The notes below the pieces were generated by a model. That model was not told the origin of the DNA and did no database searches. It worked only from the letters and a program-made list of their open reading frames with translations. Of a DNA stretch of 46,952 nt, positions 1 to 46,952 are shown one piece after another. Location: NCBI GenBank assembly GCA_018710845.1, contig DVJB01000025.1:1-46952 (forward strand). The letters run 5' to 3'. The translations under genes and the position numbers were made by a program. The stretch comes from Candidatus Onthomonas avicola. Its GTDB lineage: Bacteria; Bacillota; Clostridia; Oscillospirales; Oscillospiraceae. Numbering within the stretch: the first letter of the stretch is position 1; each line of letters begins with the position of its first letter.

Positions 1-482
1 GCCTGTTTTTGTCATGGTTAGCAAGAAGGGGATTTTTCCTTCGCTGATCTTTGACAACTGAATACACGGCAGAACAGGTACATAACCCGCGTATGAGCGA
101 GTACAGGACGCCGCGAAGATGGAGCAGCCAGGAGGTGATGGACAAGCTGTTTCGGAGCGATCAACGACCCTGTGCCCCGGATGGTGGCACATCCGGCGCG
201 ATGACTGCGCGGGGGCTTAAAGATACTTCCTCACGGCCCGCCAAAGACTTGGGGGGAACCCTGCGGCGCACGCTACGAACGACGCTGCGGAGTTATGACA
301 GCCGCGCCAGCGGAGACCTGTCCTGTCCCCGGCGTCAGGGATGCGTGGCAAATGTGGCGTGAAAATCACAGATAAATCATATAGCCGCACCAGTGAGCTG
401 CTTTCACGAACAGTTAGCCAGACATTGGTGCGGCTATTCTATCTATAATTTATGACATTCTCCGACTGAGGAGGTGTTCCAC
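1..482. other. Gene-poor end of integrative element
   Basis: No convincing gene is seen in these 482 bases. A 103-codon open frame at 51-362 starts with TTG, has low-complexity Arg/Thr-rich composition and resembles no family I know. The stretch lies directly upstream of an excisionase-like gene and a recombinase, so it is probably non-coding or regulatory DNA of the same mobile element, whose remainder would lie to the left of the window. A long inverted repeat at 381-437 is listed separately. Confidence 0.5.
381..437. repeat. 12-bp perfect inverted repeat upstream of excisionase
   Basis: ATAGCCGCACCA at 381-392 is matched exactly by its reverse complement at 426-437, with a 33-base loop. 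It ends about 30 bases before the ribosome site of the excisionase-like gene. It could be a terminator for leftward or rightward transcription, or a protein-binding site for excision. There is no strong T-run, so a simple intrinsic terminator is not favoured. Confidence 0.6.
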
Positions 483-704
483 ATGAGTATGTCACTATCA
501 CAAAAAGACGCTTATACGATGATTTTCAAGGAATATCCCGACGTGGTAAGCGTCACCCAAATGAGCAAAATGTTAGGAATCAGCGAAAAGTCCGCTTACC
601 GGCTTCTAAAGAAAAACTGCATTGAACACTTCAAGGTGGGCCGGACCTATAAGATTCCTAAATTACATATTTTCAATTACCTGCACGTTATCGGACGAAG
701 TTAA
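483..704 (+). CDS. Excisionase-like helix-turn-helix protein
   Basis: A protein of about 73 residues with a MerR/excisionase-type helix-turn-helix: VSVTQMSKMLGISEKSAYRL followed by a short basic wing (KVGRTYKIPK). This is typical of the small Xis proteins of Tn916/Tn1549-like conjugative elements, which bend DNA and steer the integrase towards excision. I chose the ATG at 483 because GAGGAGGT at 468-475 is spaced 7 bases from it; a GTG at 474 lies inside that ribosome site. It sits 89 bases upstream of the recombinase on the same strand, the usual xis-int order. The family assignment is by motif and context only. Confidence 0.75.
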   Translation: MSMSLSQKDAYTMIFKEYPDVVSVTQMSKMLGISEKSAYRLLKKNCIEHFKVGRTYKIPKLHIFNYLHVIGRS

Positions 705-793
705 TCCGTATCCTTGCCGCATTCTTCCGCAACTGCTACGATATAAGTGTCAACAGCGGGTGAATACAGCTACTGCTTGGAAGGAGGAAAACA

Positions 794-2299
794 ATGGTAG
801 CAGGACACCTGAGAGAACAAAATGGTTACTATCAAATGATCCTGAGCTGGAAAGGCAAGGATGGAAAGCGCAAAGGCAAATCCATTAGTACCGGGCTGCC
901 GGTCAAAGGCAATAAGAAGCGGGCGGAGGCAATATTGCTCAAAACACGCAAAGAATTTAACCCGGACAACCTTATGGAAAATGCAGATATGCTTTTCACG
1001 GACTTCCTCTCTAAATGGCTCAAGGACAAAGCTGTGGCGCTTGGCACCAGCACCTATGCTGAGTATGCCTACGACATCAAAAACTACATCATGCCCTATT
1101 TCCAGGACCATCCGATAGCTCTCTTAAAGATGACGGCCAGAGACTTGGAGAGTTTCTACCGCCATGAGCGTCAGCAAAACGAAGCGACTGCAAATGAGCT
1201 GCTGATGTACCATGAGATCATCGTTGCGGCTTTTCAATATGCGGTCGATCTGGAATGGGTCAAAGAAAACATCATGGCGCAGGTCAATCCCTGCGCGGAT
1301 GAAGCCCCGATTCTGTTTACGGATTTTTTGCTGGAATGGCTGGATATGATGAAGAACAGCGTGGAAGTCACAACGTATGCTTCCTACTGCACATCCATCA
1401 AAAGCAGCATCATCCCGTATTTCCAGGACAAAAAGCTCACGCTTCAGGACCTGGAAAAGCACCCGAAGTACATTCAGGAATACTATCAGCAAGAACTGAA
1501 CGCAGGGCTGTCCGCGAATACAGTCATCCATCGTCACGCGAACATTCGCAAATGCCTGCAATATGCTTTCCAAATCGGCCTGATTAAGTCCAATCCTGCC
1601 GACCGCGTGGAACGGCCCAGAAAGGCCAAATACGTCGCTACTATCTACAATCAGGATGAGCTTGAAACTCTTTTCAATGTGGTGCGTGGCGACCCGATTG
1701 AGCTGGCTGTTATTCTTGCCGCATTTTATGGCTTGCGCCGCAGTGAGGTTGTTGGACTGAAATGGGACGCTATCGACTTTGAAAAAAAGACGTTCACCGT
1801 CAAGCACACAGTTACGCAGGTCACGGTGGACGGCAAGGAAGTCACAATCCAGAAAGACCGAACCAAGACGAAATCCAGCTATCGCACGCTGCCGCTTGTC
1901 CCGCCTTTTGAGGAATTACTGCACCGGCTCAGACAGGAGCAGCTAATCAATCAGAAGGTGTGTGGAACGGCCTATTGCCAGAAGTACCTGGATTACATCT
2001 ATGTCAATGCGATGGGCGAGCTTGTGAAGCCAAACTTCATCACCCAGCATTTTGAGATCACGCTGAAAAATAACGGGCTGAAAAAAATCCGTTTCCACGA
2101 CCTTCGCCACAGCTGTGCCAGCCTGCTTTACGCAAATGGCGTCAGCTTGAAGGAAATCCAGGAATGGCTGGGGCACAGTGATATTGGAACGACTTCCAAC
2201 ATCTACACCCATCTGGATTACAGCAGCAAGGTTTCTTCTGCGAATGCGATCCTGGCGTTCTACCCGGAGAACACGGGAGTACAGACCATTGGGCAATAG
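794..2299 (+). CDS. Tyrosine recombinase / integrase of an integrative element
   Basis: A 501-residue site-specific recombinase. The N-terminus (about 1-55, GYYQMILSWKGKDGKRKGKS) looks like the arm-binding domain of Tn916-type integrases. Two successive SAM-like core-binding segments follow (about 65-150 and 170-275), both starting with a near-identical LFTDFL motif. The catalytic domain shows Arg in YGLRRSE (about 315), HxxR in HDLRHS (about 435), GH in WLGHS and the nucleophile Tyr in YTHLDY (about 471), so it should be active. AAGGAGG lies just before the ATG. A hairpin (2303-2328) follows, then the 3' end of tRNA-Leu, the expected integration target. The duplicated core-binding domain makes it about 100 residues longer than the Tn916 Int. 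Confidence 0.92.
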   Translation: MVAGHLREQNGYYQMILSWKGKDGKRKGKSISTGLPVKGNKKRAEAILLKTRKEFNPDNLMENADMLFTDFLSKWLKDKAVALGTSTYAEYAYDIKNYIMPYFQDHPIALLKMTARDLESFYRHERQQNEATANELLMYHEIIVAAFQYAVDLEWVKENIMAQVNPCADEAPILFTDFLLEWLDMMKNSVEVTTYASYCTSIKSSIIPYFQDKKLTLQDLEKHPKYIQEYYQQELNAGLSANTVIHRHANIRKCLQYAFQIGLIKSNPADRVERPRKAKYVATIYNQDELETLFNVVRGDPIELAVILAAFYGLRRSEVVGLKWDAIDFEKKTFTVKHTVTQVTVDGKEVTIQKDRTKTKSSYRTLPLVPPFEELLHRLRQEQLINQKVCGTAYCQKYLDYIYVNAMGELVKPNFITQHFEITLKNNGLKKIRFHDLRHSCASLLYANGVSLKEIQEWLGHSDIGTTSNIYTHLDYSSKVSSANAILAFYPENTGVQTIGQ

Positions 2300-2302
2300 A
2301 AA

Positions 2303-2328
2303 AGCCCTGAACCGCAAAGCTCAGGGCT
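2303..2328 (+). terminator. Hairpin after the integrase gene
   Basis: AGCCCTGA at 2303-2310 pairs with TCAGGGCT at 2321-2328, only 3 bases after the integrase stop. There is no good T-run behind it (GAAAATTC), so termination would be weak. Confidence 0.4.
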
Positions 2329-2336
2329 GAAAATTC

Positions 2337-2421
2337 TGGTGCCGGTGGTGGGACTCGAACCCACACGGATTTCTCCACACGATTTTGAGTCGCGGTCGTC
2401 TGCCAATTCCGACACACCGGC
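2337..2421 (-). tRNA. tRNA-Leu(CAA)
   Basis: Read on the minus strand, this has a 7-bp acceptor stem (GCCGGTG/CACCGGC), a D-arm, a 5-bp anticodon stem with loop CTCAAAA (anticodon CAA, decoding UUG), a long class II variable arm typical of Leu, and a T-arm with GGTTCGAGTCC. The discriminator A and an encoded CCA are present at 2337-2340. The integrase gene ends 37 bases beyond its 3' end, so it is probably the attachment site. I see no canonical promoter directly upstream (2422-2569); transcription may come from the promoter at 2644-2672. Confidence 0.93.
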
Positions 2422-2446
2422 ATTTATATTTTAATTTCCCTTGTGT

Positions 2447-2480
2447 CCCGCACATCTCAGATTTTGGAGGGATGTGCGGG
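2447..2480. repeat. 10-bp inverted repeat between tRNA and half-tRNA
   Basis: CCCGCACATC at 2447-2456 pairs exactly with GATGTGCGGG at 2471-2480 across a 14-base loop. It lies between the intact tRNA-Leu and the truncated copy and has no strong T-run. It may be a remnant of an element end or an RNA-processing structure. Confidence 0.5.
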
Positions 2481-2569
2481 AGGGATATTAAAACCAAATG
2501 AAAATATGAAGTTGTGAAAGCGCCGATTTATCAAGGGTTTTGCCAGGGCACCCAACATTCTACGAAGTA

Positions 2570-2610
2570 GATTTTGAGTGCGGTGCGTCTACCAATTCCA
2601 CCACACCGGC
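2570..2610 (-). pseudogene. Orphan 5' half of a tRNA-Leu gene
   Basis: On the minus strand the sequence starts with a tRNA-Leu acceptor 5' strand (GCCGGTG), a D-arm (TGGAATTGGTAGACG) and an anticodon loop ACTCAAAATC, then stops resembling a tRNA: no matching anticodon 3' strand, variable arm or T-arm follows. The break falls exactly at GATTTTGAGT (2570-2579), which also occurs in the anticodon loop of the intact tRNA (2381-2390). A short palindrome CTACGAAGTAG (2560-2570) abuts the break. The 5' half differs at several positions from the intact gene, so it is not a simple duplication. This is what recombination at the anticodon loop would leave. Confidence 0.8.
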
Positions 2611-2643
2611 GTGGATATACCGCCTGACCGGCGGTTCTCCCCT

Positions 2644-2672
2644 ATTATATCGAAAGCATTCCAGAAAAGCAA
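2644..2672 (-). promoter_or_regulatory. Promoter reading into the split tRNA-Leu region
   Basis: On the minus strand, a -35 box TTGCTT (2667-2672) and a -10 box TATAAT (2644-2649) are separated by 17 bp. It points at the half tRNA starting at 2610 and, beyond it, the intact tRNA-Leu at 2421. Confidence 0.75.
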
Positions 2673-2755
2673 GCAGAAATTCTCATCGCGGCCGCAGACA
2701 GAGGGCACAGAGGGAAACCTCCTTTTTTTCCCAGGCCGGACGCTCTCCCGCGCAG

Positions 2756-2784
2756 TTGCAATCCGAAGTCGCATGTGATAAAAT
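2756..2784 (+). promoter_or_regulatory. Promoter of the Fur/PerR-type gene
   Basis: TTGCAA (2756-2761), a 17-bp spacer and TAAAAT (2779-2784), about 40 bases upstream of the start codon at 2824. Confidence 0.6.
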
Positions 2785-2823
2785 GAGCCAAAGCGACAGA
2801 AATCCCGGAACAGGAGTGAACCG

Positions 2824-3216
2824 ATGGTCAGGAGGCGCTACTCCCAGCAGTGGGAGCTGATCTATCAATATGTGAAAGAGGCCCACTGTCATCCGACGGC
2901 GGAGATGGTCTATCAGGCGCTCAAGGCAGCCTGTCCGACGCTCAGCCGCGGGACAGTCTACCGGAACTTAAACCGCCTGGCGGAGGAGGGCGCCATCGTC
3001 AAGATGAACTTCCCGGTCGAGCGCTATGACGGGACGCTGGCGCCGCATGCGCACCTGCTGTGCAGCACCTGCGGCGCGGTCGCAGATCTTCCTCTGGCGT
3101 ATGACAGCGCGCTGGACCGCTGCGCGGATGAGCAGGGCGGATGGCAGATCACGCGGCATGAGTGCCTGTTTTATGGGCGCTGCCCCAGCTGTCAGGGACA
3201 GGCCAATTCCAAATAA
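2824..3216 (+). CDS. Fur-family regulator, PerR-like
   Basis: A 130-residue metal-dependent repressor. The N-terminal winged helix contains HPTAEMVYQAL and LSRGTVYRNLNRLAEEG, the Fur recognition-helix signature. The dimerisation half shows YDG, then HAHLLCSTCG (first CxxC and the H-x-H metal ligands), and CPSC at the C-terminus (second CxxC of the structural zinc site). The early His plus Asp and His-x-His pattern fits the PerR subgroup, which senses peroxide by oxidation of metal-bound histidines. AGGAGTG precedes the ATG. The next gene, a TSCPD protein, starts 14 bases after the stop and is probably in the same transcript. Fur versus PerR cannot be settled from sequence alone. Confidence 0.85.
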   Translation: MVRRRYSQQWELIYQYVKEAHCHPTAEMVYQALKAACPTLSRGTVYRNLNRLAEEGAIVKMNFPVERYDGTLAPHAHLLCSTCGAVADLPLAYDSALDRCADEQGGWQITRHECLFYGRCPSCQGQANSK

Positions 3217-3230
3217 GGAGCGGATACGTG

Positions 3231-3479
3231 ATGGAGACAGTACAGTACCGGCCCAGGGGCGTCTGCTCGCGGGCGATGGAGATCGACATTGAAGACGGAA
3301 TCGTGCGGGAGTTCCGCTGTGTCGGCGGTTGCAACGGCAATCTGAAGGGTATCAGCAATCTGGTGAAGGATATGCCGGTGGACGAGGTCATCCGGCGGCT
3401 GGACGGCATCACCTGCGGTTTTAAGTCCACCTCCTGCCCGGATCAGCTGGCCCAGGCGCTCAAAGAGTGGAAGAAATAA
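3231..3479 (+). CDS. TSCPD domain-containing small protein
   Basis: An 82-residue protein with the signature of the TIGR03905/TSCPD family: a Cys-rich N-terminal part (GVCSRAM, RCVGGCNGN) and the C-terminal TSCPDQLAQAL motif that names the family. The same domain occurs at the end of some vitamin B12-dependent ribonucleotide reductases; the free-standing protein has no established function. The ATG at 3231 follows AAGGAG at a good distance. It follows the PerR-like gene by 14 bases, so its expression may respond to metal or peroxide; that link is inference. Confidence 0.82.
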   Translation: METVQYRPRGVCSRAMEIDIEDGIVREFRCVGGCNGNLKGISNLVKDMPVDEVIRRLDGITCGFKSTSCPDQLAQALKEWKK

Positions 3480-3509
3480 TCCTCTCCCCTACATGATTGC
3501 GTTAAGAGG

Positions 3510-3559
3510 AAGACACCCCGAAACACCGCTTTTCCGCGGTCTGTTTCGAGGTGTCTTTT
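3510..3559. terminator. Bidirectional terminator between TSCPD gene and asnS
   Basis: AAGACACC plus CGAAACA (3510 onward) pairs with TGTTTCG (3542-3548) and GGTGTCTT (3550-3557), with A-rich and T-rich flanks. It separates two convergent transcripts. Confidence 0.85.
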
Positions 3560-3571
3560 CCATGTGCAGTA

Positions 3572-4966
<1,395 letters not shown>

Positions 4967-5007
4967 AAGTTCACTCCTCATGCGTTTTCTCGCTTTGCAT
5001 GGCTTTT

Positions 5008-5036
5008 ATTATATACGCGTTAAACGCATTTGGCAA
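5008..5036 (-). promoter_or_regulatory. asnS promoter
   Basis: On the minus strand, TTGCCA (5031-5036), a 17-bp spacer and TATAAT (5008-5013), giving a leader of about 35 nt before asnS. Confidence 0.8.
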
Positions 5037-5049
5037 GGGCGGGAACCAT

Positions 5050-5511
5050 TTAGAAGATGCTGTCGGCCAGATAGAGCCAGCTCTGTTCCGGCCGCCAGAG
5101 CAGAAAGAGGCTGCCGCCGTCGTCCCGACGGAGGGCACACCAGAACATCTCCTCCGACCAGTCCAATCGGTATTCCTCCGGCACGGAGAGATGGCCCGCA
5201 ATCTCCTCGACCGACTCGCGCATTGCCTGTGCCGGCTCACCGTCCGCCTGGAGCGCATAATCCCAGTGCCAGCCCGCTTCCGACGGCCCCGTATCCAGCC
5301 GGAGGACCACCCACGCCTCCCCCTCGCCGAACCAGCGGTCCTCCGTCTGGACGGCGTAGAGCGTCTTGGCCCGCTCCGGACGGCTTAGGTTCCAGCGTGA
5401 GAACAGGGCATCTGCCGGGTCGCCGGGCCGCAGAAACCAGATGAGGCCCAGCACGACGGCAGTCAGGCCAAGCGCGGCGAGGATAAGGAGAAAATATTTT
5501 CTGACTCTCAT
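5050..5511 (-). CDS. Hypothetical single-pass membrane protein
   Basis: 153 residues. A basic start (MRVRKYF) is followed by one hydrophobic segment (about 6-27) and the motif WFLRPGDPADALFSRW; the rest is a Trp-rich, acidic extracytoplasmic domain of mixed composition with no family I recognise. The N-terminus looks like an uncleaved signal anchor. It has its own promoter (5564-5593) and lies between asnS and the PadR pair, neither of which explains it. Codon use matches the neighbours. Confidence 0.65.
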   Translation of the reverse strand: MRVRKYFLLILAALGLTAVVLGLIWFLRPGDPADALFSRWNLSRPERAKTLYAVQTEDRWFGEGEAWVVLRLDTGPSEAGWHWDYALQADGEPAQAMRESVEEIAGHLSVPEEYRLDWSEEMFWCALRRDDGGSLFLLWRPEQSWLYLADSIF

Positions 5512-5563
5512 TCCTTCAGCCCCCTTTCCAAATGATCCCCAGCCACTTGGCTGTCACACGGTT

Positions 5564-5593
5564 AGTATATATCTCTCCCTTATTTTTTGTCAA
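5564..5593 (-). promoter_or_regulatory. Promoter of the hypothetical membrane protein
   Basis: On the minus strand, TTGACA (5588-5593), an 18-bp spacer and TATACT (5564-5569). Confidence 0.65.
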
Positions 5594-5635
5594 TGACAAT
5601 TTTTGTTCAATGAAAAAATATATCGGCGCAATGTA

Positions 5636-5664
5636 TTGACACCACGGGATACGCAGTATACAAT
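5636..5664 (+). promoter_or_regulatory. Promoter of the PadR operon
   Basis: TTGACA (5636-5641), a 17-bp spacer and TACAAT (5659-5664). The -10 box sits in an AT-rich inverted repeat running from TACAATTAT to ATAATTTGTA (5659-5681), a possible operator for PadR autoregulation. Confidence 0.75.
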
Positions 5665-5698
5665 TATAAATAATTTGTACCCTTCAGAGGTATTTTCA

Positions 5699-6070
5699 AT
5701 GAAATCTGACCATGATACAATCAATAAGACACTGGAGGAGAATCTAAAAAAGGCGCTGACCGAGCTGCTGGTGCTCTTTCTTCTCTCCCGGCGGGAGTAC
5801 TATATTGGGGAGCTGACCAACGCGATTTCCGCCCGGAGCAGCGGGGCGCTGACCGTGGTCTTCCCCTATGCTGCCATCTACCGCATGACACGCGGCGGAT
5901 ATATTGCGGAGAGCGGCAAACGCGCCGCCCCGGACGGCCGCCTGCGGCAGTATTATAAGATTACAGAGGAGGGCCGCACCTATCTGGAAGGACTGCTGTC
6001 CACCTATCACCGCTTTTCTCGCGCGGTGGATGATATTTTAAGGGAGGGAGGACGCCAGGATGCGCGATGA
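5699..6070 (+). CDS. PadR-family transcriptional regulator
   Basis: A 123-residue winged-helix regulator of the PadR type. The DNA-binding domain spans about 10-100 and contains LLVLFLLSRREYYIGEL, VVFPYAAIYRMTRGGYI and the wing GRLRQYYKITEEGRTYL. PadR proteins usually repress their own operon and a membrane or efflux target. I take the ATG at 5699, behind AGAGG, since the reading frame to its left overlaps the promoter boxes. The next gene starts inside its last codons (11-base overlap), a translationally coupled pair. Confidence 0.85.
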   Translation: MKSDHDTINKTLEENLKKALTELLVLFLLSRREYYIGELTNAISARSSGALTVVFPYAAIYRMTRGGYIAESGKRAAPDGRLRQYYKITEEGRTYLEGLLSTYHRFSRAVDDILREGGRQDAR

Positions 6071-6401
6071 CAACTCAGGCTACCGTCGAAGACTCCGGCG
6101 AGAGCTCTCTTGCTCTGGCCCGGCCCGGCGGCGATTGCTTACCCGTTTTGACGGGATGCTTACCGCTCTGCACGAGGAGATCCCCTCCCCCACTACGCAG
6201 CAGCTCACCGACGCCTTCGGCCCGCCGGAGTCACTGGCAGCAGAGCTGATGCGCGAGCTGACAGCGGCGGAGCTCCGCCGCCAGCGCATATGGTCGGCCG
6301 TGCGGTGGGGGCTGCTGTGCCTGCTGCTGTTCCCAGTGGCGCTGTTTTTGGTCTACGCGCTGCTCCTGTTTCTTTTCGGGATATCCCTGCTCTTGATCTG
6401 A
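6060..6401 (+). CDS. Membrane protein coupled to PadR (HAAS/DUF1700-like)
   Basis: 113 residues. The cytosolic N-terminal part (about 1-75) is helical and contains FDGMLTALHEEIPSPTTQQLTDAFGPPESLAAELM, the pattern of HAAS (DUF1700-like) domains that accompany PadR regulators. One or two membrane segments of almost pure Leu/Val/Phe (about 80-113) close the protein. The overlap with padR supports a role as a membrane-anchored partner of the regulator. The assignment is by pattern and context. Confidence 0.7.
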   Translation: MRDDNSGYRRRLRRELSCSGPARRRLLTRFDGMLTALHEEIPSPTTQQLTDAFGPPESLAAELMRELTAAELRRQRIWSAVRWGLLCLLLFPVALFLVYALLLFLFGISLLLI

Positions 6402-6454
6402 GGGTGAATTTGTGCCCGGTTCCGTCAGGAATCGGGCACTTTCCCCAGCTCCCC

Positions 6455-6483
6455 TTGACAGAATGGGTTCCATTTGGCACAAT
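6455..6483 (+). promoter_or_regulatory. Promoter of the GNAT gene
   Basis: TTGACA (6455-6460), a 17-bp spacer and CACAAT (6478-6483), about 28 bases before the start codon. Confidence 0.7.
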
Positions 6484-6510
6484 AGAGAGCATCTGCAAAG
6501 GAGTGACATC

Positions 6511-7101
6511 ATGATTAGGCTGGTCAACATGGAGCGCGCCGGTCTCTCGGAGGCCTATCGCTCCATGGAACAGGAATTTCCCCATAACGAGCTGAAGTCC
6601 CTCCGGCGGCTGCGCGAGCTCTACGATCAGGGCCTCTGCGAGCCGTGGTGGCTGGACGAGGACGGCACACACCGCGGCTATGCTATGATGCTGCGCGTCG
6701 AGGGCTGCCGGTTTGTCCTGCTGGACTATCTGGCTATGCTGGACAAAGGGTCCGGTTACGGCAGTATCTGTCTGGAACTGCTCAAGAAACAATACCCGGA
6801 CGGCATCCTTGGCGAAGTGGAGGCCGAGCTGGAGAGTCTCCCGGACGAAGTGAACCGTCTGCGCCGCCGCCGTCAGGACTTTTACCAGCGGGCTGGCTTT
6901 GTCCCCTGTCCGTTTGACAACGAGGTGTTCGGTGTGGTTTACCTGATTCACCTCTGGGCGCGGGAACTGCCGGAGGACAAGGAGGCGATCTGCGCCCGCG
7001 AGCTCTATCGCTACTATCAGGCGCAGGTCCCGCAGAGCTGGCTGGACAAGCACGTCTACGTCGCCGGGCAGGGCGGAGGGCCATCGCGCGCGGAGAATTG
7101 A
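6511..7101 (+). CDS. GNAT-family N-acetyltransferase
   Basis: 196 residues with a GNAT fold: FPHNELKSL near the N-terminus, a strand-turn GYAMMLRVEGCRFVLLDYLAMLDKGSGYG (the pyrophosphate-binding loop region, here SGYGS rather than the usual RGxGxG), and FYQRAGF, the acetyl-CoA-interacting helix and strand typical of GNATs. The substrate is unknown. The ATG at 6511 is preceded by AAGGAG, and the earlier open frame overlaps its promoter. It is monocistronic, followed by a strong terminator. Confidence 0.8.
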   Translation: MIRLVNMERAGLSEAYRSMEQEFPHNELKSLRRLRELYDQGLCEPWWLDEDGTHRGYAMMLRVEGCRFVLLDYLAMLDKGSGYGSICLELLKKQYPDGILGEVEAELESLPDEVNRLRRRRQDFYQRAGFVPCPFDNEVFGVVYLIHLWARELPEDKEAICARELYRYYQAQVPQSWLDKHVYVAGQGGGPSRAEN

Positions 7102-7138
7102 CAATCCTGCATTTTGAGATTACAATAGAACGTGCTGA

Positions 7139-7171
7139 CCCGGACATCCGGTGCGGATGTCCGGGCCTTTT
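7139..7171 (+). terminator. Intrinsic terminator after the GNAT gene
   Basis: A 12-bp stem (CCCGGACATCCG at 7139-7150 with CGGATGTCCGGG at 7154-7165), a 3-base loop and a CCTTTTC tail. It lies 41 bases before the threonine deaminase start. Confidence 0.85.
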
Positions 7172-7211
7172 CAATGTCATTTTACCGTCAATATTGGGGA
7201 GTGTGGTTTTT

Positions 7212-8435
7212 ATGATGCGTTTAGAGGATTTTAAAGAGGCCCGGCGGGTACTCAAGGGGATACTGCGGGACACCTCACTGGTCCACTCTCCCTATTTCTC
7301 CCGCACCTCGGGCAACAACGTCTATTTCAAGCCGGAAAACATGCAGGTCACCGGGGCCTATAAGATTCGCGGCGCCTACTACACCATCTCCACCCTCACC
7401 GACGAAGAGCGGGAGCGCGGGCTGATCACCGCCTCGGCGGGCAATCACGCGCAGGGGGTTGCCTACGCCGCGCAGCGGGCCGGCGTGCCCGCCACGGTGG
7501 TCATGCCCACCACCACGCCGCTCATCAAGGTGGAGAACACGAAGAACTACGGCGCGCGCGTGATCCTCCACGGCTCCGGCTTTGACGACGCCGCGGCCAA
7601 GGCGGAGGAGCTGGCCGCCGGCCAGGGGCTGACCTACATCCATCCCTTCAACGACCTGCGCGTCGCAACTGGCCAGGGCACCATCTCCTACGAAATTTTC
7701 TCCGACCTGCCGGATGTGGACATCATCCTGGTCCCCATCGGCGGCGGCGGCCTGGCCTCGGGCGTAGCGACCCTGGCCAAGCTGCTCAACCCCAATGTCA
7801 AGGTGATCGGCGTGGAACCGGAGGGAGCCGCCTCCATGAAGGCGAGTTTGGAGGCAGGGCACATCGTCACCCTGCCCACGGCGGAGACCATCGCCGACGG
7901 CGTGGCGGTCAAGACCCCGGGTGACCTCTGTCTGCCCTATCTGCAGAAGTACCTGGACGGCGTGATCACCGTGCCGGATGAGGAGCTGGTCAACTGCTTC
8001 CTCGATATGACGGAGAAGCACAAGATGATCGTGGAAAACGCCGGCCTGCTCACCGCAGCGGCGCTCTACCACCTCGACTGCAAGGACCAGAATGTGGTCG
8101 CCATTCTGACCGGCGGCAATATGGACGTCATCACGATGGCCTCCGTCATTCAGCACGGCCTGATCAACCGCAGCCGGGTGTTCACCTTCTCCGTCCACCT
8201 GCCCGACCGGCCGGGTGAGCTGCTCAATGTGGCCAGCATCGTCGCCCAGCAGAACGGCAACATCATCAAGCTGGAGCACAACCAGTTTGTCAACATCAAC
8301 CGCCAGCATGGCGTGGAGCTGCGCGTGACGCTGGAGGCCTTCGGCGCGACGCACAAGCGGGCAATTCTGGACTCGCTCCAGTCCCGCGGCTACGACGCGA
8401 AAGAGGTGGGCACCTCCACTGTCTATGACGGCTGA
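7212..8435 (+). CDS. ilvA: Threonine ammonia-lyase with ACT domain
   Basis: Converts threonine to 2-oxobutanoate and ammonia using pyridoxal phosphate, the entry to isoleucine synthesis or to threonine catabolism. The 407-residue protein has the PLP lysine in QVTGAYKIRGAYY, the phosphate-binding SAGNHAQG, a glycine-rich loop PIGGGGLASG and one C-terminal ACT domain (about 330-405, VHLPDRPGELLNVASIVAQ). The single ACT domain places it with the short form found in many Clostridia, close to TdcB in the catalytic core; the biosynthetic E. coli IlvA has two. The start at 7212 (ATGATG) follows GGGGAG. No neighbouring ilv genes are present. Confidence 0.92.
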   Translation: MMRLEDFKEARRVLKGILRDTSLVHSPYFSRTSGNNVYFKPENMQVTGAYKIRGAYYTISTLTDEERERGLITASAGNHAQGVAYAAQRAGVPATVVMPTTTPLIKVENTKNYGARVILHGSGFDDAAAKAEELAAGQGLTYIHPFNDLRVATGQGTISYEIFSDLPDVDIILVPIGGGGLASGVATLAKLLNPNVKVIGVEPEGAASMKASLEAGHIVTLPTAETIADGVAVKTPGDLCLPYLQKYLDGVITVPDEELVNCFLDMTEKHKMIVENAGLLTAAALYHLDCKDQNVVAILTGGNMDVITMASVIQHGLINRSRVFTFSVHLPDRPGELLNVASIVAQQNGNIIKLEHNQFVNINRQHGVELRVTLEAFGATHKRAILDSLQSRGYDAKEVGTSTVYDG

Positions 8436-8685
8436 CCTCGATCAAGCCGGGCATTTGCCTGAAAAAGTGCTCCGACTGGCCCGGAACCAGTCGGAGCGAT
8501 CTATCAGAAGCGGCACTGGAATCAGCCATCCATTTCCCCGGGGAGGTTCGCCGCACCTCATCCTATGCCGCCCCGTCTCCGGCTGTTCCATGCCCAATAA
8601 GATAACAGGAGGATGTGAAATCCGACTGAACAGTCTGTGACCGGACTCTGAACATGCTGTAACGATTTTGTAAGGAGCGCTCGCC
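8436..8685. other. Intergenic region between threonine deaminase gene and recR
   Basis: 250 bases. An 11-bp hairpin, GCTCCGACTGG (8469-8479) with CCAGTCGGAGC (8487-8497), lies 33 bases after the ilvA stop and is probably its terminator, although there is no clear T-run. I see no other gene or clear promoter in the remainder. Confidence 0.55.
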
Positions 8686-9288
8686 ATGCATTACCTCCCC
8701 CCCGCCCTGGAAAAACTGGTGGAACAATTCAACCGTCTGCCCGGCATCGGCGCGAAATCCGCCCAGCGGCTGGCCTTCTACGTCCTCGACCTGCCGCAGG
8801 AGGAGGCGGACGCCTTTGCCCAGGCGATTCTGGACGCCAAGCGCTCCATCACCTGCTGCCCGGTCTGCCAGAATCTGACGGAGGGAGAGGGACCGTGCGC
8901 CCTATGCGCCAGCCTGAAGCGGGATCACTCTGTCATCTGTGTGGTGGCTGATCCGAAGGACGTGATGGCGATGGAGCGCTCCGGGGAGTACAATGGGCTC
9001 TATCACGTCCTGCACGGCGTGATCTCCCCCATGAACCATATCGGACCGGACGACCTGCGCATCAGCCAGCTTGTCCAGCGGGTCTCCGCCGGCGGGGTGG
9101 AGGAGGTCATCATGGCCACCAATCCGGACACGGAGGGGGAGACGACTGCGATGTATCTCAGCCGCCTGCTGCGCCCCTTCGGAGTACGCATCACCCGGCT
9201 GGCCTACGGCATCCCGGTAGGCAGCCACCTGGAGTACGCCGACGACGCGACGCTGATGCGCGCGCTGGAAGGGCGGCAGGAGATGTGA
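8686..9288 (+). CDS. recR: Recombination mediator RecR
   Basis: With RecF and RecO, RecR loads RecA at gaps in recombinational repair. The 200-residue protein shows the full family plan: a helix-hairpin-helix (FNRLPGIGAKSAQRLAFYVL), a four-Cys zinc finger (CCPVCQN and CALC, about 58-75), a Toprim domain (ICVVADPKDVMAMERSGEY through IMATNPDTEGETTAMYL) and the C-terminal IPVGSHLEYADDATL wrap. AAGGAG precedes the ATG. In many Firmicutes recR follows dnaX and a YbaB gene; here it stands alone. Confidence 0.96.
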   Translation: MHYLPPALEKLVEQFNRLPGIGAKSAQRLAFYVLDLPQEEADAFAQAILDAKRSITCCPVCQNLTEGEGPCALCASLKRDHSVICVVADPKDVMAMERSGEYNGLYHVLHGVISPMNHIGPDDLRISQLVQRVSAGGVEEVIMATNPDTEGETTAMYLSRLLRPFGVRITRLAYGIPVGSHLEYADDATLMRALEGRQEM

Positions 9289-9347
9289 GGGGGCTTCCCT
9301 GCTCCCCTTCGTTACCATTAGAAACGCTCAGCCACATGTCCTTATCG

Positions 9348-9387
9348 AAAAAACACGCGAGAGACATCCGTCTCCCGCGTGTTTTTT
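9348..9387. terminator. Bidirectional terminator between recR and the rnf operon
   Basis: AAAAAACACGCG plus GAGAC pairs with GTCTC plus CGCGTGTTTTTT across a 4-base loop, with A- and T-runs on both sides. It ends the recR transcript and the long minus-strand rnf transcript. Confidence 0.9.
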
Positions 9388-9397
9388 CGTTTGCCGC

Positions 9398-10189
9398 TCA
9401 GCGGCAGCGGATGATCTTAGCAGGGCACTTCTCTGCGCATTTGCCGCAGCCGGTGCACTTGCTGTAGTCGATATGGGCGATATTGTTGGCGATGGTAATC
9501 GCGCCCGCCTCACACTGGCGCGCACACAGGCCGCAGGCCAGACAACCGGCGTCGCACAGCTTACGGACAATCGCACCCTTCTCCGTGTTGCTGCACTGGA
9601 CCGCGTATACGCTGCGGTCGGGCAGGATCTCAATCAGGTGCTGCGGGCAGGCCTCGACGCACTTGCCGCAGGCGACGCATTTGGAGCGGTCCACGACCGC
9701 CACGCCGTCAACGACATGGATGGCGTCAAACTGGCAGGCGGCGACACAGCTGCCATAACCGAGGCAGCCCTGCTGGCAGGCCCTGATCCCCTTGCCGGTC
9801 AGGGTAGCGGCCGCCTGGCAGTCCTGAATGCCGATGTAGTTGCACTTGACCTTCATCTTGTCGCAGGTGCCGGCGCACTTGACAAAGGCCACCCGCTTCT
9901 CCAGCGCCGCCGCAGAGACGCCCATGACGGCGGAGACCTTCTCCGCCACGGGGGCGCCACCCACCGGACAGCCGTTGACCGGGGCCTCTCCCTTGGCAAT
10001 GGCGGCCGCCATCGCATCACAGCCGGCATAGCCGCAGGCGCCGCAGTTATTGCCCGGAAGGCACTCGCGCACAGCGGCCTCCTTCTCATCCACTTCCACT
10101 TCGAACTTCTCGCTGGCAAAGACCAGCATCAGGCCGACCAGCAGGCCGACGACCGCCACGACCACGGCGGTGGAGATGATCATGGTCAT
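9398..10189 (-). CDS. rnfB: RNF complex subunit RnfB (multi-cluster ferredoxin)
   Basis: The electron-input subunit of the membrane ferredoxin:NAD oxidoreductase. The 263-residue protein has an N-terminal membrane helix (about 5-25), a 4Fe-4S domain with NCGACGYAGCD and GCP (about 48-75), then several ferredoxin-type cluster motifs: CVACGKCVEACP, CLACGLCARQCE and CTGCGKCAEKCP, plus a further Cys-rich stretch (CLGYGSCVAAC). That count agrees with the many-cluster RnfB of Clostridia and Acetobacterium. It is the last gene of the operon, 17 bases after rnfA, and is followed by a strong terminator. Confidence 0.95.
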   Translation of the reverse strand: MTMIISTAVVVAVVGLLVGLMLVFASEKFEVEVDEKEAAVRECLPGNNCGACGYAGCDAMAAAIAKGEAPVNGCPVGGAPVAEKVSAVMGVSAAALEKRVAFVKCAGTCDKMKVKCNYIGIQDCQAAATLTGKGIRACQQGCLGYGSCVAACQFDAIHVVDGVAVVDRSKCVACGKCVEACPQHLIEILPDRSVYAVQCSNTEKGAIVRKLCDAGCLACGLCARQCEAGAITIANNIAHIDYSKCTGCGKCAEKCPAKIIRCR

Positions 10190-10206
10190 TCTCTCTTCCC
10201 CCTCCC

Positions 10207-10782
10207 TTATGCCAGGCCGCTGAAGCCGTAGAACGCGATGGCCATCAGCGCGGCGCTGAGCAGGACGATGGGGGCACCGCGGAAGGGCGCAGGCACTTCG
10301 CTCTCCTCGATCCGCTCACGGATGCCGGCCAGCAGGACGATGGCAATGGTATAGCCCACCGCGGTGCCCAGTCCGGCCAGGACGCTCTCGATGAAATTGT
10401 AGCCGTTGGTGACGTTGGTCAGCGCCACGCCGAGCACGGCGCAGTTGGTGGTGATCAGCGGCAGATAGATGCCCAGCGCGTTATACAGGCCGGGCGAGGT
10501 CTTCTTCAGGAACATCTCCACCACCTGCACGAGGGCGGCGATGACCAGGATGAAGACGATGGTCTGCAGGTAGGACAGCCCCAGCGGATCGAGCACAAAA
10601 TCATAGAGCAGGTTTGCGACCGCGGAGGCGATGGTGATGACGAAGATCACCGCGGCGCCCAGGCTGGCAGAGGTCTTGATCTGCTTGGAGACGCCCAAGA
10701 AGGAGCACAGCCCGAGGAACTGGCTGAGCACCACGTTATTGATCAGGGCGGCTCCGATCACGATCATGATAAGCGATGTCAT
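10207..10782 (-). CDS. rnfA: RNF complex membrane subunit RnfA
   Basis: 191 residues, six predicted membrane helices and the highly conserved start NNVVLSQFLGLCSFLGVSK. RnfA and RnfE are homologous, inversely oriented subunits that in known structures coordinate a shared iron-sulfur centre in the membrane; the Cys in LGLCSFLG and the Cys in TTNCAVLG are the expected ligands. The ATG overlaps the rnfE stop by four bases (ATGA), so the two are translationally coupled. Confidence 0.96.
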   Translation of the reverse strand: MTSLIMIVIGAALINNVVLSQFLGLCSFLGVSKQIKTSASLGAAVIFVITIASAVANLLYDFVLDPLGLSYLQTIVFILVIAALVQVVEMFLKKTSPGLYNALGIYLPLITTNCAVLGVALTNVTNGYNFIESVLAGLGTAVGYTIAIVLLAGIRERIEESEVPAPFRGAPIVLLSAALMAIAFYGFSGLA

Positions 10783-11462
10783 GCCTTACCCTCCTTTTTC
10801 CCGCAGTTCTCCGAGGCCTGCGCGCAGTTGGCGCAGCAGCCGTCGCAGCCCTCCACCTTGCGGTTGGCGGCGGTGGAGATGCTCGCGCCGTTCATCACGG
10901 CGACAATGATCGCCAGCACCAGGAAGGCGCCGGGGGCGTTTACCAGGATGCTGATGGGCTGGTAAAACTCCGGCATCACCTGCACGCCAAAGGCGGTGCC
11001 CGCTCCGAAGAGCTCGCGGACCAGGCCGATCAGCGTCAGCGCAAAGGTGAAGCCGAGGCCCATGCCGATGCCGTCAAAGACGGAGAGCAGCGGCGGGTTC
11101 TTGGAGGCGTAGGCCTCCGCGCGGCCGAGGATGATGCAGTTGACCACGATCAGCGGGATGTAAATACCCAGTGCCGCGTCCAGGAAGGGGACGTAGGCCT
11201 GGATGAGCAGCTGCACCACGGTGACAAGAGAGGCGACAATGACGATATAGGCCGGCAGGCGCACCTGGTCGGGAATCAGCTTGCGCACGGCGGAGATGAC
11301 CAGATTGCTCATCACCAGCACCACCAGCGTGGAGATGCCCATGCCAAAGCCATTGGTCGCAGACGTGGTGACCGCGAGGGTGGGGCAGATGCCCAGCATC
11401 ATGATGAAGATGGGGTTCTCCTTCACGATGCCGTTATAAATTCGTTCCATGTTTTGATTCAT
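10779..11462 (-). CDS. rnfE: RNF complex membrane subunit RnfE with Cys-rich tail
   Basis: 227 residues, six membrane helices, with the RnfE hallmarks NPIFIMMLGICPTLAVTTS and PLIVVNCIILGRAEAYASK that mirror RnfA. The C-terminus extends past the last helix into NRKVEGCDGCCANCAQASENCGKK, a short tail with five cysteines that could bind metal; such tails are not part of the core fold. I start at the ATG at 11462 behind GAGGAGGGG; an ATG six codons earlier overlaps that site. It lies 14 bases after rnfD-rnfG and overlaps rnfA by four bases. Confidence 0.93.
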   Translation of the reverse strand: MNQNMERIYNGIVKENPIFIMMLGICPTLAVTTSATNGFGMGISTLVVLVMSNLVISAVRKLIPDQVRLPAYIVIVASLVTVVQLLIQAYVPFLDAALGIYIPLIVVNCIILGRAEAYASKNPPLLSVFDGIGMGLGFTFALTLIGLVRELFGAGTAFGVQVMPEFYQPISILVNAPGAFLVLAIIVAVMNGASISTAANRKVEGCDGCCANCAQASENCGKKEGKA

Positions 11463-11476
11463 CGTCTCACCCCTCC

Positions 11477-13021
11477 TCACGAAATCTGGTTGGCGTAGAA
11501 GTCCAGGGCTGCGTTGACCGCGTTGACCACAGCGGCAGAGGTGACGGTCGCACCGGAGATCCCGTCAATCTCGTTCTCCGCCGTCGAGCCGCCGCCGGGA
11601 ACCAGGGTGAACGAGTCGGTCTGCACGCCGGTGAATTGGCCCTTGAACTCGTCCTCATCGGCGCGCATGCCCATACCCGCCGTCTCGTGGAGCTCGGTGA
11701 AGGAGATGCCCTGTACCACGCCGTCGGAGGAAATACCCACGGAGAGCGTGATGGTCCCGTCATAGCCGTCGCCAGAGGTGACGCTGATGGCATAGCCCGC
11801 CACATTTCCTCCGGAATCCTGTCCAACTACCACCTCATTGATGGTGATATTGCCGTAGGCCCCGTCACCGTATCCGGTCTCGGCATAGGACTCCACCACA
11901 CCGGAGAGGGTGTCGTCATAGGAGAACTCCTCTGCCTCGGGCAGGACAGCGGCGTAGGAGGCAGCGCTCTCCTCCAGGGCACGCTGGGCAATGGTGTCCG
12001 CCGTCAGGGCGTTTACGCCGCCGAGGGCGATGCCGGCAATCAGCGTGATGACCGTGAGGATGACCGCCGCTTTGGGCACCTTGGGCTTGGGCTTCTTGGC
12101 GTTGTCCCCCAGACCGAAGGGCGCGGGGACGGAGATCCTGTCGATCAGCGGCACCACGAGGTTGCCGAGGATAATGGCATAGCTCACGCTGTCCGCAGCG
12201 CTTCCGTAAACGCGGAAGATCGCAGAGAGCAGGCCGACTACAACGCCGTAGATCACTTGTCCGCGTCCGGTGATCGGGCTGGTGACGGGATCGGTCGCCA
12301 TGAAAAACGCGCCCATGATCACGCCGCCGCCGCACAGATGCGCCAGCAGGAAGAGCGGGTCGAGCCCCTGACCGCCGAGGTAAGCCATCGCGGCGCAGAA
12401 GCTGAGGAGATAGGCCAGCGGGATATGGAAGGTGATGCCGCCGGTGATCAGCAGGTAGATGCCGCCGATGAGCAGCGCGGCGATGCTCACGCCGATCGTG
12501 CCGTTGGTGAAGCCGAGGAACATCTCCAGGATGTCCACCGTGCCGCCGTCACGCAGGACAGCCAGCGGGGTGGCGCTGGAGACGCCGTCCACCGAGAAGC
12601 TGGTCATCGCCGAGCCAAACGAGATCAACAGGAAGCACCGTCCGGCCAGCGCGGGGTTCATGAAATTATGTCCCAGCCCGCCGAAGAGGCACTTGGCCAC
12701 CAGCACGGCAAAGAGGCTGCCGAGATAGGGGATGTAGAGCGGTACCGTGGGCGACAGGCACAGGCCAAGCAGCAATCCGGTGACGATCGCCGAACCGTCA
12801 CGCAGGGTGTTGGGGCGGTGCGTCAGATAGTCAAAGACGAACTCTGTAATCACCGCCGAGAGCACGCTGACAGCCAGCACCAGAAAGGCGTGGAGTCCGA
12901 AGTGATAGACGCCGAAGAAGGTCGCCGGCATCAGGGCCAGGATGACGTCGTACATCACCTGACCGGTGGTCAATCTGCTCCTCACATGGGGAGAGGAGGA
13001 GACATTCAGCAATCCGTTCAT
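11477..13021 (-). CDS. rnfDG: RnfD-RnfG fusion protein
   Basis: A single 514-residue reading frame covers two subunits that are normally separate. Residues about 1-310 are RnfD: multiple membrane helices, LRDGSAIVTGLLLGLCLSP, and the motif DGVSSATPL (Thr about 151) where RnfD carries covalent FMN. A Lys/Pro linker (NAKKPKPKVPK) leads into one membrane helix and the extracytoplasmic RnfG FMN-binding domain, ending with DGISGATVTS (Thr about 492), the ApbE target. No stop or ribosome site interrupts the junction. The ATG at 13021 is chosen for its spacing from GGAGGGG; a GTG three codons earlier is too close. The order C-DG-E-A-B is otherwise the clostridial one. Confidence 0.93.
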   Translation of the reverse strand: MNGLLNVSSSPHVRSRLTTGQVMYDVILALMPATFFGVYHFGLHAFLVLAVSVLSAVITEFVFDYLTHRPNTLRDGSAIVTGLLLGLCLSPTVPLYIPYLGSLFAVLVAKCLFGGLGHNFMNPALAGRCFLLISFGSAMTSFSVDGVSSATPLAVLRDGGTVDILEMFLGFTNGTIGVSIAALLIGGIYLLITGGITFHIPLAYLLSFCAAMAYLGGQGLDPLFLLAHLCGGGVIMGAFFMATDPVTSPITGRGQVIYGVVVGLLSAIFRVYGSAADSVSYAIILGNLVVPLIDRISVPAPFGLGDNAKKPKPKVPKAAVILTVITLIAGIALGGVNALTADTIAQRALEESAASYAAVLPEAEEFSYDDTLSGVVESYAETGYGDGAYGNITINEVVVGQDSGGNVAGYAISVTSGDGYDGTITLSVGISSDGVVQGISFTELHETAGMGMRADEDEFKGQFTGVQTDSFTLVPGGGSTAENEIDGISGATVTSAAVVNAVNAALDFYANQIS

Positions 13022-13037
13022 GTATGCCACCCCTCCT

Positions 13038-14381
13038 TTACTTGCCTGCGGCTCTGGCCGCCGCCTGGTGGTTCAAAATTGTCTGCTTGGTCTGCTTAAA
13101 CAGCTGCATCAGCGGACGCTTGGCCGGGCAGATGAAGGTGCAGCTGCCGCAGGCGATGCAGTCCAGGCCGTGGAGCTTCTCATAGCGGTCAAAGTCGCCC
13201 CGCTGGGCCGCCGTCATCATCATCTGCGGCACCAGGCCCACCGGGCAGACCCGGGCGCACCGGCCGCAGCGGATGCAGGCGGTCATCTGGCGCTCGGCGG
13301 TCTCCACCTCGTCCTCCGTCATGCACAGCAGGGCGTTCTGCGCCTTGGCGATGGGCACTTCAAAGTCGGTGATGGCGATGCCCATCATCGGGCCGCCGAT
13401 GAGCACCTTCTTCGGCTGGCACTTCAGGCCGCCGGCCGCCTCAAGCAGCTCCTCGACCGAGGTGCCGATCCGCACCAGGAAGTTGCCGGGGCGGGCCACG
13501 GCGTCGCCGGTGACGGTAAAGCCCTTCTCCATCAGCGGCTCGTTGAGGCAGACCGCGCGGTAGATCGCCGCGAGGGTGGTCACGTTGTCCACAATGCAGC
13601 CGAGGTTGGCCGGCAGATCCTTGGAGGCCATCTTCCGGCCGGTGACCGCGTGGACCAGATTTCGCTCTCCGCCCTGCGGGAACTTGGTCTTCAGCGGCAT
13701 CACCCGCATCCGGCTGTCCCCGGCAATCTCGCGGGTCATGGCGGCGATTGCCTCCGGCTTATTGTCCTCAATGGCGATGACTGCGGTGGCATGCGGGAAG
13801 AGATGAAGCATGATCCGCAGTCCCTCGACCACCCAGCCGGGCTGCTCCTGCATCAGACGGTCATCGCAGGTGATATACGGCTCGCACTCGGCGCCGTTTG
13901 CAATGATGTAGTCAATCTCCTCCGGATTCTTGGGCTGGAGCTTGACGTGGGTGGGGAAACCCGCGCCGCCCAGGCCGACGACGCCGGCGGCCTTGACCCG
14001 GTCGATAATCTGCTCGCGGGAGAGCGTCTTGTAGTCTGTCTGCTCCCCAATCCCGGGCATGGTTTCAAACTGCCCGTCGTTGGCGATGACGATGCACTCA
14101 GCGATCACTCCCGCATCGGTAAAGCGGTGCTCAATGCCCTTGACGGTGCCGGAACAGGAGCTGATGATATGGGCGGAGATATACCCGTCGGCCTCGGCGA
14201 TGATCTGCCCGGCCAGGACACGGTCCCCCTTCTTCACCACAGGCACGGCGGGCTTGCCGATGTGCTGGGACAGGGGGAAGACCATGTCGCCCTTGGGCGT
14301 ATAGACCTGCATCGGGCTGTTCTTGCTCAGTTCCTTCCGGCCCTCAGGGTGCACGCCGCCCCGAAATGTCTGGACGCGCAT
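13038..14381 (-). CDS. rnfC: RNF complex NADH-binding subunit RnfC
   Basis: 447 residues. RnfC is the peripheral subunit that exchanges electrons with NAD(H). Visible parts are a biotinyl-lipoyl-like N-terminal domain (about 30-100), the NADH/FMN-binding region starting at GVVGLGGAGFPTHVKL, a SLBB-like segment, and two 4Fe-4S motifs near the C-terminus (CIRCGRCARVCPVG and CIACGSCTFICPAK). AAAGGAG precedes the ATG. It starts 31 bases after the exported reductase and ends 16 bases before rnfD-rnfG, inside one long transcript. Confidence 0.95.
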   Translation of the reverse strand: MRVQTFRGGVHPEGRKELSKNSPMQVYTPKGDMVFPLSQHIGKPAVPVVKKGDRVLAGQIIAEADGYISAHIISSCSGTVKGIEHRFTDAGVIAECIVIANDGQFETMPGIGEQTDYKTLSREQIIDRVKAAGVVGLGGAGFPTHVKLQPKNPEEIDYIIANGAECEPYITCDDRLMQEQPGWVVEGLRIMLHLFPHATAVIAIEDNKPEAIAAMTREIAGDSRMRVMPLKTKFPQGGERNLVHAVTGRKMASKDLPANLGCIVDNVTTLAAIYRAVCLNEPLMEKGFTVTGDAVARPGNFLVRIGTSVEELLEAAGGLKCQPKKVLIGGPMMGIAITDFEVPIAKAQNALLCMTEDEVETAERQMTACIRCGRCARVCPVGLVPQMMMTAAQRGDFDRYEKLHGLDCIACGSCTFICPAKRPLMQLFKQTKQTILNHQAAARAAGK

Positions 14382-14412
14382 AACGACTCCTTTCTTTGCT
14401 TCAGCCGTCCTC

Positions 14413-16461
14413 TCACAGGGCGGCGACGATCTTGGCGGCGCGGCGTCCGAAGGTCATCGTCCGTCCGCAGGCCAGGCCGGTGAACAGGTTGGGATAAGTG
14501 GTGGCGAAGAAACCGCCGGTGCAGTCGCCGGTGGCGTACAGGCCCTCGATGGCGGTGCCGTCGGCGCGGATGACCTGCATGTCAGTGTTGATCCGGCAGC
14601 CGTTGAGGGTAGTCAGATGCCAGGCGCCGGTGCGGATGCCGTAGAACGGGGCGGTGTCCACCGGGGTCATACGGTGGCGCTCCTTGCCGTAGTCCTCGTC
14701 CACGCCGGCGGCGCACAGCTCGTTGTACCGCTCGACGGTGGCCACGAAGTTGTCCGCCGGGATGTTCAGCTTTTCCGCCAGCTCCTCCAGGGTGTCGGCC
14801 ACCTGGAGATAGCCCTCGTCCACAAATTCTGTCATCAGCTGATTCCAGACATAATCAAAGCCCATATTGGACTCCGCCCCGTTCGGGAACGGGAACAGCC
14901 GGCAGCAGCCGACCTCGTCAAACTGCTCGGCGTACTGCTTGCTGTTGGCATCGAAGATATCGCAGTAGGTGTGGTTGGGCTGCATGTACATCGAGTGGAG
15001 CATGAACTCATACGGACCGGACTCGTTGCAGAAGCGCTTGCCGTTCAGGTTGACCTTCAGGAAGGGCTGCTCGCCGAACCAGAACCACTTGCCGTTGGTC
15101 TGATAACCCGCCGTCTCCGTGGGCAGGCAGGAGCAGCGGTTGAACATCATGGAGGCGTGGGTCGGGTCCATGGCCGCGCCCGCCCAGAGCATCGCCTTGA
15201 TGCCGGAGCCGTCGCAGGTGGAGCCCATCGGCACATTGATCTTCATCTCCATCGTCATCGGCTGCAGGGCGAGCATCATGTCAGTGTTGGTGGCATAGCC
15301 GCCGGTGCAGAGGATGACGCCCTTGGAGGCGTTGATGCGGATGTAGTGCTCGTCGTTCTGATCCTGAGCGATGATGCCGGTGACACGGCCGTTCTCGTCC
15401 TGCTCCAGCTTGACCAGGGCGGTGGAGAGCTTCCACTCCACACCCAGCTCATCGCAGTGGGCCTGGAAGGTGGAGTTGGTCGTCACGTCTTCGCCGGCAC
15501 TGTCCGTCTTATGGGGGCTGTGTCCGGTGGCATAGGCCTTGTCGCGACCGGGGTCGTCAAGATTGCCCACGCCGCCCTCAAGGGACATGTACCAGTCTCC
15601 GGTGGACTCCATCAGGTCGGTCAGCCAATCCACCATCTCGCCGGAGTTGTCCAGCCAGACCTTGATGAGGTCGGAGTCCACATAGCCGCTGCCGTAGCGG
15701 ACGATGTCCTGCAGGGCCTCTATCTTGTCAATCCGAAACTCCGGATACTCCTCAAAGGAGGCCTGCTGCAACCGGGAGTTGACCGCACCGATGTCCTCCC
15801 GGATGCCGGTCGGCTCCTCGCGCTTTTCCACCACGAGGACCTTCGCCCCCTCCTCGGCGGCGGTCATCGCGGTGATCCAGCCGCCTGTGCCGCAGCCGAC
15901 CACGAGCACCTCGGTCTCCAGCGTCTCGGTGATGTCGCTCTCGGCGATCTCAGGGGCAGTGCCCAGCCAATCCGCCGAGCCGGAAGCCTCCGCACTGTCG
16001 CTGCCGCCGACCGTGAACTCCGTGCCGGATGCCTGGGAGATACAGTCAGCTGCCGCGGTCTTGATCGCGTCACAGGTGACCGTCGCGCCGGAGACGCCGT
16101 CCACGTCACAGGTCTGGGCGCTGAGGATCAGCTCGCGCATCTGCTCGGCCGCCGCGCCGCCGATGTCTGGCGTCTCAACGGAGGCGTCGATCTGCACGTC
16201 GGTGATGCTGCTCTCGTCAAAGGTCATTGTGACCGTCACATCGCCGTTGATGCCGCGGGCGCTGGCGCTGTAGGTGCCCGGGGTATAGGTCAGGCCGGTC
16301 CCGGCCCCAGTCACAGCCTCCGTGCCGCCGGCCGCCGCGGAGTTTGCGGCATTCTGCGTGGAATACTCGCAGGCCTGCAGCACGCCGAGCGTCGCCACGC
16401 TCGCCGCGCCGGCTACAATGCCTTTGATAAAATTCCTGCGGCTGATTGAACCTTTTTCCAT
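14413..16461 (-). CDS. Tat-exported FMN/FAD lipoprotein reductase (flavocytochrome c family)
   Basis: 682 residues. The N-terminus has a twin-arginine motif (SRRNFIKG, 7-14), a hydrophobic stretch and a lipobox ending at Cys31 (GVLQAC), so the folded protein should be exported by Tat and lipid-anchored outside. Residues about 55-145 form an FMN-binding domain with DGVSGATVT (Thr127), the ApbE flavinylation site. An FAD_binding_2 reductase domain follows, with its dinucleotide motif VLVVGCGTGGW at about 185. The C-terminal FAD motif ATGDCTGGFFATTYPNL replaces the HGANRLGG-like stretch of true fumarate reductases, so the substrate is probably not simply fumarate. It lies between tatC and rnfC. 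Confidence 0.9.
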   Translation of the reverse strand: MEKGSISRRNFIKGIVAGAASVATLGVLQACEYSTQNAANSAAAGGTEAVTGAGTGLTYTPGTYSASARGINGDVTVTMTFDESSITDVQIDASVETPDIGGAAAEQMRELILSAQTCDVDGVSGATVTCDAIKTAAADCISQASGTEFTVGGSDSAEASGSADWLGTAPEIAESDITETLETEVLVVGCGTGGWITAMTAAEEGAKVLVVEKREEPTGIREDIGAVNSRLQQASFEEYPEFRIDKIEALQDIVRYGSGYVDSDLIKVWLDNSGEMVDWLTDLMESTGDWYMSLEGGVGNLDDPGRDKAYATGHSPHKTDSAGEDVTTNSTFQAHCDELGVEWKLSTALVKLEQDENGRVTGIIAQDQNDEHYIRINASKGVILCTGGYATNTDMMLALQPMTMEMKINVPMGSTCDGSGIKAMLWAGAAMDPTHASMMFNRCSCLPTETAGYQTNGKWFWFGEQPFLKVNLNGKRFCNESGPYEFMLHSMYMQPNHTYCDIFDANSKQYAEQFDEVGCCRLFPFPNGAESNMGFDYVWNQLMTEFVDEGYLQVADTLEELAEKLNIPADNFVATVERYNELCAAGVDEDYGKERHRMTPVDTAPFYGIRTGAWHLTTLNGCRINTDMQVIRADGTAIEGLYATGDCTGGFFATTYPNLFTGLACGRTMTFGRRAAKIVAAL

Positions 16462-16477
16462 ATGATTTCCTCCCTTT

Positions 16478-17245
16478 TTACTCCGATTGTACGGGTTCTT
16501 TCCTGCGCTTCGCCTTGAACGCCGCGCACATCCGGCTCAGCAGAACGCTCAGCTCATAGAGCACCAGCATCGGCACCGCCACCATGATCTGGGAGATCAC
16601 GTCCGGCGGGGTGATGACAGCGGCAACAAAAAAGATGACGACGATCATCACCTTGCGCGATTCGGCCAGCCACTCCGGCTTGAGGATCCCCAGCTGTGTC
16701 AGGAGCACGGAGATAACCGGCAGCTCAAAGACCACGCCGAAGATGACAAATACGGTGAGCAGAAAGCTGATATAGCTCTGCACGCTGATCGCCGCGGCAA
16801 TCTCCATACCCTCGCCAAGCGAGATAAAAAACTGGAGCATGAACGGTATGCTGATCCAATAGGCAAACAGCACGCCGAGACAAAAGCACAGCGCGCCGAA
16901 CACCATTGCCAACAAAAAAAACATCCGTTCCCGGCGCTTGAGGCCCGGGCTGCAGAAAGCGTAGAGATGGTACCCGATCATGGGCGTGCTGACCACCGCC
17001 GCACCGATGAGTGCGATAGAGAAGTAGACCAGCAGTAGTTCCTCCGGGGAGAGGTAGACAAACTGATACTGATACCGCTCGCCAATACGGGTGAGCAGCG
17101 TCACCAGCTGCTGGGCGTAGGCCAGGCAGGCGACGAAAGCCGCCACGAAAAAGAGGACGCACAGAATAATCCGATTGCGCAGCTCCTTCAAGTGCCCGGC
17201 CAGGCTCATCTCACCGTTCTGTGATGTCTGCTTATGCCTGGGCAT
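16478..17245 (-). CDS. tatC: Twin-arginine translocase subunit TatC
   Basis: 255 residues with six predicted membrane helices and TatC signatures: MSLAGHLKELRNRIILC at the N-terminus (the conserved H-LxELRxR that recognises twin-arginine signals), VYLSPEELLLVYF, SPGLKRRERMFFL and FGVVFELPVI. TatC is the receptor of the Tat pathway, which exports folded, cofactor-loaded proteins. I use the ATG at 17245, which overlaps the tatA stop by 14 bases; longer frames run across tatA. The next gene, 16 bases on, encodes a protein with a twin-arginine signal. Confidence 0.95.
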   Translation of the reverse strand: MPRHKQTSQNGEMSLAGHLKELRNRIILCVLFFVAAFVACLAYAQQLVTLLTRIGERYQYQFVYLSPEELLLVYFSIALIGAAVVSTPMIGYHLYAFCSPGLKRRERMFFLLAMVFGALCFCLGVLFAYWISIPFMLQFFISLGEGMEIAAAISVQSYISFLLTVFVIFGVVFELPVISVLLTQLGILKPEWLAESRKVMIVVIFFVAAVITPPDVISQIMVAVPMLVLYELSVLLSRMCAAFKAKRRKEPVQSE

Positions 17246-17414
17246 CTCCGGAATGATTCCCCTGATCGTTCTTGTCCGGGTCATCCCCCATGCCCTCGCG
17301 GAAATTACGGATGCTCTGGCCAAACATCTTTGTCAGCTTGGGGATCTGCGTGGGGCCAAAGATCACGATCACGATGAGCAGTACAATCAGCAGTTCCTGT
17401 ACTCCGACTTTCAT
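17232..17414 (-). CDS. tatA: Twin-arginine translocase pore subunit TatA
   Basis: A 60-residue TatA protein: a short periplasmic N-terminus, one membrane helix (VQELLIVLLIVIVIF), the hinge FGPTQIPKL, an amphipathic helix with FGQSIRNFREGM and an acidic tail. TatA polymerises around TatC to form the transient pore. It begins 1 base after the stop of the TatB-like gene and overlaps tatC, so the three subunits are tightly coupled. Confidence 0.93.
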   Translation of the reverse strand: MKVGVQELLIVLLIVIVIFGPTQIPKLTKMFGQSIRNFREGMGDDPDKNDQGNHSGDAQA

Positions 17415-17415
17415 T

Positions 17416-17928
17416 TCATCTCTCCTCCATTGTTATGTTTGTGGATGATTCAGGATCTATCTCCTTCCCGGACGCCGCGGGCGTCTCAGGAGCAGAGGCT
17501 GTCTCTTCCGGACAGGGCTCCCCATCCGGCGGCGCGGCCGGTTCCTCCGGCACGGCGGCCGTCTCTGACGGCACTGCGGCATCCGGCTGCGATGCCGCCG
17601 TCTTCTCCGGCGCGGGAGCCGCCTGGGCTGCGGCCGCCTTCTTCGGCTTGCCGATGCTGCGCAAGGAGGACTCCACCCCCCGGATATCGGAGCGTACGCC
17701 CTTCTCCAATTCCTGGAGCGGCTCTATCGCCTCACGCAGCGGGCGCTGCGCCTCGTCCAGCGGCACAACGACGTTCTCCTGAAAATCCTTGGTCAGGTCC
17801 TCCGAGGCCTTGCGGAATTCGCGCAGCGCCACACCCAGCTTCTTGGCATAGGTGGGCAGCTTGTCCGGCCCGATGACAATCAACGCCACCACAAACACGA
17901 CCACCAGTTCCATCAGTCCGATATTCAT
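17416..17928 (-). CDS. TatA/TatB-like translocase subunit with long Pro/Ala tail
   Basis: 170 residues. The N-terminus is a Tat hairpin: one helix (MELVVVFVVALIVI), GPDKLPTYAKKLG and an amphipathic helix KLGVALREFRKA, followed by a predicted coiled stretch (about 45-95) and a low-complexity Ala/Pro/Glu tail (about 100-165). The extra length is like TatB of Gram-negative bacteria, whereas most Firmicutes have only TatA and TatC. GPDKLP with a long helical extension favours a TatB role in substrate docking. It is the first gene of the operon; the ATG at 17928 follows GAGTGAG. TatA versus TatB cannot be decided here. Confidence 0.82.
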   Translation of the reverse strand: MNIGLMELVVVFVVALIVIGPDKLPTYAKKLGVALREFRKASEDLTKDFQENVVVPLDEAQRPLREAIEPLQELEKGVRSDIRGVESSLRSIGKPKKAAAAQAAPAPEKTAASQPDAAVPSETAAVPEEPAAPPDGEPCPEETASAPETPAASGKEIDPESSTNITMEER

Positions 17929-18031
17929 CTCACTCTGTTTCCTCCTGTCCCAGGATATCAACCGGGCCCGACCGCTCGTTCTGCATCCGGCGACGCGGCC
18001 GGCTGTCTTTCTCTGTTCAGATTTTTAAATG

Positions 18032-18060
18032 ATTATAGCGCAAAACCTTCCAAAATGGAA
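18032..18060 (-). promoter_or_regulatory. Promoter of the tat-reductase-rnf operon
   Basis: On the minus strand, a perfect TATAAT (18032-18037) with a weak -35 TTCCAT (18055-18060) at 17 bp. A 15-bp palindrome, CTTCCA-AAA-TGGAAG (18047-18061), covers the -35 region and is a candidate operator. No other promoter is visible between the nine genes down to rnfB. Confidence 0.65.
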
Positions 18061-18109
18061 GAGCATAATCCGCATTTTTTGTCATCTTCCCTCCAACTGC
18101 CGGAAAGGC

Positions 18110-18138
18110 TGGCAATTTTCCGTGAAATATGCTACACT
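18110..18138 (+). promoter_or_regulatory. Promoter of the NusG_II-Gx-apbE operon
   Basis: TGGCAA (18110-18115), a 17-bp spacer and TACACT (18133-18138), divergent from the tat-rnf promoter about 70 bp away. The two operons could share one regulator. Confidence 0.6.
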
Positions 18139-18174
18139 GTTGGACACAAACGCCACGGGGAGGAGAACGCTGCC

Positions 18175-18567
18175 ATGTCCCGCAAAGAGGAAAAACGGTT
18201 CCGGCGCGGAGATCTGCTGCTTCTGCTCTTTTTCGGGCTGACCGCGCTGGTGCTGGCCGCGCTGACCTGGGCGCTGCGCGGGCCGGGGCAGCAGGTTGTC
18301 GTCCGGGTGGACGGGACAGTCACCGCCTCTTTCCCGCTGTCAGAGGACCGAACCTACCGCATTGAGACGGCGGACGGAGGGGAGAACCTGCTGGTGATCG
18401 AGGACGGGACGGCCCGCCTGACGGAGGCGAACTGCCCGGACCGGCTGTGCGTGAATCAGGGGGCCATCCGCTGGGCCGGGGACAGCATCATCTGCCTGCC
18501 GCACGGGGTCATCATTGAGATTACCGGCCAGCCGGACGAGCTGGATCTGGACGCGGTGGCCGGCTGA
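18175..18567 (+). CDS. NusG_II domain membrane-anchored protein
   Basis: 130 residues. Basic N-terminus (MSRKEEKRFRRGD), one membrane helix (about 13-34) and an extracytoplasmic NusG domain II fold: VVVRVDGTVTASFPLSEDRTY, then NCPDRLCVNQGAI and SIICLPHGVIIEI. The Cys residues in CPDRLC and ICLPHG are typical of the family. These proteins repeatedly occur beside ApbE and FMN-binding proteins in extracytosolic electron-transfer loci (from memory); their role is not established. AGGAG precedes the ATG. It starts an operon with the Gx protein (14 bases on) and apbE. Confidence 0.85.
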   Translation: MSRKEEKRFRRGDLLLLLFFGLTALVLAALTWALRGPGQQVVVRVDGTVTASFPLSEDRTYRIETADGGENLLVIEDGTARLTEANCPDRLCVNQGAIRWAGDSIICLPHGVIIEITGQPDELDLDAVAG

Positions 18568-18581
18568 GAGGAGAGAGGGAG

Positions 18582-19091
18582 ATGAAGGCCCGAACGATCG
18601 CCCGGTACGGGCTGCTCGTCGCGCTGGCGCTGGTGCTGAGCTATCTGGAATCGCTGATTCCCGCTTTTTTCGCCATACCCGGGATGAAGTTGGGGCTGAC
18701 CAACCTGGTGGTGCTGCTCGCGCTCTACCGGATGGGCGGCGCTCCGGCCATGCTCATCAACCTGGTGCGTATCGCGCTTGTCTCGATGCTGTTCGGCAAC
18801 GCCCTCTCTCTGCTCTTCTCGCTCGCAGGTGGGCTGCTGTCCGGTGCGGTGATGATCTTGCTCAAGCGCAGTGGGCGCTTCTCCATGCTGGGCGTGAGCA
18901 TGGCCGGAGGGGTGGCACACAATGCAGGCCAGATCCTGATGGCCATGCTGGTGCTTGAGACGTGGCAGGTGGTCTCCTACCTGCTGGTGCTCTGGCTGAC
19001 CGGTCTGGCCGCCGGGCTGGCCATCGGCTTGATCTGTTATGAGGTGATGCGCCGCCTGCCGGAGCGGCTGTTTACCGAGGGAGGGACCTGA
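18582..19091 (+). CDS. Gx transporter family membrane protein (Hpre_diP_synt_I-like)
   Basis: 169 residues with about five membrane helices and the motif IPGMKLGLTNLVVLLALYRMG, which defines the family once annotated as heptaprenyl diphosphate synthase component I and now as Gx transporter. The shape resembles the substrate-binding S components of ECF vitamin transporters, and family members often accompany flavin-based electron-transfer genes, so a flavin or quinone precursor is a possible substrate; that is inference. It lies between the NusG_II gene and apbE, 1 base from the latter. Confidence 0.82.
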   Translation: MKARTIARYGLLVALALVLSYLESLIPAFFAIPGMKLGLTNLVVLLALYRMGGAPAMLINLVRIALVSMLFGNALSLLFSLAGGLLSGAVMILLKRSGRFSMLGVSMAGGVAHNAGQILMAMLVLETWQVVSYLLVLWLTGLAAGLAIGLICYEVMRRLPERLFTEGGT

Positions 19092-19092
19092 A

Positions 19093-20154
19093 ATGCGCCG
19101 GACGCATTTTCCCCTGCTGGCCGGGCTGCTGGCCGGGCTGCTGCTGCTGGGCGGCTGCGACTACGCGGCGACGGGCGCGCCGCAGGACCCGGAGGCCTCT
19201 GTCTCCAGTGAGCGGTATCTGGAGAGTATGGACACCATCATGGTTCTGACCGCGTACGGCTCAGCGCGGGAGGAGGCGCTGGATGCCGCGGAGGCGGAGA
19301 TCCTCCGCCTGGATGCCCTGCTGAGCACGGGTGACCCGGACAGCGAGGTCTCCGCTATCAACCGCGACGGCGGCGGCGTGCTCTCGCCGGACACGCTCGA
19401 GCTGGTCTCCAGCTCGCTGGAACTCTATGAGGAGACGGGCGGGGCATTTGATATCACCGTCTATCCGCTCATGATGCTCTGGGGCTTTGACGACGAGAAC
19501 TACCATGTCCCCACCCAGGAGGAGCTGACGCAGACGCTGGATGTGGTCGGCTCGGACCGGCTCGCGCTGGACGGGGAGACCGGCCGGCTCACGCTGGGCG
19601 AGGGGCAGGCCATCGACCTGGGCGGTATCGCCAAAGGTTACACCTCGCAGCGGGTGATGGAGCTCTACCGGGCCGCCGGCGTCACCTCCGGCATGGTCTC
19701 GCTGGGCGGGAACATCCAGTGCCTCGGCACACGGCCGGATGGGACCCCCTGGCGCATCGGCATTCAGGACCCCTGGAGCGTCGAGGGCACCATCGCGGCG
19801 GTCATTGAGGTGGTCGATCAGGCCGTCATCACCTCCGGCGGCTATGAGCGCTACTTCGTGGACGAGGAGACCGGAGTCACCTATCAGCATATCCTTGACC
19901 CGGCCACCGGCTATCCGGCCGACAGCGGCCTGGCCTCCGTGACCATCGTCTCGGAGGATGGCACGCTGGCCGACGGCCTGTCCACCTCCCTCTATCTGCT
20001 CGGCCTGGAGGGGAGCACGGATTACTGGCGCGCGCACAGTGAACAGTTCGAGGCGCTGCTGATCGACGAGGCAGGTGCCATCTATGTCACGGAAGGCCTC
20101 GCGGACTCCGTCACCGCTGAGGACGGTTTTACCGTTCTTACACGGCAGCCCTGA
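19093..20154 (+). CDS. apbE: FAD:protein FMN transferase ApbE (lipoprotein)
   Basis: Transfers FMN from FAD to a Thr or Ser in exported flavoproteins. The 353-residue protein starts with a lipoprotein signal ending at Cys22 (LLLLGGC), so it acts outside the membrane. Family motifs are MDTIMVLTAYG, GGAFDITVYPLMMLWGF, AIDLGGIAKGYTSQRV, SLGGNIQCLG, TSGGYERYFV and HILDPATGYPADSGLASVTIV, including the Mg-binding region near the C-terminus (DGTLADGLSTSLYLLG). Its targets are visible next door: the DGxSGATVT motifs of the Tat-exported reductase and RnfG, and SSATPL in RnfD. A terminator follows. Confidence 0.96.
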   Translation: MRRTHFPLLAGLLAGLLLLGGCDYAATGAPQDPEASVSSERYLESMDTIMVLTAYGSAREEALDAAEAEILRLDALLSTGDPDSEVSAINRDGGGVLSPDTLELVSSSLELYEETGGAFDITVYPLMMLWGFDDENYHVPTQEELTQTLDVVGSDRLALDGETGRLTLGEGQAIDLGGIAKGYTSQRVMELYRAAGVTSGMVSLGGNIQCLGTRPDGTPWRIGIQDPWSVEGTIAAVIEVVDQAVITSGGYERYFVDEETGVTYQHILDPATGYPADSGLASVTIVSEDGTLADGLSTSLYLLGLEGSTDYWRAHSEQFEALLIDEAGAIYVTEGLADSVTAEDGFTVLTRQP

Positions 20155-20226
20155 GAGAGCGCGCCCCGTCCGGCAGATTCGACCATATCATGTTTAAACC
20201 GCACATAAAATCGGGTGAGAAACGCC

Positions 20227-20266
20227 CGGCCGCCGAAGCGCACTGCCGCCGGCGGCCGTTTTGTTT
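20227..20266 (+). terminator. Intrinsic terminator after apbE
   Basis: CGGCCGCCG (20227-20235) pairs with CGGCGGCCG (20250-20258), followed by TTTTGTTT. Confidence 0.85.
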
Positions 20267-20314
20267 CTTTGAAGTAAATTTTTTTCAAAATATCTTCCCC
20301 CTTCCATTTCTCCC

Positions 20315-20343
20315 TTGACGTGCCTGCCGTTCTATTGTATAAT
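20315..20343 (+). promoter_or_regulatory. Promoter of the glycogen operon
   Basis: TTGACG (20315-20320), a 17-bp spacer and a perfect TATAAT (20338-20343), giving a leader of about 100 nt before glgB. Confidence 0.8.
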
Positions 20344-20451
20344 TTCTACAAAGATGGGTTTGTTATTTTCATTTCCCTAGCAAATCGTGACAACGAACCA
20401 TTTTTTAGGCTCTATTGCCAATGATATTGTCTCAAAATGAAGGAGATGCCC

Positions 20452-22380
20452 ATGGAACGCCCCGCCCGCGCAGAATCTGACCGCAATGTCGCCGATTTTT
20501 TGAGCGGTGTCTCTCACCGTGCGTATGCCTGGTTTGGCGCGCATCCTGTCCAGCAGGGTAGTGAATCCGGCTGGTTTTTTCGCGTCTGGGCGCCCCGCGC
20601 GGCTGCGGTGTCCGTGGTCGGCCCCTTCAACGGCTGGACTGTGGGCGCCCATCCCATGACACTCGTGCGGGACGGCATCTGGGAGGTCTGGATCGCCGGC
20701 CTCTCCACCTATGAAGACTATCAGTATGCCGTTCAGACCGCCGACGGCGAGGTACAGTTCAAGGCTGATCCCTACGCGTTCCACGCGCAAACCCGCCCCG
20801 ACGCGGCCTCCAAGCTCTACGATCTGGACGGTTATCCATGGGCGGACGGGCAGTGGATGGACTACCGGCGCCGCCGCCCGCTGCGCGGCCAGCCGCTGAA
20901 TCTCTACGAGGTCCACCTCGGCTCCTGGCGGCGCACCGGGGACGGGCGGTTCCTCTCCTATCGGGACATCGCCCGCTGGCTGGTTCCCTACGTCAAGGAG
21001 ATGGGCTTTACCGGCGTGTCCCTGATGCCGGTGACGGAGCATATGCGCGACGAGAGCTGGGGCTATCAGTGCACCGGTTACTTCGCGCCCACCAGCCGCT
21101 TCGGCACACCGCATGACTTTATGTACCTGATCGACCAGCTCCACCAGGCCGGCGTCGCGGTGCTGATGGACTGGGTGCCTGCCCACTTTCCCACAGACGA
21201 GCACGGGCTGTACCGCTTTGACGGCGCGCCATGCTATGAATATGAGGACCCGCTCAAGGCGGAGTTCCCCGGCTGGAATACCCAGATGTTCAACTACAGC
21301 CGGCCGGAGGTCTGCTCCTTCCTGCTCTCGTCCGCCCTGTTCTGGCTGCGGGAGTATCACCTGGACGGGCTGCGTGTGGATTCAGTGGCCTCCATGCTCT
21401 ATCTGGACTATGACGGCCGCCCCTGGCAGCCGAATGAAAAGGGCGGTAGGGAAAATCTGGAGGCGGTGGCCTTCCTGCGCCGTCTGAACACCACCGTGGC
21501 AGAGCAGTTCCCCGACGTGCTGATGGTGGCCGAGGAGTCCACCTCCTGGCCGCACGTCACCGGCCGGACGGAGAGCGATCCGGCCGCGCTCGGCTTTGAC
21601 TTCAAGTGGAACACCGGCTGGGCGCACGACGTGCTGCACTATCTCCATCTCGACCCCATCTACCGCCAGTACAACCACAAGGACCTCACTTTTTCCATGA
21701 TGTACGCCTTCTCCGAGCGGTTCATCCTCCCCCTCTCGCACAACGAGGTCGTGCGGGGCAAAAATTCCCTGGTGGGGCGCATGCCGGGGGATGACCAGAT
21801 GAAATTTGCCGGGGTGCGCGTCTTCTACCTCTACATGCTCACCCACCCGGGCCGCAAGCTGCTGATGATGGGCACGGAGCTGGGGCAATTCAACGAGTGG
21901 CGGTATCAGTATTCACTTGACTGGCACCTGCTGGACTACCCGCCCTTCCGGCGGCACCAGGCCTATTTCCGGGCCGCCAACCAATTTTATCTGACCCAGC
22001 CCGCCCTCTGGGAGGAGGACGACAGCTGGGACGGCTTCCAGTGGATCTGCCCGGACGATGCCAGCGGCAACACCTTCGTCTATCTCCGGCGCGACCGCGA
22101 GGGGCGGGCGCTGATCGTGGCGCTCAATGCCTCGCCCGTCGCGCGGATGGGATATCGGATCGGCGTCCCTTATGGCGGGGTCTACCGGGTGCTCTTTCAC
22201 AGCGACAGTACCGACCACGGCGGCCAGGGCCGGGTAGAGAACCGCCCGATCTGTTCCGCCCCCATTGCCAGTCACCGCTTCCGCGACTCCATCCAGGTCG
22301 ACCTGCCGCCGATGACCGGCCTGGTGCTCAGCTGTATCAGCAAGGCCCCGCGCCGCCGCGGCGCGGCCGGCCTGCAATAA
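20452..22380 (+). CDS. glgB: 1,4-alpha-glucan branching enzyme
   Basis: Makes alpha-1,6 branches in glycogen. The 642-residue protein has a CBM48 module (about 35-120, WFFRVWAPRAAAVSVVGPFNGW), a GH13 barrel with DGLRVDSVASMLYLDYD (nucleophile Asp), VAEEST (acid/base Glu) and LPLSHNEVVRGKNSL (transition-state region), and a beta C-terminal domain. The length is normal for GH13_9 enzymes with one N-terminal module. The ATG at 20452 follows AAGGAG by 7 bases; an upstream ATG overlaps that site. It is the first gene of glgB-C-D-A. Confidence 0.97.
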   Translation: MERPARAESDRNVADFLSGVSHRAYAWFGAHPVQQGSESGWFFRVWAPRAAAVSVVGPFNGWTVGAHPMTLVRDGIWEVWIAGLSTYEDYQYAVQTADGEVQFKADPYAFHAQTRPDAASKLYDLDGYPWADGQWMDYRRRRPLRGQPLNLYEVHLGSWRRTGDGRFLSYRDIARWLVPYVKEMGFTGVSLMPVTEHMRDESWGYQCTGYFAPTSRFGTPHDFMYLIDQLHQAGVAVLMDWVPAHFPTDEHGLYRFDGAPCYEYEDPLKAEFPGWNTQMFNYSRPEVCSFLLSSALFWLREYHLDGLRVDSVASMLYLDYDGRPWQPNEKGGRENLEAVAFLRRLNTTVAEQFPDVLMVAEESTSWPHVTGRTESDPAALGFDFKWNTGWAHDVLHYLHLDPIYRQYNHKDLTFSMMYAFSERFILPLSHNEVVRGKNSLVGRMPGDDQMKFAGVRVFYLYMLTHPGRKLLMMGTELGQFNEWRYQYSLDWHLLDYPPFRRHQAYFRAANQFYLTQPALWEEDDSWDGFQWICPDDASGNTFVYLRRDREGRALIVALNASPVARMGYRIGVPYGGVYRVLFHSDSTDHGGQGRVENRPICSAPIASHRFRDSIQVDLPPMTGLVLSCISKAPRRRGAAGLQ

Positions 22381-22399
22381 CTCTCGCGCGTCCATCCTG

Positions 22400-22432
22400 T
22401 ATATTTTGGCGGCCTCCTGCCGCCTGAATATA
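22400..22432. repeat. Hairpin in the glgB-glgC gap
   Basis: TATATT and GGCGG on the left pair with CCGCC and AATATA on the right (22400-22432). There is no T-run, so it may shape operon mRNA stability rather than end transcription. Confidence 0.5.
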
Positions 22433-22497
22433 ATCCTCCGCCGGCTCCGCCCCCGTCGGCTGTGCCGGCCAGACAATGAATATTGAGGTGAATGCAA

Positions 22498-23687
<1,190 letters not shown>

Positions 23688-23688
<1 letters not shown>

Positions 23689-24806
23689 TGCTGAACAATG
23701 TCCATGGTATCCTGATGACCAACCAGCCCGGCTATGACCTGAAGGAGCTGACCTCCATCCGGGCGATCTCTTCCGTGCCTTACGGTGGGCGCTACCGTCT
23801 GGTGGACTTCATCCTGTCCAACATGGTCAACGACGGCATCACCGATATCGGCGTCATCCTGCAGCAGAACTATCAGTCCTTGCTCGACCACCTCGGCTCC
23901 GGCAAGGACTGGGACCTGGCCCGCCGTCAGGGCGGCCTGCGGCTGCTGCCCCCCTTCTCCATGTCCGCCACCCATCAGCACAACTACCGCGGCATGATGG
24001 AGGCCATGGCTGGCCTGCGCAGCTATCTGGAGGAGATCAAGCAGGAGTATCTCATCATCGCCGATGCGGACATCGTGCTCAACATCTCGCTCGAGGACGT
24101 GTTTAACAAGCACATCTCCTCCGGTGCGGACATTACCATCGCCTGCTCCAAGACCTATACCGGCGCGGCCTTCCACGCCACCTACCTCACCCTGGCCGAG
24201 GACGGCTCCGTCGCCGAGGTGATCGCCAAGCCCGCCAAGGGCGTCGGCTATGAGTCTCTGAACATCTATGTGATGAGCAAGGCCAAGCTGATTGAGCTGG
24301 TGGATTACTGCAGCGCGCGCGACATGTACTCCTTCTCCCGCCAGGTGCTGTGCAACAAGAACTCCCTGGGTCTGAAGGTTGTGCCCTACATTTTTGAGGG
24401 CTATGTCGCCCGTTTCCCGTCTGTGGCGGACTACTTCTCCCACAGCATGGACCTGCTGAACAAGGATGTGCGCGACGACCTGTTCAACCCCGCCCATCCG
24501 ATCCGCTCCAAGGACCGCTCCGACCCCGCCACTTACTACGGGCCGGAGGCCAAGGTGGATCACTCCTTCGTCTCCGACGGCTGCATCATCGAGGGCACGG
24601 TGGAGAACTCCATTCTTTTCCGCAATGTCAAGATCGCCAAGGGCGCCGTGGTCAAAAACTGCATCCTGATGAAGGACGTCGAGATCGGCCCGAACGCCAA
24701 CCTCAACTGCGTCATCTGCGACAAGAGCGTCATCATCGGCGCCAACCGCGTCCTCTCCGGCTGCGAGAGCTATCCCATCGTCTACTCCAAGGGAAGCCGT
24801 ATCTGA
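23688..24806 (+). CDS. glgD: Glucose-1-phosphate adenylyltransferase subunit GlgD
   Basis: 372 residues, paralogous to GlgC but without its catalytic loop: the GGGxGxRL-type loop is replaced by GILMTNQPGYDLKELTSIRA, as expected for GlgD, which assembles with GlgC and raises its activity. SVPYGGRYRLVDFILSNMVN and the C-terminal hexapeptide-repeat helix are conserved. Translation is coupled to glgC by the TAATG overlap. Confidence 0.95.
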
Positions 24807-24817
24807 CACTGACCTGT

Positions 24818-24840
24818 CCCGGGCCCGGCACGGGCCCGGG
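24818..24840 (+). terminator. GC-rich hairpin after glgD
   Basis: CCCGGGCCCG pairs exactly with CGGGCCCGGG across a 3-base loop. There is no strong T-run (ATTGCCCG), so it may only attenuate transcription into glgA. Confidence 0.6.
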
Positions 24841-24942
24841 ATTGCCCGTTGCCCCTTCCGCGGGAGGCGGCGCGGGACTTCATCTCCGTCTGAGGGGCCT
24901 GCGCGGCTGGCCGGGTTCCCCCTGTTGAAAGGACCGATTGCA

Positions 24943-26379
24943 ATGAAAATCCTGTTTGCCTCCTCTGAGGTCGCCCCCTTCATCAAAACCGGCGGTCTGG
25001 CTGACGTGGCCGGTTCCCTCCCCCCTGCCCTGGCAGAGGGCGGCAAGAACGATGTCCGGGTGGTGCTCCCCCTCTATGCCGGTATCGGCGACAACTGGCG
25101 CAGCCAGATGACCTTTGTGCGCTACTTCTATTTCCACCTCGGCTGGCGCAGCTGCTACTGCGGCATCTTCCAGCTCGACCGGGGCGGCGTCACCTACTAC
25201 TTCCTGGATAACGAGACCTATTTCAAGCGCAACGGCCTGTACGGCCACTATGACGACGGCGAGCGCTTCGCCTACTTCTCCAAGGCAGTCGTCGAGCTGC
25301 CCGCTCAGCTCAGCTGGTCGCCCGACATCATCCACTGCAACGACTGGCAGACCGCACTCATCCCCATCTACCTGATGGAGGCCCGGCGCAACGTGCCCGA
25401 GCTGACCGGCACCAAGACGGTCTACACCATCCACAACATCGAGTATCAGGGACGGTATGGCAACTCCATCCTCTCGGACGTCTTTGGCCTGGACTACGGC
25501 CTGTACTTCAATGAGCATATGCTCTCCTACTACAACGATGTCAACCTGATGAAGGGCGCCATCTATGCCTCGGATTACGTGACCACCGTCTCCCCCACCT
25601 ATGCGCGCGAACTGCAGTATTCCTTCTATGCCCACGGGCTGGAGGGCGTAGTGGCCGACAACCAGTACAAGATGCAGGGAATCCTCAACGGCATCGACAC
25701 CGAGGCGTTCAACCCCGCCAAGGACCCCAAGATTGCCGCCAATTTCACGGTGGACGATCTGTCCGGCAAGGCCGTCTGCAAGGCCGCCCTGCAGAAGCAG
25801 CTCGGGCTGGAGGAGGACCCGGACGCGGCCATCATCGGCTCCATCTCCCGCCTGGTGGGCCACAAGGGCTACGACCTCATTACCGCCGCGTTTGACCGCA
25901 TCATGAACAACAACGTCCAGTTCGTCCTGCTGGGCACCGGCGAATGGGGCTTTGAGGAGTTCTTCCGCAACGCACAGGCCCGCTATCCCGGCCGCGTGTC
26001 GTCCAACATCACCTACTCCGCCCCGCTCTCCTCCGCCATCTACGCCGGCGCGGACCTGTTCCTGATGCCGTCCATCGCCGAGCCCTGCGGCCTGAGCCAG
26101 ATGATCGCTCTGCGCTACGGCACCATCCCCATCGTCCGTCTGACCGGCGGCCTGCGCGACTCCGTCCCCTCCTACAACCCCGCCACCGGTGAGGGGCTGG
26201 GCTTCACCTTCGCCAATATCAACGCGGAGGATATGCTCGGCGCCGTGGACCGCGCCCTGGCCGTCTACGAGGACAAGGACGCCTGGACCGCCCTGATGAA
26301 GAAGGGCATGCAGGCTGACTTCAGCTGGGCAAAATCCGCTGAGTCCTATCTCGAAATCTACAAGAGCATCCTCTCCTGA
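24943..26379 (+). CDS. glgA: Glycogen synthase (ADP-glucose)
   Basis: Adds glucose from ADP-glucose to the growing chain. 478 residues in the GT5 two-domain fold: MKILFASSEVAPFIKTGGLADV (KTGGL binds ADP-glucose), HCNDWQTALIP, YTIHNIEYQGRYG and the C-terminal EPCGLSQMIALRYGTIPIVRLTGGLRD with the retaining-transferase E-x7-E region. The ATG at 24943 follows AAAGGA; a TTG six codons earlier overlaps that site. It is the last gene before a strong terminator. Confidence 0.97.
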   Translation: MKILFASSEVAPFIKTGGLADVAGSLPPALAEGGKNDVRVVLPLYAGIGDNWRSQMTFVRYFYFHLGWRSCYCGIFQLDRGGVTYYFLDNETYFKRNGLYGHYDDGERFAYFSKAVVELPAQLSWSPDIIHCNDWQTALIPIYLMEARRNVPELTGTKTVYTIHNIEYQGRYGNSILSDVFGLDYGLYFNEHMLSYYNDVNLMKGAIYASDYVTTVSPTYARELQYSFYAHGLEGVVADNQYKMQGILNGIDTEAFNPAKDPKIAANFTVDDLSGKAVCKAALQKQLGLEEDPDAAIIGSISRLVGHKGYDLITAAFDRIMNNNVQFVLLGTGEWGFEEFFRNAQARYPGRVSSNITYSAPLSSAIYAGADLFLMPSIAEPCGLSQMIALRYGTIPIVRLTGGLRDSVPSYNPATGEGLGFTFANINAEDMLGAVDRALAVYEDKDAWTALMKKGMQADFSWAKSAESYLEIYKSILS

Positions 26380-26406
26380 CCCGCCGTCCTGGGAGAGCGT
26401 GTCTCC

Positions 26407-26444
26407 GGCCCCGTGCTGCATCCAGGCACGGGGCCGCTCTGTCT
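26407..26444 (+). terminator. Terminator after glgA
   Basis: GGCCCCGTGC (26407-26416) pairs with GCACGGGGCC (26426-26435), followed by the T-rich CTCTGTCTTT. Confidence 0.8.
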
Positions 26445-26500
26445 TTCCCCATGCGGCATAACCGTCTCCCAATGGGCATATTTTCGTCTATCCCTGCCAA

Positions 26501-26529
26501 TTGACAATCCTGCCCGGTCATGGTAAAGT
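26501..26529 (+). promoter_or_regulatory. Promoter of glgP
   Basis: TTGACA (26501-26506), a 17-bp spacer and TAAAGT (26524-26529). It gives the phosphorylase its own transcript, separate from the synthesis genes. Confidence 0.7.
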
Positions 26530-26595
26530 ATTGCTGTTATTTCTACCCTGGAAAAGATTCTATCGCTCTCATTTCACTCGAATGGAGGATTTGTC

Positions 26596-29028
26596 ATGCA
26601 TCAATATACGAAGGAGGAGCTGCGCACCCTCATCGAAGGCAAGCTCCGCCGCAATTTCGGCCGCATCCCCTCTGAGGCCACGCAGGTCCAGATGTTCAAG
26701 GCCTGCGCTCTGGTCATCCGCGACATGATGTCCACCAACCGGATCGTCACCTCCAAATCCGTCGACGTCGCGCAGGCCCGTCAGGTGCATTACCTGTCCA
26801 TGGAATTTTTGATGGGCCGCTCTCTGATGAAAAATGCCTATAATCTCGGCGTGATGGAGCCGCTGCGGGAGGCCATTGAGTCTCTGGGCTTCTCCGCGGG
26901 CGACCTCTTTGAGGTGGAGCCGGACGCCAGCTTGGGCAACGGCGGTCTGGGCCGCCTGGCCGCCTGCTATCTGGACTCCATGACCACCCAGGAGATCCCT
27001 GCCATCGGCTACTCCATCTGCTACCAGCTTGGGCTCTTCCGCCAGAAGATCTCGGACGGCCGGCAGATCGAGCTGCCGGATGAGTGGCTGGAGATCGGCG
27101 ACGCCTGGCTCACGCCCCGTGAGGACGAGACAGAGACCGTCCGCTTCGGCGGCAGCGTCGAGTCATACACCGACGAGAACGGCCGCTTCGTCTGCCGCCA
27201 GGTGGGCTACAGCGACGTGCTGGCCATCCCCATGGATATGTATATCGCCGGCTATCAGACCAAACACGTCAACAAGCTGCGCCTCTGGGACGCCAAGAGC
27301 CCCACGCCGGTGAACATGTCCTACTTCTCCTCCGGCGAGTATCTCAAGGCGGTGGAACAGCAGATCACCGCCGAGACCATCGCCAAGGTGCTCTATCCGG
27401 CGGACGACCACTATGAGGGCAAGAGCCTGCGTCTCAAGCAGCAGTACTTCTTCGTCTCCGCGACGGTGCAGTCCATCTGCCGCAAGCACAAGAATCTCTA
27501 CGGCACGCTGAAGAACTTCCACGAAAAGCACGTGCTGCAGATCAACGACACCCATCCCACCCTGGTCATCCCTGAGCTGATGCGCATCCTGATCGATCAG
27601 GAGGGCTACAGCTGGGACGAGGCGTGGTACATCACCACCCACTCTGTGGCCTATACCAACCACACCGTCCTGGCCGAGGCGCTTGAGCACTGGCCGCAGA
27701 TCCTGGTGCAGGGGCTGCTGCCGCGTATCTTTATGATCATGTGCGAGATCAACGACCGCTACCTGGCCGATGTGCGCGCCTTCTTCCACGGCGACGAGAA
27801 CAAGGCGCGTGAGCTGGCCATCGTCTGGGACGGCGACGTGCGCATGGCCAACCTCTGTGTGGCCGCCTGCTACGCGATCAACGGCGTGTCCGCGCTGCAC
27901 TCCGACATTCTCAAGAAGGACGTCTTCCACACCGCGTGGCTGCGCACGCCGGAGAAGTTCACTAACGTCACCAACGGCGTGGACCATCGCCGCTGGCTCA
28001 GCGAGATCAACCCGCAGCTTGACTCTCTCATCCGCGACGTCACCGGCGGGGACGACTACCTGCTCCACCCGGTGGAGTACCTCAAAAAGTTCGAGCAGGC
28101 CAAGGATGACGCCTCCGTCCTCCAGCAGATGGCCAAGATCAAGCGCGCCAACAAGGAGGCCTTTGCCGCCTATGCCCTGCGGGAGTATGGCTTCCAGCTC
28201 AATCCGAACGCGATCTTTGACGTCCAGGTCAAGCGCCTGCACGAGTACAAGCGGCAGCTGCTCAATGTGATGCACATCATCTATCTCTACCGGCAGATTC
28301 AGAACGGGCAGCAGATTCAGCCGCGCACCTTCCTCTTCGGCGCCAAGGCCGCCCCCAGCTACTACACCGCCAAGCGCATCATTGAGCTGATTAACTCCCT
28401 GAGCCGTCAGATCAATGAGGACCCGCGCTGCAAAGACCAGCTGCAGGTCTTCTTCCTGGAGAACTACCGCGTCTCGCTGGCGGAAAAGCTGATGCCCGCC
28501 GCAGAGGTCTCCGAGCAGATCTCGACCGCCGGCAAGGAGGCCTCCGGCACCGGCAACATGAAGTTCATGATGAACGGCGCGCTCACCATCGGCACGGAGG
28601 ACGGCGCCAACGTCGAGATGCATCAGCTGCTGGGCGATGACAACATCTTTATCTTCGGTCTGACGGCCGACGAGGTGGCACACAAGTTGCGCGGCGGCTA
28701 CAACCCCTATGACTACTACAATCAGAACGCCGACATCCGCGACGTACTGGGTGTGCTCAACGGGACCTTCTCCGACGGCAAGAACTACTCCGACCTCTAC
28801 AACGGTTTGCTGCACGGCAACGGTGGTCAGCCGGATGCCTATCTGCTGCTGGCCGACTTCGAGAGCTATCGTTATACCCAGGGCAAGGTCTCTGAGACCT
28901 ATCAGGATCAGAAGCGCTGGAACCAGATGTCGCTGATCAATGTGGCCCGTTCCGGTGTCTTCGCCTCGGACCGCTCTATCGCCGACTACGCCTCCCGCAT
29001 CTGGCATGTGGATGTACGCAATCCCTGA
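26596..29028 (+). CDS. glgP: Glycogen phosphorylase
   Basis: Releases glucose-1-phosphate from glycogen. 810 residues with the GT35 landmarks VHYLSMEFLMGRSL, the glycine loop ASLGNGGLGRLAACYLDSM, QINDTHPTLVIPELMR, FDVQVKRLHEYKRQLLN, and the PLP-lysine stretch EASGTGNMKFMMNGALTIGT. The length matches bacterial enzymes that lack animal-type phosphorylation control. It has its own promoter, so breakdown can be controlled apart from synthesis. A 36-bp hairpin (29051-29086) lies just after the stop. Confidence 0.97.
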   Translation: MHQYTKEELRTLIEGKLRRNFGRIPSEATQVQMFKACALVIRDMMSTNRIVTSKSVDVAQARQVHYLSMEFLMGRSLMKNAYNLGVMEPLREAIESLGFSAGDLFEVEPDASLGNGGLGRLAACYLDSMTTQEIPAIGYSICYQLGLFRQKISDGRQIELPDEWLEIGDAWLTPREDETETVRFGGSVESYTDENGRFVCRQVGYSDVLAIPMDMYIAGYQTKHVNKLRLWDAKSPTPVNMSYFSSGEYLKAVEQQITAETIAKVLYPADDHYEGKSLRLKQQYFFVSATVQSICRKHKNLYGTLKNFHEKHVLQINDTHPTLVIPELMRILIDQEGYSWDEAWYITTHSVAYTNHTVLAEALEHWPQILVQGLLPRIFMIMCEINDRYLADVRAFFHGDENKARELAIVWDGDVRMANLCVAACYAINGVSALHSDILKKDVFHTAWLRTPEKFTNVTNGVDHRRWLSEINPQLDSLIRDVTGGDDYLLHPVEYLKKFEQAKDDASVLQQMAKIKRANKEAFAAYALREYGFQLNPNAIFDVQVKRLHEYKRQLLNVMHIIYLYRQIQNGQQIQPRTFLFGAKAAPSYYTAKRIIELINSLSRQINEDPRCKDQLQVFFLENYRVSLAEKLMPAAEVSEQISTAGKEASGTGNMKFMMNGALTIGTEDGANVEMHQLLGDDNIFIFGLTADEVAHKLRGGYNPYDYYNQNADIRDVLGVLNGTFSDGKNYSDLYNGLLHGNGGQPDAYLLLADFESYRYTQGKVSETYQDQKRWNQMSLINVARSGVFASDRSIADYASRIWHVDVRNP

Positions 29029-29050
29029 GCAGAGATTCCATGAAGCGACA

Positions 29051-29086
29051 GGACGCCTGGAAGATATATTGATCTTCCAGGCGTCC
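29051..29086 (+). terminator. glgP terminator hairpin, left copy of a 36-bp direct repeat
   Basis: GGACGCCTGGAAGAT pairs with ATCTTCCAGGCGTCC. An identical 36-bp copy lies at 29346-29381, with a 259-bp palindrome-rich repeat between them. The left copy is followed by GAGGCTG rather than T; the right copy is followed by CTCTTTTC. The original terminator was probably the right-hand arrangement and was split by an insertion that duplicated the hairpin. Confidence 0.8.
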
Positions 29087-29345
29087 GAGGCTGTCAAAAA
29101 AGTATTTTTGACAGCCTTTCGCGCAAATGCAAGCATTTGCGCGAGCTTGCAGTCCTCCCATACCCCGAGGGCACTTTGTCGCCGCCGTTGGCAGCTCGGG
29201 CGCGCGCACGGATTTTTGTTCCAAAAATCCGCACACTCGTCGGACTATCAGTATTTTTGGCTCGGTACATGCCCGTGCCAAAAATGAATTGGACTCTATT
29301 TGGCTCTTCGAGCCAAACTCGGTGAGACCTTTTTCGACAGTCTGA
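29087..29345. mobile_element. Palindrome-chain dispersed repeat, copy 1 (MITE-like)
   Basis: Non-coding 259-bp unit with imperfect terminal inverted repeats (left GAGGCTGTCAAAAAAG; right end, reverse complemented, TCAGACTGTCGAAAAAGG). Inside are consecutive hairpins: AGGCTGTCAAAAA/TTTTTGACAGCCT, CGCGCAAATGC/GCATTTGCGCG, CGGATTTTTG/CAAAAATCCG, an ATTTTTGGC...GCCAAAAAT arm, and TTTGGCTC/GAGCCAAA. The same unit recurs at 46796 with about 90% apparent identity and one gap of about 50 bp. It carries no transposase, so if mobile it moves in trans. Confidence 0.75.
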
Positions 29346-29381
29346 GGACGCCTGGAAGATATATTGATCTTCCAGGCGTCC
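29346..29381 (+). terminator. glgP terminator hairpin, right copy of the 36-bp direct repeat
   Basis: Identical to 29051-29086. The T-rich CTCTTTTC tail follows this copy, so this is the functional end of a rho-independent terminator. Confidence 0.75.
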
Positions 29382-29459
29382 CTCTTTTCAAACAATGCGC
29401 GTTTCCCCTTCCCTCCTGACCAACGCAACCAATCCGGAATGTGAAAAAGGAGCATCAGC

Positions 29460-30332
29460 ATGAATGTGGCATTGCTGCAAATTGCGGCAGGAGAAAATTT
29501 ACAGCACACCCAGGCCAAGGGTGCTGCCTTCTGCCGCAAGGCAAAGGCACGGGGCGCAGATATTGCCCTATTCCCCGAGATGTTCAGTAATGGATACCGG
29601 ATCTACGGCCGCCCCGTCTCCGACTGGGTGAAAGATGCGATTCCGGCGGACCATCCTTTTGTGAGTTCTTATCAGCACCTCGCCCGGGAACTGGGAATGG
29701 CCATCGGGATCACCTTTCTGGAGACCTGTGAGACGGGACCAAAGAACTCCCTGATTCTCTTTGACCGCTTCGGGCGCAAGGCACTCCACTACTCCAAAGT
29801 ACATACCTGCGATTTTGACATAGAGCGTAACCTCACGCCGGGGGAGGGATTCTCTGTGGTGGACCTGGACACGCAGGACGGCTCGGTAAAGGTAGGCGCC
29901 ATGATCTGCTACGACCGGGAATTCCCCGAAAGCGCCCGAATCCTGATGCTGCAGGGAGCAGAACTCCTGCTGGTGCCGAATGCCTGCCCAATGGAGCTCA
30001 ACCGCCTTTCCCAGCTGCGGGCGAGGGCCTATGAAAATATGCTGGCCATCGCCACCTGCAACTATCCCTCCTCCGTCCCCGACTGCAATGGGCACTCCAC
30101 TATCTTTGATGGGGTGGCCTATTTGCCCGGCGAGACCGGCTCTCGGGACATGTGCGTTCTGGAAGCGGGCGCAGAGGAAGGGCTCTGGATGGCAGAGCTC
30201 GATCTGAATTTGCTGCGCAATTATCGCTGTCAAGAGGTTCACGGCAACGCTTATCGCCATCCTCGGAAATATGGACTGCTCTGCTCCGATGAGCGGCGTG
30301 AGCCGTTTCTCCGAGATGACTACCGGCCTTAG
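29460..30332 (+). CDS. Carbon-nitrogen hydrolase (nitrilase superfamily)
   Basis: 290 residues. The nitrilase Glu-Lys-Cys triad is visible: LFPEMF (Glu about 40), HYSKVH (Lys about 110) and MICYDREFPESAR (Cys about 148). Members hydrolyse amides such as carbamoyl-putrescine or deaminated glutathione; the substrate here cannot be read from sequence. AAAAGGAG precedes the ATG. It stands alone after the dispersed repeat and has a terminator at 30448-30497, so it is probably a single-gene unit. Confidence 0.9.
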   Translation: MNVALLQIAAGENLQHTQAKGAAFCRKAKARGADIALFPEMFSNGYRIYGRPVSDWVKDAIPADHPFVSSYQHLARELGMAIGITFLETCETGPKNSLILFDRFGRKALHYSKVHTCDFDIERNLTPGEGFSVVDLDTQDGSVKVGAMICYDREFPESARILMLQGAELLLVPNACPMELNRLSQLRARAYENMLAIATCNYPSSVPDCNGHSTIFDGVAYLPGETGSRDMCVLEAGAEEGLWMAELDLNLLRNYRCQEVHGNAYRHPRKYGLLCSDERREPFLRDDYRP

Positions 30333-30730
30333 CCATGACCCTCTCCAGCCTTCGCAAAATGCCGTCTTGACGAACAGGCGCCCCGCCGGAAGGCAGAGGT
30401 TCGTAAAGCAGGTTCAGACCGAAGTCCTGAAATCAGCATTGACAACCGAAAAAGGACACTGTACTCAGCAGTTTTGCCGGGTACGGTGTCCTTTCTTGTT
30501 GACCGATGGGACGAAAGTAGAGCGAGGCGGAGCTGCCGGCAGAAGTCAAACCGCTGAAATCAGCACTCCAGCAAGCCCAAAAAATGTCGGGATTTTACAG
30601 AAGGCCCCAGAAGAAGCGAGCAGGCAACCGCTTGGGCTTTTGCGGGACATCTCTTAAGGCAGAACATTCAAAGCCACTCCTGGCGGGATAAATGGACCGC
30701 CCCACTGGCACTGGCCCACGCTGTGCGCTC
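30333..30730. other. Intergenic region between nitrilase gene and rlmH
   Basis: 398 bases with no gene I can support. It holds a terminator (30448-30497) and a 12-bp repeated word CTGAAATCAGCA (about 30427 and 30556). AAGCCCAA near 30573 and TTGGGCTT near 30632 form a distant inverted pair. A short open frame on each strand has no recognisable family. The sequence may be a decayed insertion. Confidence 0.4.
30448..30497 (+). terminator. Terminator of the nitrilase-family gene
   Basis: AAAGGACACTGTAC (30451-30464) pairs with GTACGGTGTCCTTT (30481-30494), with one mismatch and a 16-base loop, followed by CTTG. Confidence 0.75.
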
Positions 30731-31213
30731 CTATTTGTGATACTTCGTCCCAGCCTGAATCTGGAAGGCGCGGTAGATCTGCTCAAGCAGCATGACGCGC
30801 GCCAGATGGTGGGGAAAAGTCATCCGGGACATGGACAGGCGAAACACGCCTTCGGCCTTCACAGCTTCGTCCAGGCCGTAGGAGCCGCCGATGACAAAGC
30901 AGATCGCGCTGCCGCCCTGTACCGCCCACTGCTCCATCCGCCAGGCGAGCGCCGGGCTGGTAAGCTGCTCCCCCTCCACGCACAGCGGGATCAGCGCCGC
31001 CCCGCGCGGGCGGCGGGCGAGGATCTCCTGCCCCTCCTGCCGCAGCGCCTGGGCGATCTGCGCCTCGGACGGGCGGTCAGGCAGGCGCGTCTCCGACAGC
31101 TGGGTCACCGTCAGGCGGCAAAACGGGGCCAGGCGCCTGGTATACTCCTCCACCGCCTCGAGGTAAAATTTCTCCTTCAGCTTGCCCACGCAGAGGATTG
31201 AGACGTGAATCAT
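30731..31213 (-). CDS. rlmH: 23S rRNA pseudouridine-1915 N3-methyltransferase RlmH
   Basis: Methylates pseudouridine 1915 in helix 69 of 23S rRNA on assembled 70S ribosomes. The 160-residue length is the family norm. It has the N-terminal strand ILCVGKLKEKFY, the SPOUT knot with FVIGGSYGLDEAV (SAM site) and the invariant C-terminal YHK. The ATG at 31213 overlaps the stop of the upstream MBL gene by four bases (ATGA). Confidence 0.95.
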   Translation of the reverse strand: MIHVSILCVGKLKEKFYLEAVEEYTRRLAPFCRLTVTQLSETRLPDRPSEAQIAQALRQEGQEILARRPRGAALIPLCVEGEQLTSPALAWRMEQWAVQGGSAICFVIGGSYGLDEAVKAEGVFRLSMSRMTFPHHLARVMLLEQIYRAFQIQAGTKYHK

Positions 31214-32016
31214 CCGCAGCGCGCCCCCATCCCCCGGACCGGCACGGCAAACGGGCCGCACAGCTCATCCGAGGCGGCGACACTGAGCCGGACCGGCGGA
31301 CAGTCCGCCTCCTCCAGCATGCGGCGGACCGTCTCCCGGGCACGCTCCGGGGTGTTGTTCTCCCGGCTCAGATGGCCCAGCACGAGCACAGACGCACCGG
31401 CCTGCGCCAGATAGATCGCCAGCTCCCCGCACGCCTCATTGGACAGGTGGCCGTAGCGGCCCAGCACACGCTCCTGGAGCGGATAAGGGTACGGCCCGCT
31501 GCGCAGCCAGTCCGGATCGTGATTGGCCTCCAACAGGGCCACATCCACCCGTCCGGCAAGCGCCTCGCGCACGCAGTCGGAGAGATAGCCGAGATCAGTG
31601 ACCACCGCCGCTGTCCGCTCCCCGTCGGAAAAGCGGTAGCCCACACTGCCCGGCGCATCGTGCGACGTGGCAAAGGTACGTATCTCCACGCCGCCAAGGG
31701 AAAAGGTCTCCCCTGGACGGAAAGGGCGCAGCAGCCCCTCCGCCTCCGGCACCCGCCGCAGCAGGTCCTCCCCCGCCGCCTCGCTGGCATAGACCGGCAG
31801 AGGGCTGCGCCGCAGCAGGACGCGCAGGCCGCCGATGTGGTCGGCATGGGTATGGGTAATCAAAATCCCATCCAATTCCCGGGGATGTACGCCGGTCTGG
31901 GCCAGCCGGGTGGTGATCTTCCGGCAGGAGATGCCGGCGTCCACCAGCAGCTTCGCGCCGCCGGTGAGCAGGGCGCAGTTCCCGGACGAGCCGCTGGCAA
32001 GCGTATACAGCTGCAA
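31210..32016 (-). CDS. MBL-fold hydrolase, YycJ/WalJ-like
   Basis: A 268-residue metallo-beta-lactamase-fold protein with LASGSSGNCALL at the N-terminus and the metal motif THTHADHIGGL, then TSHDAPGSVGYRF, VTDLGYL and LGHLSRENNT. These match the YycJ (WalJ) group, which lies near the WalKR system in Bacillus and has been linked to DNA processing and cell-wall control. I start it at the TTG at 32016, behind AGAGAGGG; the longer frame from 32088 runs back through the murA terminator. It overlaps rlmH by four bases. Confidence 0.88.
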   Translation of the reverse strand: MQLYTLASGSSGNCALLTGGAKLLVDAGISCRKITTRLAQTGVHPRELDGILITHTHADHIGGLRVLLRRSPLPVYASEAAGEDLLRRVPEAEGLLRPFRPGETFSLGGVEIRTFATSHDAPGSVGYRFSDGERTAAVVTDLGYLSDCVREALAGRVDVALLEANHDPDWLRSGPYPYPLQERVLGRYGHLSNEACGELAIYLAQAGASVLVLGHLSRENNTPERARETVRRMLEEADCPPVRLSVAASDELCGPFAVPVRGMGARCG

Positions 32017-32054
32017 ACGAGATCCCTCTCTTTCTTCTCTCCGTCCAAACTCAG

Positions 32055-32086
32055 AAAAAAGCGGCAGCAAGGCAAACTGCTGCCGC
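32055..32086 (-). terminator. murA terminator
   Basis: On the minus strand, GCGGCAGCA and TGCTGCCGC form the stem, followed by TTTTTT (32055-32060). Its position shows that the next gene downstream must start after it. Confidence 0.9.
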
Positions 32087-32127
32087 ATAAGGTGTGAAAT
32101 CTTCTTTGGCGCGTCTCCCCGGAGAAA

Positions 32128-33426
32128 TCAGCCGGCCTGATCGGCCTGCTGTCCGTCCTCCTCGGGCACGTCCACAACACGGATATCCGCGCCGAGTCCC
32201 TGGAGCTTTTCCACCAGCTTCTCATACCCGCGCTCGATATAGTGGATGCAGCCGATCTCCGTCGTGCCCTCGGCGGCCAGGCCGGCCACCACCATCGCCG
32301 CGCCGGCCCGCAGGTCACAGGCGCGCAGAGAGGCCCCCGTCAGGCGCTCCACCCCCTCGATGACGGCGATCTTGCCGTCCACCTGGATGTGCGCCCCCAG
32401 ACGGCGGAACTCGGAGACATAGCGGTAACGGTTTTCCCAAATGCCCTCATTGATGACACTCGTGCCCTCTGCCAGGCAGAGGCAGGCGGCAATCTGCGGC
32501 TGCATGTCCGTCGGAAAGCCGGGATAGGGCATCGTCTTGATATTCGTGCGCCGGAGCGCGCCGCGGCGCACCACGCGCACAGAATCGCCGTACTCCTCCA
32601 CCTGGACGCCCATCTCCTCCAGCTTGGCGGTGATGCAGTCCAGGTGCTTCGGGATGACGTTCTGAATGACCACGTCGCCGCCGGCGGCGGTGACGGCGGC
32701 CAGGTAGGTGCCCGCCTCAATCTGGTCAGGAATGATGGAGTAAGCGCCCCCGTGGAGCGACTTGACGCCGCGCACGCGGATCACGTCGGTGCCCGCGCCG
32801 GTGATATCCGCCCCCATCGTGTTGAGGAAGTTGGCCAGATCGACGATGTGCGGCTCCTTGGCAGCGTTCTCAATCGTGGTCGTGCCGTCGGCCCGGACGG
32901 CAGCCAGCATCGCGTTCATCGTCGCGCCGACGGAGGCCTGGTCCATATAGATGCCCGCCCCGTGCAGCCGGCCATTCGGCGCAGTCGCGTGGACATAACC
33001 GCTCTCCACCGACACCTCCGCCCCGAGGGCCTGAAAGCTCTTCAGATGCAGGTCAATCGGGCGCGTGCCGAGGTCACAGCCGCCCGGCATGGAGACCATC
33101 GCGCGGCCAAACCGCCCGAGCAGCGAGCCGATCAGATAGTAGGATGCGCGCATCTTGCGCGAGAGCTGGTCGGGAACGCGGAAGCTGGCGATATGCCGGC
33201 TGTCAATCTCCACCGTGTGGCGGTTGACCAGATGCACACCGGCACCCAACTCCTGTAAAATTCGTAAAATCAGCGTCACGTCGCTGATCTGAGGGATATT
33301 TTCAATCCGGCAGACGCCGTCTACCAGGAGCGCCGCGGGAATAATCGCCACCGCCGCGTTTTTTGCACCGCTAATGCTGACCGTACCAGAGAGAGGCTTG
33401 CCGCCGTGAATGACATATTTTTGCAA
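32128..33426 (-). CDS. murA: UDP-N-acetylglucosamine 1-carboxyvinyltransferase
   Basis: First committed step of peptidoglycan synthesis: transfers enolpyruvate from PEP to UDP-GlcNAc. 432 residues with [17 protein letters not shown] (Lys/Asn pair that binds substrate), [16 protein letters not shown] (the PEP-binding Cys, fosfomycin target, is present) and FPTDMQPQ. I start it at the TTG at 33426, preceded by AAGAAGGTG, giving the family's [10 protein letters not shown]-terminus. The promoter is at 33580-33608 and the terminator at 32055-32086. A Cys rather than Asp predicts fosfomycin sensitivity (family knowledge). Confidence 0.95.
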
Positions 33427-33919
33427 AGGAGGCACCTTCTTTATCCAATTTGAACCCCCGCCCTGGGCGGGAAAAAGACGGGAGAGACAACACGTCCGCC
33501 GCACTCCGGCGGGAGTCCCATCACCGAAAAAAGCTGTTCCATTTTCTCTCAAGGGCAAAGTGCCCCTGTCAATGTCACTAGTATATCACCGGTTTACAAT
33601 AAAATCAAAGAGAATTTGGAAAAAAGGCGTCCGCTTTCCAGCATCCCATTGCATTTCCCGCACTTTTTAATCCAATACATTCCTATATTCTCCGAAACAG
33701 AGCAAAATTGGAACTCAAGTTGCACAAATGGTCAAATGTGAGAAAATTTCCATTCATCGCTGCCGCTGCCCGGTCAAGCGGTAGAAATTCCGGCTCTCCC
33801 ATGCGGCCGCGGGAGGTATGAGGCGCTTGACAGCCATGGTATAATAAATTCTAAGCCGTCTGATCCGCATCACGGCTTTTCCCGGCGGCGCGCAATCCCG
33901 GCGGAAAGGAGGGGTCCGG
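33427..33919. other. Divergent intergenic region murA-smpB
   Basis: 493 bases without a gene. It holds the murA promoter (33580-33608), an AT-rich stretch (33590-33770) and a TATAAT at 33840-33845 upstream of smpB. A TTGACA at 33827-33832 is only 7 bp from that -10, too close to form one promoter with it. Nothing else is recognisable. Confidence 0.5.
33580..33608 (-). promoter_or_regulatory. murA promoter
   Basis: On the minus strand, TTGATT (33603-33608), a 17-bp spacer and TATACT (33580-33585), about 150 nt upstream of the murA start. Confidence 0.7.
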
Positions 33920-34390
33920 ATGGCCATTCAAAAGGGTGTCAAGACGATTGCCAACAACAAGAAAGCCTTTCACGATTACTTTATTGAAGACCGGCTGGAG
34001 GCGGGCATCGAACTCGCCGGCACGGAGGTCAAGAGCATCCGCGCCGGCAAAGTCAATCTGAAGGACTCCTTCTGCCAGGTAAAAAACGGAGAGATGATGG
34101 TCTACGGCATGCATATCTCTCCCTATGAAAAGGGGAACATCTTCAACCGCGACCCGATGCGCGACCGGCGGCTGCTGCTGCACAAGCGGGAGATTCTGCG
34201 TCTGCAGGCGAAGGTCCAGCAGGACGGCTATGCCCTCATCCCCCTCTCGCTCTACCTGAAAGACTCGCGGGTCAAGGTAGAGCTGGGATTGGCCCGGGGC
34301 AAAAAGCTCTATGACAAACGCGCCACGGCGGCCGAGCGCTCGGCCAAGCGGGATATGGACCGGGCGATGAAGTCGCAGGGCAGGTATTAA
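33920..34390 (+). CDS. smpB: SsrA-binding protein SmpB
   Basis: Binds tmRNA and brings it to stalled ribosomes. 156 residues with the OB-fold core [45 protein letters not shown] and the positively charged C-terminal tail ([23 protein letters not shown]) that fills the empty mRNA channel. AAAGGAGG precedes the ATG. Its RNA partner ssrA lies 640 bases downstream on the same strand. Confidence 0.97.
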
Positions 34391-34432
34391 CGCTGCACAA
34401 TACACACATATGTCATAAGGAGGCGCTCAGAC

Positions 34433-34960
34433 ATGGCAGAGAACAAGCATCCCCAGGTGACCATCACGATGGACAATGGCGGAGAGATGGTGGCCGAGCT
34501 CTATCCAGAGGTCGCGCCCAACACGGTAAACAATTTCCTGGCCCTCGCCTCTTCCGGCTTCTATGACGGGCTGATCTTCCACCGGGTGATTCCCGGCTTT
34601 ATGATCCAGGGCGGCGACCCGATGGGCGCCGGCTACGGCGGTCCGGGCTACTCCATCCGCGGCGAGTTCGCGGCCAACGGCTTTGCCAATGATCTGGCGC
34701 ACGACCGCGGCGTGCTCTCCATGGCGCGCTCCGCCTCCCCCGACTCCGCAGGCAGCCAGTTCTTCATTATGGTGGAGAAGGCCCCCCATCTGGACGGGCA
34801 GTACGCCGCCTTCGGTAAGGTGATCTCCGGCATGGAGACGGCGGACGCGATTGTCTCCGCCCCACGCGACTGGAACGACAAGCCGCGCCGCCCGCAGAAG
34901 ATCCGCCATATGACGGTGGAGACCTTTGGGGTAGAGTATCCCGCACCGGAGAAGTGCTGA
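34433..34960 (+). CDS. Cyclophilin-type peptidyl-prolyl isomerase
   Basis: A 175-residue cytoplasmic cyclophilin (no signal peptide) that speeds proline cis-trans isomerisation. Active-site residues are visible in IFHRVIPGFMIQGGDPMG, SMARSASPDSAGSQFFIM and LDGQYAAFGKVISGM. The bacterial cyclophilin loop arrangement and length are normal. It lies 42 bases after smpB and 72 bases before ssrA, so it may share the smpB transcript. Confidence 0.93.
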   Translation: MAENKHPQVTITMDNGGEMVAELYPEVAPNTVNNFLALASSGFYDGLIFHRVIPGFMIQGGDPMGAGYGGPGYSIRGEFAANGFANDLAHDRGVLSMARSASPDSAGSQFFIMVEKAPHLDGQYAAFGKVISGMETADAIVSAPRDWNDKPRRPQKIRHMTVETFGVEYPAPEKC

Positions 34961-35032
34961 GGCTCTCGGCAAACTCTGCGAGGCTTTTGGACACGCCGAT
35001 CCAGGCAGACGCTCTGCGTTTGCCTGCGACAT

Positions 35033-35381
35033 GGGGGCGTACTGGTTTCGACGGGGATGGTGCAGCAGGATCAGCGAGCGGCGGCGCCTGACCGCCATAA
35101 AACGGGCAACTTATAAATCAAATAACAACGATAATACCGTTGCTGTCGCTGCCTGATTAGGCGCGACCGTCCCGGCCGGAAGGGCCACGAGCCGGTTCGG
35201 GGCGTGACTTGAGTGGCGAACGTGAGTACGGTAAGCTTTGCCCGTGCCATGCATCATGAAGCTACTAACCGCCGTAGTGTGACGGCTCACGCCGGCGGAA
35301 GGGAATGTAAATAACCGTCTGCGCTCGGAGAAAGTCCTGTGAATCTGTTTTCGGACGCGGGTTCGATTCCCGCCGCCTCCA
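35033..35381 (+). ncRNA. ssrA: Transfer-messenger RNA (tmRNA)
   Basis: A one-piece tmRNA of about 349 nt. The 5' strand GGGGGCG and the classic GTACTGGTTTCGACGGGG open it; the 3' part GCGGGTTCGATTCCCGC and CGCCTCC-A closes the tRNA-like domain. CCA is not encoded. The tag reading frame ends at TGA 35154-35156; the in-frame codons from GCA at 35106 give ATYKSNNNDNTVAVAA, so the degron ends VAVAA rather than the common ALAA. The exact resume codon is uncertain. A dead integrase abuts its 3' side. Confidence 0.95.
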
Positions 35382-35389
35382 TAAAAATA

Positions 35390-35422
35390 CCCCGGAATCT
35401 GTTTGGGATTCCGGGGGTTTTT
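35390..35422 (+). terminator. ssrA terminator
   Basis: CCCCGGAATC (35390-35399) pairs with GATTCCGGGG (35407-35416), followed by a T-run at 35418-35422. Confidence 0.85.
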
Positions 35423-35501
35423 CCATTTACGAGTGCATATTGCTCCTAAAAAATCATCAAAACAATGCAGCTGAATTGCACTACCCCCAACACTGCCCCA
35501 A

Positions 35502-36560
35502 TCAGTACCCTATCTTCTCTTTCTGTAGAGATGCCAGGTATAGCTCCATGCGCCGGGCGCTGTCCTGCTTTATCTGGTCGGTGACGTGGCCGTAGACGTC
35601 GAGTGTAAAGGCCGCAGTAGCGTGGCCGAGGTTCCCCTACACCGTCTTGATATCGTCCCCCGAGCGGATAGCGGCAACAGCGTAACTGTGTCGCAAATCG
35701 TGGAAGCGGGCGTCTGGCCGGCCGATGGACGCAGCCAACTTTTTGAAGTGATGATAAACTGTCTGATCAGCTATATACCGGCCATAGGCGTCCGTAAAGA
35801 CGAGGGAATACCTGCTCATCTCCTTGCGCTCGCTGTCCGCCCACACGCCGCCTGATGCTATCCAGGCCCCGCCCGCCCGAAGACGGAGCAGGCGCTGCGC
35901 CTGCTGTATCTGCTTCAACGCACGGCGGACTGTCTCTGGCATAGCCACCACCCGGCCTTTCCCATTTTTGGGGGCGGAAAAATAGTGCCAACCTCCCTTC
36001 CTGGCCTTCTGGAGCTGTCGCTGCACGTGGATGGTTCCCGCGTCAAAGTTTACGCAGTCCCAACACAGCCCCAAAATTTCACCGCGCCGCAAGCCTGTAT
36101 AGAGGTCCACCAGGTAGATCGCCTCAAAAGGGTCACCCCGAATGGCCTCCAGAAATGCCGCCATTTCCTGCTCGTCCAAAGGCCGGATTTCCGGCTTCTG
36201 GGGCCGGGGTCGCTTACAGGCGTCCGCCGGATTGTGGGACAGCAATTCCCGTGCCCGTTGCCAGTATTCTTCCTCTGTCCAGCCGTCGAAGTCTGCCCGG
36301 TGTTTTTCCAGGGGCCAAGTGATGTCACGTTTCCCGGCAAAGACGGCCTTATTATAATTAACTATACCACCATCCGACACTTCACGCAACTGCTTGGCCG
36401 CATATGCCGCCCGCTTCTGGGCGTTGATCTTGTCCTTATTCCGGGTATACTGCGCCCGGCGCATGGCGTTGATGTCCCCGCCGGCGGCGTTGTACTGGGC
36501 CAGATACCGGTCCGGGTCGTACCCGGCGACCGTCGTGTCGCTGTCAAAGCGGATGATCAA
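35502..36560 (-). pseudogene. Inactivated tyrosine integrase beside ssrA
   Basis: The frame from a TTG at 36560 to a TGA at 35502 is 353 codons long and is broken by a single TAG at 35637-35639, where GDDIKTV is followed by GNLGHATAAFTLDVYGHV. The catalytic Arg (TGLRRGE) and HxxR (HDLRHSY) lie before the stop; the second His (LGHA) and nucleophile Tyr (VYGHV) lie after it, so the truncated product cannot recombine DNA. A CAG-to-TAG change explains it. The first 75 or so residues (NAMRRAQYTRNKDKINAQKR) are not integrase-like and resemble phage structural proteins, which suggests an end-to-end deletion of a prophage that had used ssrA as its target. Confidence 0.85.
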
Positions 36561-36590
36561 TCTTTATCTCTCAACGGTTATTGACAAATC

Positions 36591-36659
36591 CAATAGGACG
36601 AAAATACAGTGAAAGGAGTGCCTCCGGAGGCCCCTCCTCGCTGTATTTTCGTCCTATTG
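36591..36659. repeat. 19-bp perfect inverted repeat with nested palindrome
   Basis: CAATAGGACGAAAATACAG (36591-36609) is matched exactly by its reverse complement (36641-36659). The 31-base loop carries CCTCCGGAGG, itself a palindrome. It lies between the dead integrase start and the TetR gene end. It could end the TetR operon transcript or be a relic of a small transposable unit. Confidence 0.75.
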
Positions 36660-36709
36660 TGTTTTTGTACTTATACTGTTTTATTGATTCCGCCGCAGCG
36701 GCCGCAAGA

Positions 36710-37369
36710 TCAGCCTTTCACATCTTCCGGCCGCTGCTCGTGCCAAATGCCTTGCAGCAGTTTGCTGACAAGTGACCTTGTAATCTCGTAGATGGACAGG
36801 AGAGCATAGTCAGTGTGAGACCTTCTCATCGCTTCCCGCTGTTTATCCGTCACCCTCGTGTAGGGATAAATGCCAAACAGGAATGGAAAAAAGGCATAGA
36901 GGAATCCCTGAATCTCCTCCACGGTCATCTGAGGGAAGAATTTCTCCAGGCAACAGGTGACGGTTCGCAGGACACCCCCATATGCCATCTTGAAAGCCAC
37001 CAGATTTTCTAACCTGCTGTTGGACTCCATGTCGTAGTGGTTCATTGACAGCAGCTTCAGCAACCGCTCCCGCCGTTCCAGGGTATGGGCCAGCTCGCTG
37101 GAAAACGCCTCGACAGACAGCTCCTCGTGTCCATTGAGCATGGCCCTCAGATCTTCCATCCAAGCCTCGTATTCCCGCTGGAGGAGCGCCAGAAAGATCT
37201 CCTCCTTTGTCTGAAAATAGTTATAGATCGAGGTACGGGTAAAGGAGGTCTTTCGCCCGATCTCCTTGAGGGTAATCTCGCGGAAACTCATGGTCTCGTA
37301 CAGAGACGCGCAGGCGTTGATAATCTCCTCTTTCCGGGCATTCGTCAGCTCCTCTGATCCCCTCGGCAT
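36710..37369 (-). CDS. TetR-family regulator
   Basis: 219 residues. The N-terminal helix-turn-helix is clear: KEEIINACASLYETMSFREITLKEIGRKTSFTRTSIYNYFQTKEEIFLALL (about 12-62). The C-terminal half is all-helical and hydrophobic, as in ligand-binding TetR domains, with the TetR_C-like FLYAFFPFLFGIYPY. It is the last gene of a minus-strand operon (DUF362, flavodoxin, tetR) and probably represses that operon through the palindrome at 38907-38919. Confidence 0.88.
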   Translation of the reverse strand: MPRGSEELTNARKEEIINACASLYETMSFREITLKEIGRKTSFTRTSIYNYFQTKEEIFLALLQREYEAWMEDLRAMLNGHEELSVEAFSSELAHTLERRERLLKLLSMNHYDMESNSRLENLVAFKMAYGGVLRTVTCCLEKFFPQMTVEEIQGFLYAFFPFLFGIYPYTRVTDKQREAMRRSHTDYALLSIYEITRSLVSKLLQGIWHEQRPEDVKG

Positions 37370-37439
37370 GGACTTCCCTTCTCCCCTCTTTGCAATCAGG
37401 CGTGCGGTCGTGCCGATGGTTCAGTCCGCCACCGCACAG

Positions 37440-37910
37440 TCACACGTTCAGCACACGTTTCGCCCACGCCACCGCATCGGCATGGTTGAGCAACTTCCCC
37501 TTCTCCCAGACAGCCTTGGGACAATGGGCCTTCAGGCTCCGTTCCGCCTTCTCGATCCCGCTGCCGCCGGAGGTGGCAAAGGGGATCATCCGTTTGCCGG
37601 AAAAGTCATAGCTCTCCAGGAAGGTGTCCACAATCCGCGGCTCGACATACCACCAGATGGGAAATCCCACCAGCACGGTGTCATACTGCCCCATATCCGC
37701 CACCGGCTCGGCAATGGCGGGGCGGGCGTCCGGGTCATTCATCTCCACGGTACTGCGGCTCTTGCGGTCCATCCAATTCAGGTCTGCGCCAGTATACGGC
37801 TCCTCCGGGCGAATCTCATAGAGATCCGCTCCGGCCGTCTGCGCGATGGCCTGCGCTGTCCGCGCGGTCACGCCGCTGGCGGAAAAATAGGCCACCAATG
37901 TCTTGCCCAT
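37440..37910 (-). CDS. Flavodoxin-like protein (flavodoxin_4 type)
   Basis: 156 residues. It has the start MGKTLVAYFSASGVTARTAQAIA, whose SASGVT phosphate loop binds FMN, then VLVGFPIWWYVEPRIVDTFLE and IPFATSGGSG, typical of the short flavodoxin family that reduces small molecules or partner enzymes. It lies 26 bases after the DUF362 gene and 70 bases before tetR. Two further family members are at 44435 and 44994. Confidence 0.9.
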   Translation of the reverse strand: MGKTLVAYFSASGVTARTAQAIAQTAGADLYEIRPEEPYTGADLNWMDRKSRSTVEMNDPDARPAIAEPVADMGQYDTVLVGFPIWWYVEPRIVDTFLESYDFSGKRMIPFATSGGSGIEKAERSLKAHCPKAVWEKGKLLNHADAVAWAKRVLNV

Positions 37911-37936
37911 TTCATTTTCCTCCTATCATCCGCGTC

Positions 37937-38827
37937 TTACAGCTCAATCAGCTCATATTCCCGGGTGCCGAAGCCCAGGTCCGCGGCCGCCTCAATGGTG
38001 TGGATGCCGTTGCGGCTGTTCACCCGCTCCACAAAATGCTCCTTGCCCGGGTCGTCAGACTGCATCACCAGGTCGATGCAGGCCTGGTCGATGGCCACCG
38101 GGTCCAGGGAGGCGAGGATGCCGATGTCCTTCATGCACGGGTCCTCGGCCACGGCGCAGCAGTCGCAGTCCACGGAGAGGTTCTTCATCACGTTGATAAA
38201 GGCGATCTTGCCCTGGAAGTGCTCCACCACGCTGGAGGCCGCGTCCGCCATGGCCTCCGGGAAGACCACTGCGCTGGCGTGCTGCTTCCAGGTCTCGTAG
38301 CGGTCGTCCGTCTTGCCGGCGGAGTGGATCAGCGCCTTGCCCGCGCGGGAGGCACAGCCGATGGACAGCTGCTTGAGCGCGCCGCCGTAGCCGCCCATCG
38401 GGTGGCCCTTGAAGTGGGCCAGGACCAGCATGGAGTCGTAATGGAGGATGTTTTTGCCCACGACATTCTCATGGAGCACCTTGCCGTTGGGGATGGGCCA
38501 GACCACGTCCGGTCCCTCGGCGTCCATCAGGTCTACGTCAAAATACTTGTTCCAGCCGTGCTCCTCCAGGAGCTTGAGGTGAGACTCGGTGTTGTCGCGC
38601 ACGCCGACCGTGGCGTCGCTGTAGGCGGTGTTGCACTCCACAATCGTGCCGTGGACCGCCTCCACCATGGGCCGCCAGAACTCCGGGTGCAGGTAGTTCT
38701 GGTTCCCCTTCTCGCCGGAATGGACCTTCACCGCCACTTTGCCGGGCAGCTCCACGCTCAGCGCGCGGTACATCTCCACAACCTTCTCCGGCGTGATCTC
38801 TCTGGAAAAATAGACCTTTGCCTTCAT
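37937..38827 (-). CDS. DUF362 domain protein
   Basis: 296 residues matching DUF362: VAVKVHSGEKGNQNYLHP, IVECNTAY, LVLAHFKGHPMGGYGGALKQLSIGCASRAGK and SLDPVAIDQACIDLV. Many DUF362 proteins carry extra ferredoxin clusters; this form has none, though a Cys cluster (DCDCCAVAEDPC) is present and may bind metal. The function is unknown, probably redox. It is the first gene of the operon, behind the promoter and palindrome at 38907-38956. Confidence 0.88.
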   Translation of the reverse strand: MKAKVYFSREITPEKVVEMYRALSVELPGKVAVKVHSGEKGNQNYLHPEFWRPMVEAVHGTIVECNTAYSDATVGVRDNTESHLKLLEEHGWNKYFDVDLMDAEGPDVVWPIPNGKVLHENVVGKNILHYDSMLVLAHFKGHPMGGYGGALKQLSIGCASRAGKALIHSAGKTDDRYETWKQHASAVVFPEAMADAASSVVEHFQGKIAFINVMKNLSVDCDCCAVAEDPCMKDIGILASLDPVAIDQACIDLVMQSDDPGKEHFVERVNSRNGIHTIEAAADLGFGTREYELIEL

Positions 38828-38906
38828 GCTTCAAACCTCCTTGTATTGTATCCTCGGTTCTTCGCTTGCAACGCAGGCCGGCAGCCTGCCGGCCTGCCCA
38901 TTATTC

Positions 38907-38919
38907 TGACACTGTGTCA
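38907..38919. promoter_or_regulatory. Candidate TetR operator
   Basis: The 13-bp palindrome TGACACTGTGTCA lies just downstream of the DUF362 promoter -10 box, where a bound repressor would block initiation. A partial second site (TTTTGACAC) lies within the promoter spacer. The nearest regulator is the TetR protein of the same operon. Confidence 0.65.
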
Positions 38920-38927
38920 CCACCTGT

Positions 38928-38956
38928 ACTATAACACCATTTTGACACGATATCAA
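38928..38956 (-). promoter_or_regulatory. Promoter of the DUF362-flavodoxin-tetR operon
   Basis: On the minus strand, TTGATA (38951-38956), a 17-bp spacer and TATAGT (38928-38933), about 100 nt before the DUF362 start. Confidence 0.7.
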
Positions 38957-39092
38957 TCTAAAATCCCTCTCCGCGCGCCGCCGTCCCTCCACCGCGCAGT
39001 CGCGGCAGAACGGGAACGGCAGAGGGCAGAGAGGGAACGTCATTTACAGGAACACAGGCAGCCCGCCAGTGCCAGAACATAGCCCGGAGCAG

Positions 39093-39557
39093 TCAGGACT
39101 TCCCCGGGCGGTCCCAGCGCAGATAGACCATATCGATCAGCTGCCGGCCGCCCTCCCAGATGGGGTGGTCGTAGTGCTCCGAGAAAAAATTCTTGATCCG
39201 GTGGGAGTCCCGAAAACCGCAGGCACGATAAAAGGGGAGCGTCAGAGGGCTGTCGCCCGTGCCGACATAGAGGGTGCGGCAGTCCGAAACCTGCGCGCGC
39301 AGCAGGTCGAGCAGGGCGCAGCCATAGCCCTGGCGCTGGCTGTCGGGACAGATGGCGAGGTTTTTCACCTCATAGACTCCGTCCCCCTCCCGCGTGAGGA
39401 CGCACTCGCCGCGCACCCGCTCCCCGTCCCAGAGCAGGAACATCTCGCCCTGGTCGAGGTAGCGCTCTACCATGCTCTCCTGCTCATCCGCCAGCAGGAG
39501 CAACGGCATCCAACGCCGTCTCTCCTCCGGCGGGCAGCGGCGCAGCGTCAGGCTCAT
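39093..39557 (-). CDS. GNAT-family N-acetyltransferase
   Basis: 154 residues. The acetyl-CoA loop QRQGYGCALLDLL, the strand YEVKNLAICPDS before it, and PFYRACGF are classic GNAT features. The substrate is unknown. The ATG overlaps the trmO stop by four bases (ATGA), so it is the third gene of the purF-trmO-GNAT unit. Confidence 0.88.
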   Translation of the reverse strand: MSLTLRRCPPEERRRWMPLLLLADEQESMVERYLDQGEMFLLWDGERVRGECVLTREGDGVYEVKNLAICPDSQRQGYGCALLDLLRAQVSDCRTLYVGTGDSPLTLPFYRACGFRDSHRIKNFFSEHYDHPIWEGGRQLIDMVYLRWDRPGKS

Positions 39558-40285
39558 CGCGTCTCCTCCTTTGGCGCCGGGACCACTTCGCAGACGGTGA
39601 GCGTTCCGCCCGCGACGGTAAAGCGCACGTCCCAGCCGGCAAAGGTCATGCCGTAGCGCCGCGCCGGGTCGTCCTGATAGGCCGGCCGGGGGTCCTGCGC
39701 CAGCACGCCGCGCAGCGCCGCCCGCTTCTCCTTCGGGATGCGCGCGAGCAGCTCCTCCGGAATGGAGACCTCCAGCGTCCGGCGCGGCGTTCCGTCGGTA
39801 AAGCCGCCCGCCGCGTCCGGGTGAGCGTCGGCATAGGGCAGGTAGGGTTTGATGTCCAAAATCGGCGTCCCGTCGAGCAGGTCCGCCCCGGAGACAAGCA
39901 GGACCGCGCCGCAGTCCGCGCGGCGCTCCACGCCCTCCAGGCGGACGCAGGAGAGGCCGATCGGGTTGGGACGGTAGGGCGACCGGGTGGCAAACACCCC
40001 AACCGACGCGTTGCCGCCCAGGCGGGGCGGGCGGACGGTGGGCTGCCAGCGCCGCTGCGGGCGGTTGGCGTCAAAGAGCCAGATCAGCCAGAGGTGGGAA
40101 TAGCCCTCGATACCGCGCAGGGCATCCGGATTGCGGTACTCCGGCTCGAAGACAATCTCTCCCCGCAGCTCACGCACCAGACCGCTCTGACGCGGAATGC
40201 CGAATTTACCGTCAAAATCGGTCCAGATGCGCGCGATGGGGGTCAGCGTGACCGGGGCGGGCACGCCTTCTCTCCCGGCGCTCAT
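39554..40285 (-). CDS. tRNA m6t6A37 methyltransferase TrmO-like
   Basis: Methylates t6A37 in ANN-decoding tRNAs (family knowledge for TrmO/TsaA). 243 residues with PIARIWTDFDGKFGIPRQSGLV, GIEGYSHLWLIWLFD, GVFATRSPYRPNPIGLSCVRLEGV, DLLDGTPILDIKPYLPYAD, and a C-terminal region with PEELLARIPKEKRAALRGVLAQDPRPAYQ that matches the TrmO C-terminal domain. I use the ATG at 40285, which overlaps the purF stop (ATGA). Confidence 0.9.
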   Translation of the reverse strand: MSAGREGVPAPVTLTPIARIWTDFDGKFGIPRQSGLVRELRGEIVFEPEYRNPDALRGIEGYSHLWLIWLFDANRPQRRWQPTVRPPRLGGNASVGVFATRSPYRPNPIGLSCVRLEGVERRADCGAVLLVSGADLLDGTPILDIKPYLPYADAHPDAAGGFTDGTPRRTLEVSIPEELLARIPKEKRAALRGVLAQDPRPAYQDDPARRYGMTFAGWDVRFTVAGGTLTVCEVVPAPKEETR

Positions 40286-41703
40286 TTGCACCCCGGCGCG
40301 GCCTGGCCGATCTCCTCTCGGGGGATGGGGTACTGCTCCGTGAAGCAGCCCTCGCAGAAGCCGCACCGGGCGTCCGGCGCGATCTTGCGCAGGCCCTCCA
40401 GGCTGAGAAAGGCCAGCGAGTCGGCGCCCGTCAGCGCGCAGATCTCCTCACAGGTGTGGTGGCAGGCGATCAGCTTTTCTTTGTCCGGGATATCGGTGCC
40501 GAAATAGCACGGGGCAATAAACTCGGGGGAGGAGACGCGCATATGGACCTCCCTCGCCCCCGCCTGGCGCAGGAGAGAGATGATCGCCCGGCTGGTGGTG
40601 CCGCGGACGATAGAGTCGTCGATCATGACCACCCGCTTGCCCTCCACCTGGCTGCGCAGGGCACCCAGCTTGATGCGCACCGCCTGCTCGCGGCTGCGCT
40701 GGTCCGGGGTGATGAAGGTGCGGCCGATATAGCGATTCTTCACAAAGCCCTCTCCGTAGGGGATGCCGGAGGCCTCGGCATAGCCCATCGCGGCGTCCAG
40801 GCCGGAGTCGGGCACGCCGATCACCAGGTCCGCCTCCACTGGGGACTCCCGTGCCAGAATCCGCCCGGCGTTCCGCCGCGCCTCGTGAACCGACTGGCCG
40901 CAGATGACGCTGTCGGAGCGGGCGAAGTAGATATACTCAAAGATACACATGTGGCTCATGCCGCGGCAGTTGGTGCGGATAGAGCGGATGGAGCAGGCGG
41001 TGTTGGCGTTCTTCTCGTCCGGCGGTTCCACCACCACAATCTCGCCCGGCTCGATCTCGCGCACATACTCCGCCTCTACCCCGTCCAGGGCGCAGGACTC
41101 GCTGGCGAAGTAGACCGCCTCCCCCTTGCGGCCCATGCACAGCGGGCGAAAGCCCCACGGGTCGCGCGCGGCGATCAGCTTGCGCGGACTCATCACGATC
41201 AGGGAAAAGGCGCCCTTGAGCTGGCGGACAGCGCGGCTGACCGCCTCCTCCACGCTCGGGCAGGTCAGCCGCTCGCGGGCGATGGCGTAGGCGATCACCT
41301 CGGTGTCCGAGGTAGTCTGAAAGATGGCCCCGTTATATTCATATGCCCGACGGAGCTGGTCGTGGTTGACCAGGTTGCCGTTATGGACCACCGCGAGGGT
41401 GCCCTTGACATATTTCAGAGTGAGCGGCTGGGCGTTCTCCCGCTTGCCTGCGCCCGTAGTGGCATAGCGGACGTGGCCGACGGCCATCGTCCCGTCCAGC
41501 TCCTCCAGCCGCTGCTCGTCAAACACGTCCCCCACCAGGCCCACATCTTTATAGTAGGACAGCTCCCGGTCATTGGTGGTGGCGATGCCGCAGGCCTCCT
41601 GCCCCCGGTGCTGCAGGGCATACAGCCCATAATAGGTGGTTCGGGCGCAGCCGCCCTTCGGGTCCCAGACGCCAAAGACCCCGCATTCCTCATGGAGACT
41701 CAA
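40282..41703 (-). CDS. purF: Amidophosphoribosyltransferase
   Basis: First committed step of purine synthesis: PRPP plus glutamine gives phosphoribosylamine. 473 residues; residues 1-6 are a propeptide removed to expose catalytic Cys7 (CGVFGVW). The PRPP loop is VVMIDDSIVRGTT. Cys residues near 250 (CRGMSHMC) and at the C-terminus (CGFCEGC) fit the oxygen-labile 4Fe-4S cluster of the Bacillus-type enzyme. It leads an operon with trmO and a GNAT gene; no other pur genes are nearby and no purine riboswitch is visible in the short leader. Confidence 0.96.
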   Translation of the reverse strand: MSLHEECGVFGVWDPKGGCARTTYYGLYALQHRGQEACGIATTNDRELSYYKDVGLVGDVFDEQRLEELDGTMAVGHVRYATTGAGKRENAQPLTLKYVKGTLAVVHNGNLVNHDQLRRAYEYNGAIFQTTSDTEVIAYAIARERLTCPSVEEAVSRAVRQLKGAFSLIVMSPRKLIAARDPWGFRPLCMGRKGEAVYFASESCALDGVEAEYVREIEPGEIVVVEPPDEKNANTACSIRSIRTNCRGMSHMCIFEYIYFARSDSVICGQSVHEARRNAGRILARESPVEADLVIGVPDSGLDAAMGYAEASGIPYGEGFVKNRYIGRTFITPDQRSREQAVRIKLGALRSQVEGKRVVMIDDSIVRGTTSRAIISLLRQAGAREVHMRVSSPEFIAPCYFGTDIPDKEKLIACHHTCEEICALTGADSLAFLSLEGLRKIAPDARCGFCEGCFTEQYPIPREEIGQAAPGCK

Positions 41704-41766
41704 ATGAGATTCCTCCTCGCCGCGCCGGTCCCCACGCCCGGAGTACCGGCGGCTGATTTCGTACTT

Positions 41767-41796
41767 ATTGTATCACATCGCACAACATACCCGCAA
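41767..41796 (-). promoter_or_regulatory. purF promoter
   Basis: On the minus strand, TTGCGG (41791-41796), an 18-bp spacer and TACAAT (41767-41772), leaving a leader of about 60 nt. Confidence 0.6.
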
Positions 41797-41860
41797 CCGG
41801 CATTGCGTCAAAAGGCGCGCGGCGTCCAGGACAAAAGCGCCCTTCTTTTCCAACTCCCGC

Positions 41861-41889
41861 TTGACAAATTCGACCTGTGACCGCATAAT
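41861..41889 (+). promoter_or_regulatory. Promoter of the OadB-type operon
   Basis: TTGACA (41861-41866), a 17-bp spacer and CATAAT (41884-41889). The coding start is at 42093, so the transcript begins with about 195 untranslated bases. Confidence 0.7.
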
Positions 41890-41983
41890 AGGAATGTCTA
41901 TGCAAAAGGGTGCAGCCCGCAGCCCCGGCTGTGACGACGCGCGTGATACGGCATCCAAAGAGGATGACGGCAGTGCAGGACTT

Positions 41984-42036
41984 TTGCCGCGCACGGGGCA
42001 TAACGGAGTGCCGCGGGTTCGGCAAGGGTCTTTTTT
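41984..42036 (+). promoter_or_regulatory. Possible attenuator in the OadB leader
   Basis: TTGCCG (41984-41989) and GCAC (41991-41994) can pair with GTGC (42008-42011) and CGGCAA (42020-42025). A run of six T follows at 42031-42036. This resembles an intrinsic terminator placed inside the leader, about 60 bases before the start codon. No known riboswitch class is recognised upstream of it. Confidence 0.45.
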
Positions 42037-42092
42037 ATCTGTTCCCGGCCGGCTGCGCACCCAGTCCAATTAGAGAGAGGAGTCACAAATCT

Positions 42093-43214
42093 ATGCTGGA
42101 ACTCTTTAGCAACGTCTTTGAGCTGCAGTGGCAGCAGGTTGTCATGTGGATCATCGGCGCCCTGCTGATCTACCTGGCCATCGCCAAGGAGATGGAGCCC
42201 TCGCTGCTGCTGCCCATCGGGTTTGGCACCATTCTGGTCAACCTGCCGTGGTCGGGCGCGGTGACGCAGGTCATCGACGGCGTCACCGAGGTGGGCGTGC
42301 TCAATGTCCTGTTTGACGCGGGCATCTCCAACGAGCTGTTCCCGCTGCTGCTGTTCGTCGGCATCGGGGCGATGATCGATTTTACCCCGCTGCTGTCCAA
42401 CCCGAAGCTGATGATCTTCGGCGCGGCAGCGCAGTTCGGCATCTTCTTCACCCTGTGCGTGGCCCGGCTGCTCGGCTTTGAGATCGCTGACGCCGCCTCT
42501 ATCGCCATCATCGGCGCGGCGGACGGCCCCACCTCCATCTTTGTGGCTAACTTCTTTAACTCGCAGTATATCGGCGCGATCGTGGTGGTCGCCTACTCCT
42601 ACATGGCGCTGGTGCCCATCATCCAGCCGCCGGTGATCCGCCTGATCACCACCAAGGAGGAGCGCCGCATCCGCATGCGCTATGCCGACCACAGCGTGTC
42701 CAAGATGACCAAGATCCTCTTCCCCATCTGCATCACCGCGATCGCCGGCCTGGTGGCCCCGCGCAGCGTGGCGCTGATCGGTTTCCTGATGTTCGGCAAC
42801 CTGATCCGGGAGTGCGGCGTGCTCGACAGCCTCTCTGACACCGCGCAGAAGGCGCTGGCCAACCTGATCACCCTCTTCCTCGGCATCACCGTGGCCGCCC
42901 AGATGCAGGCGGAGTCCTTCCTGAACCTGCAGACGCTGATGATCCTGCTGCTCGGCCTGTTCGCCTTTGTGTTTGACACCGTGGGCGGCGTGATGGTGGC
43001 CAAGCTCCTCAACCTGTTCTCCAAGGAGAAGATCAACCCGATGATCGGCGCCGCCGGCATCTCCGCCTTCCCGATGTCCTCCCGCGTGGTGCACAAGATG
43101 GGCCTGGAGGAGGACCCGCAGAACTTCCTGCTCATGCACGCGGCCGGCGTCAACGTCTCCGGACAGATCGCCTCCGTCATCGCCGGCGGCCTGATCCTGA
43201 CCCTGTTCGGTTAA
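42093..43214 (+). CDS. Sodium-translocating decarboxylase beta subunit (OadB/GcdB type)
   Basis: 373 residues, about nine membrane helices. Family motifs are PLLLFVGIGAMIDFTPLLSNPK, GAADGPTSIFVANFF (the conserved Asp-containing sodium site) and GVMVAKLLNLFSKEKINPMIGAAGISAFPMSSRVV with HAAGVNVSGQIASVIAGG at the end. Such subunits couple decarboxylation of carboxybiotin to sodium export. No alpha (carboxyltransferase) or biotin-carrier gene is in the window. The ATG at 42093 follows AGAGAGGAG. The small gamma-like gene follows 21 bases on. Confidence 0.93.
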   Translation: MLELFSNVFELQWQQVVMWIIGALLIYLAIAKEMEPSLLLPIGFGTILVNLPWSGAVTQVIDGVTEVGVLNVLFDAGISNELFPLLLFVGIGAMIDFTPLLSNPKLMIFGAAAQFGIFFTLCVARLLGFEIADAASIAIIGAADGPTSIFVANFFNSQYIGAIVVVAYSYMALVPIIQPPVIRLITTKEERRIRMRYADHSVSKMTKILFPICITAIAGLVAPRSVALIGFLMFGNLIRECGVLDSLSDTAQKALANLITLFLGITVAAQMQAESFLNLQTLMILLLGLFAFVFDTVGGVMVAKLLNLFSKEKINPMIGAAGISAFPMSSRVVHKMGLEEDPQNFLLMHAAGVNVSGQIASVIAGGLILTLFG

Positions 43215-43235
43215 TCACAGAAAGGAGCACGGAAC

Positions 43236-43352
43236 ATGGAATTTACCGAAGTGCTGTTCAAGTGCCTGCAGGGCTGGCTGGGTGTCTTTATCGTCACCAT
43301 CGTCATCATCCTGCTGATTACCCTGCTCAACTATCTCACCAAGAGTGAGTGA
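43236..43352 (+). CDS. OadG-related mini subunit, 38 residues
   Basis: A very short gene with a strong AAAGGAG ribosome site. The product MEFTEVLFKCLQGWLGVFIV, continuing through TIVIILLITLLNYLTKSE, is a single membrane helix with short flanks, shaped like the membrane part of OadG gamma subunits (helix starting GWLGVFIVTIVII) but without the Pro-rich hydrophilic tail and zinc-binding C-terminus. It directly follows the beta subunit and is closed by the terminator at 43374-43404. It probably anchors or stabilises the beta subunit. Confidence 0.8.
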   Translation: MEFTEVLFKCLQGWLGVFIVTIVIILLITLLNYLTKSE

Positions 43353-43373
43353 CCTCCGGTCCGTTTTCTCTGC

Positions 43374-43404
43374 CTCCCCCAGCCTCACAGCTGGGGGAGT
43401 TTTT
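43374..43404 (+). terminator. Terminator after the OadB-type operon
   Basis: CTCCCCCAGC (43374-43383) pairs with GCTGGGGGAG (43390-43399), followed by a T-run. It overlaps the last codons of the convergent LysR gene. Confidence 0.85.
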
Positions 43405-44311
43405 CTGTCTCAACGCCCGGTGCCCGCTGCAGCCTCCGCACCAGCTCGACCAGCCGAAGCACATCCTCCGGCGGGTCGTTGGCATACATCAGACCATAGG
43501 GGATGCTGTAATCCCAGTCCACCGGCAGCGTGACCAGGCCGGGATGCATGTCTTGCCAGCACTCAAGGGAGAGCAGGATATTCCCCGTCTCCGCACAGCG
43601 GTTGAAGACGGAGATGTCGTAGAACCGGCTGGTGTCCTCGATGAGAATCTGCGGGTGATTGCGCTCCAGATCGTTGCGGATGAAGTCATTGGTCTGGGAG
43701 TCCCCGCGCTTGACCATCATCAGCGTCCGTCCGTAGAGATCGGCAAAGGTCAAGCGTTTCTTCCCCGCCAGCGGATCGTCCCGCGAGACGGCACACATCT
43801 TGCGGTACCGGCCCAGCGGCAGCATCTGACACTGGTTGAGCCAGAGCTTGGAGTCACAGACGCCCACCAGGAAGTCAAACTTCTTCCCCAGGGCGGATAT
43901 CTCGTCCAGGATGCCGCGGTGGTCGTCCTCAAAGGGGACCAGATGGAGCTTGTAGTGCGGGAAAGCCCGGTTCACCCGGTACCAGAGATCCATAAACGGC
44001 TTCGCCGGATTGAGCAGGGATGTCCCGACACAGAAGGTGGTATTGCTGGTCTCCATCGCCGCGCGCGCCCGCTCGATAGACCGGCGGGAGTAGTCGAAGA
44101 GAAATTTGGCGTCCTGGTAGATCACCTCCCCTGCCGCCGTCAGGCGCACGCCGTGACGGGTCCGTTCGAACAGCTGCAGCTTCAGATGGGCTTCCAGCGC
44201 GTTGATCTGTTTCATAACAGCGGTGGGCGAGATATACAGGCGCTCCGCTGCCCTGGTGAAACTGCCGCAGTCGGCCACACAGACAAAGACAGTCAGCTGG
44301 CTGTTGTACAT
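43385..44311 (-). CDS. LysR-family regulator
   Basis: 308 residues. The N-terminal winged helix is LysR type (LTVFVCVADCGSFTRAAERLYISPTAVMKQINALEAHL, about 6-45, then FERTRHGVRLTAAGE), followed by the periplasmic-binding-protein-like effector domain (about 90-295). The effector is unknown. It is transcribed away from flavodoxin, flavodoxin, cupin and CMD genes, and the intergenic region holds a T-N11-A box, so it should activate that operon in response to a small molecule. Its 3' end runs into the terminator of the convergent OadB operon. Confidence 0.92.
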   Translation of the reverse strand: MYNSQLTVFVCVADCGSFTRAAERLYISPTAVMKQINALEAHLKLQLFERTRHGVRLTAAGEVIYQDAKFLFDYSRRSIERARAAMETSNTTFCVGTSLLNPAKPFMDLWYRVNRAFPHYKLHLVPFEDDHRGILDEISALGKKFDFLVGVCDSKLWLNQCQMLPLGRYRKMCAVSRDDPLAGKKRLTFADLYGRTLMMVKRGDSQTNDFIRNDLERNHPQILIEDTSRFYDISVFNRCAETGNILLSLECWQDMHPGLVTLPVDWDYSIPYGLMYANDPPEDVLRLVELVRRLQRAPGVETEKLPQL

Positions 44312-44340
44312 CGGTGATGCCTCCCTCTGGTATCAACTTT

Positions 44341-44361
44341 CTGTTTATACAAGCATAACAG
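44341..44361. promoter_or_regulatory. LysR box between regulator and flavodoxin operon
   Basis: CTGTT (44341-44345) and AACAG (44357-44361) flank exactly 11 bases, the T-N11-A dyad bound by LysR proteins. The centre is about 54 bases upstream of the expected transcription start of the flavodoxin gene. Confidence 0.7.
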
Positions 44362-44392
44362 ATTGGAGATTCCCCGTCAAGCCGGCGCACGT

Positions 44393-44398
44393 TATACT
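44393..44398 (+). promoter_or_regulatory. -10 box of the flavodoxin-cupin-CMD operon
   Basis: TATACT at 44393-44398 with no recognisable -35 box at 17 bp (TTCCCC). A good -10 without a -35 next to a LysR box is the usual form of an activator-dependent promoter. Confidence 0.6.
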
Positions 44399-44434
44399 AA
44401 GTGCAGAACCAGAGGAAAGGGGCGCATCTGAAAT

Positions 44435-44959
44435 ATGGCAGCGTTGATTACCTATTTTTCCCGCGCCGACGAGAACTACGTGAACGGCACGCTGCGATTC
44501 CTCCCGGTCGGCAATACGGAGGTGGCAGCCGGCATAATCCGCGAGCTGACCGGCGCAGACCTCTTCCGGATCGAGCCGTCTCAGCCCTACGCGAGCGACT
44601 ACAACACCTGCATTGCCCAGGCGCAGGCCGACCAGCGCCGCGACGCGCGTCCGGAGCTGCGGCAGTATCCGGAAACCCTGGAGGGGTACGACACCATCTA
44701 TCTCGGCTATCCCAATTACTGGGGCACCATGCCGATGGCGGTGTTCACCTTTCTGGAGCATTTCGATTTCACCGGCAAGACCATCCTCCCCTTCTGCACC
44801 CACGAGGGCAGCGGGATGGGCGGCAGTGAGCGGGATATCTGCCGCCTCTGCCCGGGTGCCAAAGTGGGCAAGGGACTTGCCCTCCACGGCGGCAGCGTAA
44901 AAAGCGCCCGCCCCGCCATCAAGCAATGGCTCCGGGAGAACGGGCAGACCGTGCGCTGA
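44435..44959 (+). CDS. Flavodoxin-like protein 1 of the LysR cluster
   Basis: 174 residues. MAALITYFSRADENYVNG opens with a modified FMN loop (the insertion ADENYVNGTLRFLPVGNTEVA is typical of flavodoxin_4 members), followed by YDTIYLGYPNYWGTMPMAVFTFLEHFDFTGKTILPFCTHEGSGMG. It should bind FMN and act as an electron carrier or small flavoreductase. It leads the operon; the second flavodoxin follows after 34 bases. Confidence 0.9.
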   Translation: MAALITYFSRADENYVNGTLRFLPVGNTEVAAGIIRELTGADLFRIEPSQPYASDYNTCIAQAQADQRRDARPELRQYPETLEGYDTIYLGYPNYWGTMPMAVFTFLEHFDFTGKTILPFCTHEGSGMGGSERDICRLCPGAKVGKGLALHGGSVKSARPAIKQWLRENGQTVR

Positions 44960-44993
44960 ATTGCCGAACCGCTATGTTTAGGAGGGAATTGTC

Positions 44994-45500
44994 ATGGCAA
45001 AAAAGATGCTGATCGTCTATTACTCTCTCTCCAACGGCAACACCCGCGCCATCGCCCGGCAGCTGCAAGCGGCTACCGGCGCCGACCTGGCTGAGATTGA
45101 GACGGCAGAGCCGTACACCGGTTCCTATGACGACATCGTCCGCCAGGGACAGGAGGAGGTCAACAGCGGTTACCTGCCCGCTCTGCGCCCATTGGCGCGT
45201 CGGGTGGAGGACTACGATGTGATCGCCGTCGGCTCACCCACTTGGTGGTATACTATCGCCCCGGCCGTCCGCTCCTTTTTGACGGAGCATGACTGGAAGG
45301 GGAAAACCGTCATCCCGTTTCAGACCCACGCGGGCTGGCCCGGGCATTTTATGCAGGACATCCGTACCTGCTGCCCCGGCGCCGTTGTCTCCGGAGCGCT
45401 GTCGGTCCGCTTTGACTCCGACGGCGGGACGCAGATGATGACCCGTCAGGCCGAGCTGAACCGTTGGTTTGAGCTGGTCAAACAAATCGCCGATCACTAG
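44994..45500 (+). CDS. Flavodoxin-like protein 2 of the LysR cluster
   Basis: 168 residues. MLIVYYSLSNGNTRAIARQLQ has a standard flavodoxin phosphate loop (SLSNGNT), and VIAVGSPTWWYTIAPAVRSFL with IPFQTHAGWPGHFMQDI lines the flavin ring. It differs clearly from its neighbour at 44435, so the two are not a recent duplication. AGGAGG lies before the ATG. Confidence 0.9.
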   Translation: MAKKMLIVYYSLSNGNTRAIARQLQAATGADLAEIETAEPYTGSYDDIVRQGQEEVNSGYLPALRPLARRVEDYDVIAVGSPTWWYTIAPAVRSFLTEHDWKGKTVIPFQTHAGWPGHFMQDIRTCCPGAVVSGALSVRFDSDGGTQMMTRQAELNRWFELVKQIADH

Positions 45501-45542
45501 CAAGATCGAAACACACAGATTTTATCAAGGAGGCAGAGTACA

Positions 45543-45953
45543 ATGAAACCGGAAGAACTCAGCGTATTCCCCATAGGGGAGAAGAATGTGGCCTTTGGAA
45601 AGTATTTCGTCGGCCAGAGCTATCTGAACATGCTCACCACCACCGGCGTAGGCATCGGCAACGTCACCTTTGAGCCGGGCTGCCGCAACAACTGGCACAT
45701 CCATCACGCCAAGTCCGGCGGCGGCCAGATTCTGCTGTGCACCGCCGGCCGCGGCTACTATCAGGCGTGGGGCGAACCGGCCCGCGAGCTGCATCCGGGC
45801 GATGTGGTTGTCATCCCGCCGGAGGTCAAGCACTGGCACGGCGCCGCGCCGGACAGCTGGTTTGCCCACCTGGCCGTCGAGGTGCCGGGCGAGGAAACCT
45901 CCAACGAGTGGTGCGAGCCCGTCTCCGAGGCGGAGTACGGCGCGCTGAAATAA
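45543..45953 (+). CDS. Cupin-domain protein
   Basis: 136 residues forming one cupin barrel. Metal motif 1 is visible as WHIHHAKSGGGQILLCTAGRG (His, His and the expected glycines) and motif 2 as LHPGDVVVIPPEVKHWHGA (His). The family includes isomerases, dioxygenases and sensory proteins, and it commonly neighbours CMD-domain proteins as here. It starts 42 bases after flavodoxin 2, with AAGGAGG upstream. Confidence 0.92.
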   Translation: MKPEELSVFPIGEKNVAFGKYFVGQSYLNMLTTTGVGIGNVTFEPGCRNNWHIHHAKSGGGQILLCTAGRGYYQAWGEPARELHPGDVVVIPPEVKHWHGAAPDSWFAHLAVEVPGEETSNEWCEPVSEAEYGALK

Positions 45954-45981
45954 TGAGCTTTCCAGCCAGGAGGCTTTTACA

Positions 45982-46734
45982 ATGGAACTGACGGATTATT
46001 CCCGCAATTATCTGGAGCAGATGGGTGTCGGACAGAGTTCCGGTCTCTGGGAGACCGACCCGGAATTCACGGAGCGGTTTGCCAACTTCGCCTTTGACGA
46101 GGTCATCCGGCAGGATACGCTGGACGGTCGGACGCGTTTTCTGGCCATTTTGGCCGCGTTGATCGGCTGCCAGGGCATTGACGCCTACCGGGAGATGCTG
46201 CCCGCCGCGCTCCGCTTCGGCCTCACCCCGGTGGAGGTGAAGGAGCTGGTCTACCAGGCGGTCGCCTACCTCGGCATCGGCCGTGTGCTCCCCTTCCTGC
46301 ACGCGACGAATGAGGTGCTGACCGCCCAGGGCGTGACGCTGCCGCTGGAGGGCCAGGCCACCACCACGATGGAGACCCGTCTGGCCGACGGCAACCAGGC
46401 GCAGGTGGACATCTTCGGTGAGGGGATGCGCGGCTTCCAGGACAGCGGCCCGGAGGAGAGCCGCCATATCAACCGCTGGCTGGCAGACAACTGCTTCGGC
46501 GATTACTACACCCGCAAGGGTCTGAACTACCGGGAGCGGGAGATGATCACCTTCTGCTTCCTCGCCGCGCAGGGCGGCTGCGAGCCGCAGCTCACCAGCC
46601 ATGCCGCGGGCAACATGCTCGTCGGGAACGACAAGGCGTTCCTGATCGCGGTGATCTCCCAGTGCCTCCCCTATCTCGGCTATCCGCGCAGCCTGAACGC
46701 GCTGCGCTGCGTGAATGAGGCGGCAAAGGGATAA
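45982..46734 (+). CDS. Carboxymuconolactone decarboxylase family protein (two CMD domains)
   Basis: 250 residues with two CMD (AhpD-like) helical repeats, about 40-115 and 155-240. The first holds ALIGCQGIDAYREMLPAALRFGLTPVEVKELVYQAVAYLGIGRV and the second EREMITFCFLAAQGGCEPQLTSHAAGNM. Neither has the CxxC plus His of AhpD peroxidases, so thiol peroxidase activity is unlikely. The cupin-CMD pairing recurs in Firmicutes with unknown substrate. A terminator directly follows. Confidence 0.92.
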   Translation: MELTDYSRNYLEQMGVGQSSGLWETDPEFTERFANFAFDEVIRQDTLDGRTRFLAILAALIGCQGIDAYREMLPAALRFGLTPVEVKELVYQAVAYLGIGRVLPFLHATNEVLTAQGVTLPLEGQATTTMETRLADGNQAQVDIFGEGMRGFQDSGPEESRHINRWLADNCFGDYYTRKGLNYREREMITFCFLAAQGGCEPQLTSHAAGNMLVGNDKAFLIAVISQCLPYLGYPRSLNALRCVNEAAKG

Positions 46735-46757
46735 CCCTCTCAAGCGCGCATAGGGAA

Positions 46758-46795
46758 AGCCCCGCACCATGCCGGTCCGGCAACGGTGCGGGGCT
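46758..46795 (+). terminator. Terminator after the CMD gene
   Basis: AGCCCCGCACC pairs with GGTGCGGGGCT, with a 16-base loop. The T-run expected after it is missing: the dispersed repeat starts immediately at 46796, as it does after the glgP hairpin. Confidence 0.75.
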
Positions 46796-46952
46796 GAGGC
46801 TGTCAAAAAAGTGTTTTTGACAGCCTTTCGCGCAAATGCTTGCATTTGCGCGAGTTTGCAGTCCGACTGCGCGCACGGATTTTTGTTCCAAAAATCCGCA
46901 CACTTGCCGGACTATCAGTATTTTTGGCCCGGTACATGCCCGTGCCAAAAAT
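46796..46952. mobile_element. Palindrome-chain dispersed repeat, copy 2 (cut by window end)
   Basis: Starts with the same GAGGCTGTCAAAAAAG end as copy 1 and keeps the same hairpins in the same order (AGGCTGTCAAAAA arm, CGCGCAAATGC arm, CGGATTTTTG arm, ATTTTTGGC arm). It lacks a segment of about 50 bp found in copy 1 (about 29153-29203), and compensating loop changes are seen (CAAGCATT versus CTTGCATT). The right end lies beyond the window. Confidence 0.75.

Follow-up and report, generated by a model that had tools for sequence, protein, structure and literature searches.

A conserved Tat, flavin reductase and RNF locus in Candidatus Onthomonas avicola and its possible part in quinone-free respiration

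The window, a stretch of 46,952 nucleotides, contains two divergent groups of genes. Open reading frames and Pfam searches gave the order tatB-like, tatA, tatC, RED, rnfC, an rnfDG fusion, rnfE, rnfA and rnfB on the minus strand, and the genes of a NusG_II protein, an EetB-family protein and ApbE run divergently from them on the plus strand. Every gene of the locus has an open reading frame at its place, and matches above the Pfam cut-off were obtained for TatC, two TatA_B_E proteins, FMN_bind with FAD_binding_2, RnfC_N, NQR2_RnfD_RnfE, two Rnf-Nqr proteins, FeS/Fer4, NusG_II, PF07456 and ApbE. The same order recurs in many genomes, so the arrangement is more than chance, and the locus of Tat, reductase and RNF genes with NusG_II, Gx and ApbE described in the initial annotation is borne out.

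From tatB to rnfB the genes overlap or are separated by at most 31 bases, and this spacing supports a single predicted transcript. A sigma-70 scan of the minus strand found no promoter site from rnfB to tatB, as had been claimed for the interior of the operon; the claim is weak, however, since the scan was equally blank in the shared intergenic region. The same scan placed five terminator-like sites on this strand, every one within a gene. For the tatB-like gene (17416..17928, minus strand; frame listed to 17961) the likely start codon is ATG at 17928, which is preferred for the AGGAGG upstream of it, and the divergent NusG_II gene may start near 18175, so that the gap between the operons is perhaps nearer 250 bases than 93. 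The GC content of the locus in 2-kb steps was 0.607-0.646, compared with 0.495-0.650 over the whole window, and gave no sign of recent import.

The tatB-like gene is followed by tatA (17232..17414, minus strand; 60 residues) and tatC (16478..17245, minus strand; frame to 17323, predicted start at 17245). Both small Tat proteins passed the Pfam TatA_B_E cut-off and fell just under those of NCBIfam (TIGR01410, 52.7 of 56.5; TIGR01411, 51.0 of 53.9), and the label TatB-like is a fair one. TatC scored 206.1 bits with PF00902 and 190.9 bits with TIGR00945 (cut-off 132.7), and no second TatC was found in this genome. Two Tat signals in this genome exceeded the Pfam cut-off, both on FMN_bind reductases. 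Neither of the findings that would have spoken against a dedicated system, a second Tat locus or many unrelated Tat substrates, was thus made in this genome, and the sequences support FMN_bind reductases as the only predicted clients of its Tat system at the Pfam threshold.

The RED gene (14413..16461, minus strand) encodes a protein of 682 residues with a Tat signal, an FMN_bind domain and an FAD_binding_2 domain. Residues 1-31 (16369..16461, minus strand) contain the twin-arginine signal ISRRNFIKG, above the cut-off of PF10518, and the candidate lipobox LQAC. A lipobox-like cysteine was present in only 19 of the 75 readable RED relatives, so that of the Tat-exported lipoprotein first proposed, the Tat signal stands and the lipobox, plausible here, is not conserved. 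Within FMN_bind (residues 70-141) lies SGAT (residues 124-127; 16081..16092, minus strand), a candidate FMN attachment site. This two-domain plan with an [S/T]GA[S/T] site is that of flavinylated fumarate and urocanate reductases, and the best PDB matches of whole RED are flavocytochrome c fumarate reductases, as expected if RED were a plain enzyme of this kind. Sequence alignment argues against it, as the Arg/His/Arg set for substrate binding and proton donation of these reductases was not found in RED. Tyr484, in the motif NESGPY (residues 479-484; 15010..15027, minus strand), takes the place of the proton-donor Arg402/Arg411, Leu659 that of Arg560, and Leu616 or Thr617 that of His520, and the replacements are invariant across 26 RED orthologues. 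According to the available part of PMC7921117, the Frd family conserves these contacts, and UrdA needs them for its activity. That RED simply reduces fumarate or urocanate is therefore extremely improbable, and these two of the acceptors suggested earlier are probably not those of RED; cinnamate-type acids are doubtful as well because the carboxylate-site residues are replaced.

The predicted active site of RED points to an enone-like, non-carboxylate acceptor, perhaps a plant-derived aglycone. NESGPY aligns with NESLPY of 8jbz; that stretch alone scores 2.1 bits and is not significant, the C-terminal stretch being the only significant one in this comparison. Scores against curated 3-ketosteroid dehydrogenase models were far under the cut-off (NF009478, 155 of 789 bits; NF005882, 142.3 of 788 bits). 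The resemblance of the tyrosine motif to that of 3-ketosteroid dehydrogenase, an oxidising enzyme, would suit a reverse flow, in which RED works as a dehydrogenase on the outer side and its electrons, together with the ion gradient, allow RNF to form reduced ferredoxin. We hold this to be very unlikely, since the characterised flavinylated FMN_bind/FAD enzymes in the accessible text of PMC8238504 are reductases and such a flow would be unfavourable at gut redox potentials. REDs of type 1 and type 2 are on average 72-76% identical in the FMN domain and 32% in the catalytic domain. Gene conversion between the copies was considered, as type 1 and type 2 FMN domains of one genome seemed strikingly similar, and dropped: with all pairs included, mean FMN-domain identity was 76% within the same genome (9 pairs) versus 72% (167 pairs). 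A tree of the FMN domains also separates the two types (92/88, not starred). From these comparisons we keep the sharing of a cassette.

The RNF genes, all on the minus strand, begin with rnfC (13038..14381; Pfam and NCBIfam matches), whose product retains the glycine-rich site and both 4Fe-4S cysteine sets (CxxCxxCxxxCP); the glycine motif departs in two of nine compared RnfC proteins of the Tat/RED-locus kind (G001 and L137). The rnfDG gene (11477..13030; Pfam and NCBIfam matches) encodes RnfD and RnfG as a single protein of 517 residues, in which SGAT (residues 492-495; 11546..11557) is a candidate RnfG flavin site and DPVTSPIT (residues 247-254; 12269..12292) is what we take to be the candidate RnfD flavin site. 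Both rnfE (10779..11480) and rnfA (10207..10782) match PF02508 and are told apart by gene order, and rnfB (9398..10189) matches Pfam and exceeds the TIGR01944 cut-off. All six subunits (RnfABCDEG) are thus encoded together, and the full RNF set reported at first holds, with the amendment that RnfD and RnfG are fused, which that description did not contain. The fusion was present in 34 of 34 whole RnfD frames of the 80 RED loci (that of L147 excepted) and in 19 of 19 in the genus, compared with separate RnfD and RnfG genes in all six RNFs of other genera.

On the plus strand, the NusG_II protein (18055..18567; Pfam) is presumably EetA-like. The PF07456 ('Gx') gene (18582..19091; Pfam) belongs to EetB, a family of ECF-S subunits for FAD export, according to the available part of PMC9973259, and adjoins apbE (19093..20154; Pfam), which encodes an FAD:protein FMN transferase with, by eye, a lipoprotein-type N-terminus. 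An EetB/ApbE module beside Rnf is already known from that source, which describes co-location of the EetB family and Rnf for 572 genomes of Clostridia.

TatC was found in 22 of the 32 genomes of the genus; Tat signals above the cut-off were found in the same 22 and in none of the other ten. RED or FMN_bind proteins carry 37 of the 39 signals: in 35 cases an FMN_bind match follows within the frame of the signal (a frame interrupted by a stop in G026 and in G028), and two signals belong to RED fragments truncated at contig ends. In G009 and G012 a protein of solute-binding type bears a second Tat signal (the G012 protein scores 25.5 bits with SBP_bac_1, whose cut-off of 26 it narrowly misses, and that of G009 is 73% identical), so Tat is not exclusive to reductases everywhere. 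The order tatC-RED-rnfC is contiguous in 15 of the 22 genomes with TatC, four of the rest being cut by contig ends inside RED and three having tatC at another locus; the arrangement, whose lack in relatives would have argued against a unit, is therefore conserved. Over the 80 RED loci it is contiguous in 31, of which 17 apparently lie outside the genus. These counts, drawn from related genomes that are not independent and are in part incomplete, support tat, RED and RNF genes as one conserved unit at the sequence level. Around the genus TatC is rare: above the cut-off it was found in none of 28 family members of other genera, in none of 38 order members and in 15 of 393 class genomes, the window's own genome included. 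A class-wide co-location of tat and rnf was rejected, as RnfC lay within 5 kb in one of the 14 other genomes with TatC (G324), at a molybdopterin-enzyme locus that differs from this unit. Among 27 lone-RED genomes, TatC was not found in five, three of which keep RR, and a sixth has a broken TatC only. The replacement of RR by RK in the two TatC-lacking genomes L141 and L144, suggestive in itself (p 0.004), was set aside: their signals are identical, so that the change is one event, and three other such genomes keep RR.

Several of these distributions bear on whether RNF feeds RED. With its RnfC glycine motif and FeS cysteines kept, the RNF may simply run from ferredoxin to NAD+ as an ordinary pump, the Tat and RED genes being a separate cassette inserted for co-expression and RED being fed by another donor. 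RED occurs alone in 29 of the 80 loci and with tat genes only in 12, so that it may have partners other than RNF; G016 and G024 lack TatC and retain RNF with a RED remnant of 131 residues and with no RED at the locus, respectively; and in other families Tat lies beside an FAD reductase without RNF (L180, L181, L183 and L194). We nevertheless consider this explanation unlikely, if worth weighing. RnfC is also missing in eight of the ten genus genomes without TatC, and the RNF belongs to a clade of its own, which has the D-G fusion and accompanies Tat/RED in two families. The genome encodes three FMN_bind proteins, RnfDG and the two Tat-signal reductases, and UbiA was not found in it, which implies no usual quinone synthesis and is compatible with quinones imported from outside. 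Because RnfDG is the sole other FMN_bind protein and UbiA is absent, RNF is the likeliest electron source of RED in a search for donors that covered FMN_bind and UbiA.

The RnfC proteins of Tat/RED loci form their own clade (support 100/100), which mixes Oscillospiraceae and Lachnospiraceae against the host phylogeny, built from concatenated L2, S19, S3 and L4. We find it rather probable that the locus acts as a respiratory module, complete in itself and spread by horizontal transfer, with an electron branch from RNF to RED, its own Tat and no need of quinone. The loss of TatC together with the decay or absence of RED in G016 and G024, where RNF is retained, counts in favour of this reading. 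A wider reading, a mobile kit for quinone-free anaerobic respiration in at least two families of gut Clostridia, in which a distinct lineage of RnfDG-fused RNF passes ferredoxin electrons outward to interchangeable reductase heads, delivered by a Tat translocase dedicated to them, with a common export-and-flavin cassette and different catalytic domains, is possible, though we would not quite call it probable.

The sequences themselves give the genes and their order, the export signal, the Tat clients at one threshold, the shared occurrence of Tat and reductase, the RNF subclade and the missing UbiA; we infer that RED is exported folded and becomes flavinylated, that RNF is its donor with a branch at RnfG, and in which direction the reaction runs. 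RED would fold around FAD in the cytosol and be exported folded by a Tat system reserved for its enzyme class; outside, the EetB-family protein would supply FAD to ApbE, and both RED and the RnfG half of RnfDG would receive FMN from ApbE. Electrons from reduced ferredoxin would pass through RnfB and across the membrane to the RnfG flavin. From there they would either go back to NAD+ by way of RnfD and RnfC or pass over to the flavin of RED, which would hand them to an unsaturated acceptor outside, making a quinone unnecessary.

Were this true, ferredoxin would drive outside respiration directly through RNF, fermentative gut bacteria would gain more energy per electron than from RNF to NAD+, and the locus would mark bacteria with such respiration. 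It would also give a reason why some Oscillospiraceae and Lachnospiraceae keep Tat when it is missing from the relatives sampled around the window's genus. Genomes in which TatC is gone, RED decayed and RNF kept offer a natural experiment on the purpose of Tat. Herbivore guts may supply the acceptor in the form of a common plant-derived compound, and RED would then matter for how such compounds are changed there. Little et al. reportedly described gut respiratory reductases in 2024.

In the open-licence literature on flavinylation, RNF, Tat and reductases, as far as its available text goes, no description of a Tat-RNF-reductase unit was found; the main texts of PMC8238504, PMC11334425, PMC12174285 and PMC12052999 do not contain 'tat', and the accessible part of PMC9973259 mentions twin-arginine export once, in the introduction. 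The block may represent a kind of respiration without quinones that has not been described before. Related parts are known. An exit of electrons from Rnf to another acceptor outside is proposed, in the available parts of these sources, for multi-flavinylated RnfG (PMC8238504) and for Methanosarcina Rnf with a multiheme cytochrome (PMC12174285); here that acceptor would be a separate Tat-exported reductase encoded in one operon with RNF, whose RnfD and RnfG form a single protein. The PF07456 and apbE genes adjoin rnf as in the Clostridia module of PMC9973259, in its available text, with the Tat and reductase part added. RED shares FMN_bind, FAD_binding_2 and SGAT with the Listeria fumarate reductase and Shewanella UrdA, as far as described in the accessible part of PMC8238504, but has its own Tat and RNF in the operon and the Arg/His/Arg set replaced. 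Its NESGPY fits the NESxPY pattern of KstD and may put Tyr at the catalytic place; unlike KstD it adds FMN_bind and a Tat signal, and the overall match is partial. In Bacillus, tat genes lie beside a client, TatAdCd being paired with PhoD. The tatC of Thermacetogenium phaeum adjoins a Tat-signal formate dehydrogenase, in a cluster beside quinone synthesis genes (PMC6895022, available part). Compared with both pairs, Tat here serves an RNF-linked flavin reductase, without quinone genes.

The window, which is the entire contig C5 of the Candidatus Onthomonas avicola genome (2.39 Mb, 72 contigs, listed completeness 100%), carries on its minus strand the genes tatB-like, tatA, tatC, RED, rnfC, rnfDG, rnfE, rnfA and rnfB in this order, with neighbours overlapping or at most 31 bases apart. 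RED is the reductase with a twin-arginine signal, FMN_bind and FAD_binding_2 domains. The divergent genes, on the plus strand, encode a NusG_II protein, a PF07456 protein ('Gx' in the initial annotation) and ApbE. Reading frames and Pfam matches bore out the proposed gene set. Two features were absent from that annotation: RnfD and RnfG form one 517-aa protein, RnfDG (PF03116 at residues 10-306, FMN_bind at 422-510), and a further reductase that has both FMN_bind and a Tat signal is encoded on contig C31 and shares 35% identity with RED. RnfDG, RED and the C31 reductase are the three FMN_bind proteins of the genome, and none of these matches is a multi-FMN_bind frame; frames of that kind occur in other genomes of the genus (G001:C6, G012:C28, G019:C60, G026:C154 and G027:C69).

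The Tat system had been described as dedicated to this locus. In keeping with this, the window's genome has a single TatC and no second Tat locus, and in a whole-genome scan only RED and the C31 reductase scored over the cut-off of the Pfam Tat-signal model. They are the only predicted clients at this threshold, and the model may overlook Tat signals. Two other candidates reached 13.6 and 10.3 bits against a cut-off of 22.7. Within the genus, TatC was over the cut-off in 22 of 32 genomes, and Tat signals over their cut-off were found in those same 22 and in 0 of the other 10 (Fisher p 1.6e-8, uncorrected for relatedness), 8 of which have a listed completeness of at least 90%. No Tat signal over the cut-off persists in the genus without TatC. 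Among the 39 signals, 35 precede an in-frame FMN_bind match (a stop lies within two such frames, from G026 and G028), including four off the RNF locus (G001:C29, G019:C26, G025:C12 and G027:C5); two more are truncated at contig ends, yet match RED. The remaining two (G009, G012) are on solute-binding-type proteins with 73% mutual identity; the G012 protein matches SBP_bac_1 at 25.5 bits, slightly below the cut-off of 26, and its gene is close to a second tat locus.

The arrangement is conserved in relatives, as the initial proposal implied: in 15 of the 22 TatC-positive genomes of the genus, tatC adjoins one to three RED genes and these adjoin rnfC, with tatC itself broken in G029. A contig end falls within a RED gene in four more (G014, G022, G025 and G031), and in three (G009, G010 and G012) the sole tatC is at a different locus. 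The off-locus tatBAC genes of these three (L037, L039 and L041) stand behind the gene of a 4Fe-4S protein (checked with Pfam in L037, and similar in the other two); L037 also has a trigger-factor/FKBP-like protein ahead of them, and the RNF loci of G009 and G012 have kept TatA/B-like genes with tatC gone. TatC and RnfC are associated in the genus (p 3.6e-5), being both present in 21 genomes, both absent in 8, TatC only in one (G031, contig cut) and RnfC only in two. These last two, which lack TatC, retain RNF and ApbE, G016 with a 131-aa RED remnant and G024 with no RED at the locus, indicating that RNF can persist without the export system. TatC was over the cut-off in 0 of 28 genomes from other genera of the family and 0 of 38 order members, and RnfC_N was matched in 60 of these 66 genomes. 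In a class sample drawn at 90% completeness or more, 15 of 393 genomes had TatC over the cut-off, the window's own counted.

Of the 144 loci encoding RED relatives that a profile search of named genomes brought up, the best 80 were analysed. By name, metagenome-assembled Oscillospiraceae, Ruminococcaceae, Lachnospiraceae and unclassified Clostridiales predominate, and many came from herbivore guts going by isolate names. By position, tatC, RED and rnfC are contiguous on one strand in 31 of the 80, of which 14 are apparently in the window's genus and 17 outside it. Nine have tatC-RED without rnfC, four have tat and rnf in a different order, three have tat in a different order with rnf missing, four have RED-rnfC without tatC within reach (two at contig starts), and 29 have RED alone. 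The RED start carries RR in 73 of the 75 readable cases and RK in two, five being unreadable. TatC was over the cut-off in 22 of the 27 lone-RED genomes queried, once as just a broken piece, and gave no match in five. The two RK REDs (L141, L144) are in genomes with no TatC match.

A divergent MerR-type regulator lies 101-174 bases upstream of lone RED in L140, L142, L151, L162 and L165; 11 tat-RED-rnf loci have a distant relative of it (28-31%) upstream of RED, on the minus strand, and none is present in the window's intergenic gap. Five tat/RED loci without RNF (L152, L158, L161, L168 and L173) encode ResB and CcsA-type proteins of cytochrome c assembly, checked with Pfam in L161, at 1.7-3.4 kb downstream of RED. 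L179 (G324) combines Tat and RNF-type parts with another kind of enzyme: its locus contains tat genes, rnfC/rnfD-like genes and the gene of a molybdopterin oxidoreductase. In L180, L181, L183 and L194 (genera g116 and g193), Tat adjoins an RR-signal FAD reductase without RNF, and three of these loci also encode a small protein that matches RED's FMN part by BLAST; the four carry a related cassette, in a different family.

Two types of RED are found between tatC and rnfC. Between types, the FMN domain is on average 72-76% identical and the catalytic domain 32%; within a type, across genomes, the catalytic domain is the better conserved, at 85 and 91% identity compared with 80 and 86% in the FMN domain. 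A single export-and-flavin cassette thus serves both kinds of catalytic domain.

The RNF of the module also stands apart. All 34 RnfD ORFs of at least 450 aa in the best 80 loci also match the RnfG part (three more are cut; the RNF of L147 alone is split), and 19 of 19 in the genus are fused, with two more cut; RnfD and RnfG are split in all six relatives of other genera. In the RnfC tree, a branch (100/100, length 1.25) separates 25 module-type RnfC, 24 of which adjoin a whole fused RnfDG and one a cut one, with the Tat-less G016 and G024 included, from seven ordinary RnfC (four from the window's family, two from its order and one from L147). A host tree of four ribosomal proteins (30 genomes queried, six without a match and one partial match omitted) has a Lachnospiraceae side and an Oscillospiraceae side, with Tat-less genera interspersed among Tat-bearing ones. 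Two starred RnfC branches conflict with it: a group of 12 (96/88) unites L175 and L178, from the Oscillospiraceae side, with L106, L116, L134, L138 and L172, from the Lachnospiraceae side, and a group of four (96/88) joins L155 and L160 to G004 and G016, both from the window's genus; L160 and certain other RnfC rows have no placement of their own in the host tree. The TatC tree repeats the L175/L178-with-Lachnospiraceae mixture (98/98), and its branch uniting the 38 TatC sampled from the genus and from RED loci has weak support (85/71). Passage of the whole module between families would explain this most simply, with long branches urging caution.

As for mechanism, RED would fold around FAD before export by Tat; PMC9973259 lays out the division of labour between Tat- and Sec-exported cofactor proteins. 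It also shows EetB, of the same family as the window's PF07456 protein, to be an FAD-binding protein required for flavinylation in Listeria, and reports that in 572 Clostridia genomes eetB is located close to Rnf genes. The route through RNF, as described in PMC12174285, runs from ferredoxin to RnfB, RnfA/E, the outside FMN of RnfG, RnfD and RnfC. We propose a new step, in which electrons would pass from the RnfG flavin to that of RED, because the genes are co-located, RnfDG is the sole FMN_bind protein beyond the two reductases, and UbiA is absent from the window's genome and from 31 of the 32 genomes of the genus (G018, which has it, is without TatC and RnfC). RnfC has kept its site motifs in the window, and these depart in two of nine compared, which makes a predicted branch in the electron flow more likely than a one-way exit from RNF.

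The best solved relatives of RED are flavocytochrome c fumarate reductases, urocanate reductase and 3-ketosteroid dehydrogenases. According to PMC7921117, Arg560, Arg411 and His520 of the Shewanella urocanate reductase UrdA contact the carboxylate, are essential and are conserved across the Frd family. In RED, Tyr484 aligns with the proton-donor Arg (Arg402 of fumarate reductase, Arg411 of UrdA), Leu659 with Arg560, and Leu616 or Thr617 with His520, and all four are invariant in 26 RED orthologues. The replacement of this Arg/His/Arg set in 26 of 26 argues against fumarate and urocanate, two of the acceptors suggested initially. In the sequence alignments, His615 is one position off the His520 column and could conceivably take a shifted His520 role. 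The NESGPY motif of RED aligns with NESLPY of ketosteroid dehydrogenase, a local match of 2.1 bits that is not significant alone and is collinear with a significant one; the Tyr there (Tyr318, numbering inferred) is postulated as proton acceptor, with FAD taking the other hydrogen (PMC8220720). The replacements and this alignment together point to an enone-like acceptor. In five lone-RED loci, with RED starting at 9.8-10.0 kb in L111-L114 and at 4960 in L124, a divergent alpha-L-rhamnosidase gene (Pfam-checked in L112, by similarity in the other four) lies 106-291 bases upstream with a GH2 glycosidase gene behind it. These loci are alike and count as about one observation; a plant glycoside as the source of the acceptor would fit such neighbours.

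Each single part of the module is already known. In searches of the open-licence literature on flavinylation, RNF, Tat and reductases, chiefly by title and abstract, we found no description of the Tat-RED-RNF unit, in agreement with its initial designation as undescribed. Judging from its genes, we file it as a putative form of extracytosolic flavin respiration linked to RNF, which has a dedicated Tat system and a fused RnfDG and no evident quinone route.
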